Origin: Prolixibacteraceae bacterium
GTDB lineage: Bacteria > Bacteroidota > Bacteroidia > Bacteroidales > Prolixibacteraceae
Direction of reading: 5' to 3'
NCBI GenBank assembly: GCA_019856515.1
Contig: CP082230.1
Location: 1,674,001-1,738,000, forward strand
Length of the DNA: 64,000 bases
Shown here: piece by piece, positions 1 to 64,000 of the stretch
Numbering within the stretch: position 1 is the stretch's first letter
Layout: the number at the start of each line of letters is the position of its first letter
Made by a program: the position numbers and the translations under genes
Notes under the pieces: generated by a model
Told to the model about the DNA's origin: nothing
Database searches by the model: none
The model's input: only the letters and a program-made list of their open reading frames with translations

Positions 1-1
1 C

Positions 2-2536
2 GATGCTACACAATGGGTCACTGCCACAAAGCCCAATGGAGTAAAGGGTGAGATTGAAAGACTCTTTAGCGACGGGTTGAATGACGATCTAAAATCCATT
101 ATGGCTTTGATGGAGACAGATGCCCCAAGGGTTTACACGGCCAAGTTAATTCTACCACAGTTAAGAGGAATTGGAGTGATGATGGATATTGCCAAGCACG
201 TGTCAGAGATCTCCAAAGAGAAGAACCTTCTGCTCTTATCAGATTCGTCACAACTACTATTATCTGTGATTGAAGATGACAGTTCCCCATTTGTATTTGA
301 GAAGATGGGAGAAACCTACAAGCACTTTATGCTAGATGAGTTTCAGGATACATCAAAACTTCAATGGCAGAACTTCTTTCCTTTGATCAACAATGCCCTT
401 TCGGAAGGAAACTTTTCGATGGTCGTTGGAGATGTGAAGCAGTCTATCTATCGTTGGAGAAATAGTGACTGGCAACTGCTGGCAAAGAAAGTGCCGTATG
501 ATCTTCGCCATTATAAACCAGAAGATGTCACATTGGAGACGAACTGGAGGAGTACAAAGAATGTGATTACCTTCAACAATACCATGTTTCATTTTGGATC
601 AGCTATTGTACAGGCTGATTTTAATGAGGATATCGAATCGCGCCCTATTGAAGAGCTGTTCAAAAACGATTTAAAACAACGTATCACCGAAGCCTATCAA
701 GATCAGTTCCAGCACTATTCAGGAAAGAAAGAGAACGAAGGTCAGGTACAGGTCGAGTTTATTCCATCAGAGGAGATGGATTCCAATGAAGCGTCGTTAG
801 AGCGTATGCTTCTGCAGATTGAACACTACCGTAATCAAGGTTATCGTTATGGTGAGATGGCTATCTTGGTTCGTAAAGTATCCGAAGGAAATATGATTGC
901 CAACCGCATTATGGATCATGCAACAGAGACCCATAATAGTGATATGAAGGTAGTATCTAATGACTCATTATATATTGCCAATGCACTCACCGTACAATTT
1001 GTGATTCATGCTTTGCGGTACCTTATTGATATGAATACCTTAGACTATACCTCTATGCGTGGTATCTTCTTACGCTATATCTTTCCATCATTGGATGCAG
1101 GAACGCAAAACCTTATACGCACCAACTCAGCAGATGGCCAATTGTCATTGTTGTTAGAAAACCCTTTTCCTCAGAAAGAGGATGAGATATTCAATTGTAA
1201 AGAGGTCTCTTCATTTCATTTCTTTGATCAATTCTTTAAAGAAGAGACGTTAGAGAGTTTGAAATTTCGCCCATTATATGAGTTGGTAGAGTTGGTTATC
1301 AACTATTTTCATCTAGAGAAAGTTCATAATGAATGGCCGTACCTTCAATCTCTTCTAGATAGTATATTGGAATACTCAAGGATGGAGTCGGCGGATATTG
1401 CCTCGTTTATTGAGTGGTGGAATCACAAAGGAGCCAAAAAGACATTGGTGTTATCCGAAGAGATTGATGCGATCAAGATCTATACCGTACACAAATCCAA
1501 AGGTCTGGAATTTAAGGTTGTAATGATCCCATTTTGTAATTGGGACCTCTATCCATCCTCCATGTTACCCAATACCTTATGGTGTCAAACAGAGGAGGCT
1601 CCTTTCTCTTCGTTAAGCACCATTCCTGTTCAATATAGTAGTACCATGGCCAAATCCCTATTTGCTCCATACTACTATCAAGAGAAAATTATGGGGGCTA
1701 TTGATAACCTTAACCTACTCTATGTCGCTCTCACTAGAGCTGAAGAAGCTCTATGGCTGGGGATACCTCAACCAAAGAAGAAGTCAAAAAGCCTGAAAAG
1801 TGTTGGAGATCTCATATACCTTATGATGAACTCAATGCCTGCCATGGATAGTGATGATAGAGAACGTTTTATCGAATTTGGCGAACATTTTGATATAGAG
1901 ACAACCAAATTTGATTTTGGCACTTTGCCTGTCATATCTACGGAAAAAGAGTCTATCGAAGAGAAGCCAACCAAAGGGTTTCCTGTCGCCTCCTCTACAC
2001 AGTTACCAGAGATACATATAGGAAACTATATCGATAAGATTGCAATACGAAAGAACTCTGAACTATTCTTTGAGATCGACCCCAGTGAACGATCTCAAAA
2101 GATCAACTACGGTACGCTAGTACATCAAATACTTGAGAAATCGGCCAACCACGAAGAGATGCAGAAGCAGATTAGGACACTCTATTTTGAAGGCGCATTG
2201 ACCAAAGAGGAGATGGACACGCTCACAAAGGTACTTAAAGAAGCTCTTGAACTTAATGAGATAAAGCCATGGTTCGATGGCACATATCAAGTGATCAATG
2301 AACGTCAGATTGTACGAAGTGGTAAACAAGGAAACCACCGTCCTGATCGTATTATGATCCAAGGTCATGATGCCATTGTTGTCGATTATAAAACTGGGGA
2401 TGCAGATATTAAGAAACATCAAAGGCAAGTAGAAGGATATATTGATGATTTAAATTCGATGGGCTTTAAGAATGTTAAAGGGTATCTATGGTATGTAATG
2501 GATCACAAGGTGGTAGAGGTCATTATGAAGCGATAA
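2..2536 (+). CDS. AddA/RecB-like UvrD-family helicase-nuclease, 5' end missing
   Basis: This is the C-terminal 844 residues of a superfamily 1 helicase; the frame is open to the window's first base, so the real start lies upstream and TTG at 77 is not a credible start. Visible motifs are Walker B DEFQDT (335-352), motif III VGDVKQSIYRWR, motif IV-like ETNWRST, motif V VHKSKGLEF and motif VI LLYVALTRAEEAL. The C-terminus has a RecB-type PD-(D/E)XK nuclease region, with GTLVHQILEK followed by RPDRIM and VVDYKTGD near 2378-2401. The Walker A motif is not in the window. Family members unwind and degrade double-strand ends in recombinational repair. In Bacteroidota the partner is usually an AddB-like PD-(D/E)XK protein, which is not seen downstream and so would have to be upstream. 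Function call is strong; the exact AddA name is inferred. Confidence 0.9.
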   Translation, partial: DATQWVTATKPNGVKGEIERLFSDGLNDDLKSIMALMETDAPRVYTAKLILPQLRGIGVMMDIAKHVSEISKEKNLLLLSDSSQLLLSVIEDDSSPFVFEKMGETYKHFMLDEFQDTSKLQWQNFFPLINNALSEGNFSMVVGDVKQSIYRWRNSDWQLLAKKVPYDLRHYKPEDVTLETNWRSTKNVITFNNTMFHFGSAIVQADFNEDIESRPIEELFKNDLKQRITEAYQDQFQHYSGKKENEGQVQVEFIPSEEMDSNEASLERMLLQIEHYRNQGYRYGEMAILVRKVSEGNMIANRIMDHATETHNSDMKVVSNDSLYIANALTVQFVIHALRYLIDMNTLDYTSMRGIFLRYIFPSLDAGTQNLIRTNSADGQLSLLLENPFPQKEDEIFNCKEVSSFHFFDQFFKEETLESLKFRPLYELVELVINYFHLEKVHNEWPYLQSLLDSILEYSRMESADIASFIEWWNHKGAKKTLVLSEEIDAIKIYTVHKSKGLEFKVVMIPFCNWDLYPSSMLPNTLWCQTEEAPFSSLSTIPVQYSSTMAKSLFAPYYYQEKIMGAIDNLNLLYVALTRAEEALWLGIPQPKKKSKSLKSVGDLIYLMMNSMPAMDSDDRERFIEFGEHFDIETTKFDFGTLPVISTEKESIEEKPTKGFPVASSTQLPEIHIGNYIDKIAIRKNSELFFEIDPSERSQKINYGTLVHQILEKSANHEEMQKQIRTLYFEGALTKEEMDTLTKVLKEALELNEIKPWFDGTYQVINERQIVRSGKQGNHRPDRIMIQGHDAIVVDYKTGDADIKKHQRQVEGYIDDLNSMGFKNVKGYLWYVMDHKVVEVIMKR

Positions 2537-2580
2537 TACTTCTCTCTTGCTTAATGAAATAAGAGATATGCACCTGTTCT

Positions 2581-2641
2581 ATTTTGTTTGGGGATTCTTA
2601 AATATCATCTCACGGTGATGCTAAACAAAATATATGTGAAA
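2581..2641. terminator. Hairpin between helicase and GH109 gene
   Basis: A 9-bp inverted repeat, ATTTTGTTT (2581-2589) with AAACAAAAT (2633-2641), encloses a smaller palindrome around 2607-2621. It lies 45 bp after the helicase stop, so it may end that transcript. There is no clear U-run directly after the stem, so termination is only inferred. Confidence 0.35.
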
Positions 2642-2697
2642 CAATTTATCAATCGCTCGAATTAGAGTTGATATAAACCGTCGAATAGTAAAATAGT

Positions 2698-3918
2698 ATG
2701 ATTCGTATTGGGATTATTGGAATGGGATATAGAGGTACGATTCATTTTAAGAATCTACTTCTACGAGAGGATGTGATTGTGATGGCGATTGTAGATCCCC
2801 ATTACAATGAAGAGGAGATAAAACGATGGTGTAACGAGAAAGGAAAAGCAGTACCTGCGTTATACTCTTCACAGAAGGGATACCATGAAATGATGTCCGT
2901 TCACGATATTGATGGGGTGATTCTATCTGTACCTTGGGACCTATTCACTCCGATTTTACTTGAATTACTTCCATATCCATGTTATATCGGAGTAGAGGCT
3001 TCTAGTATTGATAAAATAGAGGATATAGAACGACTACAGAAAAGTTATCAAGCCCATAATTCAGAAGTTATGATTTTGGAGAATGCCTGTTACCATAGAG
3101 ATGTAATGGCAGTATTCCAGATGGTTGGAAAAGGGCTATTTGGCGAACTTGTACATCTTCGGGGTGGATATGAGCACGACTTACGAAAGGTGAAGTTTGA
3201 TGAAAAGTTCTGTTTTGGACCGAATGCAAAACATGAAGCAAGGTGGAGAACTGCACATTCTCTTCAAAGAAATGGCGATCTATATCCCTCTCATGGAATA
3301 GGCCCTATCGCCTATATATTGGATATCAATAGAGGTAACCGGTTTGTTTCAATCTCATCTTTTGCCTCCAAATCAAGAGGACTTGGTAATTACCTTAAGA
3401 GACACAAAGGGGTTGATCATCTTGATGCTAAATTACCATGGAAACTAGGCGATGTAATTACATCAACACTTACAACACAAAGAGGTGAGACCATTATACT
3501 CACGCACAATACCAATACTTCTCGACCATATTCGTTAGGTTTTCGTGTTCAGGGAACCGATGGAATATGGATTCAGGAAAATGGCAATCATCTCCATATC
3601 GAATCGTTAGGTGAATCTGTAGATTGGATGGAAAATCCAGACCAAATATTACGACAACATGATGCAGTATGTTGGAAGAGATATCATAAAGAGGCGGCAA
3701 AAACAGTAAGACACGATATGGATTTCTTTGTTCTGAATGATTTCTTACTTGCCGTTGACTCTAAAACATCTCCTAAATTTGATATTTATGATCTGCTATC
3801 ATGGATGGCTATCTCCCCTCTCTCCGAAGAGAGCATAAAGCAAGGAGGTCTTCCTATACCCTTTCCAGACTTCACCAATGAACAATGGAGGTCTCGAGAG
3901 AGTTTTTACAAAGAGTAG
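2698..3918 (+). CDS. GH109-like Gfo/Idh/MocA family protein (NAD-dependent glycosidase type), no signal peptide
   Basis: The 406-residue protein begins with a Rossmann dinucleotide motif, GIIGMGYRG (residues 5-13). The middle matches what is known of family GH109: ENACYHRD near 128-135, GELVHLRGGYEHDLR near 149-163, YPSHGIGPIAYILDINRGNR near 196-215 and SFASKSRGL. The His in YPSHGIGP (H199) corresponds to the conserved GH109 catalytic-region histidine. GH109 enzymes use tightly bound NAD in an oxidation-elimination mechanism, and the founding members are alpha-N-acetylgalactosaminidases. Many GH109 proteins carry a Tat or Sec signal; this one starts directly with the Rossmann fold, so it should be cytoplasmic and may act on an imported sugar or be an oxidoreductase. 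The start ATG at 2698 fits the fold's usual beginning. Substrate is unknown. Confidence 0.8.
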   Translation: MIRIGIIGMGYRGTIHFKNLLLREDVIVMAIVDPHYNEEEIKRWCNEKGKAVPALYSSQKGYHEMMSVHDIDGVILSVPWDLFTPILLELLPYPCYIGVEASSIDKIEDIERLQKSYQAHNSEVMILENACYHRDVMAVFQMVGKGLFGELVHLRGGYEHDLRKVKFDEKFCFGPNAKHEARWRTAHSLQRNGDLYPSHGIGPIAYILDINRGNRFVSISSFASKSRGLGNYLKRHKGVDHLDAKLPWKLGDVITSTLTTQRGETIILTHNTNTSRPYSLGFRVQGTDGIWIQENGNHLHIESLGESVDWMENPDQILRQHDAVCWKRYHKEAAKTVRHDMDFFVLNDFLLAVDSKTSPKFDIYDLLSWMAISPLSEESIKQGGLPIPFPDFTNEQWRSRESFYKE

Positions 3919-3919
3919 C

Positions 3920-3960
3920 TGATTAAGATATGATAGAAAATAGTAGTAATATCTTAATCA
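3920..3960. terminator. Perfect 12-bp hairpin between convergent genes
   Basis: TGATTAAGATAT (3920-3931) pairs perfectly with ATATCTTAATCA (3949-3960), with a 17-nt loop. It starts one base after the GH109 stop and lies 41 bp before the end of the minus-strand gene at 4002, so it may serve both genes. The tail on the plus side is only weakly U-rich. Confidence 0.55.
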
Positions 3961-4001
3961 AATTTATTCCTCTTTCCCAATTAGGTTGGTATAAACACAA
4001 G

Positions 4002-4856
4002 CTACCCTCTCAATACCAAACCAATATAAACATTGATCATAAAGTCGCCCATCTCATTATCTCCCATTATGTCTAATACATCGGAATCGATGCGAACTTC
4101 TTTATAGTCGATAGGAAAAAGATAGAATAGATTTAAACCGAAGTCTAAACAAAGTCCTTTGGATAGAGACAGATAGTTACCTGCTCCTAAACGAAATCCA
4201 CCAGTGCTATAGGTATTAACACTATCAAATATTGTAACATTCTTTCTTACTGCTCCAGCACCAATAGCAATATATGAGTTCGCCTTAGTCAACTGATTGA
4301 AGAAACGGTAGCAATAAGAGAGATAAAACGCATGAGTAGAAACATCTAGCGATGAATTATACTCTATCTGGGGAAAAGTAAAAGATAGATCATTAAATTT
4401 CTTTGTTACATCCTTTGAACTTTTAGTTCCAAAATAGTCCAATGCAAATCCACTATTTCGCTGTCCATAAAAGGTTAGACTCACTGCATAAGTCATATTT
4501 ATACTCCTTTTAACAAACCCATTATCAATACTATATTTAGGAGTACTCCAAGAAGATCCAATCCCACCATACACCCCAAAATAGTATCGATAGCTTGAAG
4601 GTGTCGCAAATTGTGATTTTGGCTTATGTCTCTTCTTGCCAACACAATTTAGCTTGTAGTTCGAGACATTTTCTAAGAGATAGGTGACTTCAACCGGTTG
4701 ACCTGAACTTTTGACCTTAATCGTAATAGTAGTTTCTTCAATCGATAATATTTTTCCATGGATCTGGGCTCCATCTTTAAGAATGAGGAGATCTTGTGCC
4801 ATCACAAAGCTACATGTGATGACAAACATAGTTAGAAGGGATAAGGCTCTTTTCAT
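4002..4856 (-). CDS. Secreted beta-barrel-like protein with short N-terminal 'DGxxIxGKI' module, unknown function
   Basis: A 284-residue protein. I chose ATG 4856 because it gives a clean Sec signal (MKRALSLLTMFVITCSFVMA, then Q); an in-frame start 24 bp upstream would bury it. After the signal comes a 40-residue beta-rich segment (LLILKDGAQIHGKILSIEET) that is common in Bacteroidota secreted proteins. The rest has alternating hydrophobic/polar strands rich in Tyr and Gly and resembles small outer-membrane barrels. It has the same plan as the next minus-strand gene (5048-5950), and the two may be distant paralogues. No catalytic motif is visible. Outer-membrane location is inferred. Confidence 0.6.
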   Translation of the reverse strand: MKRALSLLTMFVITCSFVMAQDLLILKDGAQIHGKILSIEETTITIKVKSSGQPVEVTYLLENVSNYKLNCVGKKRHKPKSQFATPSSYRYYFGVYGGIGSSWSTPKYSIDNGFVKRSINMTYAVSLTFYGQRNSGFALDYFGTKSSKDVTKKFNDLSFTFPQIEYNSSLDVSTHAFYLSYCYRFFNQLTKANSYIAIGAGAVRKNVTIFDSVNTYSTGGFRLGAGNYLSLSKGLCLDFGLNLFYLFPIDYKEVRIDSDVLDIMGDNEMGDFMINVYIGLVLRG

Positions 4857-5047
4857 ATTATTAGATTTTACTTCAGACAAATACTATAGTAGCCATTTAT
4901 CTAAAGACCAATATATTCGTCACTTTGTGATGAGAAACAATAATTTGGTTCACTCATAGCAAGATAGTGTAATAAATATACAATTAATCTATAATAAAGT
5001 TCCTTATTAATTTCAGGTTCATTCACAGCATTGGCGTACAAACATCA

Positions 5048-5950
5048 TTAATGTCCTAACATGATCCCTAAGCTCACATGTAACTGTAATGCAAGCACCT
5101 CAGGAGTATATTTATATCCATCTGGTTCTTCGGGGGCATATTGCTCTTCAAATTCGGACCCATACACCCCAAGAATACCAACAGAAAGAACAAAATTGAA
5201 GCCATTTACCACCTTAATAACATATCCTCCAGAAAGACTTGCAGCAAATCGAGAAACATCAACTATATTCTTCTCCTCTTTGCCCACATCTTCCAAATGA
5301 TATTTTCCGACACCCAATCCAAAATCTAAATATCCACTACCATTTTCTCCTCTTAACGATGGCCCTATCCTAAGGGATAACAAATATGCATTAAATTTGG
5401 ATTCTGTTCCTACTTTACTACTCGGAGAATAGGTTCCTGCATGCATATAAGTAAATCCAATAGAGCCTCCATTAAGATCAATTGGGCTAAAGTTTACTTT
5501 CCAAAAACCACCACCAGAAGAAACTCCTTTACCTCGCTCTTTATCCTTTAACAGCAAACAATTGGCCCCATACTCAACAGAGAAAAAAATAGAAGGGGTT
5601 CTTGGAGGTTCGACTACAGCCTCTAACGAAGGATTATCATTACCGATAATCAAAGTACTATCACCTCCAAAATCTGTATATGGATTCAAACTATTTGATG
5701 CTTTACTATCGTCAAAATCTTCAATACTCAATCTAGTATAATAGCCTCTACTTATTCCTTTAATAATCTGTTTTGACATATAGTACTGTACAACTTTGTT
5801 GTCCAAGCGCTGTTCAATCTTTACTTTAGTACTCTTTTCTCTAATAACTAGACATGCAATTGAATCCCCTGATGTAGTAACAATTAGATCTTGACCAAAA
5901 AGTGGAAGCAAACAGAAGGTGCATATAATTGATAAAAATAGCTTTCTCAT
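5048..5950 (-). CDS. Secreted beta-barrel-like protein, possible distant paralogue of the 4002-4856 gene
   Basis: A 300-residue protein. ATG at 5950 gives a good signal peptide (MRKLFLSIICTFCLLPLFG, then Q), so the longer 313-residue reading is unlikely. It carries a signal, then a beta-rich segment (DLIVTTSGDSIACLVI), then a strand-rich Gly/Tyr/Ser region. The N-terminal segment of its neighbour has the same position and spacing (DLLILKDGAQIHGKIL), which suggests common descent or shared architecture. The C-terminal half resembles an outer-membrane barrel of the OmpW/PorT size class, but I recognise no specific family. The two genes are 190 bp apart on the same strand and may or may not be co-transcribed. 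Confidence 0.55.
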   Translation of the reverse strand: MRKLFLSIICTFCLLPLFGQDLIVTTSGDSIACLVIREKSTKVKIEQRLDNKVVQYYMSKQIIKGISRGYYTRLSIEDFDDSKASNSLNPYTDFGGDSTLIIGNDNPSLEAVVEPPRTPSIFFSVEYGANCLLLKDKERGKGVSSGGGFWKVNFSPIDLNGGSIGFTYMHAGTYSPSSKVGTESKFNAYLLSLRIGPSLRGENGSGYLDFGLGVGKYHLEDVGKEEKNIVDVSRFAASLSGGYVIKVVNGFNFVLSVGILGVYGSEFEEQYAPEEPDGYKYTPEVLALQLHVSLGIMLGH

Positions 5951-6175
5951 AATAGAAAAGATTTTATTAGTAATCATTATAACGAACATACAGATTTAGT
6001 AATCGATTCCTTTATCACAACCGCATGACCAATACCATTCTAAAATATTTGCTATAATATATTTATTATTAACAAAAATATACATTTATTTCACTAATCA
6101 AAGATATTAGCATAATAATATGGAGCATACGATAGAAGGCAGCCCTCTTAATCACTCGTAGGCAACAACTTCAAC

Positions 6176-7912
6176 TTATCGATCCTTTCGAAACATCTTC
6201 TTATTCACTTTTAGTCGCTGGGTAATACTCTTATTATCGAAAGAGACAATATCAATAAAGGGATCGCTAAAATCATCAATTACAATCTTCACCGTATCCC
6301 CTACATTTGAGATCGGTAACTCATTAGAAATAATACTACTTCCAATAAATATAACTTTAGGAAACTCCCTTAACTGCATGTAATAACTCGTGTTACCACC
6401 TCTAATATCTCTTCCCAGTCGTACGATGGTTCCTTTAATTTGAACTTGATTCTCAGATTGTGTTGGAGAGATGGTTCCATCTAATTGGTGCAAAGTATTT
6501 TTATAGTTACGTAAGGTCTCTTTTAGATTATTCCCAACACCAACAATGGTATAATCTCTTACCGAAACCATCGCAGTCATTTTGGATAAACCTCCCTTAT
6601 CTTTCAAAGACATTACATATGTAGGAACTCCATTAATATTGTATGTAATAGGAAAGCTAGCTTCGTATCCTTTTTCTTGGACTTTCCCCATAGCTGACTT
6701 TCTTGCAGCTTGCTCTGTTGCACCAACTTGTTGATACCAAATAGTTTCTTTAGTTCTCGTGTTAACCAGAACAAATCCAACGGTACCTTCGTCGGCACCA
6801 ACTGATGTAAGTCCTGAATACCAATAAGATTTACCATCATTACCATAAACAAGAGAGAGTCCTTTAGTAGTCTGTAGCATACCTTGATTAGACCAATTCC
6901 CAAAACCATGAATAAATCTTCCCCAATCATCTAGTTGGTCTAATATAAACGCCTTAGGTTGGATTCGATCAATCCACCTGGGTGCATCATCAATAGCATA
7001 CTCATTCATTCGGCCTGTTTCCACATCAATAACCAAAACACCTGTAGCATCCCCACCACTTGCAACAACCTTATTATCGTAGAGTGTAACGATCCAAAAT
7101 GGTTTACCAAATTCATTAATTTCGAAAGTAGCATCCGTGAAACCATTGGTCATATATCCATTAAAATAGATATGACGATCGAGACAGTCTTGAAAATAAG
7201 CTTCTTTTTGATACTTAATACGAATTGGGTGATCTGCATATTTCTCAATAAACGAGACGTCTCTTGGATCCGTTGCACTCACTTTTATATAACCAGGTGT
7301 TCCGTTTTTATTTCTTTTCCATTTAAAGAATCCAGAATGACATACTGGGGCAATCCAATATAATTTACCTCTCACCATCTGTATTGTAAACTCCCCAATA
7401 TCGACTTGACTCCCCAAGGATGGTATAGTCCCAAGAACTTTATCCCCCAAACGATATGCCATATCTCTATCTACAACTCGAATTTGGACAGTAGATACTG
7501 GGGCAAAATCATCCTCAAAACTAGACTTAATCTTCACGTCTCCGATCAAATTACGGTACGCTTTAGCATGGAATAATGCAGAAGAGTAGAACTTTAATCC
7601 CAGAACCCATAGAGATAATAATAATGTCATTACTCTCAAGAAATCGAAATATGCAAAACGAGGTCTTTTTATCTTACTATCCGTTTTCTTCGTCTTACCC
7701 TTATACTCTTTGTGCTCTACCTTAGTATTGACTGAGACCCAAAGCTCATTAAAACACTCATTAATAACACAATACCTAATCAAGAGTACTATACATATCA
7801 ACAATAAATAAGAAGGAAACTCAACAAACGAGAAGGATAAGACAGGAGTAGTAAAATAGATAATTAAAAAGACTCCAAGGATGTAGGTTATAGATCTAGT
7901 TATCAACTTCAT
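6176..7912 (-). CDS. Large membrane-anchored protein of an uncharacterised family
   Basis: A 578-residue protein with hydrophobic segments near residues 5-21, 27-50 and about 95-115, followed by a long soluble region. The soluble part contains well-ordered stretches (PVSTVQIRVVDRDMAYRLGDK, GNDGKSYWYSGLTSVGADEG, GVPTYVMSLKDKGG) that look like conserved cores of repeated PepSY-like alpha/beta units. The last ~90 residues (QVQIKGTIVRLGRDI to IVIDD) look like an OB-type small barrel. Similar long proteins with the 'TSxGADExTVGF' type of motif occur in diverse bacteria as hypothetical membrane proteins; I cannot assign a function. It stands alone, with gene-free DNA on both sides. Confidence 0.55.
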   Translation of the reverse strand: MKLITRSITYILGVFLIIYFTTPVLSFSFVEFPSYLLLICIVLLIRYCVINECFNELWVSVNTKVEHKEYKGKTKKTDSKIKRPRFAYFDFLRVMTLLLSLWVLGLKFYSSALFHAKAYRNLIGDVKIKSSFEDDFAPVSTVQIRVVDRDMAYRLGDKVLGTIPSLGSQVDIGEFTIQMVRGKLYWIAPVCHSGFFKWKRNKNGTPGYIKVSATDPRDVSFIEKYADHPIRIKYQKEAYFQDCLDRHIYFNGYMTNGFTDATFEINEFGKPFWIVTLYDNKVVASGGDATGVLVIDVETGRMNEYAIDDAPRWIDRIQPKAFILDQLDDWGRFIHGFGNWSNQGMLQTTKGLSLVYGNDGKSYWYSGLTSVGADEGTVGFVLVNTRTKETIWYQQVGATEQAARKSAMGKVQEKGYEASFPITYNINGVPTYVMSLKDKGGLSKMTAMVSVRDYTIVGVGNNLKETLRNYKNTLHQLDGTISPTQSENQVQIKGTIVRLGRDIRGGNTSYYMQLREFPKVIFIGSSIISNELPISNVGDTVKIVIDDFSDPFIDIVSFDNKSITQRLKVNKKMFRKDR

Positions 7913-8077
7913 AGATTATAGTATAATATAGTATTGATTCCCATCACAAGTCGAAAGGGGATAGAGAATAAATTTTTTCCTACTATATTTCACACTAACT
8001 GTAAGTATAGGTGGAAATAGTTAAACTAATTACTTCAATATTTATTTCAACAGACAGTATTTATTATACAATAATAC

Positions 8078-9184
8078 CTATTTTTTTTTATTGACCCACA
8101 GAAAATAACCAGTGATTGGGAGCGCTGCAAGTACAATCGCTATTAGAAACATCAATATCTTCCCAAAAATACCACCTATTGCTCCAACATGAATATCATA
8201 GTTCAACATAATCGCTTTTTCTCCACTACTAGCCTCTTCAAAACTTGATGACCTCACCAAATGTCCATTATATTGATTGAATGAGAGTCTAGCACTATTA
8301 TAATATACCGCTTTATCATTCTGAACAAATACATTTACTGTTGACTCTTTTGACTTTTTAGGTTGATATATAGAGATTGCATAAGCATCAGTGTATATAT
8401 CTTTACATGTGGAATAGACCTCTTGATAAATACCTATATCCTGGTGATCTACTATTGACTTTGGTACCGTAGTATCATAACTATTAACTCCCAAATTAAA
8501 GATCAGATATACAATTGCCATCATCCATCGAAAGGCCCAAATCATTCCTGTAATACAGATTACTATTGCTAATGGAAAAGTCAATGCCCCTAAAGTAAAG
8601 TGGATATCTCGGTTAAGAACACGCCATTTATTAAATCTAAGTTTAAATGCCCCCTTCTTTATTCCCTTCTTAGGCCACCATAACCATAGCCCTGTAATAA
8701 GACAAATAAAGAATAGCAAAGTGACAGCTCCTACAATTGGTTGCCCATATGCTGTTCTTAGAAAGTAACTCCAATGAAACATCTTTACCAATTGGAAAAA
8801 CTCATACTTGTGATTTAATAACCCAATAACCTTACCGTTATATGGATTTATATAAACAATTTTGTCTTGTGTTATCCAATCAAAATAAGTAACCGCACTA
8901 TTATCTTGATGGTAGGACTTAAATTCCCAACTCCGTGAAGGGTCTTGGTAAGTCTTAACCGAAGTGATGTCATAACCGTCAACTTCACGTTGCGCGATAT
9001 CCCACAGTTTATCTATAGGTAAAGATTGATCACCTATTTGATCCACATACAAAACATCATGATGAAACGCATGGAATAGTTCCTTCTCAAAAACATACAA
9101 AGCACCACTAATAGAGGTCAAGAACATTAAAAGGCCTGTGACCAAACCAATATACTGATGTATAATAAAAATCTTTTTCTTCAT
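8078..9184 (-). CDS. PepSY-associated transmembrane protein (siderophore/heme-utilisation type)
   Basis: A 368-residue inner-membrane protein of the PepSY_TM family. It opens with KKKIFIIHQYIGLVTGLLMF and a first membrane helix at about 10-32, followed by a periplasmic PepSY-like region. Further helices are near 150-170, 195-225 and 340-362, with His residues near several helices that could bind heme. Known relatives (FoxB/PiuB-type) reduce or release iron from siderophores in the periplasm. It is the last gene of a minus-strand set with a DUF4374 lipoprotein and a TonB receptor, which supports a role in iron or heme uptake. The substrate is not visible. Confidence 0.8.
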   Translation of the reverse strand: MKKKIFIIHQYIGLVTGLLMFLTSISGALYVFEKELFHAFHHDVLYVDQIGDQSLPIDKLWDIAQREVDGYDITSVKTYQDPSRSWEFKSYHQDNSAVTYFDWITQDKIVYINPYNGKVIGLLNHKYEFFQLVKMFHWSYFLRTAYGQPIVGAVTLLFFICLITGLWLWWPKKGIKKGAFKLRFNKWRVLNRDIHFTLGALTFPLAIVICITGMIWAFRWMMAIVYLIFNLGVNSYDTTVPKSIVDHQDIGIYQEVYSTCKDIYTDAYAISIYQPKKSKESTVNVFVQNDKAVYYNSARLSFNQYNGHLVRSSSFEEASSGEKAIMLNYDIHVGAIGGIFGKILMFLIAIVLAALPITGYFLWVNKKK

Positions 9185-9257
9185 ACAAATAAAAAAATGG
9201 AGTCCCCTTAAATAGTAAGAGAACTCCTATGGTCATTTAATTTGAGATTAAAAACGA

Positions 9258-10511
9258 CTATTGTGCTTTCTCCACTTTAAAGATTCCAGCTAAGTCTAAG
9301 CCCTTTACTGTAGCACCTTTTACTGCTTTCAATGTTTGCGTATCAATCTGATATATATTAATGTTATTGTTCGCATCATGAATTACAGTATATACTTTTC
9401 CATTTTCATATAGGACATTATTAGTACGAGTACCTGAAGTCACTGGTAAAGAAGAGATCTCCGAAATGGTCTTTTTAAATATATCGATGATTACATACTT
9501 ACTTCCAAACACACTTGGACTTAATGAGCTCCACTTCGTCTCCACTCCATCTTTGGTCACCACACGAGCAAACACTCTTCCGTTGCCTAAATACTTTGTA
9601 AAGACCACTTCGTAGCCTTCACTCCCCGTCTCTTCAATATTGAAGAAATACCCAGGATCAAATTCTGTGGTTCCACTCTTTATTCGTAAAACTCCTGACG
9701 GTTTTGTCTCCTTGTCATATCCAGCTTCAATCGAACATGAAGAAAAGGTATAGATATCACCAGTCTCGGTCTCTACCATCATCTTACTATTCCCATATTG
9801 CCCAATAGGACCCGTTCTATCATCTTCAATCGTTTTTATAAATTCCAATGAAGGATAACTAAAAACACTTACCCATGCTTTATCAGTTTCAGGAGTTAAG
9901 AAATCACTCCCAGACAGTTTATAAATAGAGAGGAAAAGTTTATCTCCGATTACTCTTGCTGAGGTTGGCCAGAGGTACTCATTTGCTTCTAAAGCCATAT
10001 TACTTAACTTCAACTTCTTCACACTGTTTGCCTTCAACTCTTTGGTATCGATAATCATCATCGTGCAAACATCTGTTCCTCCTCCCCAAGGAGCACCAAT
10101 TCCTAACATAATACGATCATCAATCGATTGGTTCATATCTAATCGCTCAAAAACCATCTTCCCATAGTTTGTGAGCTTTCCACTATTGTTATCAACAGTG
10201 TAGCCGATAATATTATTATCCCCATATCCCACACTTAAATAGCGACCTGAAATGGAAGTAAAAAAACGCCAACCGATCTGCTCTAATCCATTTCCTTCTG
10301 CAGATATTTCACCGGACATTAAGTCTTTGGTTGTAAGAAGATAATCTGCAGTACTATTTCCCGTTTTTAACGTTCTTAATGCCACCACATATTTTTGATC
10401 GTGCTTAATATTCGCACTATTATCTATCTCTTCATCTTTCTTTTCACAAGAAGTTATTAAGCCTATTAGTAGGAGAAGTAGACTTAATTTTGTAATGTTT
10501 AATTTGTTCAT
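9258..10511 (-). CDS. DUF4374 family lipoprotein
   Basis: A 417-residue lipoprotein. The signal ends in a lipobox, LITSC, with the lipidated Cys at residue 22. The mature part (KYVVALRTLKTGNSTADYLL..., GIGAPWGGGTDVCTMMIID, then repeated strand patterns) matches the DUF4374 family, which probably folds as a beta-propeller. In Bacteroidota DUF4374 genes sit beside TonB receptors and PepSY proteins for iron or heme uptake, exactly as here. It ends 7 bp before the TonB receptor's coding end is reached on the other side (receptor 10519-12873), so the three genes are very likely one operon. A surface or periplasmic binding role is inferred. Confidence 0.8.
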   Translation of the reverse strand: MNKLNITKLSLLLLLIGLITSCEKKDEEIDNSANIKHDQKYVVALRTLKTGNSTADYLLTTKDLMSGEISAEGNGLEQIGWRFFTSISGRYLSVGYGDNNIIGYTVDNNSGKLTNYGKMVFERLDMNQSIDDRIMLGIGAPWGGGTDVCTMMIIDTKELKANSVKKLKLSNMALEANEYLWPTSARVIGDKLFLSIYKLSGSDFLTPETDKAWVSVFSYPSLEFIKTIEDDRTGPIGQYGNSKMMVETETGDIYTFSSCSIEAGYDKETKPSGVLRIKSGTTEFDPGYFFNIEETGSEGYEVVFTKYLGNGRVFARVVTKDGVETKWSSLSPSVFGSKYVIIDIFKKTISEISSLPVTSGTRTNNVLYENGKVYTVIHDANNNINIYQIDTQTLKAVKGATVKGLDLAGIFKVEKAQ

Positions 10512-10518
10512 GTTGTTT

Positions 10519-12873
10519 CTATTTTGAAATATAGTATCTCACTTTAGTCATAAAGGATCTACCTGGTTTTTGAAGTGCATAATTGTCATATAAACTGGCA
10601 TCCAATAAGTTGTTGCATGCAACGGATAAGGAAACCTTCGGTGTTAATTGGTAAAGAACAGAGAGGCTATGAGATAACTGTTCTGGAATCGTATATTTCT
10701 CGGATTTGGTTCCCATATTAGGCCATGCCAAGAAGAACTGATGTACATAATTTGAGTTCCACCTAAGACTTAAGGCATCCTTTTGTCTTAAAAGGCGAGG
10801 AAAAGTATAGGAGCAATACAGGTTCCCATATAAATATGGTTTATTAGGTATTCTTACATCATAAAAACCATATTGATTGGACTTATTTACATCATCCAAG
10901 TATGTGGCATTTGCGGACAATGCAAACCTTGAGTTATAACGATAACTTAAATCAATATTATAACTACTCCCTTTCACCATGGAAAGATTTTCATAATGGC
11001 TGGTTATATTCTCTGCATTGAGTCGAATAAGATCTTTTGAGGAGCGATAAAAGTAATTCCCTTCAACCATCCATTGGTGCAGTCCAATACTCTTATTCCA
11101 CACAAAACCGAAATTCCAATTATCACTCTGTTCTGGTTTCAAATTTGCATTATTTAAAATCAAGAGACCGTTACCTAAGGTTTCGGCTGCCTGGGGTAAG
11201 CGATATGTTTTCTCAAAAGAACCCTTAAGTTGAAAATCATCCGTAATAAAAAATGTTGATGAAAATCCGGCACCATGATGATGATATGTTGCCTCTATAG
11301 GGTTATAAGTATTATAACTTGCTTCTACTGATTCGAGATGCATCCAATAGTTCTTGTAGAAGATATTGGATCTCCATTTCTCAGAAAATGCCTTCCATTC
11401 ATAGGATACTCCAAGAATATTCTTCTTCAATATATTTGGCTCCTTAAAAGGAATTTCATAAGGATTAGCCTCATCGGTCCCTTCCCTTCGATAGTAACTA
11501 TAACTATTATTTACAGAGATCTTCTGATGGGTATTAATTGGATAGTCTAAGCTGACATTAGACATCACACTTCGATCATGATAGGTCAATAAAGTTTTAT
11601 ACCTCAAAAGTTCACCGGATGTTCCAATAGCATTTAGCGTATAATCACCATCCCAATTATATTTTCGAGAACTTGTATCTGCAACCATTGTACTATTTAT
11701 ATTCATTGAAGTGAATGCTTTTAAATCCAACTTTTTTAGAATAAAACCTCTCTTTCGATACAATACTGAGGGCATCCCCATCTTACTCGTAGTATATGTT
11801 TGACCAGCCACTTGAGTCATATTTACACCAGTCTGTTGCTCTTTATAATCCGTAGAGCCAATGATCTTTAGTGTCAACTCATCAACCCAAGGGAGATCTA
11901 CCAAACTTACGCCAAACTCAGCAGATGCACCTTTATAGGCATCGTGAAAACGACTCCTCTTTTGAACACCCTTATAAGACAGATCTTCTTTATCATAAAT
12001 CTCGACATCGACCTTGTAATCATTATCAGCATAATTGCCAATAACATTAGTAAATAAAGCAACATGTTCTGAAACAAATTTCTTGGACAATACAGACAGT
12101 TGATTTTGATTGAAAGAGCCATAACTGTAGGAGAAATCCAAATAATCTCTCTTCTGCTTATTTGTAACGATATTCACCGCAGCCCCAAGAACGTCAGCCC
12201 CAAGATAGACTGGCGTAACCCCTTTATAAACCTCAATTCTTTGGGCAATATTTATTGGAAGACTATTCAATCCATAAGACCGACCTAAAAACTCCATAGG
12301 GATTCCATCAATAAAAAACTTCACTTGATTACCTGAAAAACCATTTATAGTAAAATTAAAATCCGAACCCATGCCTCCAGTTTGACGTATCTTTACACCT
12401 GGAACCTCTTCCAATGTTTGATTGATATCTTTACTCAGTCCTTTTATCTGTTTGGTTTCGATAGCAGAAACGGTAAAACTAGATCTCTTTATTTGAGAAG
12501 TTTCTGAATAACCATGCACAACTACATTATCTAAATCGACATAAAGACTTTTTAATCGAATATTAATTTTCATCGGTTTACTCCTCTTGAAGTATAATGC
12601 TCTCTTCACCTCTTCATAACCAACATATCTAACCACGAGCGTATCTGTAGAAACATGCGTATGCAATGTTAATTGAGCAACTCCATTAGCATTGGTCACT
12701 CCACTTTTTTTATGATGAATTAGCTGTACTGATGCATAAGGAATAGGAGTGCCCTCCTCATCCATCACCACGACATATATTGCATACTTATTATAGGCAT
12801 CAGGATTTGCTGTTTTACAAAACCCTACAGATATCGTCTGCATTACGATTAGAGACAGAAGTAGTAATCTCAT
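10519..12873 (-). CDS. TonB-dependent outer-membrane receptor with CarboxypepD_reg-like domain
   Basis: A 784-residue receptor. Residues 1-19 are a signal peptide. Residues ~30-115 form a CarboxypepD_reg-like sandwich (VVMDEEGTPIPYASVQLIHH, VSTDTLVVRYVGYEEV). The plug follows (~125-235) with GMGSDFNFTINGFSGNQVKF, IEVYKGVTPVYLGADVLGA and VNIVTN, and the rest is the 22-strand barrel ending in an aromatic-rich segment. It is first in an operon with the DUF4374 lipoprotein and the PepSY protein, a set typical of siderophore or heme import. No SusD partner is present, which argues against glycan import. The ligand cannot be read from sequence. Confidence 0.88.
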   Translation of the reverse strand: MRLLLLSLIVMQTISVGFCKTANPDAYNKYAIYVVVMDEEGTPIPYASVQLIHHKKSGVTNANGVAQLTLHTHVSTDTLVVRYVGYEEVKRALYFKRSKPMKINIRLKSLYVDLDNVVVHGYSETSQIKRSSFTVSAIETKQIKGLSKDINQTLEEVPGVKIRQTGGMGSDFNFTINGFSGNQVKFFIDGIPMEFLGRSYGLNSLPINIAQRIEVYKGVTPVYLGADVLGAAVNIVTNKQKRDYLDFSYSYGSFNQNQLSVLSKKFVSEHVALFTNVIGNYADNDYKVDVEIYDKEDLSYKGVQKRSRFHDAYKGASAEFGVSLVDLPWVDELTLKIIGSTDYKEQQTGVNMTQVAGQTYTTSKMGMPSVLYRKRGFILKKLDLKAFTSMNINSTMVADTSSRKYNWDGDYTLNAIGTSGELLRYKTLLTYHDRSVMSNVSLDYPINTHQKISVNNSYSYYRREGTDEANPYEIPFKEPNILKKNILGVSYEWKAFSEKWRSNIFYKNYWMHLESVEASYNTYNPIEATYHHHGAGFSSTFFITDDFQLKGSFEKTYRLPQAAETLGNGLLILNNANLKPEQSDNWNFGFVWNKSIGLHQWMVEGNYFYRSSKDLIRLNAENITSHYENLSMVKGSSYNIDLSYRYNSRFALSANATYLDDVNKSNQYGFYDVRIPNKPYLYGNLYCSYTFPRLLRQKDALSLRWNSNYVHQFFLAWPNMGTKSEKYTIPEQLSHSLSVLYQLTPKVSLSVACNNLLDASLYDNYALQKPGRSFMTKVRYYISK

Positions 12874-12887
12874 TATTTAAAGACAAA

Positions 12888-13013
12888 TTGGTTTGATATT
12901 TCTATACAAACATAATTTGTGTTATCAAGGAAGTCAATACCAACAATTAGGGATATACAACTCTTTTTTATCCCACAACACATAACAGTACAATCATGTA
13001 AATATCAAACCAA
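12888..13013. repeat. 14-bp perfect inverted repeat with 98-bp spacer upstream of TonB receptor
   Basis: TTGGTTTGATATTT (12888-12901) is repeated exactly in inverse as AAATATCAAACCAA (13000-13013). The pair straddles the candidate promoter. No riboswitch consensus is present. The rest of the gap from 13014 to 13442 is AT-rich with nothing else recognised. Confidence 0.55.
12907..12937 (-). promoter_or_regulatory. Candidate Bacteroidota promoter for the TonB receptor operon
   Basis: On the minus strand TATGTTTG (complement of 12907-12914) fits the -7 consensus TAnnTTTG, and a TTG (complement of 12935-12937) lies 20 bp upstream as a -33 element. Predicted transcription start is about 25-30 bp before the receptor ATG. 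Pattern match only. Confidence 0.4.
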
Positions 13014-13442
13014 CACTACTCAACAGTAAGTAAACAGATGTCTACAAATATTCAGCATATCCCCTGATTTAGGTATTCTAATAAAATATATTGTCACATG
13101 AGAAACATAAATACAGATTAACGAAATAGTACAATCATATTTCAATCAGAGTTTACTCACAAAAGCAAAGATATTTCCTGAACTATTTTGTTTTCATACG
13201 TAATTCAGGAATAAATATTTAATGAAATAGCCTGTATTTTTAATGAAATATAATTTCGGAGAGAATATAGATACGACTGAAGAAAAAGGAAAAACAGGAA
13301 TCTAACTTATCGTATATAGAAACCTTTACTAAGAAGTAAAATAACCGAGATAAAACAAATCGATCACAGACGTTCTGCCATACGATCAAAATTAAAGCTT
13401 CAACTGAGGTCTTGATCATTTTCACGATCACCTGTCATTTTG

Positions 13443-13450
13443 TATCTTTG
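13443..13450 (+). promoter_or_regulatory. Candidate -7 element for cysH
   Basis: TATCTTTG fits TAnnTTTG and lies 48 bp before the cysH start. No TTG is found at the ideal distance upstream (the nearest, at 13412, is 28 bp away), so this is a partial match. Confidence 0.35.
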
Positions 13451-13498
13451 CTACAAGAACCAATTTGTTTCTTAAATCGATAAATAAAAGAGATAGTA

Positions 13499-14200
13499 AT
13501 GAGAGAACAAATATCATTGTGGAATGATCAGTTAAAAGATAAGTCATCAAAAGAAATTCTTTCTTTTTTTCTAAATGAATTCAAAGGTGAAATAGCACTT
13601 GCATCTAGTCTTGGAGCAGAAGATCAAGTGTTAACACAGATGGTTCTATCTATTGACAAAGAGGCTAAAATATTTACTTTAGACACAGGTAGACTATTTC
13701 CTGAGACCTACGATCTTATTCATAGAACCAATTCAAAATATGGTATTAAGATGGCTGTATACTTTCCAGAGTCAGCTGCTGTAGAAGAGATGGTCAATAC
13801 AGAAGGTATCAACTTATTCTTCGATAGTGTTGAGAAAAGAAAGCAATGTTGCCAAGTCCGAAAGATACAACCATTAAAAAGAGCTTTTAAAGGACTTAAG
13901 GTATGGATCTGTGGCCTGCGTAGAGAGCAATCGGTAACACGAACAGATATGAATATTGTTGAGTGGGATGAAGGCAACCAGATGATCAAGGTGAACCCTT
14001 TGATTAATTGGAATGAAGACAAAGTTTGGGACTATGTAAAAAATCAAGGGATTCCTTACAATACACTTCACGATAAAAACTACCCATCTATCGGATGTCA
14101 GCCATGTACTAGGGCAATTATGGAAGGGGAAGATGTAAGAGCAGGTCGTTGGTATTGGGAGTCACCAGATACCAAAGAGTGTGGACTTCATAAAAAATAG
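13499..14200 (+). CDS. cysH: Phosphoadenylyl/adenylyl-sulfate reductase, [4Fe-4S] type
   Basis: The 233-residue protein is a PAPS/APS reductase, reducing activated sulfate to sulfite with thioredoxin or glutathione in cysteine biosynthesis. Visible features are a nucleotide-binding SSLGAEDQVL near residues 36-45, LDTGRLFPETY near 61-71, the cysteine pair C117-C118 (KQCCQVRK), C200 and C203 (GCQPCTR), and the C-terminal catalytic ECGLH with C228. The CC...CxxC set binds a 4Fe-4S cluster and usually indicates use of APS, so an assimilatory APS reductase is most likely. ATP sulfurylase and sulfite reductase genes are not adjacent, and the gene stands alone with its own terminator. The start has a -7-like element 48 bp upstream. 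Confidence 0.92.
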   Translation: MREQISLWNDQLKDKSSKEILSFFLNEFKGEIALASSLGAEDQVLTQMVLSIDKEAKIFTLDTGRLFPETYDLIHRTNSKYGIKMAVYFPESAAVEEMVNTEGINLFFDSVEKRKQCCQVRKIQPLKRAFKGLKVWICGLRREQSVTRTDMNIVEWDEGNQMIKVNPLINWNEDKVWDYVKNQGIPYNTLHDKNYPSIGCQPCTRAIMEGEDVRAGRWYWESPDTKECGLHKK

Positions 14201-14207
14201 CTCAAAA

Positions 14208-14250
14208 AAGATTCCATTTGTCTATTTTACAAATGGAATCTTCTTTTTGC
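14208..14250 (+). terminator. Intrinsic terminator after cysH
   Basis: GATTCCATTTGT (14210-14221) pairs perfectly with ACAAATGGAATC (14229-14240), extended by two A-T pairs, with a 7-nt loop and a T-rich tail (TTCTTTTT). It starts 8 bp after the stop. Confidence 0.9.
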
Positions 14251-14420
14251 TTATACCTATTGAATTTTGAAATAATCTATCATCGCTTGCAAATATATTT
14301 TGTTAAGTCTAGATATAAGAATGGAAACATTGTTTTTCCCTAAGATGATAGTTTCTATAAAGGATACACATTATAGGACACAAGGGTAAAGCTCATTTCA
14401 TAATTTATAGGATATTAATA

Positions 14421-15704
14421 TCACTTTGTCCAGAACAGATGTTTCTCTAGCTTCTTCAATTCACTCTTCGAAGTCATATAAAAGTACTTCTTTAATTCAT
14501 TATCTGCCGTATCACTTGGGCTAACATTCTTCAGCACTTTTCTATAATAAGAGGCTGCTTTCTTAAAATTCTTGGTCTTTGAATGGTGTAATAATGCCAT
14601 CTGAAATAGAGCATACTCTTCATTCGGATAGAACTTTTCTATAGATTGAAAGGCTAGTGCTGCATCTTTATATTTCTTCTGTTCACTATACACATCTGCC
14701 ATCTTCGAATATACAGACATCACTGCTTTCTCTTCTGGATATATCATCTTAACAGCCAATTTGAACATATTCATTGCCTTATCATTCTCTTTGATATCCA
14801 TATAACAGCACCCTAGCACATGATACGGAGCATAGCTATCAATGTCTTTACTATTTTTTACATAAAATTCTAATAAAGGTATAGCATCCTTATATCTTTT
14901 TTCTTGGCATAGAGATAAGCCAGCATAATAGTAACAAAGCAATCGTCTTGACTTGTCCTCAATTAATTGTGTAAATACATCATGTGCATCTAGATATCGT
15001 TTCAATCGATATAGAATTACACCATAACTATACCTTAACTTTTTATAGGGACGCATCAAAGGAGGAGCATATTCATATACAGCATCTAATGCTTCTTGAT
15101 TTAAATCCTTTGACATAAGATAGGAGAGATACTTATTCAATACTGAGGAGGAAGCACCACTCTTTAATGCTAAGAGATAATATGCTGGATATTGATCGAC
15201 AAGTCCAATCTCTTTGGACATATCTCCGACCTGTTCCAATAGAAAGACGTTGGAAGAATCTCTCTCAAGGACTCCAGAAAAAAGATCTCTCGCTTGAGAA
15301 AACTCACCAATTTTACGATACACAATACCTTTGTGGATAGTCAATTGATCTGTATGAGGCTTCTCCTCTTCCATTTTATCTAATAGTGAAATACAACTAG
15401 GATAATCTCCAAGAACGAAATTCACCGCTTCTAACTGTTTTAACAACGAATAGTCATAAACTCCTTTTGTGTACATTCCTTGCAAGGTATCCAATGCATT
15501 TTTATAGTCATAATTCTGCATCCTCTCTTTCGCGTATGTTAATGCCAATCGAATATTTTGACACCTTTTATTCACGATTACCTCTTCAGGTTTTTCGTCT
15601 ATAATTTTTACATTAGGATCAGTTGGTGTTGTTTGCACAACTTGTACTGCTTTACACATCACAAACAATGGGATACACAACAAACATAGAAGTTTGCTTT
15701 TCAT
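14421..15704 (-). CDS. Secreted TPR-repeat protein
   Basis: A 427-residue protein. ATG 15704 begins a signal-like segment (MKSKLLCLLCIPLFVMCKAV); an upstream in-frame ATG at 15779 would add 25 residues and overlap the acyltransferase gene, so it is less likely. The Cys after FVM is not a proper lipobox. The rest is helical tetratricopeptide repeats, e.g. ERMQNYDYKNALDTLQGM, GEFSQARDLFSGVLERDSSN and NDKAMNMFKLAVKMIYPEEK, with roughly 8-9 units. TPR proteins of this kind scaffold envelope complexes; no partner can be named. It follows the LpxL-type gene by 62 bp on the same strand and may be co-transcribed with it. Confidence 0.75.
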   Translation of the reverse strand: MKSKLLCLLCIPLFVMCKAVQVVQTTPTDPNVKIIDEKPEEVIVNKRCQNIRLALTYAKERMQNYDYKNALDTLQGMYTKGVYDYSLLKQLEAVNFVLGDYPSCISLLDKMEEEKPHTDQLTIHKGIVYRKIGEFSQARDLFSGVLERDSSNVFLLEQVGDMSKEIGLVDQYPAYYLLALKSGASSSVLNKYLSYLMSKDLNQEALDAVYEYAPPLMRPYKKLRYSYGVILYRLKRYLDAHDVFTQLIEDKSRRLLCYYYAGLSLCQEKRYKDAIPLLEFYVKNSKDIDSYAPYHVLGCCYMDIKENDKAMNMFKLAVKMIYPEEKAVMSVYSKMADVYSEQKKYKDAALAFQSIEKFYPNEEYALFQMALLHHSKTKNFKKAASYYRKVLKNVSPSDTADNELKKYFYMTSKSELKKLEKHLFWTK

Positions 15705-15766
15705 AAGTAGCTTTTTTAAGAGTTGGTATAGATTATCACTTATGAAATCTAATTTAAAGATAATTA

Positions 15767-16618
15767 TTATCTTTTCCAACGCTTATGACTCCACAACCAC
15801 ATTTCGGGATATGCATGCAATGACTCCTCTAACAATTCAACATATCGATCTATCAGTGAGAAATCATTCACCTCTGAAGGAGAGTGATGAATCTCTTTTA
15901 ACGTCACACGGTAGTAACCACGCTTCACTTTAGAATATTGAGGATAAACCAAACATTGGTTTGTCTTTTTTGCAATAACATCAGCCCCAGTAAAAAATGA
16001 TGTCTCTCTATTTAAGAAAGTAGTACGATATGAACCAGAACTCTCTTTTGGAGACTGGTCACCTATAATACAATTTAAAGCCACAACACCGTCTCTACGC
16101 TGTTTTAAACAAGCCCGATACCCCTTCTTTGATGGGATACACTCCACCCCAAAACGCTCACGTAATAATAACATCAATCCATCAAAATAACTATTTCGAA
16201 GAGGCTTATAGAAAGCTGTCACATGATGGGATATACTTAATGGAAAAATCGAAAACCACTCCCAATTAGCATGATGTGTTGCATATAGAACAACACTCTT
16301 CTTTTGACGAAAAAGATCCTCGATATATTCACTATTCTCTACAACATATCGTTTTTTTATCGACTCTTCAGAGACTGTAAGCACTTTTAACATCTCTAAG
16401 AACATATCACAAAAATGACGATAAAAACCACGTTCTATCTTCTTCCGTTCTTCGATTGTTTTCTCTGGAAATGCATGCATCAAGTTAGAAGAAACAACAT
16501 CACGACGATATCGTATAACCCAATATAAAAGGATGAATCCAATATCAGAAATTATATATAATATCCTAAAAGGGAGAAGAGAAGCTAGATAAAAAGGGGC
16601 ATACTTAACTTTGTTCAT
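15767..16618 (-). CDS. Lipid A biosynthesis acyltransferase (LpxL/HtrB family)
   Basis: The 283-residue protein has an N-terminal membrane anchor (~10-35) and the acyltransferase HX4E catalytic motif in ATHHANWEW (H115 to E120). Other family features are IGDQSPKESSGSYRTTFLNRETSFFTG, which carries the QxP-type substrate pocket, and a C-terminal MWLWSHKRWK that corresponds to the usual 'WxHRRWK'. It adds a secondary acyl chain to lipid A at the inner leaflet of the inner membrane. Length is slightly below the ~300 of E. coli LpxL, which is normal for Bacteroidota. A TPR protein gene follows on the same strand. Confidence 0.9.
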   Translation of the reverse strand: MNKVKYAPFYLASLLPFRILYIISDIGFILLYWVIRYRRDVVSSNLMHAFPEKTIEERKKIERGFYRHFCDMFLEMLKVLTVSEESIKKRYVVENSEYIEDLFRQKKSVVLYATHHANWEWFSIFPLSISHHVTAFYKPLRNSYFDGLMLLLRERFGVECIPSKKGYRACLKQRRDGVVALNCIIGDQSPKESSGSYRTTFLNRETSFFTGADVIAKKTNQCLVYPQYSKVKRGYYRVTLKEIHHSPSEVNDFSLIDRYVELLEESLHAYPEMWLWSHKRWKR

Positions 16619-16782
16619 TCGTGTTTATTTAATTTGTTCTAATCAACATAACAATCGCAGGTAAATTAACGACTTTTCAAGTTAATAAGTAAGAAATGTT
16701 GAATAAAAATTACAACTATTGGTCATTAAAAATAGGTGATTGGTGAAAAATAATTCCTATCATTGCATGCTTTTAGATGGAA

Positions 16783-16960
16783 CATAAACGGACTTATTAG
16801 TCTGTTTATAAGGGAATCTTGTGAAAATCAAGGACTGTACCCGCAGCTGTAATGGATAAAAGTAAACCTTGTTGTTAGAACCACTGATACTTAAATTGTA
16901 TTGGGAAGGAACAACCAAAGGATCCAAAGTCAGAAAACCTACTTCTTTAAGTCATTTAAA
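16783..16960 (+). ncRNA. Cobalamin riboswitch
   Basis: The core is plain: AGGGAATCTTGTGAAAATC at about 16811-16829, GGACTGTACCCGCAGCTGTAA at about 16832-16852, a CCACTG segment near 16881 followed by TTGGGAAGG near 16912, and the B12 box GTCAGAAAACCTAC at 16929-16942. A hairpin at 16783-16808 (arms ATAAACGGAC and GTCTGTTTAT) corresponds to the 5' helix. In the known class, adenosyl- or methylcobalamin binding lowers expression of the downstream gene. It lies 130 bp before a TonB receptor gene and a PepSY gene on the same strand. The end points are approximate. Confidence 0.92.
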
Positions 16961-16997
16961 TAAATCGGCTATCGGGATTAATGGCTAGGTAAAAGAG

Positions 16998-17019
16998 CTA
17001 AGAGAATACCATCTCTTAG
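16998..17019 (+). promoter_or_regulatory. Leader hairpin, likely part of the riboswitch expression platform
   Basis: CTAAGAGA (16998-17005) pairs with TCTCTTAG (17012-17019) with a 6-nt loop. It lies between the B12 box and the receptor start codon. No U-run follows, so control by occluding translation is more likely than termination. Inference only. Confidence 0.4.
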
Positions 17020-17088
17020 TAATGGATATCTATGACTTGGTAGTTTGATTTTGAATAGGAAAAACACTTATTTAAAATTGAACATATA

Positions 17089-19332
17089 ATGAAACAAACA
17101 ACATTTTTAACGCTAATCACTACACTTCTCTGTGTCACCACCTACGCACAGAAACTAGGAAAAGACACGATTTCGATTCATGAAGTAGCAATTCATGCCA
17201 ATCAAATTCATCCTCGTGAAAATGCGCTCCAACTTGATGTTCCACTCAAGTACATTCCAACTGCAACCAGCACTATTTCAGGAAAAACTTTAGAAGAATT
17301 AGATATCCACAGTATCAATGAAGCTTTTGATTATACCACTGGTGTTAAAACAAGAATGAACTATGGCGGATTTCAAACTTTCCGTTTGAGAGGTTTTGAC
17401 AAACCGGTAGTCATGCAAGATGGACAAATTGATTATCGTATGGTCTATTCTAGCAGTGCTCCTATGACTTCACTATCAAACGTCTCAAAAGTAGAATTCA
17501 TCAAAGGACCTGCATCGGCATTATATGGAGGCTCATCAGTTGGTGGTATTATTAATATTGTGCGAAAATCACCATGGGATAAAGAAGAAGGGCGAATATC
17601 TTTTAATACTGGATCATATAACACCAATGACTTCCAACTAAATTACTGTAAACAGATTAGTCCCAAACTAGCCATTCGCCTTGACGGGAATATACTCCGA
17701 TCAGATGGATGGAGAGATAATGGTGTCAATAAAAACAATCTATATTTTGCTTTAGGTTGGAAAGCTTCAGATAAGGATGAGTTACAATTACGCCTTGGAG
17801 CTTTTGATGATCAGTATGATACAGAAGCAGGAACTCCAGCATTCAAAAATGACATATTCAGCAGTAAAAACGACACAAAGATATACAACAAAGGGGAGCT
17901 ACCAAGTAATATGAGCCCTGACCAGAGGTACAATGATCCTACAGATTTTCTAAAATCAAAGAATCAAAATATCTACTTATCTTGGAAACATCAGTTCACC
18001 CACAATAATTACCTAGACCTGACCGCATCTTTCAACAATGATGATATAGACTATTTTTCCACTGAAGAATTGACTTATATCACTTCAGATACAGAGGAGA
18101 AAGACCACTACTACATGAAAGGTGATCAGAAACAATATATCGACATCAATCAAATTAAACGAAGCTACCCACTTAGATTTCAACACAAAACAAAAACAAT
18201 ACAATCCACACTTGCATTTCATTCAACATTTAATCTGTTGGGGATGAAACATCACACTGCTAGTGGCATCAACTATTTCCAAACGTTCCGTGATTCATAT
18301 ACAGGATATGGCAAAGATGATGTTTGGGGACCAGGAGAACATGCAGTTATATCTGTTGAGAATCCCATATTGAATCAAGGAGAGATACACCACAAACTAT
18401 CTGCTGTAAACACCTATGATGATGTTATTGTAGGGATCAACGTGCAAGATCTTATTGATGTCACCAAACATTTTAAGATTATGATAGGCGGAAGATTAGA
18501 TAACTTCTTCTTCAATAAAGAGGTAGCAAAAGTAGATGAGCATAAAAACAAAAGTAATATCGATAACAAAGGATCATATACCGATCATGCTTTCTCCTAT
18601 AAGCTAGGTATGGTCTATGAAGTAGCAAACAATGTATCGCTCTTTGGATCTGTTTCTAACTTCTACAAACCTTATAGAGAGACATACAATGCGAACTATA
18701 TCTACAAAGACACCAATGGAAACAAGATAACACCATCAGGAGATGACAAAATATTTGATCCTGAGACCGGTATCCAATATGAACTAGGGATAAAGGTCGA
18801 ACGTAATAATTTATCTGCTCAAGCAACAGCATATAAAATCACCAAGAACAATATCAAGTCTTATTTAGGAAAAGAAGATAATAAAAAAGTTTATGGCCAA
18901 ATTGGAGAGATAAACTCGACAGGGCTGGAGCTAGATATTACATATTACGTAACAAAAGCATTAGATATAAATGGAGGCTATGGCTACAATAAGACACTAG
19001 ACTCAAAAGATCAACAAGGAGCTTTTTCTCCTCAAAATACGGCCTATGGTCGTGTGAGATATAAACTATCACAAGGAATGTTTAAAGGCCTCTCGGCATG
19101 GTGGGGAATGGTATATACAGACACTCAATTTTCAGATAGTGGCAACACCTACCTACTTCCTTCATCGACAGTACAAAACATAGGTCTTCGATTAGATAAA
19201 AAGCACTACTGGATACAAGCAAACGTGAAAAACCTAACAGATCAACTATATTATAATTCAGCGGTTTATTCCAATCAATACATCGCTTCACCTGGTCGCA
19301 ACTGGAGTGTTACATTAGGTCTAAAACTATAA
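17089..19332 (+). CDS. Siderophore-type TonB-dependent receptor under cobalamin riboswitch control
   Basis: A 747-residue outer-membrane receptor with a signal peptide (1-20, ending ...CVTTYA). The plug is at about 50-165: SIHEVAIHANQI, TATSTISGKTLEELDIHSIN, GFQTFRLRGFDKPVVMQDG and VEFIKGPASALYGGSSVGG. The plug motif 'RGFD' and the barrel pattern (KAFDINGGYGYN-like strands, C-terminal NWSVTLGLKL) match the TonB-siderophore receptor family (FhuA/FoxA/FpvA-like), not classical BtuB. It lacks the CarboxypepD_reg domain of the other receptor in this window. The upstream cobalamin riboswitch suggests that its ligand is a corrinoid, a cobalt chelate, or that iron and B12 supply are linked. The next gene, 5 bp away, is a PepSY protein. 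Confidence 0.87.
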   Translation: MKQTTFLTLITTLLCVTTYAQKLGKDTISIHEVAIHANQIHPRENALQLDVPLKYIPTATSTISGKTLEELDIHSINEAFDYTTGVKTRMNYGGFQTFRLRGFDKPVVMQDGQIDYRMVYSSSAPMTSLSNVSKVEFIKGPASALYGGSSVGGIINIVRKSPWDKEEGRISFNTGSYNTNDFQLNYCKQISPKLAIRLDGNILRSDGWRDNGVNKNNLYFALGWKASDKDELQLRLGAFDDQYDTEAGTPAFKNDIFSSKNDTKIYNKGELPSNMSPDQRYNDPTDFLKSKNQNIYLSWKHQFTHNNYLDLTASFNNDDIDYFSTEELTYITSDTEEKDHYYMKGDQKQYIDINQIKRSYPLRFQHKTKTIQSTLAFHSTFNLLGMKHHTASGINYFQTFRDSYTGYGKDDVWGPGEHAVISVENPILNQGEIHHKLSAVNTYDDVIVGINVQDLIDVTKHFKIMIGGRLDNFFFNKEVAKVDEHKNKSNIDNKGSYTDHAFSYKLGMVYEVANNVSLFGSVSNFYKPYRETYNANYIYKDTNGNKITPSGDDKIFDPETGIQYELGIKVERNNLSAQATAYKITKNNIKSYLGKEDNKKVYGQIGEINSTGLELDITYYVTKALDINGGYGYNKTLDSKDQQGAFSPQNTAYGRVRYKLSQGMFKGLSAWWGMVYTDTQFSDSGNTYLLPSSTVQNIGLRLDKKHYWIQANVKNLTDQLYYNSAVYSNQYIASPGRNWSVTLGLKL

Positions 19333-19337
19333 TTACA

Positions 19338-20654
19338 ATGACTAAATTTCTTTTGAAAACCCATCGCATCTTTGGACTGATTTTTCTTCCTATCATGTTA
19401 GTATGGTTTATTAGTGGATACTTTATGTTGTTAGGGGGATTCCCACATATCTCAAAACAGTGGGTAAACCAACACCAACCGTTGTTGCCAAAAAAAGTCA
19501 TTACCAACAAATCGGTCACATCATATAGAGAAATAAGTTATTGTGCTTATGGGTGGAGAGAAATTAATCAAATTAACAATACTGAGAAAGACACCGTCTT
19601 TCTCAGTATTTACACCACAACAAAACCCGTGGCATGCGATCAATATGCCCAACACCTAACGAAAGAACAACCAACTAAAAAGATCATATTAGAAGATCTT
19701 GATACTTGGATACCATGGAGTCGGTTAAAAAAAGATCTCCCTATTTACAAATACACCTACAACGATGGCTTGCAACTTTATATATCGTCACGTACAGGTG
19801 AAGTAGTACAGCGGACTACAACCAAAGAGCGTTGGATTGCCTATTTTGGAGCCATCCCACATTGGCTATACTTCAAATGGCTAAGACAACATACATCAAC
19901 ATGGATCAACGTAATTAAAGTACTATGTGTCTTCTGTCTCATAGCTATCGTATCTGGTTACCTATATGGCTGGATTATTTTCTTTAAAGCAAGAAAAAGC
20001 AATCCATATAAAAGGAAAAATCATAAATATCATTTTGCATTAGGTCTACCTGCAGGACTTATTATTTTAACATGGACACTTAGTGGCTTCTTTTCACTAC
20101 ACCATGTTGCGCCTAGCTGGGCACCTATCGGAGTTAAAAAGAAAGTAAAATCTATCTGGACTCCACAACCCATTACAGTACAACAAAATCTTACTTCAAT
20201 AGATTACACAAAACCAATTGTCGCCATATCATGGAAGAATATTGGAGGAAAGGTTATGACTAAAATGATAGACCACGAAGGACAGGAAACTTTTTACAAT
20301 CCAGGTAGTGTAAAATCGAACTTTTGGACCCCTCTCTATCTTAAAGAGCGTTTCAAACAACTACTTCCCAAGAATGAAATCACCATGACAAAAGGGGAAA
20401 ACAATCAACTCAATATTAAAGTTAATGATCAGGGGAAGAGCACATTCACATTTGATCTAATAAAAGGAGAATTAATCCACTACGAAGATAGCAATACACG
20501 GCTAAATAATTTTCTCTATCGAGGACTACACGCATTCAAGATCGGAAAACTAAACCATTACCCGATAATTAGAATTTCTCTAATACTAATATTCTTAACT
20601 ATCGGAACTGCCGTACTAATCACTGGACTTTTTATTACAATCCACAAGAAATAA
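19338..20654 (+). CDS. PepSY-associated transmembrane protein, partner of the riboswitch-controlled receptor
   Basis: A 438-residue inner-membrane protein that starts TKFLLKTHRIFGLIFLPIMLVWFISGYFMLLGG, the usual PepSY_TM opening with a His before the first helix. Further helices are near 193-217, 230-250 and 408-432. It starts 5 bp after the receptor stop, so both genes share the riboswitch-controlled transcript. Relatives such as FoxB handle iron-siderophores at the inner membrane. Here the riboswitch raises the possibility that the protein handles or reduces an imported corrinoid. Only weak similarity to the 368-residue PepSY protein at 8078-9184 is visible outside the N-terminus. Confidence 0.8.
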   Translation: MTKFLLKTHRIFGLIFLPIMLVWFISGYFMLLGGFPHISKQWVNQHQPLLPKKVITNKSVTSYREISYCAYGWREINQINNTEKDTVFLSIYTTTKPVACDQYAQHLTKEQPTKKIILEDLDTWIPWSRLKKDLPIYKYTYNDGLQLYISSRTGEVVQRTTTKERWIAYFGAIPHWLYFKWLRQHTSTWINVIKVLCVFCLIAIVSGYLYGWIIFFKARKSNPYKRKNHKYHFALGLPAGLIILTWTLSGFFSLHHVAPSWAPIGVKKKVKSIWTPQPITVQQNLTSIDYTKPIVAISWKNIGGKVMTKMIDHEGQETFYNPGSVKSNFWTPLYLKERFKQLLPKNEITMTKGENNQLNIKVNDQGKSTFTFDLIKGELIHYEDSNTRLNNFLYRGLHAFKIGKLNHYPIIRISLILIFLTIGTAVLITGLFITIHKK

Positions 20655-20821
20655 ACAATAATCGATATGACGTTGTAAATCACTATAAATAACCAACTTA
20701 AACTTTTAACAAAAAATAGTATTAATCATCTTTAAACATTTAATAAGATAATAGAACATTGAAAACACCTCAGTATTTACGATGTCATAGGTCCCTTTAT
20801 TCAAAAGCATATCAATTAAAA

Positions 20822-21754
20822 TGACTCTTTCCGAGATTTGGTGAATACCCCATATGGCGTTGCAACCAAATCATCAATGTAACGCTATATTCACCAATTA
20901 AATTACGATAAACAGACCATCGTTTATTGTAGGTTTAAGCTTTTTGAACTCGTTACTATAATAATTTCATGAAAAACATCACGAACATATATCGTTATGG
21001 TTTCTTAACTCTTTTGCATCTACAAACCTATAGCATGACCATAGAATATTCATCTATTTAACATTTTTGATGAAGCAACTATCAATGAAGTATCCTTGAA
21101 GTATCAATAAACTACGAAGGAAACCCTATCTAAGATGTCGGTTATTTCCTAAAGTAGAAGCATTTTTCCGATCCAAGTTATCACAAGAACCGTGAACGAC
21201 CTTAATGTGGTAATTCATGGTCTTTCTTCACCCTCATAGGAACACGCAGCTCCAGCTCGGAAACAGAATCGATTGCAATCACACTCCTGTATTCTTAATG
21301 CCACATATCGCCTTCACCAAAACTAGTAATATAGAAGAGTTTAGATGCCTATTAAAGCAGTGCAATTATTGGACAACACATTCTAGATGGAAGAAGATAA
21401 CGAATCATTGAAATATTATCATAAAGGATACATCCTGCGAAATTAAGACGTTTTAGATAAATAGTGATTCATAAAGAACTCTTAAGGCCGCTATCACCTG
21501 ACTAACATGCTACTATCACCTGCTTTTTCTTGGATGTCATTCCAAGATCATTCGAAATTCCCTCACCCAAAATGGGAAATCGATGAATGAACTTCGAGTG
21601 AACTTGGAATGAACTTCGAGCCATCTCAGGGGAAAAGCAGGTGATAGTAGCTTGTTGGTCAGAGTAAGGTGATATTGATGTGGTCAGATGTGATAATGGT
21701 ATCTAAGCATTGTTCTATTTAATATGGTCACTCACCAAGTTTCGGAAAGAGCCA
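20822..21754. repeat. Pair of 23-bp imperfect inverted repeats about 0.9 kb apart
   Basis: TGACTCTTTCCGAGATTTGG plus TGA (20822-20844) matches the complement of 21732-21754 at 20 of 23 positions. The DNA between has no intact gene. This could be the ends of a decayed insertion sequence or two copies of a short repeat in opposite orientation. No target-site duplication was found by eye. Confidence 0.4.
21488..21675. repeat. Palindromic repeat element A (about 190 bp)
   Basis: Outer arms: CTGACTAACATGCTACTATC... ending near 21530 pairs with the complement of ...GATAGTAGCTTGTTGGTCAG near 21628-21662; about 30 bp match with few mismatches and one short indel further out. The centre holds the 27-bp core at 21577-21603 (AAATCGATGAATGAACTTCG and 7 more bases) that recurs at 58292-58318 with 25 of 27 identities. 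A TCAGGGGAAAA motif follows the core at both places. Looks like a MITE- or REP-like dispersed element. Confidence 0.55.
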
Positions 21755-22227
21755 ATTAAAGTAGTTAGATTGAGCTTCTTCATAATTTATCATTGACACC
21801 ATGCCCATAAATCTCCGGAGTTGACTGTATGATATCGGTTTAACTGAATATGATGGTCGTGTAAATTAAACTCTGTCTGGGTTATTTTTCGTAGTGATTT
21901 TACACCGTCCTTGACTATATATATTGACGTACGTTTAGTTGCTTATTTTTGAACCAGGTTTGTCACACGAAATAATATCTAAATTTCTCTTATTGAGACC
22001 AGCAAGACATCCTAAAACCGTAAGATAAACAATACGTCATTAATTATAGTTAGGCACATAGAAGTGTTAATTAAACACTTTCCATGACTTCTAATATAAG
22101 TAAATTTAGACAGAGTTAATCTTACGCCATCATTTACCCATCGTTTTGTTTAGAAGGACATGTCTTTTTGTTAAGGTGGAATAGTAGAGACAAGAATTTA
22201 GATTTGAGTATCATCTTAAGTATAGGC

Positions 22228-22262
22228 ATAAAAAAAGAGGAATGGACTCCTCTTCTTTTATG
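22228..22262 (-). terminator. Terminator of the ilv-leu operon
   Basis: On the minus strand AAGAGGA (complement of 22248-22254) pairs with TCCTCTT (complement of 22235-22241) with a 6-nt loop, followed by a run of Ts. It lies about 70 bp after the leuB stop. Confidence 0.85.
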
Positions 22263-22321
22263 TTGTTTCTTAACAAACACCTTTACTAGTATCCGTAAGT
22301 TGATAAAATCACTTTAAACAA

Positions 22322-23389
22322 TTAATTTACTGAGATATAGTTGGCAATCCAATCTCCAACTTCCGATGTTTTACAACTTTTCTCTTTGTCGATATCTTCG
22401 GTTACCACTCCTGCATCCATGGAAGCCAAGACCGCTTTACGGATCAATGCACCTTCATCTTTCATGTCAAAAGCAGTTTCAAACATCATGGCAGCAGAGA
22501 GGATTGTTGCAATAGGATTTGCAATATCTTTACCTGCTGCTTGCGGATATGAACCGTGAATTGGTTCAAAAACACTCGTGTGTGTTCCAACTGATGCAGA
22601 AGGAAGAAGCCCAAGAGAGCCGGTGATCACACTTGCCTCATCGGTTAGAATATCCCCGAACATGTTCTCTGTGACCATCACATCAAATTTCTTTGGCCAT
22701 TGGATAATTTGCATTGCAGCATTATCCACAAACATATAATCTGTCTCCACCTCAGGATACTCTTTCTCGATTTTCTGTGCCACCTCTCTCCATAGGCGTG
22801 ATGTTTCTAAAACGTTGGCTTTATCAACAACAGTCACTCGTTTATCTCTTTGTAATGCAAACTTATAAGCAAGATGCAAAATACGTTCTACTTCTTCTTT
22901 GGTATATACACAATGGTCATAAGCACCATTACCATCTTCTGTACGCCCTTTATCACCAAAATAGATACCACCAGTAAGCTCTCGCAAACATAGGAAATCG
23001 GCTCCTTCAACAAGCTCTTTTCGTAGTGGTGATTTATGTAGCAAAGAGGGAAAAGTAGTCACAGGGCGAAGGTTTGCATATAAACCTAGCTGCTTACGCA
23101 TTCTTAATAATCCTTGTTCTGGACGTACCTTCGCGGTTGGGTCATTATCAAAACGAGGATCACCTATAGCACCAAACAAAACTGCATCTGCATTCATACA
23201 AATTTCATGTGTTGCTTCAGGATAAGGATCTCCCACTTGATCAATAGCAGTAGCTCCTACTATACCCTCTTTTGTCGAAACATCATGTCCAAATTTATTT
23301 GCAACTGCATTTACTACTTTCAATGCTTGGTCTACGATCTCTGGACCGATGCCGTCTCCTGCTAATACTGCTATATTTAATTTCATCAC
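22322..23389 (-). CDS. leuB: 3-isopropylmalate dehydrogenase
   Basis: A 355-residue enzyme that oxidises and decarboxylates 3-isopropylmalate to 2-ketoisocaproate with NAD in leucine synthesis; the same enzyme can act on erythro-3-methylmalate in the citramalate route to isoleucine. Family marks are [15 protein letters not shown] at the N-terminus, the [16 protein letters not shown] loop with substrate-binding arginines, [29 protein letters not shown] for NAD binding and the [32 protein letters not shown] metal site. Length is standard. The start may be the first or second ATG (MMKLN). It is the last gene of the ilv-leu operon, 10 bp after the cimA-like gene, and is followed by a terminator. 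Confidence 0.96.
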
Positions 23390-23399
23390 CTCTTACTTA

Positions 23400-24935
23400 T
23401 TAATAGTTTTCTACTTCTAACTCAATAATGTTTAACATTTTAATGGTCGCCTTAATTGCGGCCTCTGTCTGATCGCTCTCTAGACCTCTGGTTTTAAAAA
23501 TCTTACCATAGTTCCATGTGATCACAGTTTCCACCAAGGCATCTGTTCTTCCTCCAGGAGGAATTGTCACAGAATAATCGATTAAAGCAGGGAAAGGTTT
23601 ATTCAGTTTGGTGTAGATCATTCTTAACGAATTCATAAATGCATCATACTGTCCATCCCCCGCCGATGTGGCTTGATGTACTTGACCATCAATTTCGATA
23701 CTCAAAGTGGCTGTCGGGTACAAACCTTGCGTATGTACCAAAGAGTAGTTTGAGAGTTTGATTTTCTCCTCCAACTGTTGTGTTCTCAAGACATCCGAAA
23801 TAATATAAGGAAGATCTTCTATGGTCACATTCTCTTTCTTGTCAGCCAAGTCAATAATACGATCAGTAACAATCTTCAACTCCGCAGGTTCCATCTCAAT
23901 ACCGAGTGCTTCTAAATTTTTTACGATATTGGCTTTGCCTGATGTTTTTCCTAAAGCATACTTACGAACACGACCAAAACGTTCTGGTAAAAGATCATTA
24001 TAGTATAGTCCATGTTTGTTGTCACCATCTGCATGCACTCCACTACATTGGGTAAACACATTCTCACCTACCACAGGGCAGTTCTGAGAAATACGGATTC
24101 CTGAATAGGACTCTACCATTTTAGATAGCAAGGCTACTTTACGTTCTTCTACTTTCGTCGAAAAATCAGTATGATCATGAATCAATGCCACCACACTTGC
24201 CAATGGCGCATTTCCAGCTCGCTCGCCAAGACCATTGACGGTTGTGTGCACTCCTTTTGCTCCAGCCTGCATTGCCGACAACACATTGGCCACGGATAGA
24301 TCATAATCATTGTGGGCATGAAAGTCGAAATATATATCTGGAAAACGATCCACCATATCTTGAATAAAAGTATGGGTCTCATGTGGGGTCAATATACCTA
24401 AAGTATCAGGAAGCATTACCCTCCCTAACTTATCTACATTCACTCCTTCAAGAAGTTGATAAACATGAGACGCATCCTGCTTCATTCCATTAGACCAATC
24501 CTCCAAATATAGGTTTACATTAATGCCCTTAGACAATGCTTCGTTGATCGAACTATTTATCTCTTCAATATGTTCTGCAAGGCTCTTTCTTAGTTGATGT
24601 TTCAAGTGGTTGGCAGAACCTTTTGAAAGTAAGTTTAACACTTCTCCACCGGCCTCTTCAATCCAACGTATTGATTTTCCTTGATCCACAAACCCCAATA
24701 TCTCTATTTTAGACGCAAAGCCTTTGGATCGTGCCCAATCCATTATCTTCTTTGCAGCTATCATTTCTCCATCAGACACTCTTGCCGATGCTATTTCAAT
24801 AGCATCAACCGAGAGCTCTTGGAGTAAAAACTTAGCTATCGAGAGTTTTTCATGAGCAGCAAAGGAGACCCCTGAAGTTTGCTCACCATCTCGTAGCGTA
24901 GTATCCATGATCGATATGGTACGGTTTTTCATCAT
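23400..24935 (-). CDS. Second 2-isopropylmalate synthase family protein, probably citramalate synthase
   Basis: A 511-residue protein with the DRE-TIM metallolyase opening [28 protein letters not shown] for metal binding and NGLGERAGNAPL. The C-terminal third is a LeuA-type regulatory (dimer) domain (GDGQYDAFMNSLRMIY). It is a distinct paralogue of the leuA at 27113-28615: it has TSGVSF where LeuA has VPGCQL after DGEQ, and SGVHADG where LeuA has SGIHQDG. Position between leuD and leuB fits a citramalate synthase (CimA: pyruvate plus acetyl-CoA, for isoleucine), but substrate choice is inferred. I chose ATG 24935; an in-frame GTG at 24956 and ATG 24932 are alternatives. Confidence 0.8.
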   Translation of the reverse strand: MMKNRTISIMDTTLRDGEQTSGVSFAAHEKLSIAKFLLQELSVDAIEIASARVSDGEMIAAKKIMDWARSKGFASKIEILGFVDQGKSIRWIEEAGGEVLNLLSKGSANHLKHQLRKSLAEHIEEINSSINEALSKGINVNLYLEDWSNGMKQDASHVYQLLEGVNVDKLGRVMLPDTLGILTPHETHTFIQDMVDRFPDIYFDFHAHNDYDLSVANVLSAMQAGAKGVHTTVNGLGERAGNAPLASVVALIHDHTDFSTKVEERKVALLSKMVESYSGIRISQNCPVVGENVFTQCSGVHADGDNKHGLYYNDLLPERFGRVRKYALGKTSGKANIVKNLEALGIEMEPAELKIVTDRIIDLADKKENVTIEDLPYIISDVLRTQQLEEKIKLSNYSLVHTQGLYPTATLSIEIDGQVHQATSAGDGQYDAFMNSLRMIYTKLNKPFPALIDYSVTIPPGGRTDALVETVITWNYGKIFKTRGLESDQTEAAIKATIKMLNIIELEVENY

Positions 24936-25044
24936 ATTGAGGGAAGAATATATCACATCTTTAATCAGATGTAACTAGATATTATCAACTGTATCTCCAC
25001 TAGTGTTCATTAAAGTCACGCAGTGGAGATAATTCGGTCATTAT

Positions 25045-25632
25045 TTATTTCTTTTCAAAAGATTCGATATCTGATTTCATATGAATCAAATAATCGATAT
25101 CATCGTATCCTTTTAAGAGACACTCTTTCTTGTATGGATTGATTTCAAACGACTCTGAAAGCCCTAACGCTTCGTTAGTAATCGTTTGTGCTTCAAGATC
25201 CACCGTCAGTTTTGTTGTCGCATCTTTTTCGATTGCATCGAATGTTTTCTCTAAAAACGATTCAGACACCACCACAGGAAGTAAGCCATTGTTTAATGCG
25301 TTTCCTTTAAAAATATCGGCAAAGAAACTAGATACAACCACTTTAAATCCGTGATCATAGATAGCCCAAGCAGCATGTTCTCTACTAGAACCACTACCGA
25401 AGTTTTTACCTGCAACTAAAATCGATCCACTATAACGATCATCGTTTAATACGAAATCATCATTTTGAGATCCATCTTTTTGATATCTCCAGTCACGGAA
25501 GAGGTTATCTCCAAAACCTTTTCGCTCCGTCGCTTTTAGAAATCGTGCTGGGATGATTTGATCAGTATCCACATTCTCTATTGGCAATGGGATCGCTGTA
25601 CTCTGTAATGTTTCAAACTTATCTATTGGCAT
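25045..25632 (-). CDS. leuD: 3-isopropylmalate dehydratase small subunit
   Basis: A 195-residue small subunit that, with LeuC, isomerises 2- to 3-isopropylmalate. The N-terminus ([23 protein letters not shown]) and the swivelling-domain motif [17 protein letters not shown] are diagnostic, as is [20 protein letters not shown]. Length is typical of bacterial LeuD. It starts 31 bp after leuC ends, as expected for subunits made together. With the cimA-like gene next door, the pair probably also isomerises citramalate. Confidence 0.96.
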
Positions 25633-25663
25633 AACAATATTAACTAAACAAATAAGACTTCGA

Positions 25664-27061
25664 TTATAACTCTCTCGGATCAGTAATCACTCCTGTAATC
25701 GCTGCTGCTGCTGCCACTAATGGGCTTGCCAACAACGTTCTTGCACCAGGTCCTTGACGACCTTCAAAATTACGGTTAGAGGTCGATACTGAATATTTAC
25801 CTGCAGGAATCTTATCGTCATTCATTGCTAGACATGCAGAACATCCAGGCTCTCTCATTTTAAATCCGGCTGCTTCTAAAACCTCAACAAGACCTTCTTC
25901 TTGAGCCTGTTTCTCTACTACTTTTGATCCAGGAACAATCCATGCAGTTACACTATCGGCTTTCTTTTTGCCATCAACAAATGCAGCAAAAGCTCTTAGA
26001 TCCTCGATACGACCATTGGTACAACTTCCAACAAACACATAGTCAATAGGATGTCCCAACATCTGTTGTCCTGCGGAGAATCCCATATATTCCAATGATT
26101 TCTCAAAAGATATTTTATCCGTTCCTTCTAGGTCAGTACCTGAAGGGATATTCCCTTGCACAGATACTCCCATTCCTGGATTCGTACCATAAGTGATCAT
26201 TGGAGTGATATCTGCAGCATCATAATGAAATTCTGCATCATAAACAGCTCCACTATCCGTCTTAAGCTCTTTCCATTCAGCCAAAGCCTTATCCCAAGCT
26301 TCACCTTTTGGTGCAAAAGGACGTCCTTCCACATAGTCAAAAGTAGTTTGATCTGGTGCAATCATACCTCCACGAGCACCACATTCGATACTCATATTAC
26401 AAAGAGTCATACGACCTTCCATAGAAAGGCTTTCCACTGCTGAGCCTGCATATTCAATAAAATAACCAGTACCCCCAGAAGTCGTCAATTTAGCAATAGC
26501 ATACAGCGCAATATCTTTTGCAGTTACTCCATCAGACAGTTCTCCATCAACTTTGATTAACATCGTCTTTGGTTTTGGCTGCATAATACACTGAGAGGTA
26601 AACACCATCTCCACTTCACTTGTTCCAATACCAAAAGCGATACTACCAAAAGCTCCGTGAGTAGAGGTATGGCTATCACCACAAACGATAGTCATACCAG
26701 GTTGTGTATATCCCATTTCAGGACCTACAACGTGAACAATACCGTGATTTTGACTACCTAAACCATAATATTGAATACCATGATTAGAACAGTTTTTCTC
26801 TAATGTCTCAACCTGAAAACGAGACTCCTCATCTTTAATCGGTTTGTCTTGCTCAATTGTAGGGACATTATGATCTGGAGTAGCTGTTGTTTGTGCTGGG
26901 CGTGCTACTTTTAACCCTCTGTTCTCAATACCAGTGAAAGCTACTGGGCTGGTCACCTCATGAATAAAATGTCTATCGATATAGACTACATTCGGGCCAC
27001 CCTCTACTTGTTTCACGACATGGGCATCCCATATTTTATCAAATAATGTTTTTGGCTGCAT
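25664..27061 (-). CDS. leuC: 3-isopropylmalate dehydratase large subunit
   Basis: A 465-residue aconitase-family enzyme. It shows [13 protein letters not shown] at the N-terminus, [33 protein letters not shown] with the first cluster Cys, and [14 protein letters not shown] with the CxxC pair that completes the 4Fe-4S ligands. Full length for the bacterial form. It lies between leuA (51 bp) and leuD (31 bp) in the operon. Catalyses the isomerisation step of leucine synthesis in the cytoplasm. Confidence 0.97.
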
Positions 27062-27112
27062 GTTATAATGTTGAATTGTTCTACTTTATTTAATTAGAAA
27101 CAGATATCGTAA

Positions 27113-28615
27113 TTATACTACGACAATCTTATTGATAGCATCAATAAAGGCCTCTACTGATGCTATGACAATATCTGTATTGGCTCCGAAACCATGATAG
27201 AAATGATCACCATAGTTGATGGTCATATGTACCTTACCGATATCATCACTTCCTCGTGTGATCGCTTGAATCAAGAACTCCTCCAAAATGACTTTCTTGT
27301 GAATAATTTGTTTCACGGCAGAAAGTGCTGCATCAACGGGTCCATTTCCAACGCTACATGCAGTAAATAGTTCTCCTGCAATGTTCAACTTCACGGTAGC
27401 CATTGGCTCCATATTCTTCCCTGTAACCACCTGGATATCGTGAAGTCTGATACGCTGCCCTTCCGTCTTTTCGACCTCACCAACCAATACCATGAGGTCA
27501 TCCTCTTTGATGTCCTTCTTTTTATCAGCAAGCTTCAAGAACTCTTGGTATACTTCATCTAGCTTTTCGCCTTCTAGGTTCACACCCAACACTTCTAAAC
27601 GGTGTTTTAAAGCTGCTCTACCACTACGCGCAGTTAGAACAATTGACGACTCTTTGATTCCGACATCTTCTGGATCGATAATCTCGTAGGTCTCACGATT
27701 CTTTAAGACACCATCCTGATGAATACCTGAAGAGTGGGAAAATGCATTTCGTCCAACAATCGCTTTATTGGCTTGAACAGGCATATTCATCAAGGTAGAG
27801 ACCAAGCGAGAAGTTTTAAAAATATTCTGTGTCTTAATGTTTGTCTCAAGATTCAGGTCTTGATGACTCTTCAATGTCATCACCACCTCTTCTAATGAAG
27901 TGTTACCGGCACGTTCGCCAATACCATTCAAAGTAACCTCCACTTGTCTTGCTCCATTCATCACCCCAGAGATACTGTTGGCAGTAGCCATTCCTAAATC
28001 ATTATGACAATGAGTTGAAAGAATTGCTTTATGAACATTAGAGACATTCTCCATTAAGAATTTAATCTTCTCACCAAACTGATTAGGCAAACAGTAACCA
28101 GTTGTATCAGGTATATTAACCACCGTAGCTCCTGCTGCGATTACCGCCTGCACAACTTTAGCTAAATAGACATTATCAGAACGGCCTGCATCTTCGGCAT
28201 AGAACTCCACATCTTCCACATATCTCTTTGCGTATTTAACAGCAGCAACGGCTCTTTGAAGCACCTCATCTTCAGTAGAGTTTAGCTTATACTTAATATG
28301 ATATGGTGACGTTCCAATACCTGTATGAATACGCCCTCTTTTGGCATATTTTAGTGCATCGGCAGCCACATCGATATCTTTCTCTACTGCTCTAGTCAAA
28401 GCACATATGGTTGGCCAAGTTACCGCTTTAGAGATCTCTACCACAGAATTAAAATCACCTGGACTTGATACTGGAAAGCCTGCTTCAATCACATCGACGC
28501 CGAGCTCTTGGAGAGCTTTTGCTACCTCTATCTTCTCTACAGTGTTTAACTGACATCCTGGGACTTGCTCTCCATCTCTTAATGTTGTATCAAATATATA
28601 GACTCTATCTGCCAT
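27113..28615 (-). CDS. leuA: 2-isopropylmalate synthase
   Basis: A 500-residue enzyme condensing acetyl-CoA with 2-ketoisovalerate, the first committed step to leucine. Motifs: [16 protein letters not shown] (catalytic Arg and metal Asp), [15 protein letters not shown] (metal His), [14 protein letters not shown] and [14 protein letters not shown]. The C-terminal ~110 residues are the regulatory domain that binds leucine in family members ([15 protein letters not shown]). It follows ilvC by 117 bp, a gap that holds a strong hairpin, so the leu half may be separately processed or tuned. Feedback inhibition by leucine is expected from the family, not shown. Confidence 0.95.
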
Positions 28616-28654
28616 CCTGATTCTCTATTTTTGGGTATATACTCGGTTTTGGTT

Positions 28655-28717
28655 ACCATCCTAAAAGATGGTGGTTCTCTCTGCTGTACCTCATATAGAA
28701 AGGTACAGCAAAGAGAG
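28655..28717 (-). other. Strong intercistronic hairpins between ilvC and leuA
   Basis: GCTGTACCT (28683-28691) pairs with AGGTACAGC (28701-28709) and, across a 2-nt bulge, CTCTCT (28677-28682) with AGAGAG (28712-28717). A second small hairpin has ACCATC (28655-28660) with GATGGT (28667-28672). No U-run follows on the minus strand, so RNA processing or stability is likelier than termination. Confidence 0.5.
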
Positions 28718-28732
28718 ATTGATTTTTAAATA

Positions 28733-29785
28733 TTATCCTTCATTATTTTCTGGACGTAACTGACGAACAGTTTGACCTGCTTGCCACATCTCAGAATCTC
28801 TTAGTTCTTTTAATTCTGCCTCTAATTTCACACGATAGTCTGGTTGGCTATTTGAATCAATAGAACGTTGTGCTTCATTACCACAAGCTACCTCATCATA
28901 CAATTTCTGGAACACAGGCTTGGTTGCATCACGGAAAGGCTTCCACCAATCTAGTGCACCACGTTGTGCTGTTGTTGAAGTATTTGCATACATCCAGTCC
29001 ATACCATTTTGTGCAACCAATGGCATCAAACTTTGTGTCAACTCTTCAACCGTCTCATTGAAAGCCTCTGATGGTGTATGTCCTTGTTCTCTTAATACTT
29101 CGTATTGTGCAGCAAAAATACCTTGAATACATCCCATCAAAGTACCACGCTCTCCAGTCAAGTCAGAATAAACCTCACGTTTGAAATCTGTTTCAAACAG
29201 GTAACCTGAACCTACACCAATACCTAAAGCAATTACTCTATCATAAGCACGACCAGTGGCATCTTGGAAGATTGCATAACTTGAATTCAAGCCACGTCCT
29301 TCAAGAAACATTGTACGCAAACTTGTTCCTGATCCTTTAGGAGCAACCAAGATAACATCAACGTCTGCTGGCGGTACGATACCTGTTCTATCGTTAAAAG
29401 TGATACCAAAACCATGTGAGAAGTAAAGTGCTTTTCCTTTTGTAAGGTGCTTCTTCACCGTTGGCCAAACAGCGATCTGACCTGCATCAGACAACAAGTA
29501 TTGGATCACAGTTGCTTTCTCACAAGCTTCTTCAATATCAAATAGATTCTCTCCTGGCACCCAACCATCAGCCACAGCTTTGTCCCAAGTCTTTGAGTCT
29601 TTACGCTGACCAACAATTACGTTGAATCCATTGTCTCGAAGGTTAAGAGACTGTCCTGGACCTTGAACACCATAACCAATTACAGCAATGGTTTCATCTT
29701 TCATTGTTTCACGTGCTTTTTCCAATGGAAACTCTTCACGCATCACTACTTTCTCTTCTGTCCCTCCGAAATTTAACTTTGCCAT
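28733..29785 (-). CDS. ilvC: Ketol-acid reductoisomerase, class I
   Basis: A 350-residue enzyme that converts acetolactate or acetohydroxybutyrate to the dihydroxy acids with NADPH and Mg. The Rossmann motif is GYGVQGPGQSLNLRDNGFNV; the catalytic knotted domain includes SDLTGERGTLMGCIQGIFAAQYEVLRE, which supplies metal-binding acids. Length fits the short class I form. It sits between ilvN and leuA, as in other Bacteroidota ilv-leu operons. Coenzyme preference is assumed from the family; the loop reads GQRKDSK, compatible with NADPH. Confidence 0.96.
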   Translation of the reverse strand: MAKLNFGGTEEKVVMREEFPLEKARETMKDETIAVIGYGVQGPGQSLNLRDNGFNVIVGQRKDSKTWDKAVADGWVPGENLFDIEEACEKATVIQYLLSDAGQIAVWPTVKKHLTKGKALYFSHGFGITFNDRTGIVPPADVDVILVAPKGSGTSLRTMFLEGRGLNSSYAIFQDATGRAYDRVIALGIGVGSGYLFETDFKREVYSDLTGERGTLMGCIQGIFAAQYEVLREQGHTPSEAFNETVEELTQSLMPLVAQNGMDWMYANTSTTAQRGALDWWKPFRDATKPVFQKLYDEVACGNEAQRSIDSNSQPDYRVKLEAELKELRDSEMWQAGQTVRQLRPENNEG

Positions 29786-29831
29786 TTTTCTTGTTTTAAT
29801 ATGTTAGAATAATTCGATTGTCTTACTTTAT

Positions 29832-30386
29832 TTAATTGTTGTGATCTAGTACTGTCTGTACTCGATCTCTTTCTCTCAAAAACTCTGATAACTTCTCTAT
29901 ATTTGATCTAGTAATCGCGACACGTCCTGAACGAATAAACTGAAGTACACCATGAGGGTTTAACTTCTCAAACAGCTCTTGCGTTTCGGCTTTATGCCCT
30001 GTCTTTTCAATCACAGTAAAATTGGGAGTAATCTCCAATATACGAGCATTGTACTCTCTTACGAGTTTCTCTATATGATCTCCTGACAATAACGACTCTG
30101 AAGACACTTTATATAGTGCAACTTCTTGATGTACCACCTCATCATTACGATGATAAAAGCATTTTAAGACTTCAACATGTCTCTCAATTTGCACACACAA
30201 TTTGCGTATCCTCTCTTCCGTATCCTTTACTACAATAGTAAACTTACTTATCCCTGCGATAGCCGATTCAGAAACGGTCAAACTATCAATATTCATTCGT
30301 CTACGAGTAAACATGATGGTAATACGGTTCAACAATCCAATGGTGTTCTCTGTATAGGCTGATATGGTAAATTCTTGTTTTTGCAT
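29832..30386 (-). CDS. ilvN: Acetolactate synthase small (regulatory) subunit
   Basis: A 184-residue regulatory subunit. The first ~75 residues are an ACT domain (FTISAYTENTIGLLNRITIMFTRRRMNIDSLTV) that binds valine in known enzymes, and the second half is the ALS small-subunit C-terminal domain. It starts 12 bp after ilvB ends, so the two are translated as a pair. It activates IlvB and makes it sensitive to feedback inhibition. Length is slightly larger than E. coli IlvN/IlvH and typical for the phylum. Confidence 0.93.
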   Translation of the reverse strand: MQKQEFTISAYTENTIGLLNRITIMFTRRRMNIDSLTVSESAIAGISKFTIVVKDTEERIRKLCVQIERHVEVLKCFYHRNDEVVHQEVALYKVSSESLLSGDHIEKLVREYNARILEITPNFTVIEKTGHKAETQELFEKLNPHGVLQFIRSGRVAITRSNIEKLSEFLRERDRVQTVLDHNN

Positions 30387-30398
30387 AGTATGTCACGA

Positions 30399-32132
30399 TT
30401 ATGAATTAGGTCCCAATCTCACATCAGATATAGTCGCTCCAGAAGGAACCATTGGGAAAACATTATCTTCTTTCTCTACCCTCACTTCTAGGAAATATGG
30501 TCCCTCTTGTGCTAACATCTCATCAATTGCAGCAGCTAAATCATCTCTTTCTCTCACCAGTCTTGCTGGAATTCCATAACCTTCTGCAATCTTGATAAAA
30601 TCAGGGTTATGCATCTCTGTAAATGAATATCTACGATCAAAGAAAAGCTCTTGCCACTGTCTTACCATCCCTAAGAATTCGTTATTCAAAACGACCACTT
30701 TTACATTTAAGTTCTCTTGTTTGATGGTAGCCATCTCTTGAATGGTCATTTGGTATCCACCATCTCCCAAGAAAGCAATCACAGGTTTGGTCGGATTCCC
30801 CACTGCTGCACCTACTGCTGCTGGCAGACCAAAACCCATCGTCCCAAGACCACCAGAGGTAATACAACTACGACTATTTTTAAATTTAAAATAACGAGCT
30901 GCAATCATCTGCTGTTGTCCTACATCGGTAGCCATTATAGCATCATGATTTGTTGCTTCAGCAACTTGATGAACGACCTCTCCCATAGTTAAACCAGGTT
31001 TAGATGGGTATATATCCTTCTCAATAACCTTTTCATATTCCGCTTCTTGAAAGGGAACAAACTCATTACACCAAGCGGTGTGATCATTATCTTTCACCAA
31101 CTTAAGCAACATCTTTAATGCTTTCTTTGCATCACTACAGATAGCAACTTCTGCTGGTATATTTTTATTAATTTCAGAAGGGTCAATCTCAACATGAATC
31201 ACCTTAGCTTGTGTAGCATAAGTCTTTATATCACCAGTCACCCTATCATCAAAACGCATACCAACAGCTAACAACAAATCACATTCGTTGGTCATCACAT
31301 TGGGTCCATAGTTACCATGCATTCCTAGCATCCCTTTCCAAAGAGGGTGATCAGAAGGAACGGCTGAAAGCCCCAAAAGTGTTGATGCCATTGGTATTCC
31401 AGTTTTCTCAGCAAACTGGAGTAAAACCTTTTCTGCTCCCGACAATACGACTCCTTGTCCTACTAACATCAAAGGTTTTTTTGCTTGATTTATTAATCTT
31501 GCAGCATCTATTAATGACTTCTTCTCTACAGGTTGTTCTGGCAAATAACTGCGGATACGACGGTACTTCTTATATTTAAATGAAGTGGGAGCAAACTGAG
31601 CATCTTTCGAGATATCGATCAATACAGGCCCTGGTCTTCCACTTTTGGCAATAAAAAATGCTTTCGCAACCACATCTGTAATTTCATCAGCATCTGTAAT
31701 CTGATAATTCCATTTGGTTACAGGCATCGACATTCCCACAATATCAGACTCTTGAAAAGCATCTGTTCCCAATAATGGACTAGTTACCTGTCCAGTAAAA
31801 CAGACCAATGGGGTCGAATCAATCATAGCATCTGCAATACCAGTAATTAGGTTCGTTGCTCCAGGACCTGAAGTCGCGAAACACACACCTACTTTACCCG
31901 AGACTCTTGCATAGCCCTGTGCAGCATGAATGGCACCTTGCTCATGACGAGTCAATACGTGATTAACTTTATCAAGGAAATCATATAAAGCATCATAGAC
32001 TGGCATAATCGCACCTCCTGGATATCCAAAGATGGTATCTACACCTTCCTCTAGTAACGATTTAATTAATGCTTGCGCTCCTGTTACATTCTCTTCATCT
32101 CTCTCAAGTGAACTGTTATTTTGGGTCGTCAT
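30399..32132 (-). CDS. ilvB: Acetolactate synthase large (catalytic) subunit
   Basis: A 577-residue ThDP enzyme making acetolactate from pyruvate, or acetohydroxybutyrate with 2-ketobutyrate. Motifs: GYPGGAIMPVYDALYD, RHEQGAIHAAQGYARVSGKVG with the activating Glu, the FAD-binding centre (GMLGMHGNYGPNVM, GMRFDDRVTGD) and the ThDP motif GDGGYQMTIQEMATIKQENLNVKVVVLNN. About 25 residues precede the conserved ALIKSLLEEGVDTIFGYPG. It is second in the operon, 31 bp after ilvD, and directly before ilvN. Confidence 0.96.
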   Translation of the reverse strand: MTTQNNSSLERDEENVTGAQALIKSLLEEGVDTIFGYPGGAIMPVYDALYDFLDKVNHVLTRHEQGAIHAAQGYARVSGKVGVCFATSGPGATNLITGIADAMIDSTPLVCFTGQVTSPLLGTDAFQESDIVGMSMPVTKWNYQITDADEITDVVAKAFFIAKSGRPGPVLIDISKDAQFAPTSFKYKKYRRIRSYLPEQPVEKKSLIDAARLINQAKKPLMLVGQGVVLSGAEKVLLQFAEKTGIPMASTLLGLSAVPSDHPLWKGMLGMHGNYGPNVMTNECDLLLAVGMRFDDRVTGDIKTYATQAKVIHVEIDPSEINKNIPAEVAICSDAKKALKMLLKLVKDNDHTAWCNEFVPFQEAEYEKVIEKDIYPSKPGLTMGEVVHQVAEATNHDAIMATDVGQQQMIAARYFKFKNSRSCITSGGLGTMGFGLPAAVGAAVGNPTKPVIAFLGDGGYQMTIQEMATIKQENLNVKVVVLNNEFLGMVRQWQELFFDRRYSFTEMHNPDFIKIAEGYGIPARLVRERDDLAAAIDEMLAQEGPYFLEVRVEKEDNVFPMVPSGATISDVRLGPNS

Positions 32133-32163
32133 ATAAGTTTGATTTAAATGATGAATGGTCCTT

Positions 32164-33993
32164 TTATATTAGTCTCACCGCTCCTTTATCAGCTGATGAT
32201 ACTAGTTTTGAATAAGCTTTTAAAGCTTTAGATACTTCTCTCTTTCGTGTTTCAGGCGTAAATGCCTTCTCTCCTCTTGCCTCTTGTTTCTTTCTTCGCT
32301 CTTGTAGTTCTGGTTCCGGGACATCTAAACTGATAGTTCTATTAGGAATATCAATCTTCACAGGATCACCATCTTCGACCAAAGCAATCACACCTCCAGC
32401 TGCGGCTTCAGGTGATGCATGTCCAATAGATAAGCCAGAAGTTCCTCCAGAGAAACGACCATCGGTTAATAATGCACATACTTTATCCAACTGCATCGAC
32501 TTAAGGTATGATGTTGGATAGAGCATCTCTTGCATTCCAGGACCTCCTTTAGGGCCTTCATAACGAATAATTACAACATCTCCTGCCTGTACCGCATCTC
32601 CTAGAATACCATTACATGCAGCCTCTTGTGATTCAAATACTCTTGCTGTACCCTTAAATTCAAATACAGAAGGGTCTACTCCTGCCGTCTTAACAATGCA
32701 GCCCTTTTCTGCAAGGTTACCAAACAGAACAGCCAATCCACCATCCTGATAATATGCATGTTCTACTGAACGTATACATCCATTCTCACGATCCAAATCC
32801 AACAGTTCATATGATTTATCTTGTGATCCCATCACTAGATTACGACCAAGATTACCTGGAGCGGAACGATATAGATCTGCCGCCTCTTCAGTCACGGTTG
32901 CACAGCACACATCATGTGTCTTTAGAATCTCCTCTAACGTTGAACCATCCGCTCTGTAGACATTCGTCTCCAACAAAGATGCCCTACTAAGTTCTGCAAG
33001 AATACCAAGTACTCCTCCAGCTCTGTTTACATCTTGAATATGATAGCTAGAGTTAGGAGAGACCTTACAAAGACAAGGAACTTTACGTGACAGTCTATCC
33101 ATGTCATGCATATCAAACTGCACTTCAGCTTCATGAGCAATCGCCAATAGATGTAAAACAGTATTTGTAGATCCACCCATTGCAATGTCTAGTGTCATCG
33201 CATTCATAAAAGCATCTCTAGTCGCAATGGCTCGTGGAAGAACGTTTTCATTCCCATCTCTATAATATTCATAAGCCAACTCTACAATTCGATGCGCACC
33301 ATCTTCAAACAATTTCTTACGGTTAGCATGCGTAGCTACCACTGTCCCATTACCAGGAAGAGAAAGCCCCAACGCTTCAGTCAAACAGTTCATCGAATTG
33401 GCAGTAAACATTCCAGAACATGATCCACATGTAGGACATGCACTCTGCTCTAGCTGCTTTAGCTTTTCATCATCATAACTGTCATCTGCGCCTTTAACCA
33501 TTGCATCCACCAAGTCATAATGCTCGCCATCCATCTCTCCTGCTTCCATCGGACCTCCTGAGACAAATAGTGTGGGGATATTTAATCTCATCGAAGCCAT
33601 TAGCATTCCTGGAGTGATTTTATCACAGTTCGAAATACATATCATTGCATCCACCTTATGGGCATTACACATATACTCCACACTATCTGCAATTACCTCT
33701 CTCGAAGGCAAAGAGTATAACATGCCATCATGTCCCATTGCAATACCATCATCCACTGCAATCGTATTGAACTCTGCGGCAAAACAACCTTTGGATTCCA
33801 CAATACGTTTCACCTCTTGGCCTACTTCATGTAGATGAACATGACCAGGAACCATCTGAGTAAACGAGTTTACAATGGCAATAATCGGTTTTCCAAAATG
33901 GCTCTCCTTCATCCCATTGGCTCTCCAAAGGCTACGAGCTCCAGCCATTCTTCGGCCTTCAGTGGTGATACTACTTCTAAGTTTCTTATGCAT
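32164..33993 (-). CDS. ilvD: Dihydroxy-acid dehydratase
   Basis: A 609-residue iron-sulfur dehydratase, the third common step to valine and isoleucine (dihydroxy acid to keto acid). Motifs: [46 protein letters not shown] with one cluster Cys, [18 protein letters not shown] with further Cys residues, and [22 protein letters not shown] near the C-terminus. Length is standard. It is the first gene of the operon, and its ATG lies 17 bp after the U-run of a leader terminator, so its expression depends on reading through that attenuator. Confidence 0.96.
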
Positions 33994-34011
33994 GGTTAAC
34001 AGTTTTTCTTG

Positions 34012-34057
34012 TGCAAAAAAAAAGAGCCTTCCTCATGTTTGTGAGAAAGGCTCTTTT
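34012..34057 (-). terminator. Attenuator terminator in the ilv leader
   Basis: On the minus strand AAAGAGCCTT (complement of 34047-34056) pairs with AAGGCTCTTT (complement of 34021-34030), extended by an inner CTCA/TGAG helix, and is followed by nine consecutive Ts (complement of 34015-34023). It lies between the leader peptide and ilvD. The 5' arm overlaps a segment that can instead pair with the end of the leader-peptide ORF (34087-34097), so terminator and antiterminator exclude each other. Confidence 0.9.
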
Positions 34058-34092
34058 CTGAACTCGATATGTATAGATATACAAAACCTCTC

Positions 34093-34155
34093 TCACATGG
34101 TATTCATGAGAATAATAATGACGATGAGAATAATATTTGTAATCTTCGATAACAT
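34093..34155 (-). CDS. ilv operon leader peptide (attenuator peptide)
   Basis: A 20-codon ORF with ATG at 34155 and TGA at 34093 encodes MLSKITNIILIVIIILMNTM. Nine consecutive codons (residues 8-16, IILIVIIIL) specify Ile, Leu or Val, the products of the operon. The ORF lies between a good promoter and an intrinsic terminator just ahead of ilvD. Segment 1 (TTCTCA inside the Ile/Leu codons) can pair with segment 2 around the stop codon. Segment 2 (TGTGAGAGAGG, complement of 34087-34097) can instead pair over 11 bp, with one G-U, with segment 3 (CCTTTCTCACA, complement of 34040-34050), which forms the 5' side of the terminator. Ribosome stalling on the BCAA codons would therefore favour read-through. 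The reading is directly visible; the regulation is inferred from classical attenuation. Confidence 0.88.
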   Translation of the reverse strand: MLSKITNIILIVIIILMNTM

Positions 34156-34222
34156 ATCTGTCTTTCTTTTTTTTCTAGTAAGCTAATTAGTACTACGCTG
34201 TACTTATTGTTCAATCACATTC

Positions 34223-34252
34223 CAAATGTAGGGATATTTTTTTTACATCAAA
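34223..34252 (-). promoter_or_regulatory. Promoter of the ilv-leu operon
   Basis: On the minus strand TACATTTG (complement of 34223-34230) matches the Bacteroidota -7 consensus TAnnTTTG, and TTTG (complement of 34249-34252) lies 18 bp upstream as the -33 element. Predicted start is near 34216, giving a leader of about 220 nt that holds the leader peptide and attenuator. DNA from 34253 to 34812 is AT-rich and shows nothing else I can name. Confidence 0.7.
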
Positions 34253-34812
34253 ACGAATTCATAATTTTTTTTGATGACTTAATATTAAATTAAAACTAAA
34301 CACTCATATTAACTTACAGTTAAAAGTGTTCCTTTTTAATACTTTATTTTAGTAAAATAACCCTACTGATTTTCAATGTATTACAATACACTGTCTAAAG
34401 TAAAATATAGATAAAGACACACAGGTGTTTATCTATATACAAACGATTGATTTACAGTAACATACAAAATATCCAAAAGAAGCAGATTGAGAGACCTTTT
34501 TTTCACATTCACAAGAAAAATAAAATACGAGAACTACCAATCTAAAAAGAGATATGTAAGTAAAAGGCTTCAATTACTTATATTCTGCAACTTTACGCTC
34601 GACATTATAACATACAGGATGTCATTATATGGCAAACAAAAACCATAATGATAAATGAAACACTTCTTATAAAATAATGTAGTAATATGGATTACATAGT
34701 CAATCCAATTATCTTTATAAAAAGTGATCTGTAATGGATGAATTAACTTTAATCATGATATAAGCACGAATAATTAAAACTAAAGTATCAACACCTATAA
34801 AACTAACACATA

Positions 34813-37290
34813 ATGAAAACAAAACACAGATGGAGCATGCTATGCGTATTAATAATCATGTTAATATGTAAAAGCAATGGCTATACGAAGGAGTATATTC
34901 TTAATAAAAACATCAATATTTATGTTGATAAAAACAGCGATAAACTAATTAAATGGGCAGTAAAAGATATTGCAAAAGATATTGAGTACATTCTAGAACA
35001 GAAGGTCCTTATCCATTATGACAACACCCACTTTTCTGATATCAATGGTATATATATTGGACAGATTAATGATACACTTATTCAAAATACTTTTACTAAA
35101 AAGAAAAAGCTCTCCAACAACCATTGGGAAAAATATAGCATACAACTCCAGCAGAAAAATCTCTTTATAGTCGGGAGTGACATACGAGGTACTGTATATG
35201 GACTATTTGAGTTTGCTCAGAGAATTGGCATCTCCCCATGGAAATGGTGGGCAGATATCGATCTACAAAAGAAAAAAGAGATTCATCTTCAAATACCTCA
35301 TCATGGTATCATAAGCTCTCCATCCGTCCAATTTAGGGGAATATTCTTAAATGATGAAGATTGGGGACTACAACCGTGGGCTGCCAAAACATTTGAACCT
35401 CAAAACAGAGACATTGGCCCCATGACTTATGAAAGAATATTTCAACTGCTACTACGATTAAAGGCCAATACTATTTGGCCAGCCATGCACCATTGTACGG
35501 AAGGTTTTTACAAGATTCCTGGGAATATGTCAATGGCAAAGAAGTACCATATCTACGTCGGGACATCACATGCAGAACCAATGCTACGCAATAACGTTAG
35601 TGAATGGAGTACTAAATCATTTGGCCCTTATAACTATTTCACCAATAGTGATAAGATAAAATCTTATTGGCAAGAACGCATATCCGAAACAAAGAATAAC
35701 AAGAATATAATAACACTTGGAATGCGTGGTATTCATGATTCTGGAATGCAAGGAGATGCAACAAAAGAGCAGAAAATTAAATTAACTGAAGATATTATCT
35801 CTGACCAACGTCAAATATTATCTCAAAATATTGAGACCCCACTATCATCTATACCTCAAGTCTTGACTCTCTACAAAGAGGTGTTGTATATCTATAATAA
35901 TGGACTCAAGGTTCCTGATGATATTACTCTAATGTGGACTGATGACAATTATGGCTATATAAGGCGATTATCCAATGATACGGAGAAAGCTCGAAGTGGA
36001 GGTAGTGGAATATACTATCATCTTAGCTATTGGGGGAGACCTCACGACTATCTGTGGCTCTCCACAACACAACCGGCATTGATATGGTATGAGATGTCAC
36101 GAGCATATCAAAATGGTGCTCGAAAAATATGGATTGCCAATGTCGGAGACATCAAACCGAACGAATATAATATGGAACTTTTTCTTGATATGACTTGGGA
36201 TGTCAACGAAATCAACCCTAATAATATAAACCTTCATCTTTCAAATTGGTGTCATCGAGAGTTCAATAGCAATAAGACCGATGAAATCGCAAATATTTTA
36301 GATGAATATTATAGACTCGCATTGATTAGGCGACCAGAATTTATGGGATGGAGTCAAACAGAACCTCAAACAAAGACCCAAAAGACCGAATTCAACTCAA
36401 ATGGTGCTAAGCGTAGAATAGAGTCATACTTAGATTTAATCGATCGGGTAAACAGAGTAAAAAAAGACATTCCTAAACAACGAATAGACGCTTTTTTTCA
36501 GTTGGTTGAATACCCAGTAAAGGCAGCTGCATTTATGAATCTAAAATTCTTATATGCACAACAGTCATACCTATCCGTAATCAAATCCCAAAAATCTTCT
36601 TTTTCTAGACTATCAACCAATGCATATGATAGTATTTCACACATCACGAATGTCTATAATAAAAGAATGAGAGATGGAAAATGGAATAATATGATGTCAA
36701 TGAACCCCAGAAACCTGCCCGTTTTTCAACAACCGACATACCACAAAACTCAAGATAACTCTCTCCACAATGAGAAGATCAAATCACAGAGTTTATCTGC
36801 CCCTATCTCTATATCGGCTAAAAATTTTGTAAAAGCAAAAGGGGCCAAAGGTTATCAATGGCATCAAATTAATGGTCTAGGATATAGTAATAATGCAGTG
36901 ACACTATTACCCCTCGAAGACATACTTTTCACAAAAAAGATCCCCTATATCCAATACAACTTTGAGATCAAGAAACCTGGTGTTTATAATTACGAACTTC
37001 GTTTCTTACCCACTCACTCAAATAAGTTTAACCATAACGTAACCATTCATATTGATAATAATCTGATGCAACAGTCTGCCCTAAACACCAAAGGTAGAAG
37101 TAATAAATGGAAACAGAATGTGTTACGTAATTTCGCGTCAGTAAAAGGAAGTATAAAAATAAATAATACAGGAGAACACGCTATAACTGTCATGGTCAAT
37201 AAACCGGGAATCGTTTTAGATCAAATATTTATTTCGCCTAAAGGATATGGTAATTACTATGAGATCCCCCCTAGTCACAGCAGTAATTAA
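34813..37290 (+). CDS. GH115 family xylan alpha-1,2-glucuronidase
   Basis: An 825-residue secreted enzyme. Residues 1-24 form a signal peptide. The N-terminal GH115 domain shows VGSDIRGTVYGLFEFAQRIGISPWKWWADI; the barrel follows with FRGIFLNDEDWGLQPWA, RLKANTIWPAMHHCTEGFY, VGTSHAEPMLRNN, TLGMRGIHDSGMQG and MWTDDNYGYIRRL. The C-terminal ~160 residues form the usual beta-sandwich (GYQWHQINGLGYS, IVLDQIFISPKGYG). Family members remove glucuronic or 4-O-methylglucuronic acid from xylan. Asp/Glu residues in the NDEDWG and DDNYG motifs are the known catalytic/binding candidates. It is not in a SusCD locus, which is unusual for this phylum's xylan enzymes; the substrate is inferred from the family. 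Confidence 0.9.
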   Translation: MKTKHRWSMLCVLIIMLICKSNGYTKEYILNKNINIYVDKNSDKLIKWAVKDIAKDIEYILEQKVLIHYDNTHFSDINGIYIGQINDTLIQNTFTKKKKLSNNHWEKYSIQLQQKNLFIVGSDIRGTVYGLFEFAQRIGISPWKWWADIDLQKKKEIHLQIPHHGIISSPSVQFRGIFLNDEDWGLQPWAAKTFEPQNRDIGPMTYERIFQLLLRLKANTIWPAMHHCTEGFYKIPGNMSMAKKYHIYVGTSHAEPMLRNNVSEWSTKSFGPYNYFTNSDKIKSYWQERISETKNNKNIITLGMRGIHDSGMQGDATKEQKIKLTEDIISDQRQILSQNIETPLSSIPQVLTLYKEVLYIYNNGLKVPDDITLMWTDDNYGYIRRLSNDTEKARSGGSGIYYHLSYWGRPHDYLWLSTTQPALIWYEMSRAYQNGARKIWIANVGDIKPNEYNMELFLDMTWDVNEINPNNINLHLSNWCHREFNSNKTDEIANILDEYYRLALIRRPEFMGWSQTEPQTKTQKTEFNSNGAKRRIESYLDLIDRVNRVKKDIPKQRIDAFFQLVEYPVKAAAFMNLKFLYAQQSYLSVIKSQKSSFSRLSTNAYDSISHITNVYNKRMRDGKWNNMMSMNPRNLPVFQQPTYHKTQDNSLHNEKIKSQSLSAPISISAKNFVKAKGAKGYQWHQINGLGYSNNAVTLLPLEDILFTKKIPYIQYNFEIKKPGVYNYELRFLPTHSNKFNHNVTIHIDNNLMQQSALNTKGRSNKWKQNVLRNFASVKGSIKINNTGEHAITVMVNKPGIVLDQIFISPKGYGNYYEIPPSHSSN

Positions 37291-37484
37291 TGCACAAATT
37301 AACCCTTAAAAATAGGTAGGTTATAAAGGCTAAAAACAGATTAATACGAAACAAAACCAACCTTTTAACTGTTTGAATAAAAGCAATATATCAACATCAA
37401 TTTAAGATGTCTTACATATATAGCATTGACTAGCATGAATATTTAAAGCTAGTATTAATTGTACACCTATTAATCGTTATTACC

Positions 37485-37760
37485 ATGAAAGATTCAGCAA
37501 ACTGTGGCTGTTTTACAGCGTACAAAAAAGAGATTCCATCAGTTGTATTGACAATATTTGATGAGGCAACAAACAAATTAACGGGTGTTGCATACGAACC
37601 TTTAAACTATGCCTCGCAGGTAGTTAATGGCACAAACTACAGCTTCTTCTGCAATGCAAGCCCACTCTATCCTGAATCTTTTGAGTATGCTGTATTGATA
37701 GAGATATACAAACCTTTAGAAGCTGACCCTTATATAACAAAAATTCAAAAGGTGCATTAA
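37485..37760 (+). CDS. Small cystatin (stefin)-like protein, paralogue of 47494-47772
   Basis: A 91-residue protein with no signal peptide. It contains YASQVVNGTNYSFFCNAS, matching the cystatin first-hairpin signature QxVxG and its GTNY continuation (animal stefins read QVVAGTNY), then a strand LIEIYKPLEADPYITKI that matches the stefin C-terminal strand pattern (VFKSL...). A helix-like segment VVLTIFDEATNKL precedes it, in the order expected of a cystatin fold. The N-terminus has a CGCF cluster. If the fold is right, the protein may inhibit papain-like cysteine proteases or use the fold for something else. The second copy lies about 10 kb away (47494-47772). The gene ends in a strong terminator. 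Confidence 0.7.
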   Translation: MKDSANCGCFTAYKKEIPSVVLTIFDEATNKLTGVAYEPLNYASQVVNGTNYSFFCNASPLYPESFEYAVLIEIYKPLEADPYITKIQKVH

Positions 37761-37764
37761 AATG

Positions 37765-37812
37765 AAAAAAGATCTATGTGCTTTCAGAAAGATCAGGACA
37801 TAGATCTTTTTT
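37765..37812 (+). terminator. Intrinsic terminator after cystatin-like gene
   Basis: AAAAAGATCTATGT pairs with ACATAGATCTTTTT over about 15 bp (37765-37779 with 37798-37812), and the 3' arm ends in a T-run. It begins 5 bp after the stop codon. Confidence 0.85.
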
Positions 37813-37946
37813 ATTCTATTGAGTTGCTTTATGCACTCAATAGAACTATTGTTATCGATAAGAGATACTTGTTTATTATACCAATAATTATGTATTTCTG
37901 GACTATCTTTATGTAGACAATCTTATCTTATTCCAATTCGATCCTT

Positions 37947-39665
37947 ATGTCTAAACTTCCTCTTAACCCATTCAATAATATAGCCATATCCATGTCTGGT
38001 GGAGGCTACAGAGCAACAGCCTTTCATCTAGGAACCTTAGCCTATCTATCAACTATTCTTTGGGAAGACAAATCACTTTTGGAACGAATAAGAATTCTTT
38101 CGACCGTTTCTGGTGGAACTTTCACTGGTGTTAAATATGCTACAACGATTAAAAATGGTGGAACAATTAAAGATTGTTATAATGATTTAGTTTCACAGAT
38201 GAGACAAGTTGACTTAGTCACAGATGCACTTAAATATTTAGCCGATGATACCCAATGGCCTTCCACTAAACAAAGAACTCTCATCAATGCTTTTGCTTCT
38301 GTTTATCACGAACGTTTCGAATCAGAGTATTTAGGTAAGTTGTGGGATGATCATCCTAACATCCACCTTAAAGAGATCTCTTTCAATGCTACAGAATTCA
38401 ATTTTGCTATCCCTTTTAGATTTCAGAAAAGTGAGAAAACTAAAGATGAAAATGGAAACTACACCTATGGATATATTGGAAACAAGAAGGTTCAGATACC
38501 ATTAGAGATGGCTAAAGAGATACGGTTGGCAGACATTATTGCAGCCTCATCTTGTTTTCCTCTGGGATTCGAACCCATCAACTTTCCTGATGATTTTATT
38601 GACAATCAATCCCAGTACCTTAACGATCCTACTCTCCTTCCAACCACTACATATAATGGAGATCCAATAGCATATCCGATTGGTATTATGGATGGAGGAA
38701 TCAACGACAATCAAGGTATAGATGCCGTATGGTGGGCAGAAAAGAGAATGAGTAGATATCCTGAAGAGTTAAAAGAGTATACGTCTGATGACGACAAATC
38801 TGTGGATCTTTATATCATCTCAGATGTCTCTTCTCCATATATTGAACGATTTATTAGAAGTGAGAATAAATCATTCTCATTCATTGGCAACTGTTCATTT
38901 CGAAACATTAGACGTATAGGCTTGGGGCTAATAGGATTAAGTGTTTTCATGATTATCTCTGCACTTTTTTGTTCTCAAGTCCTCTCCGTTATGCTATCTA
39001 CATTTATCGCAACTATTACATTAATAATGGGAGCAGTAGCATTATCCATATCTAATGGTTTTGTTGGTCTAACAAAAAGGCTAGGTGTACCAGAATATTT
39101 TACCGAAAGGCTGAAACCATTTGACACATTAAACTTTAACACCTATGTCAACCTTATTTTAAATCGTGCCAACTCAGTAAAAACATTGGTTGCTAATGTT
39201 TTTATGAAACGAATTAGAGGAGGAAACTACTCAAAGATATATTCTGATGAAACATGGCGTCCACGATTGATCATGAATGCCATTTATGAACTATGTCCAA
39301 AGCGAGTAAACAAGAGGAAAAGATACTATGCCAATAACCTTTCGAAGGAACTACTAGAACCTAGTCAGAAAATTCTTGATGTCTCTCAAAAGGCAAAGCG
39401 CATGAAAACGACACTTTGGTTTACTGAGGAGGAACTTATTGGGGATCAGAATATGTTGAATACACTAATCGCCTGTGGTCAATATACGATATGTTTTAAT
39501 TTATTAGAGCATATTGAGAGAGATATCATGGGAGATGAGGAACTCTTCAAAACATACTCACATGAACTCAGAAGTAAGATCAGCACTCTACATGATACTT
39601 TAAAAACGGATTGGAAACATTATAATGAGAACCCTTATTTTATGGTCGAGCAATGGAGATCTTAG
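37947..39665 (+). CDS. Patatin-like phospholipase with C-terminal membrane segments
   Basis: A 572-residue protein. The patatin oxyanion motif is SGGGYRATAFHLG (residues 17-29); the nucleophile serine is S55 in LSTVSGGTFTG; the catalytic-dyad Asp is D249 in GIMDGGINDNQG. These support lipid acyl hydrolase activity. Two hydrophobic stretches near residues 325-370 (IGLGLIGLSVFMIISALF and LSTFIATITLIMGAVALS) should span the inner membrane, and a ~200-residue tail follows. No signal peptide, so the catalytic domain is cytoplasmic. It ends 6 bp before the relic group II intron and converges with the gene at 40748. Physiological role unknown; defence or lipid turnover both possible. Confidence 0.85.
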   Translation: MSKLPLNPFNNIAISMSGGGYRATAFHLGTLAYLSTILWEDKSLLERIRILSTVSGGTFTGVKYATTIKNGGTIKDCYNDLVSQMRQVDLVTDALKYLADDTQWPSTKQRTLINAFASVYHERFESEYLGKLWDDHPNIHLKEISFNATEFNFAIPFRFQKSEKTKDENGNYTYGYIGNKKVQIPLEMAKEIRLADIIAASSCFPLGFEPINFPDDFIDNQSQYLNDPTLLPTTTYNGDPIAYPIGIMDGGINDNQGIDAVWWAEKRMSRYPEELKEYTSDDDKSVDLYIISDVSSPYIERFIRSENKSFSFIGNCSFRNIRRIGLGLIGLSVFMIISALFCSQVLSVMLSTFIATITLIMGAVALSISNGFVGLTKRLGVPEYFTERLKPFDTLNFNTYVNLILNRANSVKTLVANVFMKRIRGGNYSKIYSDETWRPRLIMNAIYELCPKRVNKRKRYYANNLSKELLEPSQKILDVSQKAKRMKTTLWFTEEELIGDQNMLNTLIACGQYTICFNLLEHIERDIMGDEELFKTYSHELRSKISTLHDTLKTDWKHYNENPYFMVEQWRS

Positions 39666-39670
39666 AAAAA

Positions 39671-40675
39671 ATCGGGTAGATGGCTGGAAGATATTTTATC
39701 TTCCAGTACACCTCCCACACCACCGTACGTACGGGTCTCGTATACGGCGACTCCCTAAATCACGACTTTACTCTCTGATAATAATCACTTAGCGTAATAT
39801 AGCCTGCCTTCTCCAAATTCTTATTCGTTATAGTCGTTTGTTGAATTGGACTCTTTGAAATGCGCCAATACTTTTTCCTCGTATTAGCATATTCATACGC
39901 TTTGCTCTTCAAAACTCCGATCAAATATGCCGCATCAAATAATGATAATTCGCCATCGGGCTAATACTTACCTTCTCGTAGTTCTGTTATTAAAACTTTT
40001 CGATGAAATCTGAGATAATCTTTTAATGATTCCACTTTCATCTTATCAACTCCATGACTCCTTTATTACGATAAACCTGTAAATAAGCCTTATTTAGGTT
40101 ATCTGATTATAGGACATGTTCTAATAAATTATCTGTTGTAATGTTCGTTTCCATAATGGCTTCAGTTATCCCTTTGAAAGTGTGCGCTCTTGAGTTATTC
40201 TCGAGTTCCGCTCTACCTTCACTTAAGTAGCTATCTTCCGATATTTTCTGCATTGATCCCTTCATTAGGTAACAGTCTGTATTATGAATGATTTAAGATT
40301 CAGTCCTTCCTGTAAAGTGGGTACAGTACTATGACCTCGGCTGACTTCTCACAGTTAACTTTTTTTGAATGGACAGGAAAAATACACTGTATCCATCTGC
40401 GAGATCTCCCATGGTAAGGAAATTAACTTTCACTCCATCTATCCGCCACATCTACGGTATTAACTCTGTGTAGAATTCGGACTTTACTTTGTTTAGCAAG
40501 CTTATCCAGTTATATACCGCCTAATGAGATTCGTATACCTCGGATCAGAGTTTTGCATACGGCTTCCTTCAGGTTATACCTCACGATAAGCACCCTTGCC
40601 TTCTGCTAGGTGGTTGGCTCTACAAACCTCCACTACGGACTTGCACCGATTAGTTAATTTACATGCATGGCACAC
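39671..40675 (-). mobile_element. Decayed group II intron (probably class C) inserted at a terminator
   Basis: Read on the minus strand, the element starts GTGTGCC (complement of 40669-40675), matching the GUGYG 5' end of group II introns, and continues with domain I text typical of Bacteroidota introns (GGTGCAAGTCCGTAGTGG, GCAAGGGTGCTTATCGTGAG). A domain V-like hairpin (GCCGTATACGAG... ACGTACGGTGG) lies near 39722-39750, a domain VI-like hairpin near 39672-39700, and the end reads CCCGAT (39671). Between them is a wrecked intron-encoded protein. At about 1.0 kb it is less than half normal length. The 5' end sits directly after the T-run of the terminator at 40676-40713, the site class known for group IIC introns. 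Confidence 0.8.
39760..40154 (-). pseudogene. Remnant of group II intron reverse transcriptase/maturase
   Basis: Minus-strand translation gives an N-terminal piece (METNITTDNLLEH... DNLNKAYLQVYRNKGV), a frame change, then VDKMKVESLKDYLRFHRKV with LREGKY, which corresponds to the RT0 region ('GVDGMTV... GxY'). This runs straight into DAAYLIGVLKSKAYEYANTR and KKYWRISKSPIQQTTITN, ending LEKAGYITLSDYYQRVKS, which is the maturase (domain X) C-terminus. Blocks RT1-RT7, including the YADD active site, are missing. In-frame TAA stops and one frameshift confirm decay. There is no endonuclease domain at the end, as in class C introns. Confidence 0.8.
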
Positions 40676-40713
40676 TAAAAAGACCAGACTTGTATTCTTC
40701 AACAAGTCTGGTC
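40676..40713 (-). terminator. Terminator of the SUMF1 fusion gene, interrupted by the intron
   Basis: On the minus strand GACCAGACTTGT (complement of 40702-40713) pairs perfectly over 12 bp with ACAAGTCTGGTC (complement of 40682-40693), loop 8 nt, followed by TTTTTA and then immediately the intron's GTGTG. Beyond the intron the sequence resumes TTTTTTCTAAG-like, so the original U-run was probably longer. Confidence 0.9.
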
Positions 40714-40747
40714 GAATAGCTTTAAAGCCAACTAAAAATCTAGATCT

Positions 40748-43700
40748 CTATTCTTCAATAATAATTCTAAAACCAACCTTTGTTACTTTCTGCCATGGAT
40801 AGTAAAAATTACGAACCTGAGGAGTTGACATTTCAGGTCTATCTCTCCATGAACCACCTTTAACAATTCGATACTCTCTAGGCTTACCAGAGAGTTCATT
40901 ATTATCCACGTAAGTAGATCTTGTCCACTCTGCAACATTACCAAGCATATCATATAATCCCCATGCATTAGGTTCATACGATTTGGTCGCTGCTGCTACC
41001 ATTTGCATATCATCAACATGATGCGCTCGTGGAATAAAATCGTAATATTGGCGTAACCTACTTCCTTTGGGCATCGGTTTAGGGTTTACTCCTATCACAG
41101 CCATATTAGCTAAGTGATCATCTGCAAAATTTTCATATTTAGAAAAGTCTGAATTAAGTGACCCAAACCAAAATCCATTATCTGTACCACATTTCGCAGC
41201 CCACTCCCATTGGTGTTCTGTAGGAAGCATAATCTTCATATTATTCTTTTGTGATAGAACTTCACAAAACTTATTCGCCTCTTCTCCACTAACACGAACT
41301 ACTGGTTGTGTCGGTTTATTTGCTGGATAACCTGCGGTGGTATGATCTTTCCACTGTTGTGCAATATAACGACTATCATGATCAGGTACAATGGCCCTAT
41401 ACTGCTCGTTTGAAATCTCTGATTCACTCATCCAAAATCCCTTATGGATTTTCACTTTATTCTGTACCACACGTCGAGAATTCAGATCTTGATCAAATGA
41501 CACAAAGGATCCCTTAGGGATATAAACCATTTTTATCTTCACACCTGTCGCCACTTCTACTAATTTAGTCGGGAATGTTGCAACCATATCCTTCGCTTTT
41601 CGTTGATTAAATGGCCATTTACGAACACGTAAAGGTTTCATCTCTTTCACTTCAGACTTCTTAGGCATCACAGTCTGTACAGGGCCTTGTGATTCTAAAT
41701 ATTTAGTGTAATCCTCAATCTCTTTCTCCCAATCCACTGAAATTCCATTATATTTCTTCATTAACTCTTGACGACGACAGACTTGATCAACTCCATTCAA
41801 TTCAGTACTGTTAAAAGTTCCATGATATGGGGCATTGAAATCAATCCAATTATATAGTGATTGCCACTCTTTTTCTTCCAACGTAACCCCATGATGGCCT
41901 TTCTTTAACATCTGAATCAGATCACTAGTGTTTGCATGGTACTCCATCGGCTTCATCGTGTAAATATCAGCTTCAGGCCCTTGACGTCTCACAAATGGAT
42001 GCAATGCCAAATAGCTTCTACCAAAACCAACTCTCTTATCAATGGATGTATCCTTAAAATCTGCAATACCATCACTTCCATCATGACAGCCAATACATTT
42101 TCTATCCAGTATTGGTTGCACTTCTAATTTGAATGTAAAAGAACGTACACCTCCTTCTGGTGGAGTAATTGCAACAGGATTTTTTTGTGAAGCAATAGTT
42201 GACATTGGACGAGCAATTGTATTTTGATGTTCATGACAACCAACACATGAAACCACTTCCCCTGGCATCGCAGTCATCCAACTTCTCATCCACTGCATTG
42301 CAGCACCATCCTCATCTAGAGGTTGCAATGAGATAGGTAAATTGGCTGGCACTTTAAACATTACTGAGCCATCTTCTTCAACAGGGACAGTTCCAAGTAG
42401 GCGCTTCATATCCCATCCACTCTGAATACCTTGTGCAGCATGATTGGATGGTGAATTAATGAATGCATACTCATAAGCAAAAATACGTAGCTTCTTCACG
42501 GCACCACGAGGAACTCCTTTCAAACCTTGTCCTTCATAAATATCTTGGATAAAAACAGTCGCATCTTTCTGATCTAATTTGACTTTCTCTGGAATTACTG
42601 GAGGCAATGCTCTCTTTTTTACTGGAACAATATCACAATAACCAATAGTTTCATCAAGAATAAGAGGAGTCATATTATCATAAATATCCACTAAATATAT
42701 CCCCCATAGTGCATCTTTATCCAATTTTGCTGAAACTAAGAAGTATTTATCATCCAAAGAACAAGGCTTCACAAACTGAGGCCATACACCATCAACCAAT
42801 CTATCCGCAATAGTTGGAACGACTTTTCTATCTTTAAATGGAATTTCTTGAACTACACCTTTCTCTTCTTGTCGCCCTTTCGATGGATCAAAAATAATCA
42901 TTCGTCCAGAACGTGGTGTTCCATGGTGTCCAGAAACAATTGCTACAAATTTATTAGAATTCTGTCCAGGAATAGGTTGTCCATCAAACATCGTATTGGG
43001 CCAATAAGATCCGCTACCATAGAGCTCTTTCTTATTGGTTCCATCAGGATTCATATGCAACATAACTCTTGAGAAGTAATGGGTATTATCGGTATACTCC
43101 CAACGTAAATACATCACCTTCCCATTATTCATCACTACTGGATCCCAGTCATTCTCTTGTCCAAAATTCAGTCGCCTAAGTGCCTTAGTTTTTGGATCAT
43201 ATAGAGATAAATTACCAACTCTATCTTTTCCATTCACACATGGTACACCATTATAACCCAAGGTTGCCGAAACAACAATTTTACCATTAGGTAAATATGT
43301 TCCATCGAAAAAATCAACATCCTTCTCATTAATGTCTGTTACTCGATGTAGACCTGTTGCATCAGTTTTCATTTCAAAAAGATCCCAACGATCTTTTTCA
43401 CTTACCGAAGTAAACATGATTCTTTCACCATCCCAATGAAGTTGTACGTCCGTTATGGGATAATCCTCTTTCGGCTTATAAATTTCTCTCTTCTGTATTT
43501 TGCCTCTTAGATTTGTTAACTCAACTAATTCACAGTCGTAGCCACGTTTCTTCTTTGATGCATGAACAGACCAGTTGTTCGAAGGTAGTCCCATATCTCG
43601 CGCCATCACACGATGGGCTGTTATTGTATCATAATGATATTGCACCGTCAATAACTTATCTACATCTAGTAATTTATTCGCTAACAGTAAAGACTTTTGT

Positions 43701-44707
43701 GTTTCAATAATTTTATATGCAGTCGCCAATGAACTAGCATCATATGCATAAATTCCTTTTTTAGCTGACTCTAAATTCCTTTTTATAAAATCAAGTTGAT
43801 CTAATGATTTACGAAGTTGATTCTTATCCTCAGCGTACATATCATTCAATGCCAATTCAATTGAACTAGGTTTTACCCAGAAAATCAAACTTTGCAATTT
43901 CTTCACCTCTTGAATCAAAGGAATCAAATCTAATAATTCTCTCTTTTGCTTATCCCCCTTTAGGCTAGATGCCTCTTTTATTCTCTTATTAAAATAACTA
44001 GGATCATTCAAAGATTTTGTCATCCCCTTCACCAAAGGTTCAATTAAAGGGATATCATTATTTAATAACCAATACGGTAAACCGATGCTTCCGAATTGAA
44101 CCACACTCATATAGTAAGGAAACTCCCTCTTTAACTTCGCAATCAAATCGATAGGATCATTAACTCCTACAAAGAACTGCATAGAGGTCTGATTCTTAGC
44201 AATATCACTAATAGCAACCTCTGCCTCAAATCGTTTATACTTTTTATTCAATGAGATTACTTGTAAGGTATTACCATAAACTGCAAAAGCATCCTTATAA
44301 ACCTTACCTTTAAATAATAAATCCCTTTTACGTCTATTTTTTTCCCATAAAGGCCTCGAACCGTAATGTTTAGAAAACAGCTCCTGTTTTACTCGTACTG
44401 TATCTCCTTTTTGGGTAATAAGGATGGGGTTAATCCATAGCGCATCATCGTTCTGATTCCCATCTTTTGTTGTCCATGATTGGAGTACTATTTGGCTTAC
44501 TCCAGATACATTAACAGATATTTTCTCAGACTTGCCCTTACGTAGCTCTTTGGAAACAAATAAGGGTTTATCCTTCTTAATCTCTTCTTGATATGCCGAT
44601 CTTTTCTGTAACAAAGCAGTGCTCGAACTATCACATCTCTTCTCAGCAAATAGATTCAATGTCAGAAAAAGAAATGACACTGCAACTATTAGTGTTTTAA
44701 ACTTCAT
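40748..44707 (-). CDS. Hydrazine synthase alpha-like / di-heme c / SUMF1 fusion protein
   Basis: A 1319-residue exported protein with a signal peptide (1-21). After an N-terminal beta domain and a helical section, residues ~410-700 form a TolB-like propeller (DYPITDVQLHWDGERIMFTS, GVPCVNGKDRVGNLSLYDP, SGHHGTPRSGRMIIFDP) as in hydrazine synthase alpha-type proteins. Next come QPLDEDGAAMQWMRSWMTAM and two heme c motifs, CVGCH (821-825) and CIGCH (871-875). The last ~265 residues are a formylglycine-generating-enzyme-like (SUMF1) domain (KMVYIPKGSFVSFD, GLYDMLGNVAEWTRS, VKGGSWRDRP, VGFRI). This SUMF1 domain shows no obvious paired catalytic cysteines, so it is probably a binding or different oxygenase-type module. 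True hydrazine synthesis is not implied. It may work with the propeller lipoprotein just upstream. Confidence 0.8.
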   Translation of the reverse strand: MKFKTLIVAVSFLFLTLNLFAEKRCDSSSTALLQKRSAYQEEIKKDKPLFVSKELRKGKSEKISVNVSGVSQIVLQSWTTKDGNQNDDALWINPILITQKGDTVRVKQELFSKHYGSRPLWEKNRRKRDLLFKGKVYKDAFAVYGNTLQVISLNKKYKRFEAEVAISDIAKNQTSMQFFVGVNDPIDLIAKLKREFPYYMSVVQFGSIGLPYWLLNNDIPLIEPLVKGMTKSLNDPSYFNKRIKEASSLKGDKQKRELLDLIPLIQEVKKLQSLIFWVKPSSIELALNDMYAEDKNQLRKSLDQLDFIKRNLESAKKGIYAYDASSLATAYKIIETQKSLLLANKLLDVDKLLTVQYHYDTITAHRVMARDMGLPSNNWSVHASKKKRGYDCELVELTNLRGKIQKREIYKPKEDYPITDVQLHWDGERIMFTSVSEKDRWDLFEMKTDATGLHRVTDINEKDVDFFDGTYLPNGKIVVSATLGYNGVPCVNGKDRVGNLSLYDPKTKALRRLNFGQENDWDPVVMNNGKVMYLRWEYTDNTHYFSRVMLHMNPDGTNKKELYGSGSYWPNTMFDGQPIPGQNSNKFVAIVSGHHGTPRSGRMIIFDPSKGRQEEKGVVQEIPFKDRKVVPTIADRLVDGVWPQFVKPCSLDDKYFLVSAKLDKDALWGIYLVDIYDNMTPLILDETIGYCDIVPVKKRALPPVIPEKVKLDQKDATVFIQDIYEGQGLKGVPRGAVKKLRIFAYEYAFINSPSNHAAQGIQSGWDMKRLLGTVPVEEDGSVMFKVPANLPISLQPLDEDGAAMQWMRSWMTAMPGEVVSCVGCHEHQNTIARPMSTIASQKNPVAITPPEGGVRSFTFKLEVQPILDRKCIGCHDGSDGIADFKDTSIDKRVGFGRSYLALHPFVRRQGPEADIYTMKPMEYHANTSDLIQMLKKGHHGVTLEEKEWQSLYNWIDFNAPYHGTFNSTELNGVDQVCRRQELMKKYNGISVDWEKEIEDYTKYLESQGPVQTVMPKKSEVKEMKPLRVRKWPFNQRKAKDMVATFPTKLVEVATGVKIKMVYIPKGSFVSFDQDLNSRRVVQNKVKIHKGFWMSESEISNEQYRAIVPDHDSRYIAQQWKDHTTAGYPANKPTQPVVRVSGEEANKFCEVLSQKNNMKIMLPTEHQWEWAAKCGTDNGFWFGSLNSDFSKYENFADDHLANMAVIGVNPKPMPKGSRLRQYYDFIPRAHHVDDMQMVAAATKSYEPNAWGLYDMLGNVAEWTRSTYVDNNELSGKPREYRIVKGGSWRDRPEMSTPQVRNFYYPWQKVTKVGFRIIIEE

Positions 44708-44731
44708 AATATATTGTTTTATTGGGTTCTA

Positions 44732-45655
44732 TTATTTCATACGCTTGGGATCCCATAATGGGTCTACTGAAGATACCATACCCAAAGAGTCAGAGAGAGC
44801 AATGCTCCAAACCACTTTCCTTTCAGGTGTTATCTCCATTAAACTAGAAACACGCTTTTGTTTACGTGCATGTCCTCCCCAATTACAAATAAGCGTATTT
44901 CCGCTACTTAAACGGACAGATTCAGCAACAAATCGCAAAGGGATATCCTCTATATCATTTTGCTCAATCTTAGAGATAACCTCATTACTATTTGGATTTA
45001 TCTCTAAGAGATAATGACCATCACCACATGAAACCATCCAATGGTCTTTTGAGATTTCGACAATGGAGAAAGGGACTCCTCCAACAGTTACTTTTCGTAA
45101 GATACCCCCACTCTTTGCCACTTCCCAGACTTCTCCTTTTCCAAAGATTGGCACAAGGTAAGTATCTCTTGAAGTCTTTCTCACACGCCTTAACTGTGCA
45201 TGTGCTCTTTTAATGCCAGTATCAAAAGTGGTTTTTGATAGAAGTTCTCCGTCCTGACTATACTCCATTATTGTAGCAGGACTACCACATTGACCAAGTA
45301 AGATATTTCCATCTTCTGTGATAGATACCGATTGTAATTCTGTTCCTTTAGGTGCATTATAGTTCCAGAGTATATTATGATCTAAATCAATAAGCTTGGC
45401 ACCCTTTTTGTACGAATACAAAACAGTTCCTTTTGAAGGTTGTGATACCTCATTACACTCTTGACCTTTATCAAGAGCATGAGACCATGCTATCCTTTGG
45501 TTGTCTAAATCATATCGCACAATCTTTTTCCATCCAGATCCTGCTATAAGGACCTCTCGTTTTGCGACATGACACGATACCATAGAGATACCTATTAGAG
45601 CAAGGCAGATAGTCTTTACTATACCTTTGGAGCATTCTTTTAGTTGTGGGTTCAT
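44732..45655 (-). CDS. Beta-propeller lipoprotein
   Basis: A 307-residue protein. The signal ends in MVSC with Cys28 as the probable lipidation site. The mature region is a string of four-stranded repeats of the PQQ/NHL type (REVLIAGSGWKKIVRYDLDNQRIAW, GTVLYSYKKGAKLIDLDHN, GHYLLEINPNSNEVISKI, GNTLICNWGG), ending in VVWSIALSDSLGMVSSVDP. It lies 24 bp upstream of the large heme/SUMF1 fusion gene on the same strand, so they are probably one operon and may form one envelope complex. No catalytic residues recognised. Confidence 0.7.
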   Translation of the reverse strand: MNPQLKECSKGIVKTICLALIGISMVSCHVAKREVLIAGSGWKKIVRYDLDNQRIAWSHALDKGQECNEVSQPSKGTVLYSYKKGAKLIDLDHNILWNYNAPKGTELQSVSITEDGNILLGQCGSPATIMEYSQDGELLSKTTFDTGIKRAHAQLRRVRKTSRDTYLVPIFGKGEVWEVAKSGGILRKVTVGGVPFSIVEISKDHWMVSCGDGHYLLEINPNSNEVISKIEQNDIEDIPLRFVAESVRLSSGNTLICNWGGHARKQKRVSSLMEITPERKVVWSIALSDSLGMVSSVDPLWDPKRMK

Positions 45656-46376
45656 AGTTTAGTTATAGGGATTTTACTTATTACTAGTAAACACTTGATA
45701 TATTTGTTTTTCAGTTTCTTATTTTTGTGGACCGAATAGAAAATCGTGTTGGCTACTTAATTAGTTACATAAGAATGTTCTGCACTTTGGCTTTAAAACA
45801 ATACTTATATACTATTTTTTACAAATATTAAATCCTCAGGAAAGTTCTACTTTCAAATGAAAATAGATGTTTCAATATGTACATATATTGTTTAATTATG
45901 TACAGCTTATAAATCAAATTGTTCACCATTTGTTCCAAAATATATTAATAAACTGATATTGTTAATGGGACATAAGTTTATGAGTATAAGGAAAATCAAA
46001 CTAGAGACCTAAATTTGTTCCACATTTCTAAGGCCATCCCCACTGATATCCCGTTAGAAGCATAACCCGTACTTTGTCTACAAAAGCATCTTCACAAAAT
46101 TTAGTCGCTTCATCAAAACGATCTTGAGTAATGGGTATGTTTAGTTTATTCACGGAACAACACTTTGAGAAGATTTAAAGGAGAGTTGGGATGACAGAAT
46201 AAATGGACGAGAGAACGTCAGAGTTAAATGGAAGAAGACCATTATATAAAAGAAGGGCAATAGTACACCAAATATCTGTTTCCAACGAATCCATTATAAT
46301 TAGAACTACTGCCCTTATCCAATCCAACTGCTTACAAAACAGTAAAACGTATAAATGCTATAAACAGATAGAATAC
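45656..46376. other. Gene-poor gap of about 0.7 kb
   Basis: AT-rich, with presumed promoter DNA for the 45655 gene. The only coding-like piece is a 41-codon minus-strand frame (GTG 46153 to TAG 46028) reading NKLNIPITQDRFDEATKFCE and ending in LLTGYQWGWP; it looks like protein sequence, but I know no family and it may be a gene remnant. The 95-codon plus-strand frame at 46203-46490 runs antisense into the VOC gene and is not credible. Confidence 0.4.
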
Positions 46377-46772
46377 CTAAAGTATTTCGACCATTTGTAT
46401 GAGATTTCCACAGGTATCATTGAAAACAGCAATTTTAACTGTTCCCATAACAGTAGGATGAGTTGTAAATTCAACGCCCAAGCCAGTTAAACGCTCAAAC
46501 TCTTTTTGCACATCATCTACATCAAATTGCGTATAAGGTATTCCTGCCTCGAATAGTGCTTTTTGATAGTCTCTTGTGGGTCTAAACTCTTTCGGGGCAG
46601 GTTCCAAGAGTAGTTCTGGCCCATCTTGTTCCTCATTTGAAACAACCGTTAACCATCGATTGTCACCCCCTACTGGAATATCAAGCTTCTTTACAAACTG
46701 TAACTTCTCAGTATAAAATGACAGTGCTTGATTCTGATCATTTACAGGAATACTTAACAATTTTATTTTCAT
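46377..46772 (-). CDS. VOC (glyoxalase/bleomycin resistance) family protein
   Basis: A 131-residue single-module pair of beta-alpha-beta-beta-beta units: KIKLLSIPVNDQNQALSFYTEKLQFV at the start and a second half VDDVQKEFERLTGLGVEFTTHPTVMG ending in FNDTCGNLIQMVEI. The conserved 'D(P/T)xGN' turn and terminal Glu suit a metal-site VOC protein. I use ATG 46772, which begins right before the first strand; the ATG 21 bp upstream adds a non-conserved tail. It follows an AraC-type regulator by 78 bp on the same strand, so the regulator may control it. Substrate unknown; related proteins act in detoxification or antibiotic binding. Confidence 0.85.
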   Translation of the reverse strand: MKIKLLSIPVNDQNQALSFYTEKLQFVKKLDIPVGGDNRWLTVVSNEEQDGPELLLEPAPKEFRPTRDYQKALFEAGIPYTQFDVDDVQKEFERLTGLGVEFTTHPTVMGTVKIAVFNDTCGNLIQMVEIL

Positions 46773-46850
46773 AATCTTCTGTTTTAGCTCCAACTCTTAT
46801 ATTCGAATTGGTATAATGATTAACCTGAAACAAAGATCCAAATCAAAAGT

Positions 46851-47240
46851 TTATTCGACTTCTCGAAAATTGCTCTTTTGAAATTCAGTTGGAGTAAAAC
46901 CTGTTTTACGTTTAAATAGTGCGCTAAAAGAGCCTAAACTTTCAAAACCAACTTCATTACATGCTTCTGTAATAGACATGCCATCTCTAATATACACTTT
47001 CGACATCTCGACCCTTTTGTCTATTAGATATTGTTTTGGAGTTAGCCCGTAGTACCTTTTATACAGACGCAACAGGTGGTACTTTGAAACAAACTTTATT
47101 CTCGAAAATAGATCTAAATTCAAATCATCCTGATAATGATTGTCTATATATGGTTTAATACCAATGACCGTATCAAGCTGCCACTGCTTTGAATAACAAG
47201 CATCTTTTATTTTCGCTATTTCTCTATTATATCGATTCAT
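46851..47240 (-). CDS. Short AraC-family transcription regulator (DNA-binding domain only)
   Basis: About 129 residues, essentially only the AraC/XylS double helix-turn-helix (DLFSRIKFVSKYHLLRLYKR for HTH1; MSITEACNEVGFESLGSFSALFKRKTGFTPTEFQK for HTH2). There is no ligand domain, as in MarA/SoxS-type regulators, so its activity is set by its own expression or another partner. It lies directly upstream of the VOC gene. Two possible starts (47246 or 47240) differ by two residues. Confidence 0.88.
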   Translation of the reverse strand: MNRYNREIAKIKDACYSKQWQLDTVIGIKPYIDNHYQDDLNLDLFSRIKFVSKYHLLRLYKRYYGLTPKQYLIDKRVEMSKVYIRDGMSITEACNEVGFESLGSFSALFKRKTGFTPTEFQKSNFREVE

Positions 47241-47493
47241 TCTCACTCAATCCATCTTAGTTAATTGCAATCAAACAATGTTGATAAGATACAATCATTT
47301 GTAGATAAAAACTAAAAGGGCAGGACCAATATTTTGAAACAATCTCCATTGTTCTTACGACACAAATAACCCTATAAATATTAACAACAATAAATGAACC
47401 AAACCTGAAAGGTAATTGTTTGAGTGTCAGTCTTTGTCTAATAAGCAATTATTAGATACGCAGACGATGTTATTAATTTAATCTCAGGTTATT

Positions 47494-47772
47494 ATGTCAC
47501 ATTCAAGTTGTTGTGGAGGTTTCACTCCTTATAGTAAAGACATTCCTATGGATGCTTTAGATGCTTTTCATGAAGCAATGGAAGGATTTGTAGGAGTTGG
47601 ATATGAGCCATTATGCTATGCATCACAAGTAGTTCAAGGAACAAATTACTGTTTCTTCTGTAATGCAACATTGGTCGTCGCTGACCCAGTTGTTTATCCT
47701 GCTTTTGTTGAAGTATTTAAACCTTTAGAAGGGAAAGCTTGTATTACACACATCTCTAAGGGAAAGCATTAA
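47494..47772 (+). CDS. Small cystatin (stefin)-like protein, paralogue of 37485-37760
   Basis: A 92-residue protein, no signal peptide. It contains the full cystatin-type hairpin QVVQGTNYCFF (animal stefins: QVVAGTNYY), a preceding Gly-rich turn FVGVGYEPL, a helix DALDAFHEAMEG, and a later strand FVEVFKPLEGKACITHI that resembles the stefin VFKSLPG strand. Identity with the 37485 copy is high in the centre (YEPLxYASQVVxGTNYxFFCNA). The N-terminus HSSCCGGF has a Cys pair; with C in YCFFCNA the protein is Cys-rich for a cytoplasmic product. It is a single gene, followed by a hairpin. Protease inhibition is an inference from the motif. Confidence 0.7.
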   Translation: MSHSSCCGGFTPYSKDIPMDALDAFHEAMEGFVGVGYEPLCYASQVVQGTNYCFFCNATLVVADPVVYPAFVEVFKPLEGKACITHISKGKH

Positions 47773-47781
47773 ACCCTAAGA

Positions 47782-47815
47782 AACAAGGGAGTCTCACATT
47801 CGAGGTTCCCTTGTT
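47782..47815 (+). terminator. Hairpin after the second cystatin-like gene
   Basis: AACAAGGGA (47782-47790) pairs with TCCCTTGTT (47807-47815), and the stem extends inwards by about five pairs including G-U. The tail is not a strong U-run, so termination is probable but not certain. Confidence 0.5.
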
Positions 47816-47923
47816 CGTATTCAAAACCAACACTCATCTATATCACAATAATAAACGATATAATTAATCATTTTAGATTATAGACGGCTCTAAAAAGCAT
47901 TTCTCAACCTGATCGTATTTTGA

Positions 47924-48118
47924 TCAAAGACCATCAAAAAAAGGAAACAACTGTTTATTCTGATAAAGAAGGTTCGTCAGAGGAATATCAAAAGAGATAA
48001 ATTGTTCTGAATATTGTTCCACATAGTTTTTATCATATTGAAAATCATAAACCCCATTATCTTCTTCTTTTAAGATTCCTGCTGTTTCATCTCCATATTT
48101 AATAATTGCTTGTCTCAT
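47924..48118 (-). CDS. HipA N-terminal/HipS-like small protein, cut short; no HipA kinase follows
   Basis: A 64-residue protein that matches the HipA N-subdomain 1 (GDETAGILKEEDNGVYDFQYDKNYV, then IPLTNLLYQNKQLFPFFDGL). Family members continue past FFDGL with IPEGW and about 40 more residues; here TGA follows DGL at once. No HipA-kinase gene is present downstream; the next 150 bp hold nothing coding. Either a truncated HipBST module, or a retained antitoxin pair. It overlaps the HipB-like gene by 4 bp, so both are co-translated. Confidence 0.65.
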   Translation of the reverse strand: MRQAIIKYGDETAGILKEEDNGVYDFQYDKNYVEQYSEQFISFDIPLTNLLYQNKQLFPFFDGL

Positions 48119-48315
48119 CTCTTTTCTGTTAGAGGACCAAACTCATGTCCAAACATATGTAATACTTGATTCTCTTTAGATAAACTAAGATTCTCTTTGC
48201 CATGTTCAATTTTACGAATGGCAGTAAGTGCAACTCCTGCTCTTTCAGCAAACTCGTCCTCTGTCAGTTGCAGTTGCTTCCTTCGGTACTTTACGAATTC
48301 ATATAGTTTATTCAT
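48115..48315 (-). CDS. HipB-like XRE-family DNA-binding protein
   Basis: A 66-residue helix-turn-helix protein: NKLYEFVKYRRKQLQLTEDEFAERAGVALTAIRKIEHGKENLSL. This is the Cro/CI fold with the first-helix RRKQLQLTEDEFA and recognition helix VALTAIRKIE. HipB proteins are antitoxin/repressors that bind their own operon promoter. It is 4 bp overlapped with the HipS-like gene, as in HipBST systems. Toxin kinase not found nearby. Confidence 0.8.
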   Translation of the reverse strand: MNKLYEFVKYRRKQLQLTEDEFAERAGVALTAIRKIEHGKENLSLSKENQVLHMFGHEFGPLTEKR

Positions 48316-48391
48316 ATTATATCTATTTACATATAAAAATGATATACAGGCCTCTATCTATATGTATTTGCATATAATCACATTGATCACT

Positions 48392-49156
48392 CTATTGATT
48401 AAGCCAATCTCGGAACTCTACCGACTTTTCTCTACCGACAGTAATATGTTCATCATGTTTGGGTTTAGTGATTACGACTAATTTTCCTCCAAACCAATTC
48501 TCCACCTTATCCACAGATGCAATATTTAATATAAACTGGCGATTAACTCTATTAAAAACCAGAGGATCTAACCCCTCCATGATATTACCTAGACTCTCTG
48601 AGATGAGATGTTTCTCTCCATCAAAAGTTCTAGCACAACTCCAATGATCTTCAATAAAGAAGTAGGCAACATTCTTTACCGCCAAGGTATACCATCCATT
48701 ATTCTTTGATATTAAGAAGTAGTTTCGTAATGTACGAATTGCCTCTGTAGGCGTTGTGGGAGATAAATTAATAGGGCTGTCAGAAGAGGGTTGAAAGAGG
48801 GCTCTCTTCTGCTCCATTTGATCGAACACTCTTTTTAGGTCCACCACTTTAATAGGTTTGAGAATATAATCGATCGCATTTGCTTTAAACGCTTTGATAG
48901 CATATTGATCAAAAGCGGTAGTAAAGACAATAAAGCTTTTGATCTTCACTCGCTCTAAGATATTAAACCCGACACCATCGCCTAACTGTACATCTAAGAA
49001 AAGCACATCTGGATCTCTATTCTCTTCAAACCATTTTACCGCCTCTGTAACACTTCCGAGTATAGCAGTAATCTCTGTGTCAGGGAAAAGCTCTAATATA
49101 TATTTTTTTAGCAATCTTTGTGCTGGTATTTCATCTTCAACAATAACAACTCTCAT
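48392..49156 (-). CDS. LytTR-family response regulator
   Basis: A 254-residue regulator with a receiver domain (VVIVEDEIPAQRLLKKYI, phospho-acceptor D55 in DVLFLDVQLGDG, VFTTAFDQYAIKAF, YILKPI with the conserved Lys) and a C-terminal LytTR DNA-binding domain (IRTLRNYFLISKNNGWYTLAVKNVAYFFIEDHWS ... FNRVNRQFILNIASV). It overlaps the sensor kinase gene by 4 bp, so the two are a cognate pair. They sit at the 3' end of the RND efflux operon and probably control it. The stimulus is unknown. Confidence 0.93.
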   Translation of the reverse strand: MRVVIVEDEIPAQRLLKKYILELFPDTEITAILGSVTEAVKWFEENRDPDVLFLDVQLGDGVGFNILERVKIKSFIVFTTAFDQYAIKAFKANAIDYILKPIKVVDLKRVFDQMEQKRALFQPSSDSPINLSPTTPTEAIRTLRNYFLISKNNGWYTLAVKNVAYFFIEDHWSCARTFDGEKHLISESLGNIMEGLDPLVFNRVNRQFILNIASVDKVENWFGGKLVVITKPKHDEHITVGREKSVEFRDWLNQ

Positions 49157-50214
49157 AGCTTTTTATCTTCAATAAGTGGTAAGATAACTCGATAATGGGA
49201 CGCACTCTTCTCTACTTCAATATGTTTATCTTCGAGAAGTTTATAACGGCTATTCAAATTCTTCAAACCCACCCCTCCCGAAGAGGTCACAGGTTTAGGG
49301 CTCAAGGTGTTCGTTATGCATAGACGATTACCTACGGAACAGATATCTATTACCAAAGGTTTATCTTTTAGAATGGCATTATGCTTAATAGCATTCTCTA
49401 CCAACAGCTGTAGTGCCAGTACGGGTATTTTTTTATCCAAAGCCTCCTCTTTAATATCCACATGAATCTGGAAAGCTGTTTCATATTTAATCTTTTGAAG
49501 GTAGATATATGAATTCAGAAACGCCATCTCATCTTTTAATGATACAGTATAATGATCTATACTTTGAAGGACATAACGATAGATATCTGAAAGGTGTTGT
49601 GTATAGGTTACGGCACTCTCTTGATCCATATAGATCTCCGAGATAAGTACATTTAAGCTATTAAAGAGGAAGTGTGGATTAATCTGATTCTGCAAAGCAT
49701 CTAGTTCAGCACGGAGCTTCTCTTCACGAAGCTGACTATTCAAGTTTCTCTCCTCTTGAAGCTTATTACTATAACTACGTGTGATCATCCACATATCAAA
49801 CATAAAGACATATAGGGCTCCAAATACGACGAATATAGTATTTAAACGATTCTCAAATAAATATCTTTGGTAATAAGCAATTAAAGACGTAAAGACTACA
49901 ACATATCCGACCTGTCCCAACAATATCTTACCTAGAAGAAACAGTGTTGATTTTCCATTTCTTGAGAATATCCCATTCAACTTTTCATCTAGAAATAGAG
50001 TAAACTCACTAACAAGAATCATCGAAAAGGTAATCAATAGATAGTCATTAAAACAATATACCAATATTGAATCCTCAGTTTCATTTCCAGATATAAAGTC
50101 AAGAAAATAGAAAATAAACAGACAAAAGGTAGCAATAAGGAGGTTACGAAGAATAACCTCTATCACTCTTTTACTTATACTCTTTCTTGGATGTTCTTCA
50201 ACGGATACACTCAT
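49153..50214 (-). CDS. LytS/YehU-type sensor histidine kinase
   Basis: A 353-residue kinase with four predicted membrane helices (about 24-41, 54-73, 93-113 and 125-143) and a coiled linker. The His_kinase family box is QINPHFLFNSLNVL with phospho-acceptor H181, and the ATP-binding N-box is ALQLLVENAIKHN, followed by GVGLKNLNSRY. There is no periplasmic sensing domain of note, so membrane or cytoplasmic cues are likely. It precedes the LytTR regulator by a 4-bp overlap and follows the TolC gene by 63 bp. Confidence 0.93.
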   Translation of the reverse strand: MSVSVEEHPRKSISKRVIEVILRNLLIATFCLFIFYFLDFISGNETEDSILVYCFNDYLLITFSMILVSEFTLFLDEKLNGIFSRNGKSTLFLLGKILLGQVGYVVVFTSLIAYYQRYLFENRLNTIFVVFGALYVFMFDMWMITRSYSNKLQEERNLNSQLREEKLRAELDALQNQINPHFLFNSLNVLISEIYMDQESAVTYTQHLSDIYRYVLQSIDHYTVSLKDEMAFLNSYIYLQKIKYETAFQIHVDIKEEALDKKIPVLALQLLVENAIKHNAILKDKPLVIDICSVGNRLCITNTLSPKPVTSSGGVGLKNLNSRYKLLEDKHIEVEKSASHYRVILPLIEDKKL

Positions 50215-50277
50215 ATGGTAAACAATTATTGCCTTATACTAATTACTTAAAAATAGAAAAATATTCCTAAGCTTTGA

Positions 50278-51747
50278 CTATGGTTCTGAAACAATCACTA
50301 ACTCTCCGATCGACTTCAGATATTTTGTCTCTTCAATCTTATAGTTCGCTTTAGAGTACACAAACAAAGTATACTGTTTTTGCCATACTGTCTGTGCCTC
50401 AAGATAGTCAGTAAGAAGCTCCAACCCTTGGTCATAAGCCTCCTTACTCATTCTCATATTTAAAGCAGCTTGTTCCACACTCTTTTGGGCTAACATAGAG
50501 CGAGAATATGCTTGCTGTAGATTTAATGAGGCTTGTTTGACCTCTAGCTCCATCATGCGCACTTGCTTCTTTGTCTCGAGCTGTGCCATCTCTGTTTCCA
50601 TCTGTGCCTGACGTATCCTATTACGTCCTTCGCCCCATTGGCATAGAGGTATTGAAACTTTCACACCAATAGAAGGAGTCACAGCATTCTGCACCCACCC
50701 CTCTTTAATCAGATTACTGCTTCCCATATTCTCCACATTCAATGCTCCGAGATAGTATGCTCCAGCACTCATTCCAATAGAAGGCAGAAAATCGGAGGCC
50801 ACCACCTTTTCATTAGAAGACTTTATCTCATCTCTCTTCTTTAACATACGATAGTCAGCACGTTTAGATATCACCGCATCTCTCATTGTAATGGTCGGAT
50901 TGGTGATATCGATAAGGCTATCTTTTGCCTCTAGCTGTTCGTTTAACTCTAACCCCATCACCCGACATAGAGACATACGAATCAGCTCTTTTTGATTCTC
51001 TACTTCCTGCAGTTCGAGCAAGGCACTATTTCTCTGCACCTCAACCTTTAGAAGTTCATTACGATGCTTCAACCCAACCTCAACAGCCTGTTTGACAGTC
51101 AACTGTAATGAATCGATTAGAGAGAGATACATCTTAGCCACCTTTACCTGTTCGGTAACAGCAATAAAATTCCAATAGTTCTTATCACACTCTAGAATCA
51201 TCTCTTCTTGTGTCTTCTGCTTATTTAGGTTATATAGTGCCACTCCAAGATCAGCCATATGATTACCTTGGCGTATCTTACCTCCCATATAAATTGGTTG
51301 GGTAGCAGTAATATCAGCCATAAACGTATGGTTAAAATCGTAGTATACCCCACCAGCAGGCAACATCGCATATTGACTAAAGAGTGGGTTACCGTCTGCA
51401 CCTACAATAGGTTTACCTGAAGGGTCAAGCAATAGGTTTGGCACCATCGTTTGAGTAGCGGGATCAATATGGGATGTGGGCATAAAAGTATCATTCCATG
51501 ACACCGAACTCTGATCAGCAAAAGAGTACATATAACTCCCTGTGGCCTTAATCTTTGGCAAGTAGTTACTCCGCATCTCTTTTTGTTTGTATATAGCTTT
51601 TCTATAAGCTCCTTCCGCACCGCCGATCTCCTCACTATTAGTGAGTGTACTCTGACGACAAACATCTCTATCGATCTTGCGTTGTGCATCTGCCACGGAT
51701 ACAATGAATAGGAACAGTGCAACGATTATATATTTTGCTTTCATCAT
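50278..51747 (-). CDS. TolC-family outer-membrane efflux protein
   Basis: A 489-residue outer-membrane factor. The signal peptide is MMKAKYIIVALFLFIVSVADA. The body shows the two OEP repeats of long helices and strand pairs (AYRKAIYKQKEMRSNYLPKIKATGSYMYSF; RADYRMLKKRDEIKSSNEKVVASDFLPSIGMSAG; KVSIPLCQWGEGRNRIRQAQMETEMAQ), ending in YKIEETKYLKSIGELV. It forms the outer-membrane channel of the tripartite pump encoded with it (gap 20 bp from the RND gene). Start could be either of two adjacent ATGs. Confidence 0.92.
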   Translation of the reverse strand: MMKAKYIIVALFLFIVSVADAQRKIDRDVCRQSTLTNSEEIGGAEGAYRKAIYKQKEMRSNYLPKIKATGSYMYSFADQSSVSWNDTFMPTSHIDPATQTMVPNLLLDPSGKPIVGADGNPLFSQYAMLPAGGVYYDFNHTFMADITATQPIYMGGKIRQGNHMADLGVALYNLNKQKTQEEMILECDKNYWNFIAVTEQVKVAKMYLSLIDSLQLTVKQAVEVGLKHRNELLKVEVQRNSALLELQEVENQKELIRMSLCRVMGLELNEQLEAKDSLIDITNPTITMRDAVISKRADYRMLKKRDEIKSSNEKVVASDFLPSIGMSAGAYYLGALNVENMGSSNLIKEGWVQNAVTPSIGVKVSIPLCQWGEGRNRIRQAQMETEMAQLETKKQVRMMELEVKQASLNLQQAYSRSMLAQKSVEQAALNMRMSKEAYDQGLELLTDYLEAQTVWQKQYTLFVYSKANYKIEETKYLKSIGELVIVSEP

Positions 51748-51767
51748 AATATTCTTTTCTACATAAA

Positions 51768-54700
51768 CTATTTGAACATGAGCACATACAATACAGGAAG
51801 GACCACCAATGTGATGACAGTACCGATAAATAGTCCTCCCATAATCGTCACAGCCAAACTTCCAAAGAAGACATCACCAACCAGAGGGATCATACCTAAA
51901 ATAGTGGTCAATGCCCCCATCATTACAGGGCGTACTCTAGATACAGAAGCATCCAATAACGCCACTCTTTTATTCGGTTGTATTTCGATCTGAACATCTA
52001 TCTCTTCGAATAGAATCACCGCATTCTTAATCATCATTCCTGCCAGCCCGACGACTCCTACAATAGCTAAGAAACCAAATGCTTTGCCAGTAATTAACAT
52101 CGATGGGACCACACCTATAAGTGCCAATAGAACACAGAAACCTGTAATCAATAGTTTTCGATAACTACGGTATTGTTGAATCAGAATCATCAAAATACCG
52201 AATAGTGCCAATGGTATAAATAGTATGATATACTTCATTGCATTGGCTTGATCGCCTTGCTCTCCTTCCCACTCCATCTTTACTCCATGAGGAAGAGTCA
52301 AAGCCTCTACTTGAGCTTTTACATCAATCATAATCTCAGATGCCGTTGCCCCCTTCTTAGGATTACACAACACCTTAATAGTTCGAACCCCATCTATTCT
52401 TCGAATAAGAGGCTCTTCCCACTGAATACTAAGATCAGCAAATGCACTCAACGGTGTAGGTTCCAATAGATGTTCTTCCACTTCGTCTAGAGGCATATCC
52501 CCTGCTAACACCTCACTAATTGGTAGGTGCAAAGAGCTCTGTCCCCACACTGGGATATTCTTAAAACAAGACATCTGTTGTCCACCAATATCGGTCATCT
52601 TAAGCTTAATAGGAATCTCTGTATCTCCTTCAAAGTATCGATGTATTGGTACTCCTGAAGTGCCCATCATCATAGCTACAGAAGCATCTTGTCGTGTCAT
52701 CCCATAGCTCGTACCATCCAATTGTCTATAGTTAACATCCAAATAAGGGGTCTTTCTCTCCCAATTGTTTCTTACTGAGTAGCTGTTTGCATGAAGCGAC
52801 TGTTTAAAAATCGTCTCTGTACTATCGGCCAACGCCTTCAAAACGGCAATATTGTCACCAGAGAAGTTCACTTCAACCAACCCCTCCACACTAATCAAAG
52901 CATAGCTTTTTATTTCAGATATCGCATCAGGATAGTGATCATGAACATACGATTCAATGCGGTCTTGTAACACCTCAACATCATCAATCGTATTATATTT
53001 GATAATCAATTCACCATATGAACTACTCATATCAGGCATTAAACGCACCAAAGTATATCTGGTGGCAGCCCCTCCAATATTGGCAGTCACATTGTTCACC
53101 CCATCTTGTTTTAGTAGCCAAGCAGTAATCTCATTTAACTCCTTCTCTACACGTTTAGGCTGCGTTCCCTCTGGCAGTTTATACGTCAAATAGTTTTGGG
53201 AATATTCCATATTGGGAAAGAACTCTTGCTTCATAAATCGACTGCCCCAAATGGACAATAACAGCAGTACAAGAGAGATACATATCACCGTCTTGGGATA
53301 AGACAACGCTTGATCTAAAAACTGACGAAACTTATCGCTGAAGCCACCACGCTTCTCCTTCGCTTTCTTCGATATCTTAAGAAAATTGGTCGCCATAAGT
53401 GGCACTTGAAAAATTGCTAAGAACCAACTAAGAAGCAAAGATGAAGCCAACACGAGGAATAAGTCTCGAGTATAAACTCCAGTAGTATCAGGAGACAAGT
53501 ATACTGGTAAGAACGACAAAATCGCTATAAGGGTCGCAGCAAATAAAGCCCACGCCCTTTGTTGGGGAGAGCGAGACATCGCTTCCATTCGAGGGACGCC
53601 CCTCTTCAAGTCATCATAAATACCATCAATGACTACAATAGCATTGTCCACCAGCATACCCATGGCTATAATAAAAGCACCCAAAGAGACACGCTGTATG
53701 GTCCCACCAAAGATCAACAAGAATGGAAAGGCTCCTACAATAGCTAACACCAAACTTGTTCCAATGACCACACCACTACGCCAGCCCATTACCAATAATA
53801 GGATTCCAATAACAATAATTACAGATGCTGCCAAGTTCCACATAAACTTGCTTAAAGCACTTTTCACTAGATCCGATTGAAAATAGACCTTGTGAAAAGA
53901 GATTCCAAGAGGTAGCTCCTCTTTTAATATTTCAATCTGTGCCTCTACTTGCTTCCCGATCTCAACAATATTCTCACCAGGATTCATTGAGACAGAGATT
54001 CCAATCGCAGGAGATTGATTGTAATACATACGAGAACTAAAAGGCTCTTCAACTTTACGCGCTATGGTAGCGATATCTTTCAATCGATACTGCATGTCAT
54101 GTGTGCCTGTAATCATGATATTCTCCAACTGAGAAATGTCCTTAAGACGTTTTGGCACAGCCACACGTATATTATTATCTTCGGTTAGATAGGCACCAGC
54201 ATAAACAGTATTGAGTTGATTTTCTATCGTCGAAACAATGGCAGTAGGCATAATCCCAAGATGAGATAATTGATCCACATCGATAGAGAGATCGATGACC
54301 GTTTTTTGATTGCCATTCAACGAAACTCTTTTCACTCCATCAATAGCAAGCAGACGGTCTCTTACCACCTTTGAATATTCACGCATCTCGTCATAATCGT
54401 ATCCATCAGAAGCCATAGCATAGAAAAGACCATAGACATCACCAAAATCATCATAGACTTGAGGCTCATAAGCTCCATTAGGCAATGATGCCTTTGCATC
54501 ATGCACTTTCTTACGAAGAAAATCCCAATATTGATCCACATCCTTCTCAGGCACTGTCGTCTTGAGAGACACATTAATCTCCGAATAGTTTGCAAGAGAT
54601 CTTGAAGTGACCTCTTTAATATTCGGAATCGTTCGGATATGGTTCTCTAAAGTCTTAGAGACACTCTCCTCCACCTCTTCCGCAGAAGCTCCAGGAAAAG

Positions 54701-54848
54701 GAGTAATAATCAAAGCCGACTTAATCTTTAACTCAGGATCTTCTAACTTCCCTAATATCTTAAATGCTGCTACACCAGAAACAAGTAAAGAGAACAACAT
54801 AAAGTAGATCAATCGCTTCTGTTTAAAAGATGCTTTTACAATATTCAT
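51768..54848 (-). CDS. RND-family efflux pump inner-membrane subunit
   Basis: A 1026-residue transporter of the AcrB/MdtB type, driven by proton flow. It has the N-terminal membrane helix (YFMLFSLLVSGVAAF), the porter-domain signature ITPFPGASAEEVEESVSKTLE, and the transmembrane-4 proton-relay region GMLVDNAIVVIDGIYDDLKRG with the conserved Asp and its neighbour. The second half repeats the plan (MEYSQNYLTYKLPEGTQPKRVEKEL, GLAGMMIKNAVILFEEI, RPVMMGALTTILGMIPL). Length is near the family norm. Its operon mates are the adaptor (8 bp upstream), TolC-type channel and a LytS/LytTR pair. Substrate cannot be predicted. Confidence 0.94.
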   Translation of the reverse strand: MNIVKASFKQKRLIYFMLFSLLVSGVAAFKILGKLEDPELKIKSALIITPFPGASAEEVEESVSKTLENHIRTIPNIKEVTSRSLANYSEINVSLKTTVPEKDVDQYWDFLRKKVHDAKASLPNGAYEPQVYDDFGDVYGLFYAMASDGYDYDEMREYSKVVRDRLLAIDGVKRVSLNGNQKTVIDLSIDVDQLSHLGIMPTAIVSTIENQLNTVYAGAYLTEDNNIRVAVPKRLKDISQLENIMITGTHDMQYRLKDIATIARKVEEPFSSRMYYNQSPAIGISVSMNPGENIVEIGKQVEAQIEILKEELPLGISFHKVYFQSDLVKSALSKFMWNLAASVIIVIGILLLVMGWRSGVVIGTSLVLAIVGAFPFLLIFGGTIQRVSLGAFIIAMGMLVDNAIVVIDGIYDDLKRGVPRMEAMSRSPQQRAWALFAATLIAILSFLPVYLSPDTTGVYTRDLFLVLASSLLLSWFLAIFQVPLMATNFLKISKKAKEKRGGFSDKFRQFLDQALSYPKTVICISLVLLLLSIWGSRFMKQEFFPNMEYSQNYLTYKLPEGTQPKRVEKELNEITAWLLKQDGVNNVTANIGGAATRYTLVRLMPDMSSSYGELIIKYNTIDDVEVLQDRIESYVHDHYPDAISEIKSYALISVEGLVEVNFSGDNIAVLKALADSTETIFKQSLHANSYSVRNNWERKTPYLDVNYRQLDGTSYGMTRQDASVAMMMGTSGVPIHRYFEGDTEIPIKLKMTDIGGQQMSCFKNIPVWGQSSLHLPISEVLAGDMPLDEVEEHLLEPTPLSAFADLSIQWEEPLIRRIDGVRTIKVLCNPKKGATASEIMIDVKAQVEALTLPHGVKMEWEGEQGDQANAMKYIILFIPLALFGILMILIQQYRSYRKLLITGFCVLLALIGVVPSMLITGKAFGFLAIVGVVGLAGMMIKNAVILFEEIDVQIEIQPNKRVALLDASVSRVRPVMMGALTTILGMIPLVGDVFFGSLAVTIMGGLFIGTVITLVVLPVLYVLMFK

Positions 54849-54856
54849 GACCGACC

Positions 54857-55891
54857 TTATTTAAGAAGTGATACATTCATTCCATCTCTCAACGCCTTCA
54901 AACCTGCCGTAATCACAGTGTCCTGAGGCGCGATACCTCGAACAGTAGCATCTCCTATTGGATCCACAGAGACAAGTTCGACTTTATGCTTTACAGCTTT
55001 GCCATCCTCATAACAGTAGAGATAACAGTCATGCTGGTCATGTATACATGCATTCATTGGAACCACCACCTTATTCGATGCCATACGATCAGAACATAGA
55101 GTTACCTGTACATTCATTCCACTGACAAGAGGGTAATCACTTGATCGTTCTAGATAAAACCACATAGCATAAAGCTTATTGGCTTCCGGCTTCATCGTAG
55201 AACCAATATATTCTAACGGAAATCGCTTTTCAGGATAATAACTACTTTTACAATAAGACGAAGTAAAATGTTCTTTCTCTAGAATCGTTGCAAAAGGCAC
55301 GGAAACCTGTACTTTCAATGCAGAGGTATTAACAAGTGAAATAATTGGCATACCAGCATTCACCATCTCGCCACTACTTACAAAGACTTTCTGGACCACA
55401 CCATTAAAAGGAGCAGTTATAATTACATCCTTTAAAGCATTCTTTGCTGCATCCAACTTCACCTTCATCTGCTTCTCTCCAGCCACCGCTTTCTCAAAAT
55501 CATTATCAGAAAGATTATGTGATCGATGCATTGCCTTCAGTCGAGACACCTCCCCTTTTACTTGGTCATATTCGGCTTTGGTAGCACGATATTGTAGTTG
55601 ATAGTCTCTGACATCCATACGAGCCAACACCTGTCCCTTACGAACTCTCTGGCCCTCTTTCAACGCTATAGATGACACTGGTCCAGCCAATCGAAAAGAC
55701 AACTTCACATCCTCCACCTCTTTCAACACCCCATAGAGCACCTCTTTCTCAGAAGCTCCACTCGCTTTTGCCAATTGATACTTCACCTTAGGAACATGTA
55801 CCTCCTCTTTAAGCTCCGTTGTTGCACATCCACTAGCCCATAAGCCTATTAGTACAGCCATCACACTAATATAAACACCTCGTCTCATCAC
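54857..55891 (-). CDS. RND efflux adaptor (membrane-fusion) lipoprotein
   Basis: A 344-residue periplasmic adaptor. The lipobox WASGC gives a lipidated Cys22. Then comes the lipoyl/hairpin region (LSFRLAGPVSSIALKEGQRVRKGQVLARMDVRDY; TAPFNGVVQKVFVSSGEMVNAGMPI), a beta-barrel section and the C-terminal membrane-proximal domain. Only one short coiled hairpin (residues ~90-135) is present, normal for HAE1-type adaptors. It is the first gene of the operon; no promoter motif was clear upstream. It couples the RND pump to the TolC-type channel. Confidence 0.93.
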   Translation of the reverse strand: MMRRGVYISVMAVLIGLWASGCATTELKEEVHVPKVKYQLAKASGASEKEVLYGVLKEVEDVKLSFRLAGPVSSIALKEGQRVRKGQVLARMDVRDYQLQYRATKAEYDQVKGEVSRLKAMHRSHNLSDNDFEKAVAGEKQMKVKLDAAKNALKDVIITAPFNGVVQKVFVSSGEMVNAGMPIISLVNTSALKVQVSVPFATILEKEHFTSSYCKSSYYPEKRFPLEYIGSTMKPEANKLYAMWFYLERSSDYPLVSGMNVQVTLCSDRMASNKVVVPMNACIHDQHDCYLYCYEDGKAVKHKVELVSVDPIGDATVRGIAPQDTVITAGLKALRDGMNVSLLK

Positions 55892-56112
55892 TATTATTCT
55901 CTTTATCGGTTTCTTATCTTATACAACAAAGATCCTAAGGATTAGGTCATAAATAAAGAGTCAAATTCGTAAGATGGAATAATTGACAGTTGAAATGGGA
56001 AAAAACAAAGTTAAACCGATACTCAAAGTTTAGAGAAGAAAAAAGTAACGAACACAACATATTAGATGCAACCATCGCACCGCAACCCAAAAAGCTTAGC
56101 ATGTACCAATGC

Positions 56113-56423
56113 ATCGCACGAAAGGGATACCACAACAGCTGAGAACGCTGAGCTCCGCTCGGCATCATACCTCGTACAGGCGTGATGCTCGCGCATCCTT
56201 ATCCCCATCAACCATTTCTCACGGCACACCTATAAAATCGCTGCGCATCATCCACAACAGAGATCTGTTTCATCTATGTGCTATCTCTTACGCTTCAACC
56301 TTAGCGGTTTTCCTTCGTATCATCAGTTCCACATCCACAACATAGCCAAATTTGTGCCAATTCATTGGTACGAGAGGGATACCACAACAGCTGGGAACGC
56401 TGAGATCCAGCTCGGCATCATGC
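56113..56423. repeat. Direct repeat of about 55 bp, two copies 254 bp apart
   Basis: The phrase AGGGATACCACAACAGCTG followed by (A/G)GAACGCTGAG and CTCGGCATCAT occurs near 56117-56168 and again near 56371-56422, with only a few differences. Text between them is related to the AATCTGTTTCAT-type phrases elsewhere in the island. Confidence 0.6.
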
Positions 56424-56524
56424 CACAACCAAATCCGTGTAGATCCATCTAATCCGTTAAATCCGTGGCCTACTCCTTTCATCATAAATAATGATCCATT
56501 AGCCCCATGTCAATAACATTAATC

Positions 56525-56647
56525 GGTCAGGCCTTCAGCCCTAAATGGTAGAAGGCTACATTCCCCAAGGCTCCAACCAATAACTTGACCTTGCGGTCAA
56601 ACTATGCTTTCCACCATTGGGCTAGATTCGTTTTCCCTTTCAGGGAA
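56525..56647 (-). repeat. Structured repeat element, inverted copy 1
   Basis: In reverse complement it reads TTCCC-loop-GGGAA hairpin, CTAGCCCAATGG, then a central hairpin TTGACC-GCAA-GGTCAA, then GGAGCCTTGGG and AGGGCTGAAGGCCTG. Same order as the direct copies, but the central stem has wholly different bases that still pair. Confidence 0.65.
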
Positions 56648-56797
56648 GGTCGCAACAACTACTAAAAATCTGTTTCATCTGTGTGCTATCACTTGCACTT
56701 CAACCTTAGCGTCTTTGTGGTGTTTTTAAAATTTGTATTAAAATCCGTATCACCGTATTCCATTTAGTGCTGTAAGTGAATACTCAAAGCTGCAATC

Positions 56798-56922
56798 TTC
56801 CCTGAAAGGGAAACCGAACCTAGCCCAACGGTGAAATTCATATAATGCGCGGTAGCGCAGAATATAGAATAGAGCCTTGGGTAACCATTACCCCCACAAA
56901 CAAGGGCTGAAGGCCTGGCCCA
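56798..56922 (+). repeat. Structured repeat element, direct copy 1
   Basis: Hairpin 1 TTCCC/GGGAA (56798-56812), then CCTAGCCCAACGG, central hairpin TGCGC-GGTA-GCGCA (56846-56859) flanked by ATAT/ATAT and ATTC/GAAT pairs, then GAGCCTTGGG, which can pair with CCCAA.GG, then AGGGCTGAAGGCCTGGCCC. Confidence 0.65.
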
Positions 56923-57140
56923 AACAATTTGGAACTATTATAGCCATTTCCCTTTCAATGACATAGTTGTAATACCATTTTAAACGCAAACATCGCGTCT
57001 AAAATTGCAACAAAGAGATCTGTGCTAATCCGTTTGATCAGTTGGATTCGTGGCCATATTCACCTAAATATCAACCTTATACTTAAAGCATTTCAAATTA
57101 TTGGTATCAGAAAGAAACAAACCACAATAACCTTCAACGA

Positions 57141-57264
57141 ACCCCGAAGAGGGTGACCCAATCTAGCCCAACGGTGAAATTCATATAATGCGCGGTAGCG
57201 CAGAATATAGGATGGAACCTTGGGTAACCATTACCCCCACAAACAAGGGCTGAAGGCCTGGCCC
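57141..57264 (+). repeat. Structured repeat element, direct copy 2
   Basis: As copy 1, but hairpin 1 has changed to ACCC-CGAAGA-GGGT (57141-57154), a compensated change in both arms; the central hairpin is again TGCGC-GGTA-GCGCA. Confidence 0.6.
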
Positions 57265-57483
57265 AAACAATTTGGAACTATTATAGCCATTTCCCTTTCA
57301 ATGACATAGTTGTAATACCATTTTAAACGCAAACATCGCGTCTAAGATTGCAACAAAGAGATCTGTGATAATCCGTTTGATCCGTTGAATCCGTGACCAT
57401 ATTCACCTAAATATCAACCCTATACTTAAAGCGTTCCAAATTATTGGCACCAGAAAGAAACAAACCACAATAACCTTCAACGA

Positions 57484-57607
57484 ACCCCGAAGAGGGTGAC
57501 CCAATCTAGCCCAACGGTGAAATTCATATAATGCGAGGTAGCGCAGAATATAGGATGGAGCCTTGGGTAACCATTACCCCCACAAACAAGGGCTGAAGGC
57601 CTGGCCC
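57484..57607 (+). repeat. Structured repeat element, direct copy 3
   Basis: Nearly identical to copy 2 (343 bp earlier). The central hairpin has one unpaired change (TGCGA-GGTA-GCGCA). Confidence 0.6.
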
Positions 57608-57820
57608 AAACAATTTGGAACTATTATAGCCATTTCCCTTTCAATGACATAGTTGTAATACCATTTTAAACGCAAACATCGCGTCTAAAATTGCAACAAA
57701 GAGATCTGTGCTAATCCGTTGAATCCGTGGCCATATTCATCTAAATATCAACACCATACTTAAATTACTTCTAATTATTGGCATCAGAAAGAAACCAAAA
57801 CAATAAAACCAGAATAACAG

Positions 57821-57945
57821 GGGCCAGGCCTTCAGCCTTTGGTTAACGCGTGTGATATATACCCAAGGCTCCGAACCTTAAACTGAACTGACGTTCAGCA
57901 TAGGTTCTACACCATTGGGCTAAGTTCGGTTTCCCCTTCAGGGAA
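57821..57945 (-). repeat. Structured repeat element, inverted copy 2
   Basis: In reverse complement: hairpin 1 TTCCC/GGGAA, CTTAGCCCAATGG, outer stem GAACCT/AGGTTC enclosing central hairpin CTGAAC-GTCA-GTTCAG, then GGAGCCTTGGG and AAGGCTGAAGGCCTGGCCC. A third independent sequence for the same central stem. Confidence 0.65.
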
Positions 57946-58208
57946 TTGTTGAAGTATTGGAGTTCATTGCAACAAAAGATCCATGAAAACCCATCCAATC
58001 TGTAGCTATATTTTCCTTCATATCTTCGTGGCTTTGTGTCTTAATAATTCTTTTAAAACTGTGCTCATCCATCTAATCCATGACCACATTATTCTTTAGA
58101 GAAGAACATCACATCCTTACCAAAAGCAGTCAAAAATAAGAGTTGAAGTACTTATCCCATATTAAACAACAACCAAGCAGTTATATGACAGCCACCAAAG
58201 ACGTAATT

Positions 58209-58395
58209 AAAACGGACTATAAACGGTTTGAATACGGTGATGATTTAAATATAATTCAAACCTCTCTCGAAGTTCATTCGAAGAAAATACCAAATCGATG
58301 AGTGAACTTCGAATGAACTATGACCGAACATTGAATGATCACCGTATTAAGACCGTTCATATACCGTTTTTAAACCCTATTAAGTCAGGGGAAAA
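58209..58395. repeat. Palindromic repeat element B, related to element A
   Basis: Outer arms: AAACGGACTATAAACGGTTT and GAATACGGTGAT (58209-58241) pair imperfectly with the complement of 58338-58371. Inner arms AGTTCATTCGAAG (58271-58283) and CTTCGAATGAACT (58307-58319) are perfect. The core at 58292-58318 shares 25 of 27 bases with element A (21577-21603), and TCAGGGGAAAA follows at about 58385. The outer arms differ in sequence from those of A. Confidence 0.55.
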
Positions 58396-58632
58396 CAAGG
58401 ATCTGTTTCATATGTGTGCTATCACTTGCACATCAGCCTTAGCTTTGCTTTTCCCTTGCCTTTCATCCACAAAAAGTTCTGTTTCACCTGTGTGCCATTC
58501 TCTGTGTATCAAACCTCATATTTCAACCATTCGACATACACTGCTTCGTTTGTGTCACTTTCTAGGTACAAGAGGAAGACCTAGAAAGCGACAAGCACTC
58601 CTCACCACATACAACTTTATACACAATAATCT

Positions 58633-60969
58633 TTACTCATATCGCAACACCTCGATAGGATTAGTTCTGGAGGCTTTGATACATTGGAATAGAACTGCGA
58701 CCAAGGAGACTGACAGGACGATAACCAATGGTATAATATAGTTCCATACCCCGATAGTAACTTTGAAGGCAAATAGAGATAAGAATTGGTCACTAAAGAA
58801 TAAGAAGAGAGGAATGGAGAGGATGTAAGATAGAAATATTGGGATCATAAAGTCCAATACCTGTAAGGCAAATATCTTTGCTGTAGAGGCACCATTAACA
58901 CGTCGTATGGCAAACTCTTTTCTTCGACTCTCGACTGTAAAGTTCGCCATGGCAAACATTCCAATCAACGAGATGATTAGAGCAATGATCATAAGCAGTG
59001 ACATCATTCTATTTTGATTATTCTGATGGGCATATTTAAGCTTAAATGTTTCTGAAAGGATTTCATACCTAAAAGGAAGGTTTGGATTGACTTTATTCCA
59101 CTGGGCTTCAACCCATCTTAATGCTGTTTGTGACTCACCGGTAGTTCTTACCATGATATAGTCATCGGCTGATAGATTTGTAAAAGAATAATAGCGATAC
59201 ACTAGTGGGTAATCTAAAGCATTGAAAGGGTCTCTATGGACTTCGGATGTAACCCCAGCGACAAGAAATGTTTCTCCAGTTAATATCACTCTCTTGCCAA
59301 TGGCATCTTTAAGATGTAATCGCTCCACTGCAGCTCTATTTATCACAACCAGGTTATTGCACTCCTTGGAAGAGTCAAAGCAATCACCCTGCACATCTAT
59401 CCCCAAGAAATCAAAATAGTTTCGTGACACCCATGCATACTCCGCATGGATTTTATCTGTTGGAGTTGTTGCTAATGCCACCATTACACCATCATCCCAA
59501 CTTGCAGGAGAAGTAGATGAGTAGCAACACCCTTGTTGGTTGTCTGAGTTGGTCACAAACTTTTTGAATAGTTGATACTTCTTGGGCATCTCTCCCAATG
59601 CATTGAAAAAAACCACATTGTCTTGCTTCAACCCATTATCCCTCTGGTCCAAAAAACGAAACTGTTGGTTTACCATCATCACATAAGACAGTAGAGCAAT
59701 AGAGACCGTAAATTGAACGACAATAAACAGTTTCTGAACCTTCTTATTGCCGACATGAAGAGCAGTACCTTTTAAGCTCTCTATCTCATTGGACTTTAAC
59801 ACTACGCAAGCTGGATATAGGGTTGTTACCACACTTACGATTATGATCACGATAAACAAAAAAGCCCATAGTATTGGATTGGTAAAATCAAAATGTATTA
59901 CTGTTCCCAATACTTCATTAAACAGGGAGCTCATACCTACGGAGAGGATTAGCCCTAAGCCACAGGACAATAAGACATAGACTAGTGACCTCCAATAGAG
60001 CGATCTAATGATCGAGAACGTTGAAGCCCCATAGATACGACGTATCGCTATTCGTTTCAATTGAGACAACGATGTAAAGACAAATAGGTTAGAGAAGTTC
60101 AAGCAGGAGATTACCAAGATAAGAGTTGCTAGACTCACAAGTATGATAAGTCTTTTGTATCGATCTGATGGCGAATAAAGGTGGACCTCCTTCAAAGGCT
60201 GAAAAATGACTTTAACTTTATTCCGTTGTTCTTCCGGCTCAACTTCATAAATCTTTTTTGTCATCTTATCCGCTAAGGCTGCGAGATCTGTTCGTGGGAT
60301 AAACTTATAGTAGGTAGAGAAACGATCAAATCCAGACCAAGTAGCTCGTGCCCATGGATATGCTTTGTAGATAAATGCTACAGAGCCTACTACACGTAAA
60401 CGTATGCTTGAATTAGAAGGCATCTCTTTCATGATGGCAGAGACTTTAAAAGTGTGTCCTTGAAACTCAAATATCTTGCCTATTGCATCTCTCTTTCCAT
60501 ATAACTTCAATGCGGTAACTTCATCAATTACGATCTTATCATAAGCGTTCAAACATTGGTTTTTATCACCAAATAGAAGCGGGAAATCAAAGAACGTAAA
60601 GAAGTTACTGGATGCCATTCCAATATCCGATTGATAAAATGATTTACCTTCAGCCTTCACCATCTTAACACTTTCCTGTACAACCGAAGTAAATTCTTTG
60701 ATATCTGGCATCATCTTAGGAAGTTCAGTAGAGAAACAAGGAGAGACAGTAGGGTCAATATCCTTCTCATCATTGTAGACCCCTTCGACCATTACACGAT
60801 ATGTCTCGTCTACACCATCATGAAAGCGATCAAAACTGAGCTCTACAAGAGTCCACCAGCCAATAAGTATCACTACAGCCAGACCTATAGCCATACCCAA
60901 AAGATTGATGGTATTGGTAAGAAGGGCTTTTTTATAATCTTGTATAAAACGATCTATTTTATTTTTCAT
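58633..60969 (-). CDS. MacB/FtsX-type ABC transporter permease
   Basis: A 778-residue permease of the Bacteroidota double-length type. It has an N-terminal helix after KNKIDRFIQDYKKALLTNTINLLGMAIGLAVVILI, a large periplasmic MacB_PCD domain (VDETYRVMVEGVYND ... FKVSAIMKEMPSNSSIRLR), three helices near 280-395, then a second periplasmic domain and three final helices (MSLLMIIALIISLIGMFAMANFTVESRRKEFAIRRVNGAS). It ends KASRTNPIEVLRYE, the same end as its neighbour, so the two arose by duplication. With the ATPase at 63374 it should form a mechanotransmission-type exporter. Substrate unknown. Confidence 0.9.
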   Translation of the reverse strand: MKNKIDRFIQDYKKALLTNTINLLGMAIGLAVVILIGWWTLVELSFDRFHDGVDETYRVMVEGVYNDEKDIDPTVSPCFSTELPKMMPDIKEFTSVVQESVKMVKAEGKSFYQSDIGMASSNFFTFFDFPLLFGDKNQCLNAYDKIVIDEVTALKLYGKRDAIGKIFEFQGHTFKVSAIMKEMPSNSSIRLRVVGSVAFIYKAYPWARATWSGFDRFSTYYKFIPRTDLAALADKMTKKIYEVEPEEQRNKVKVIFQPLKEVHLYSPSDRYKRLIILVSLATLILVISCLNFSNLFVFTSLSQLKRIAIRRIYGASTFSIIRSLYWRSLVYVLLSCGLGLILSVGMSSLFNEVLGTVIHFDFTNPILWAFLFIVIIIVSVVTTLYPACVVLKSNEIESLKGTALHVGNKKVQKLFIVVQFTVSIALLSYVMMVNQQFRFLDQRDNGLKQDNVVFFNALGEMPKKYQLFKKFVTNSDNQQGCCYSSTSPASWDDGVMVALATTPTDKIHAEYAWVSRNYFDFLGIDVQGDCFDSSKECNNLVVINRAAVERLHLKDAIGKRVILTGETFLVAGVTSEVHRDPFNALDYPLVYRYYSFTNLSADDYIMVRTTGESQTALRWVEAQWNKVNPNLPFRYEILSETFKLKYAHQNNQNRMMSLLMIIALIISLIGMFAMANFTVESRRKEFAIRRVNGASTAKIFALQVLDFMIPIFLSYILSIPLFLFFSDQFLSLFAFKVTIGVWNYIIPLVIVLSVSLVAVLFQCIKASRTNPIEVLRYE

Positions 60970-61003
60970 ACATTGAAATCTTAATCATTGAATTATAGGA
61001 GGT

Positions 61004-63343
61004 TTACTCATATCGCAACACCTCGATAGGATTGGTTCTGGAAGCTTTCACTCCTTGATAGAAAACAGTAACAAAAGTCGTAAATAAGACGATTAGAGCC
61101 GTTATCAGGTATACACCTATACCAATAGTCACTTTTAGGGCAAAGTCTTCTAAAAAGCGCTCTATGAAGAGATATGCTATGGGTAATGCAATCACATAAG
61201 AGATGATAATGGGTTTCATAAATGAGAACCATTGCAATAGGAATATCTGCCTTGAAGTGGCTCCATTGACTCTTCTGATGGCAAATTCTCTTTGTCTCAT
61301 CACCACCGATAGATTTGCCATAGCAAACATCCCGAGTATGGATAGTAGAAATGCCAACACCATGGCTGTACTAAACATCCGTCTTTGATCTTTTTGACTC
61401 TGGTATAAACGACCAAATGATTCCGATAGATAACTGGGATAAATATCTAGATTGGGCTCCAGTTTATGCCAAATAGTATTCACCAACTGTAGATTCTCTT
61501 TAGATTCATTGTCTACGCGAACCATTATAGTAAAATACCTTTTTATTTGACTTTCGTCCACCGGCAAGTACAAAACAGGGTACTGTACCATGTCGGTATA
61601 ATTGTAATGTATGCCCTTTACAACCCCCTGTATGATATATTTATTATCCCCAAGATAGAACGGTTTATTTAATGGTTCTTTGAGATTTAACTTATGAACC
61701 ATTGACTCATTCACAATAACACTTTTATCTCGAACAGTAGATCCGAACCGCTGTCCTGTCATCTCTATTCCAAAGAACTCCATATAGTTCTTCGAGACTT
61801 TCTTCTGTTCCACAAGAAATTGATTCTCCTTATCAGTTATGGGAGCAGCCATATTACCACTCATAAAAAAAGATGGTAGTGTCGAAGCAAAACAGACCTC
61901 TTTAAGATGATCGTCTCTTTTGGCTTCTTGAGAGAAATATTCATAACATCGAGTAGGGTTGTTGGCAGCATGAAAGTAGATTACATTCTCTTTTTTCAGC
62001 CCCACATTCCGACTTTCGATAAACTCTAATTGTCGCTCGATGCCCATCACATAAATCATAAAAGCAATAGAGATCACAAACTGAAGAATCATAAAGAGAT
62101 ATTGTACTACATTTTTGCCCACCTTACGAAAGCGTCCAGATAGAATATCAATAATCGAGTAGTTAGATAACCACAATGCAGGATAAAGTACGGAGATAAA
62201 AGTTGTAAAAAGTATTGCCCCCAATAGTAGTCCCCATAACGAAGGGTTTCCAAAATCCAATTCAACATCGGCATGAAACACCTCATTGAATAATGAGGTC
62301 AAATGGTAGGACATAAACAGTGCAATGATAGTAGCGATAACCACATATACCAGCACTTTTTTGAAATATTGATACATGATGTGCCAACGAGAAGCACCAA
62401 ATAACTTATATAGTGCCACCCTCTTCCCATCTAGTATGGAGATCGAAATAAACACATTGGAGAAATTCACACATGCTATAATCAAAATAATGATCGATAA
62501 AAAGCCTAAGGTATGTATCTGTTTGGCAACAATCGAATTCTCATCATTATAAAGATGCTGCGCTTCCAGTGAACTTAAATAGACCTCTATCTTAAATGTT
62601 TTGGCTCCCTCACAGTGATCATATACCTCTGCCTCTATCTTCTTTGCAAGCTTGTTTTTATCCACATGATCTCCAAGCTTATAATAGGTAGCAAACATAT
62701 CATTATAGACCCATGAATCGATCCATTTAGGATTGAACTTATAGAGAGTTTCTCGGTTAAAAAGCATATGGACTTGAAGATGTGAGTTTCGTGGCATATT
62801 CTCTATCACCCCAGAGACTTGCAACAGATGACCACGATATGTCATGTTCTTTCCAATAACATTTAATGCTCCGAATATCTTTATCGCCGTCTCTCTATCA
62901 ATGACCACATGGTTAATCTTTTCTAAACAAGATGTTGGATCGCCATAAAGAAAGGGGTAAGTAAAGAAAGAGAAGAAGTTAGACGACACTGCCACAATAC
63001 CGTTTTGCATCACCTTTTTGGTGCCATAGGAGATCAGCGTAGCATTTCTTTGACAGACCATCGCAGCACTCTCAATCTCAGGCATCATTTTCGGTGCTTC
63101 TAAGTAATAAGCCGACCCTAACGTATTATCCTGCATCTTTTTGCCCTTATACAAAATACGAGCATTCACACAGTATATCTTCTCGAAATCGTCGTTAAAG
63201 CGGTCATAACTATATTCAAACATTGCCCAACAACTGGTCAATATCACCGTCGTTAAACCAATACTGAGACCCAGAATACTGATACTATTAGAGAGGAGTT
63301 CTCTTTTAAAATCATATATAAAACGTGCTATCTTTCTTTTCAT
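61004..63343 (-). CDS. MacB/FtsX-type ABC transporter permease, paralogue of the next gene
   Basis: A 779-residue permease built like the 58633 gene: opening KRKIARFIYDFKRELLSNSISILGLSIGLTTVIL, MacB_PCD, three helices, second periplasmic domain (QNGIVAVSSNFFSFFTYPFLYGDPTSC; MVHKLNLKEPLNKPFYLGDNKYIIQGVVKGIHYNYTD), FtsX helices with LSILGMFAMANLSVVMRQREFAIRRVNGATSRQIF, and end KASRTNPIEVLRYE. I use ATG 63343, which puts the MKRKIARF start in line with the paralogue's MKNKIDRF; an in-frame ATG is 18 bp upstream. The gap to the ATPase gene is 30 bp and to the second permease 34 bp, so this is one operon. The two permeases may pair as a heterodimer. Confidence 0.9.
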   Translation of the reverse strand: MKRKIARFIYDFKRELLSNSISILGLSIGLTTVILTSCWAMFEYSYDRFNDDFEKIYCVNARILYKGKKMQDNTLGSAYYLEAPKMMPEIESAAMVCQRNATLISYGTKKVMQNGIVAVSSNFFSFFTYPFLYGDPTSCLEKINHVVIDRETAIKIFGALNVIGKNMTYRGHLLQVSGVIENMPRNSHLQVHMLFNRETLYKFNPKWIDSWVYNDMFATYYKLGDHVDKNKLAKKIEAEVYDHCEGAKTFKIEVYLSSLEAQHLYNDENSIVAKQIHTLGFLSIIILIIACVNFSNVFISISILDGKRVALYKLFGASRWHIMYQYFKKVLVYVVIATIIALFMSYHLTSLFNEVFHADVELDFGNPSLWGLLLGAILFTTFISVLYPALWLSNYSIIDILSGRFRKVGKNVVQYLFMILQFVISIAFMIYVMGIERQLEFIESRNVGLKKENVIYFHAANNPTRCYEYFSQEAKRDDHLKEVCFASTLPSFFMSGNMAAPITDKENQFLVEQKKVSKNYMEFFGIEMTGQRFGSTVRDKSVIVNESMVHKLNLKEPLNKPFYLGDNKYIIQGVVKGIHYNYTDMVQYPVLYLPVDESQIKRYFTIMVRVDNESKENLQLVNTIWHKLEPNLDIYPSYLSESFGRLYQSQKDQRRMFSTAMVLAFLLSILGMFAMANLSVVMRQREFAIRRVNGATSRQIFLLQWFSFMKPIIISYVIALPIAYLFIERFLEDFALKVTIGIGVYLITALIVLFTTFVTVFYQGVKASRTNPIEVLRYE

Positions 63344-63373
63344 CACTGAGGGATTAACCATTGGTAGGGGGGA

Positions 63374-64000
63374 TTAGGCTTCTTTGAATTTCTCCACGAC
63401 AACTTTACCATCCAACATATGCACTACTCTATCGGCATAGCTAGCATCGCGATCGCTATGGGTTACCATCACAACTGTCGTCCCTGATTTATGTAGCTCT
63501 GTAAGTAACGACATCACCTCTTGTCCATTCTTTGAGTCTAGGTTTCCTGTAGGCTCATCTGCTAGAATTAGATCAGGAGAAGATACTACGGCTCGCGCAA
63601 TAGCGACTCTCTGCTGTTGTCCTCCAGACAGTTGTTTGGGATAGTGTTTTGCACGGTGAGCTATATTCATACGGGTTAAGACATCAGTGACCAAGCGCTT
63701 ACGTTCAGAACGTGAATTAGACAGATACTCTAAAGGTAAAGCCACATTCTCTTCTACAGTTAAATCGTCAATCAAGTTGAAGTTTTGGAATACAAATCCA
63801 ATCTTCCCAATACGATGCTTGGTGCGATCTCGCTCTTTTAACTTAGAGACCTCTTCCGACTTCAGCTCATAGCTTCCACCACATGGATTATCTAATAACC
63901 CTAAGATGTTCATTAACGTTGATTTCCCACAACCAGATGGTCCCATAATGGCAACAAATTCACTCTTCGAGACATGGAAATCTATACTATTCAGTGCCAC
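63374..64000 (-). CDS. LolD/MacB-type ABC transporter ATPase, 5' end missing
   Basis: 209 residues are visible, running off the window at GTG GCA CTG (VALNSIDFHV); family members carry about 20 more residues before this, so the GTG is not a credible start. Walker A is GPSGCGKST, the Q-loop is GFVFQNFNLI, the signature is LSGGQQQRVAIARA, Walker B is LILADEPTGNLDS, and the switch His is in VVMVTHSDRDAS. It drives the two downstream permeases (30 bp gap). Full-length protein should be about 225-230 residues. Confidence 0.93.
   Translation of the reverse strand: MALNSIDFHVSKSEFVAIMGPSGCGKSTLMNILGLLDNPCGGSYELKSEEVSKLKERDRTKHRIGKIGFVFQNFNLIDDLTVEENVALPLEYLSNSRSERKRLVTDVLTRMNIAHRAKHYPKQLSGGQQQRVAIARAVVSSPDLILADEPTGNLDSKNGQEVMSLLTELHKSGTTVVMVTHSDRDASYADRVVHMLDGKVVVEKFKEA

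Follow-up and report, generated by a model that had tools for sequence, protein, structure and literature searches.

A predicted ribosome-mediated attenuator with an Ile/Leu/Val leader peptide upstream of the ilv-leu operon in a Prolixibacteraceae bacterium

Attenuation by amino-acid supply is among the founding examples of gene regulation, and detailed knowledge of it comes from Proteobacteria. The 64,000-nucleotide stretch analysed here (the window) raises the question of whether a Bacteroidota ilv-leu operon is controlled in the same way, by a ribosome that stalls on a short leader ORF ahead of ilvD. Direct reading of the minus strand from 34252 to 33991 showed that the region contains all elements of a putative attenuator, arranged as follows.

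34223 to 34252, minus strand: predicted promoter of Bacteroidota type, with TTTG at 34252-34249, an 18-nt spacer and TACATTTG at 34230-34223 (from the sequence)
34093 to 34155, minus strand: leader peptide ORF of 20 codons from ATG to TGA, MLSKITNIILIVIIILMNTM (from the sequence and the ORF translation)
34107 to 34112, minus strand: proposed, weakly supported segment 1, TTCTCA
34087 to 34097, minus strand: segment 2, TGTGAGAGAGG, spanning the stop codon and forming the 5' arm of the antiterminator (pairing, fold and covariation)
34040 to 34053, minus strand: segment 3, with CCTTTCTCACA at 34050-34040 as the 3' arm of the antiterminator and 34053-34043 as the 5' arm of the terminator (covariation with both partners)
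34024 to 34034, minus strand: segment 4, the 3' arm of the terminator (fold and covariation)
34015 to 34023, minus strand: U-run of nine Ts (from the sequence)

Most of this architecture had been claimed in the initial annotation, whose interpretation was supported in its main points. The promoter was present in the sequence as described, and reading of the minus strand confirmed the 20-codon ORF with nine Ile/Leu/Val codons in an unbroken run (IILIVIIIL). The 11-bp pairing between segment 2 (34097-34087) and segment 3 (34050-34040) was also confirmed, with one G-U pair, and the 2:3 stretch folds with −21.9 kcal/mol (z −4.88), a value that none of 200 shuffles equalled. The nine Us of the terminator were found as claimed, but its arms (34053-34043 and 34034-34024) form 11 bp with one G-U pair, not 10 bp. 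The 51-nt terminator folds with −25.1 kcal/mol (z −6.67; 0 of 200 shuffles as good), and in the predicted fold A-U pairing with the first bases of the U-run extends the stem to 17-18 bp. A simple promoter and terminator scan listed no terminator at the ilvD leader, perhaps because this A-U extension consumes part of the U-run. In equilibrium folding with segment 2 free, the terminator still wins (−30.4 kcal/mol), and the antiterminator folds as long as segment 4 has not yet been made. Antitermination therefore has to rely on kinetics, as attenuators usually do.

Nine genes of branched-chain amino-acid synthesis follow the leader.

32164 to 33993, minus strand: ilvD, dihydroxy-acid dehydratase, the first gene after the attenuator
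30399 to 32132, minus strand: ilvB, acetolactate synthase large subunit
29832 to 30386, minus strand: ilvN, acetolactate synthase small subunit
28733 to 29785, minus strand: ilvC, ketol-acid reductoisomerase
27113 to 28615, minus strand: leuA, 2-isopropylmalate synthase
25664 to 27061, minus strand: leuC, 3-isopropylmalate dehydratase large subunit
25045 to 25632, minus strand: leuD, 3-isopropylmalate dehydratase small subunit
23400 to 24956, minus strand: second LeuA-like gene (cimA/leuA-like), with the citramalate synthase model as best match, below its cut-off
22322 to 23389, minus strand: leuB, 3-isopropylmalate dehydrogenase

The leader had been proposed to control all nine at once. All nine were found on the same strand, from ilvD to leuB, with gaps of 10 to 117 nt, and we infer that they form one transcript. 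The second LeuA-like gene scored 643 bits against a cut-off of 950 for the citramalate synthase model, and it may open a pyruvate route to isoleucine. The nearest upstream gene (34813-37290, plus strand) is divergent from ilvD; therefore, the leader hairpin is not the terminator of another operon.

Taken as a classical ribosome-mediated transcription attenuator, which on the sequence evidence it very probably is, the leader would work as follows. RNA polymerase would start some 60 nt upstream of the leader ORF. As long as the tRNAs for Ile, Leu and Val are charged, the ribosome would cross all nine codons, reach the stop codon and cover segment 2, so that segment 3 would pair with segment 4 and transcription would stop after about 200 nt. 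With any of the three tRNAs in short supply, the ribosome would stall in the codon run with its front edge just before segment 2, which would be free to pair with segment 3 before segment 4 is made; the terminator would then be blocked and the nine-gene operon transcribed. In this scheme, translation of the leader, stalling, the termination decision and any role of segment 1 are what we infer.

Conservation was evaluated in a set of 61 genomes drawn from the genus, family and order of the present one (itself included), 50 of which have ilvD. At least 150 nt of upstream sequence was available at 49 of the 50 ilvD loci, and the remaining contig ends at the gene (L028). A script that required a terminator preceded by a small ORF in which four or more Ile/Leu/Val codons follow one another detected the arrangement at 44 of the 49 loci. 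Hand inspection raised the count to 48 of 49 by adding four leaders (L032, L038, L042 and L043, the last about 240 nt before ilvD), and a leader before ilvD was found neither by script nor by eye at L045. This comparison of ilvD upstream regions, which had been proposed as a check, thus showed that the codon run is conserved.

Because the leaders for the unit analyses below were hand-picked, a separate detector (leader, terminator and 2:3 pairing) was run on the best 80 of 593 loci, five of which had less than 300 nt of upstream sequence. It gave 22 hits among these 80, all placed in Bacteroidota by their record names and including Saccharicrinis, Labilibaculum, Phocaeicola faecalis and Odoribacter laneus, and none in 750 shuffled upstream regions or 75 reverse strands of related loci. 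Inspection of 24 of the 58 misses revealed a leader by eye in five (L080, L093, L098, L100 and L107), Bacteroides graminisolvens among them, and none by eye in the other 19, which include Prevotella and Prevotellaceae records. One miss (L097) has undetermined bases right at the leader position, and inspection by eye found no such leader at a locus of 70% identity outside the order (L051). These counts bear on the simplest alternative, that a random hydrophobic ORF in AT-rich DNA happens to precede an ordinary terminator. Short ORFs are common in such DNA, and the hairpin was not listed by the simple terminator scan; nevertheless, the upstream gene points away and leaves no transcript to end, and chance is contradicted by the 44 of 49 related loci and by the absence of hits of the stricter detector in the shuffled regions, which makes it a negligible explanation.

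The promoter element TTG-N17-21-TAnnTTTG was found in the 140 nt upstream of the leader ORF in 38 of 57 units, compared with 2 of 239 stretches of equal length on the reverse strand. Conservation at the ilvD leaders covers the ORF, all three arms and the U-run, and a further conserved domain is absent. Composition aside, the sequences of the leader peptides vary widely.

The two rival helices were evaluated by exchanging segment 3 between loci and by covariation, using 57 units taken from 48 loci, nine of which gave two units each. In the swap test (55 units; L032 and L046 were excluded, as no terminator arm of 8 bases was found), replacing segment 3 with that of other loci lowered the 2:3 pairing score from 23.5 to 16.8 (z 11.2) and the 3:4 pairing score from 26.9 to 18.0 (z 12.5). 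The motif is conserved to such a degree that a unit's own segment 3 ranked first, alone or in a tie, for its segment 2 in only 16 of 55 units and for its segment 4 in 20. In a simple motif test, of the 16 units with CCAT in segment 3, 11 have the matching T in both partners and five only in segment 4.

The covariation alignment comprised 53 units (L002, L032, L042 and L048b excluded). Standard pairs occupy 86.2% of the cells of helix 2:3, compared with 78.8% after shuffling, and 93.6% of those of helix 3:4, compared with 86.8%. Two-sided changes were found at eight of 12 pairs of 2:3 (reached by 3 of 500 shuffles) and at seven of 12 pairs of 3:4 (0 of 500), and no shuffle among 500 gave as high a covariation score for either helix, although these controls ignore relatedness, so the counts are not probabilities. 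The outermost 2:3 pairs are often open, being unpaired in 23 and 25 sequences. The clearest covarying column, in segment 3, divides the units into a group with T and a group with A, and the A state occurs in no fewer than four of the order's families; with segment 2 this column gives A-U in 26 units and U-A in 17, and with segment 4 it gives U-A in 27 and A-U in 16. As both partners change along with segment 3, the terminator alone explains only one of the two changes. Helices 2:3 and 3:4, which exclude each other by sharing segment 3, therefore both covary, which answers the second comparative check that had been proposed for these two of the three helices.

The proposed 1:2 pairing is the weakest part of the attenuator case. 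The complementarity of TTCTCA to segment 2 is there, and a second, earlier TTCTCA in the leader codon run is also able to pair with segment 2, but the local hairpin is no better than shuffled sequence (z −0.28; 73 of 200 shuffles as good). Across 56 units, the mean z of the pairing was −0.91 (s.e. 0.17) when compared with synonymously recoded leaders and −0.64 (s.e. 0.15) when compared with leaders whose codon order was shuffled; the corresponding values for the unit of the window are −1.66 and −0.62. The protector hairpin is thus barely better than chance.

The position of the codon run relative to the RNA was also evaluated. Of the 57 units, 53 show a clear 2:3 match, and in these the distance from the first base of the last Ile/Leu/Val codon to segment 2 has a median of 13 nt and an sd of 2.0, with 47 of 53 units within 10-16 nt; the sd over all 57 units is 2.3, and the unit of the window has a spacing of 13 nt. 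In comparison, the sd is 5.7 when measured from the stop codon, 6.7 from the start codon and 9.4 for a random place in the searched interval. With the last Ile/Leu/Val codon in the A site, the footprint of a ribosome places its front edge roughly at segment 2. Given this footprint, the 13-nt spacing indicates that a stall in the run would free segment 2 and that a ribosome at the stop codon would cover it.

A metabolite riboswitch, a T-box or a protein-bound RNA might also set the choice between 2:3 and 3:4, with the ORF being incidental or encoding a small functional protein, and two mutually exclusive conserved helices before a biosynthetic operon would suit any attenuating RNA. Such an RNA does not account for a spacing that is held relative to the codon run, and the conservation of the ORF, three arms and U-run without a further domain also argues against it, as does the lack of a T-box or riboswitch match at the leader in Rfam. 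Specifically, no T-box was found at the leader, and none is listed for 33980-34300 at E values up to 10; at the gathering score, no ilv or leu family was found in the 64-kb window or in five loci with related leaders. The best Rfam resemblance of the leader is to Thr_leader (RF00506), with 33.8 bits under a gathering score of 55. Control by a bound ligand or protein is therefore highly improbable.

At the gathering score, the window holds three Rfam matches, none at the leader and none a T-box. They are a cobalamin riboswitch at 16760-16960 (plus strand, 75.8 bits) and two group II intron matches (RF01998 and RF02001) at 40303-40590 (minus strand).

Codon choice within the leaders differs from that in the ilvD genes. 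GTC makes up 53% of Val codons in leaders and 12% in ilvD genes; among Leu codons, CTC (30% vs. 9%) and CTA (18% vs. 5%) are enriched, and TTG (4% vs. 23%) and CTG (7% vs. 26%) are depleted. This preference may reflect tRNA charging or segment 1 pairing.

Nine of the 48 loci carry two complete leader-terminator units in tandem before ilvD (L004, L009, L010, L011, L021, L022, L023, L024 and L048). In eight of the nine, the second unit lacks a promoter-like element of its own, so that both units would lie on one transcript; L004 has one element per unit. As the element was found for only 38 of the 57 units, and 11 of those without it are not second units, its absence is weak evidence. Additional terminators upstream at L005 and L006 point to a first unit that has decayed, but no leader with an Ile/Leu/Val run was found there for it.

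If the ribosome stalls on uncharged tRNA, the leader amino acids should follow the product of the operon. A covariance model built from the 53 ilvD units (R1) matched 45 of the 61 relatives, many of which are the training genomes and match by construction. Of its 77 matches, 26 are not at ilvD (L186, L189, L194 and 23 further stretches), and 23 of these 26 precede leuA, as judged by the protein N-terminus and confirmed by NCBIfam in both cases tested (L186 and L212). The leuA leaders are of Leu/Ile type, with Val making up 3% of 266 Ile/Leu/Val residues, compared with 36% of 456 in 39 single ilvD leaders. The leuA-linked units (L186, L189, L194, L212-L227, L229-L231 and L234) belong to separate leuA genes, whereas leuA lies inside the ilvD operon in the window.

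At one further R1 match (L232), the first 300 bases hold a possible Cys-rich leader, MTRPSKHVHHICCCFIKCSRKVFFCC up to its stop codon, upstream of a gene for cysteine synthase; it is the only such case, and its R1 score is weak. Two other matches, one ahead of gltB (L233) and one ahead of a MocR-like gene (L228), are doubtful and show no convincing cognate leader. In a phylum sample, R1 matched 11 of 296 genomes under stricter filters by which weak matches are lost. These are the present genome, two genomes of its order that match at ilvD, and eight more, so that most of the phylum lies beyond the reach of the model.

In the eight further genomes, Ile-rich leaders were found before ilvE (L204, L205, L207 and L211; NCBIfam was run on L205 and L207) and before a gene resembling ilvN by eye (L209), and an Ile/Leu/Val leader precedes a distant ilvD (L202). 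Thr/Ile leaders such as MTTNNTIIITIITTGINLGGR precede aspartokinase-homoserine dehydrogenase (thrA) at L208 and L210 (NCBIfam was run on L208). These two loci represent another family of the same class.

In the genome under study, a His leader (MNFLNHHYGHHHFLPKGRP up to its stop codon) and a terminator were found upstream of hisG (L160) apart from R1, which would give this genome at least two attenuators of this type. A His-rich leader ORF is present at 22 of the 31 hisG loci examined (its own included), a count made without a shuffle control; hisG is present in 50 of the 61 genomes. Furthermore, all eight loci fetched for the Bacteroid-trp RNA (RF01692; L162-L169) hold a leader ORF with three consecutive Trp codons (WWW), and RF01692 matches were found in 11 of the 61 relatives, nine of them above the cut-off. 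This RNA has no match in the present genome, whose own thrA stands behind recA and a terminator and lacks a leader, indicating that not every pathway uses the device.

The agreement between leader amino acids and operon product is as predicted by stalling on uncharged tRNA, and not by an arrest peptide or a riboswitch. In nascent-peptide arrest, as known for TnaC and ErmCL, the hydrophobic leader peptide would itself stall the ribosome, perhaps by binding a small molecule. The leader peptides are indeed short and very hydrophobic, and the RNA switch would work alike wherever in the run the ribosome stalled. However, their composition tracks the operon product (His, Thr/Ile, Leu/Ile without Val, or Ile/Leu/Val), the ilvD leaders otherwise vary widely in sequence, and an arrest peptide does not need the synonymous preference for GTC and CTC. 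Nascent-peptide arrest is thus unlikely to account for the leaders, and tRNA-dependent stalling is the preferred reading.

A broader proposal is that these leaders form one modular Bacteroidota attenuator family, in which the RNA switch (GAGAAWGG ... CCWTTCTC ... GAGAAWGG plus U-run) is kept and the codon cassette exchanged, and in which, in some lineages, tandem units behind one promoter act as a two-stage filter that needs two separate stalls. The cassettes would be Ile/Leu/Val, Leu/Ile, Ile and Thr/Ile, perhaps also Cys, before ilvD, leuA, ilvE, thrA and cysK. We put this forward tentatively, as a possibility that is rather less likely than not.

The classical attenuators of Gammaproteobacteria control ilvGMEDA, leuABCD, his and thr. 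Like the present leader, they have a short ORF with a cognate codon run, a rival antiterminator and terminator, and a U-run before the first structural gene. The leader described here differs in its Bacteroidota promoter and weak 1:2 pairing, with no sequence relation shown, and in that one unit stands before ilvD and the leu genes together, tandem units being present in some relatives. An older comparative compilation by Vitreschak et al. from 2004 is said to mention a few Bacteroidetes/Chlorobi candidates, so that an earlier notice of Bacteroidales leaders is possible, and another older comparative paper is reportedly that of Lopatovskaya from 2010.

In the open literature searched, with subscription journals and supplements mostly outside it, no description of Bacteroidales ilv/leu leaders was found, including in the available text of PMC8305728, PMC4833913 and PMC6429828. 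Attenuation in Bacteroidota is not itself new, as the available text of a Flavobacterium psychrophilum transcript map describes strong clues for leader-peptide attenuation before amino-acid operons (PMC9723704). Similarly, that of a Bacteroides thetaiotaomicron map describes sORFs that recall leader peptides and lie within long 5' UTRs (PMC7366714). Unlike the present analysis, the main text of these two maps, as far as available, names no ilv/leu leader, covariation or codon spacing (PMC9723704, PMC7366714). The Bacteroid-trp RNA (PMC2864571) is likewise from Bacteroidetes and, in the eight loci examined here, has a leader ORF with a cognate codon run, but it is another RNA family, with Trp instead of Ile/Leu/Val. 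Beyond Proteobacteria, the available parts of two reports describe classical attenuators with a cognate-codon leader peptide and rival hairpins in Actinobacteria (PMC1262725) and Firmicutes (PMC2965389), in different phyla and with different genes and sequences from those studied here. According to the accessible text of the latter, a 2010 survey, leader-peptide systems were then known only in Proteobacteria and Actinobacteria, to which it added the Firmicutes one (PMC2965389). The locus is therefore a known principle in an unusually complete comparative case, and the exchanged codon cassettes and serial units are extensions that deserve study.

A set of attenuators that is conserved throughout Bacteroidales, including gut Bacteroides and Phocaeicola, and that has no Rfam match at the gathering score in the scanned leaders, would help to explain the control of amino-acid synthesis in an abundant phylum. 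The leader would also be a natural reporter for transcription-translation coupling in Bacteroidota; if a single family with exchangeable cassettes does exist, ribosomes would track RNA polymerase closely in these bacteria. The serial units may offer a route to studying two-step attenuation. Moreover, the relatives would carry many more switches of this type than the one ahead of ilvD here.
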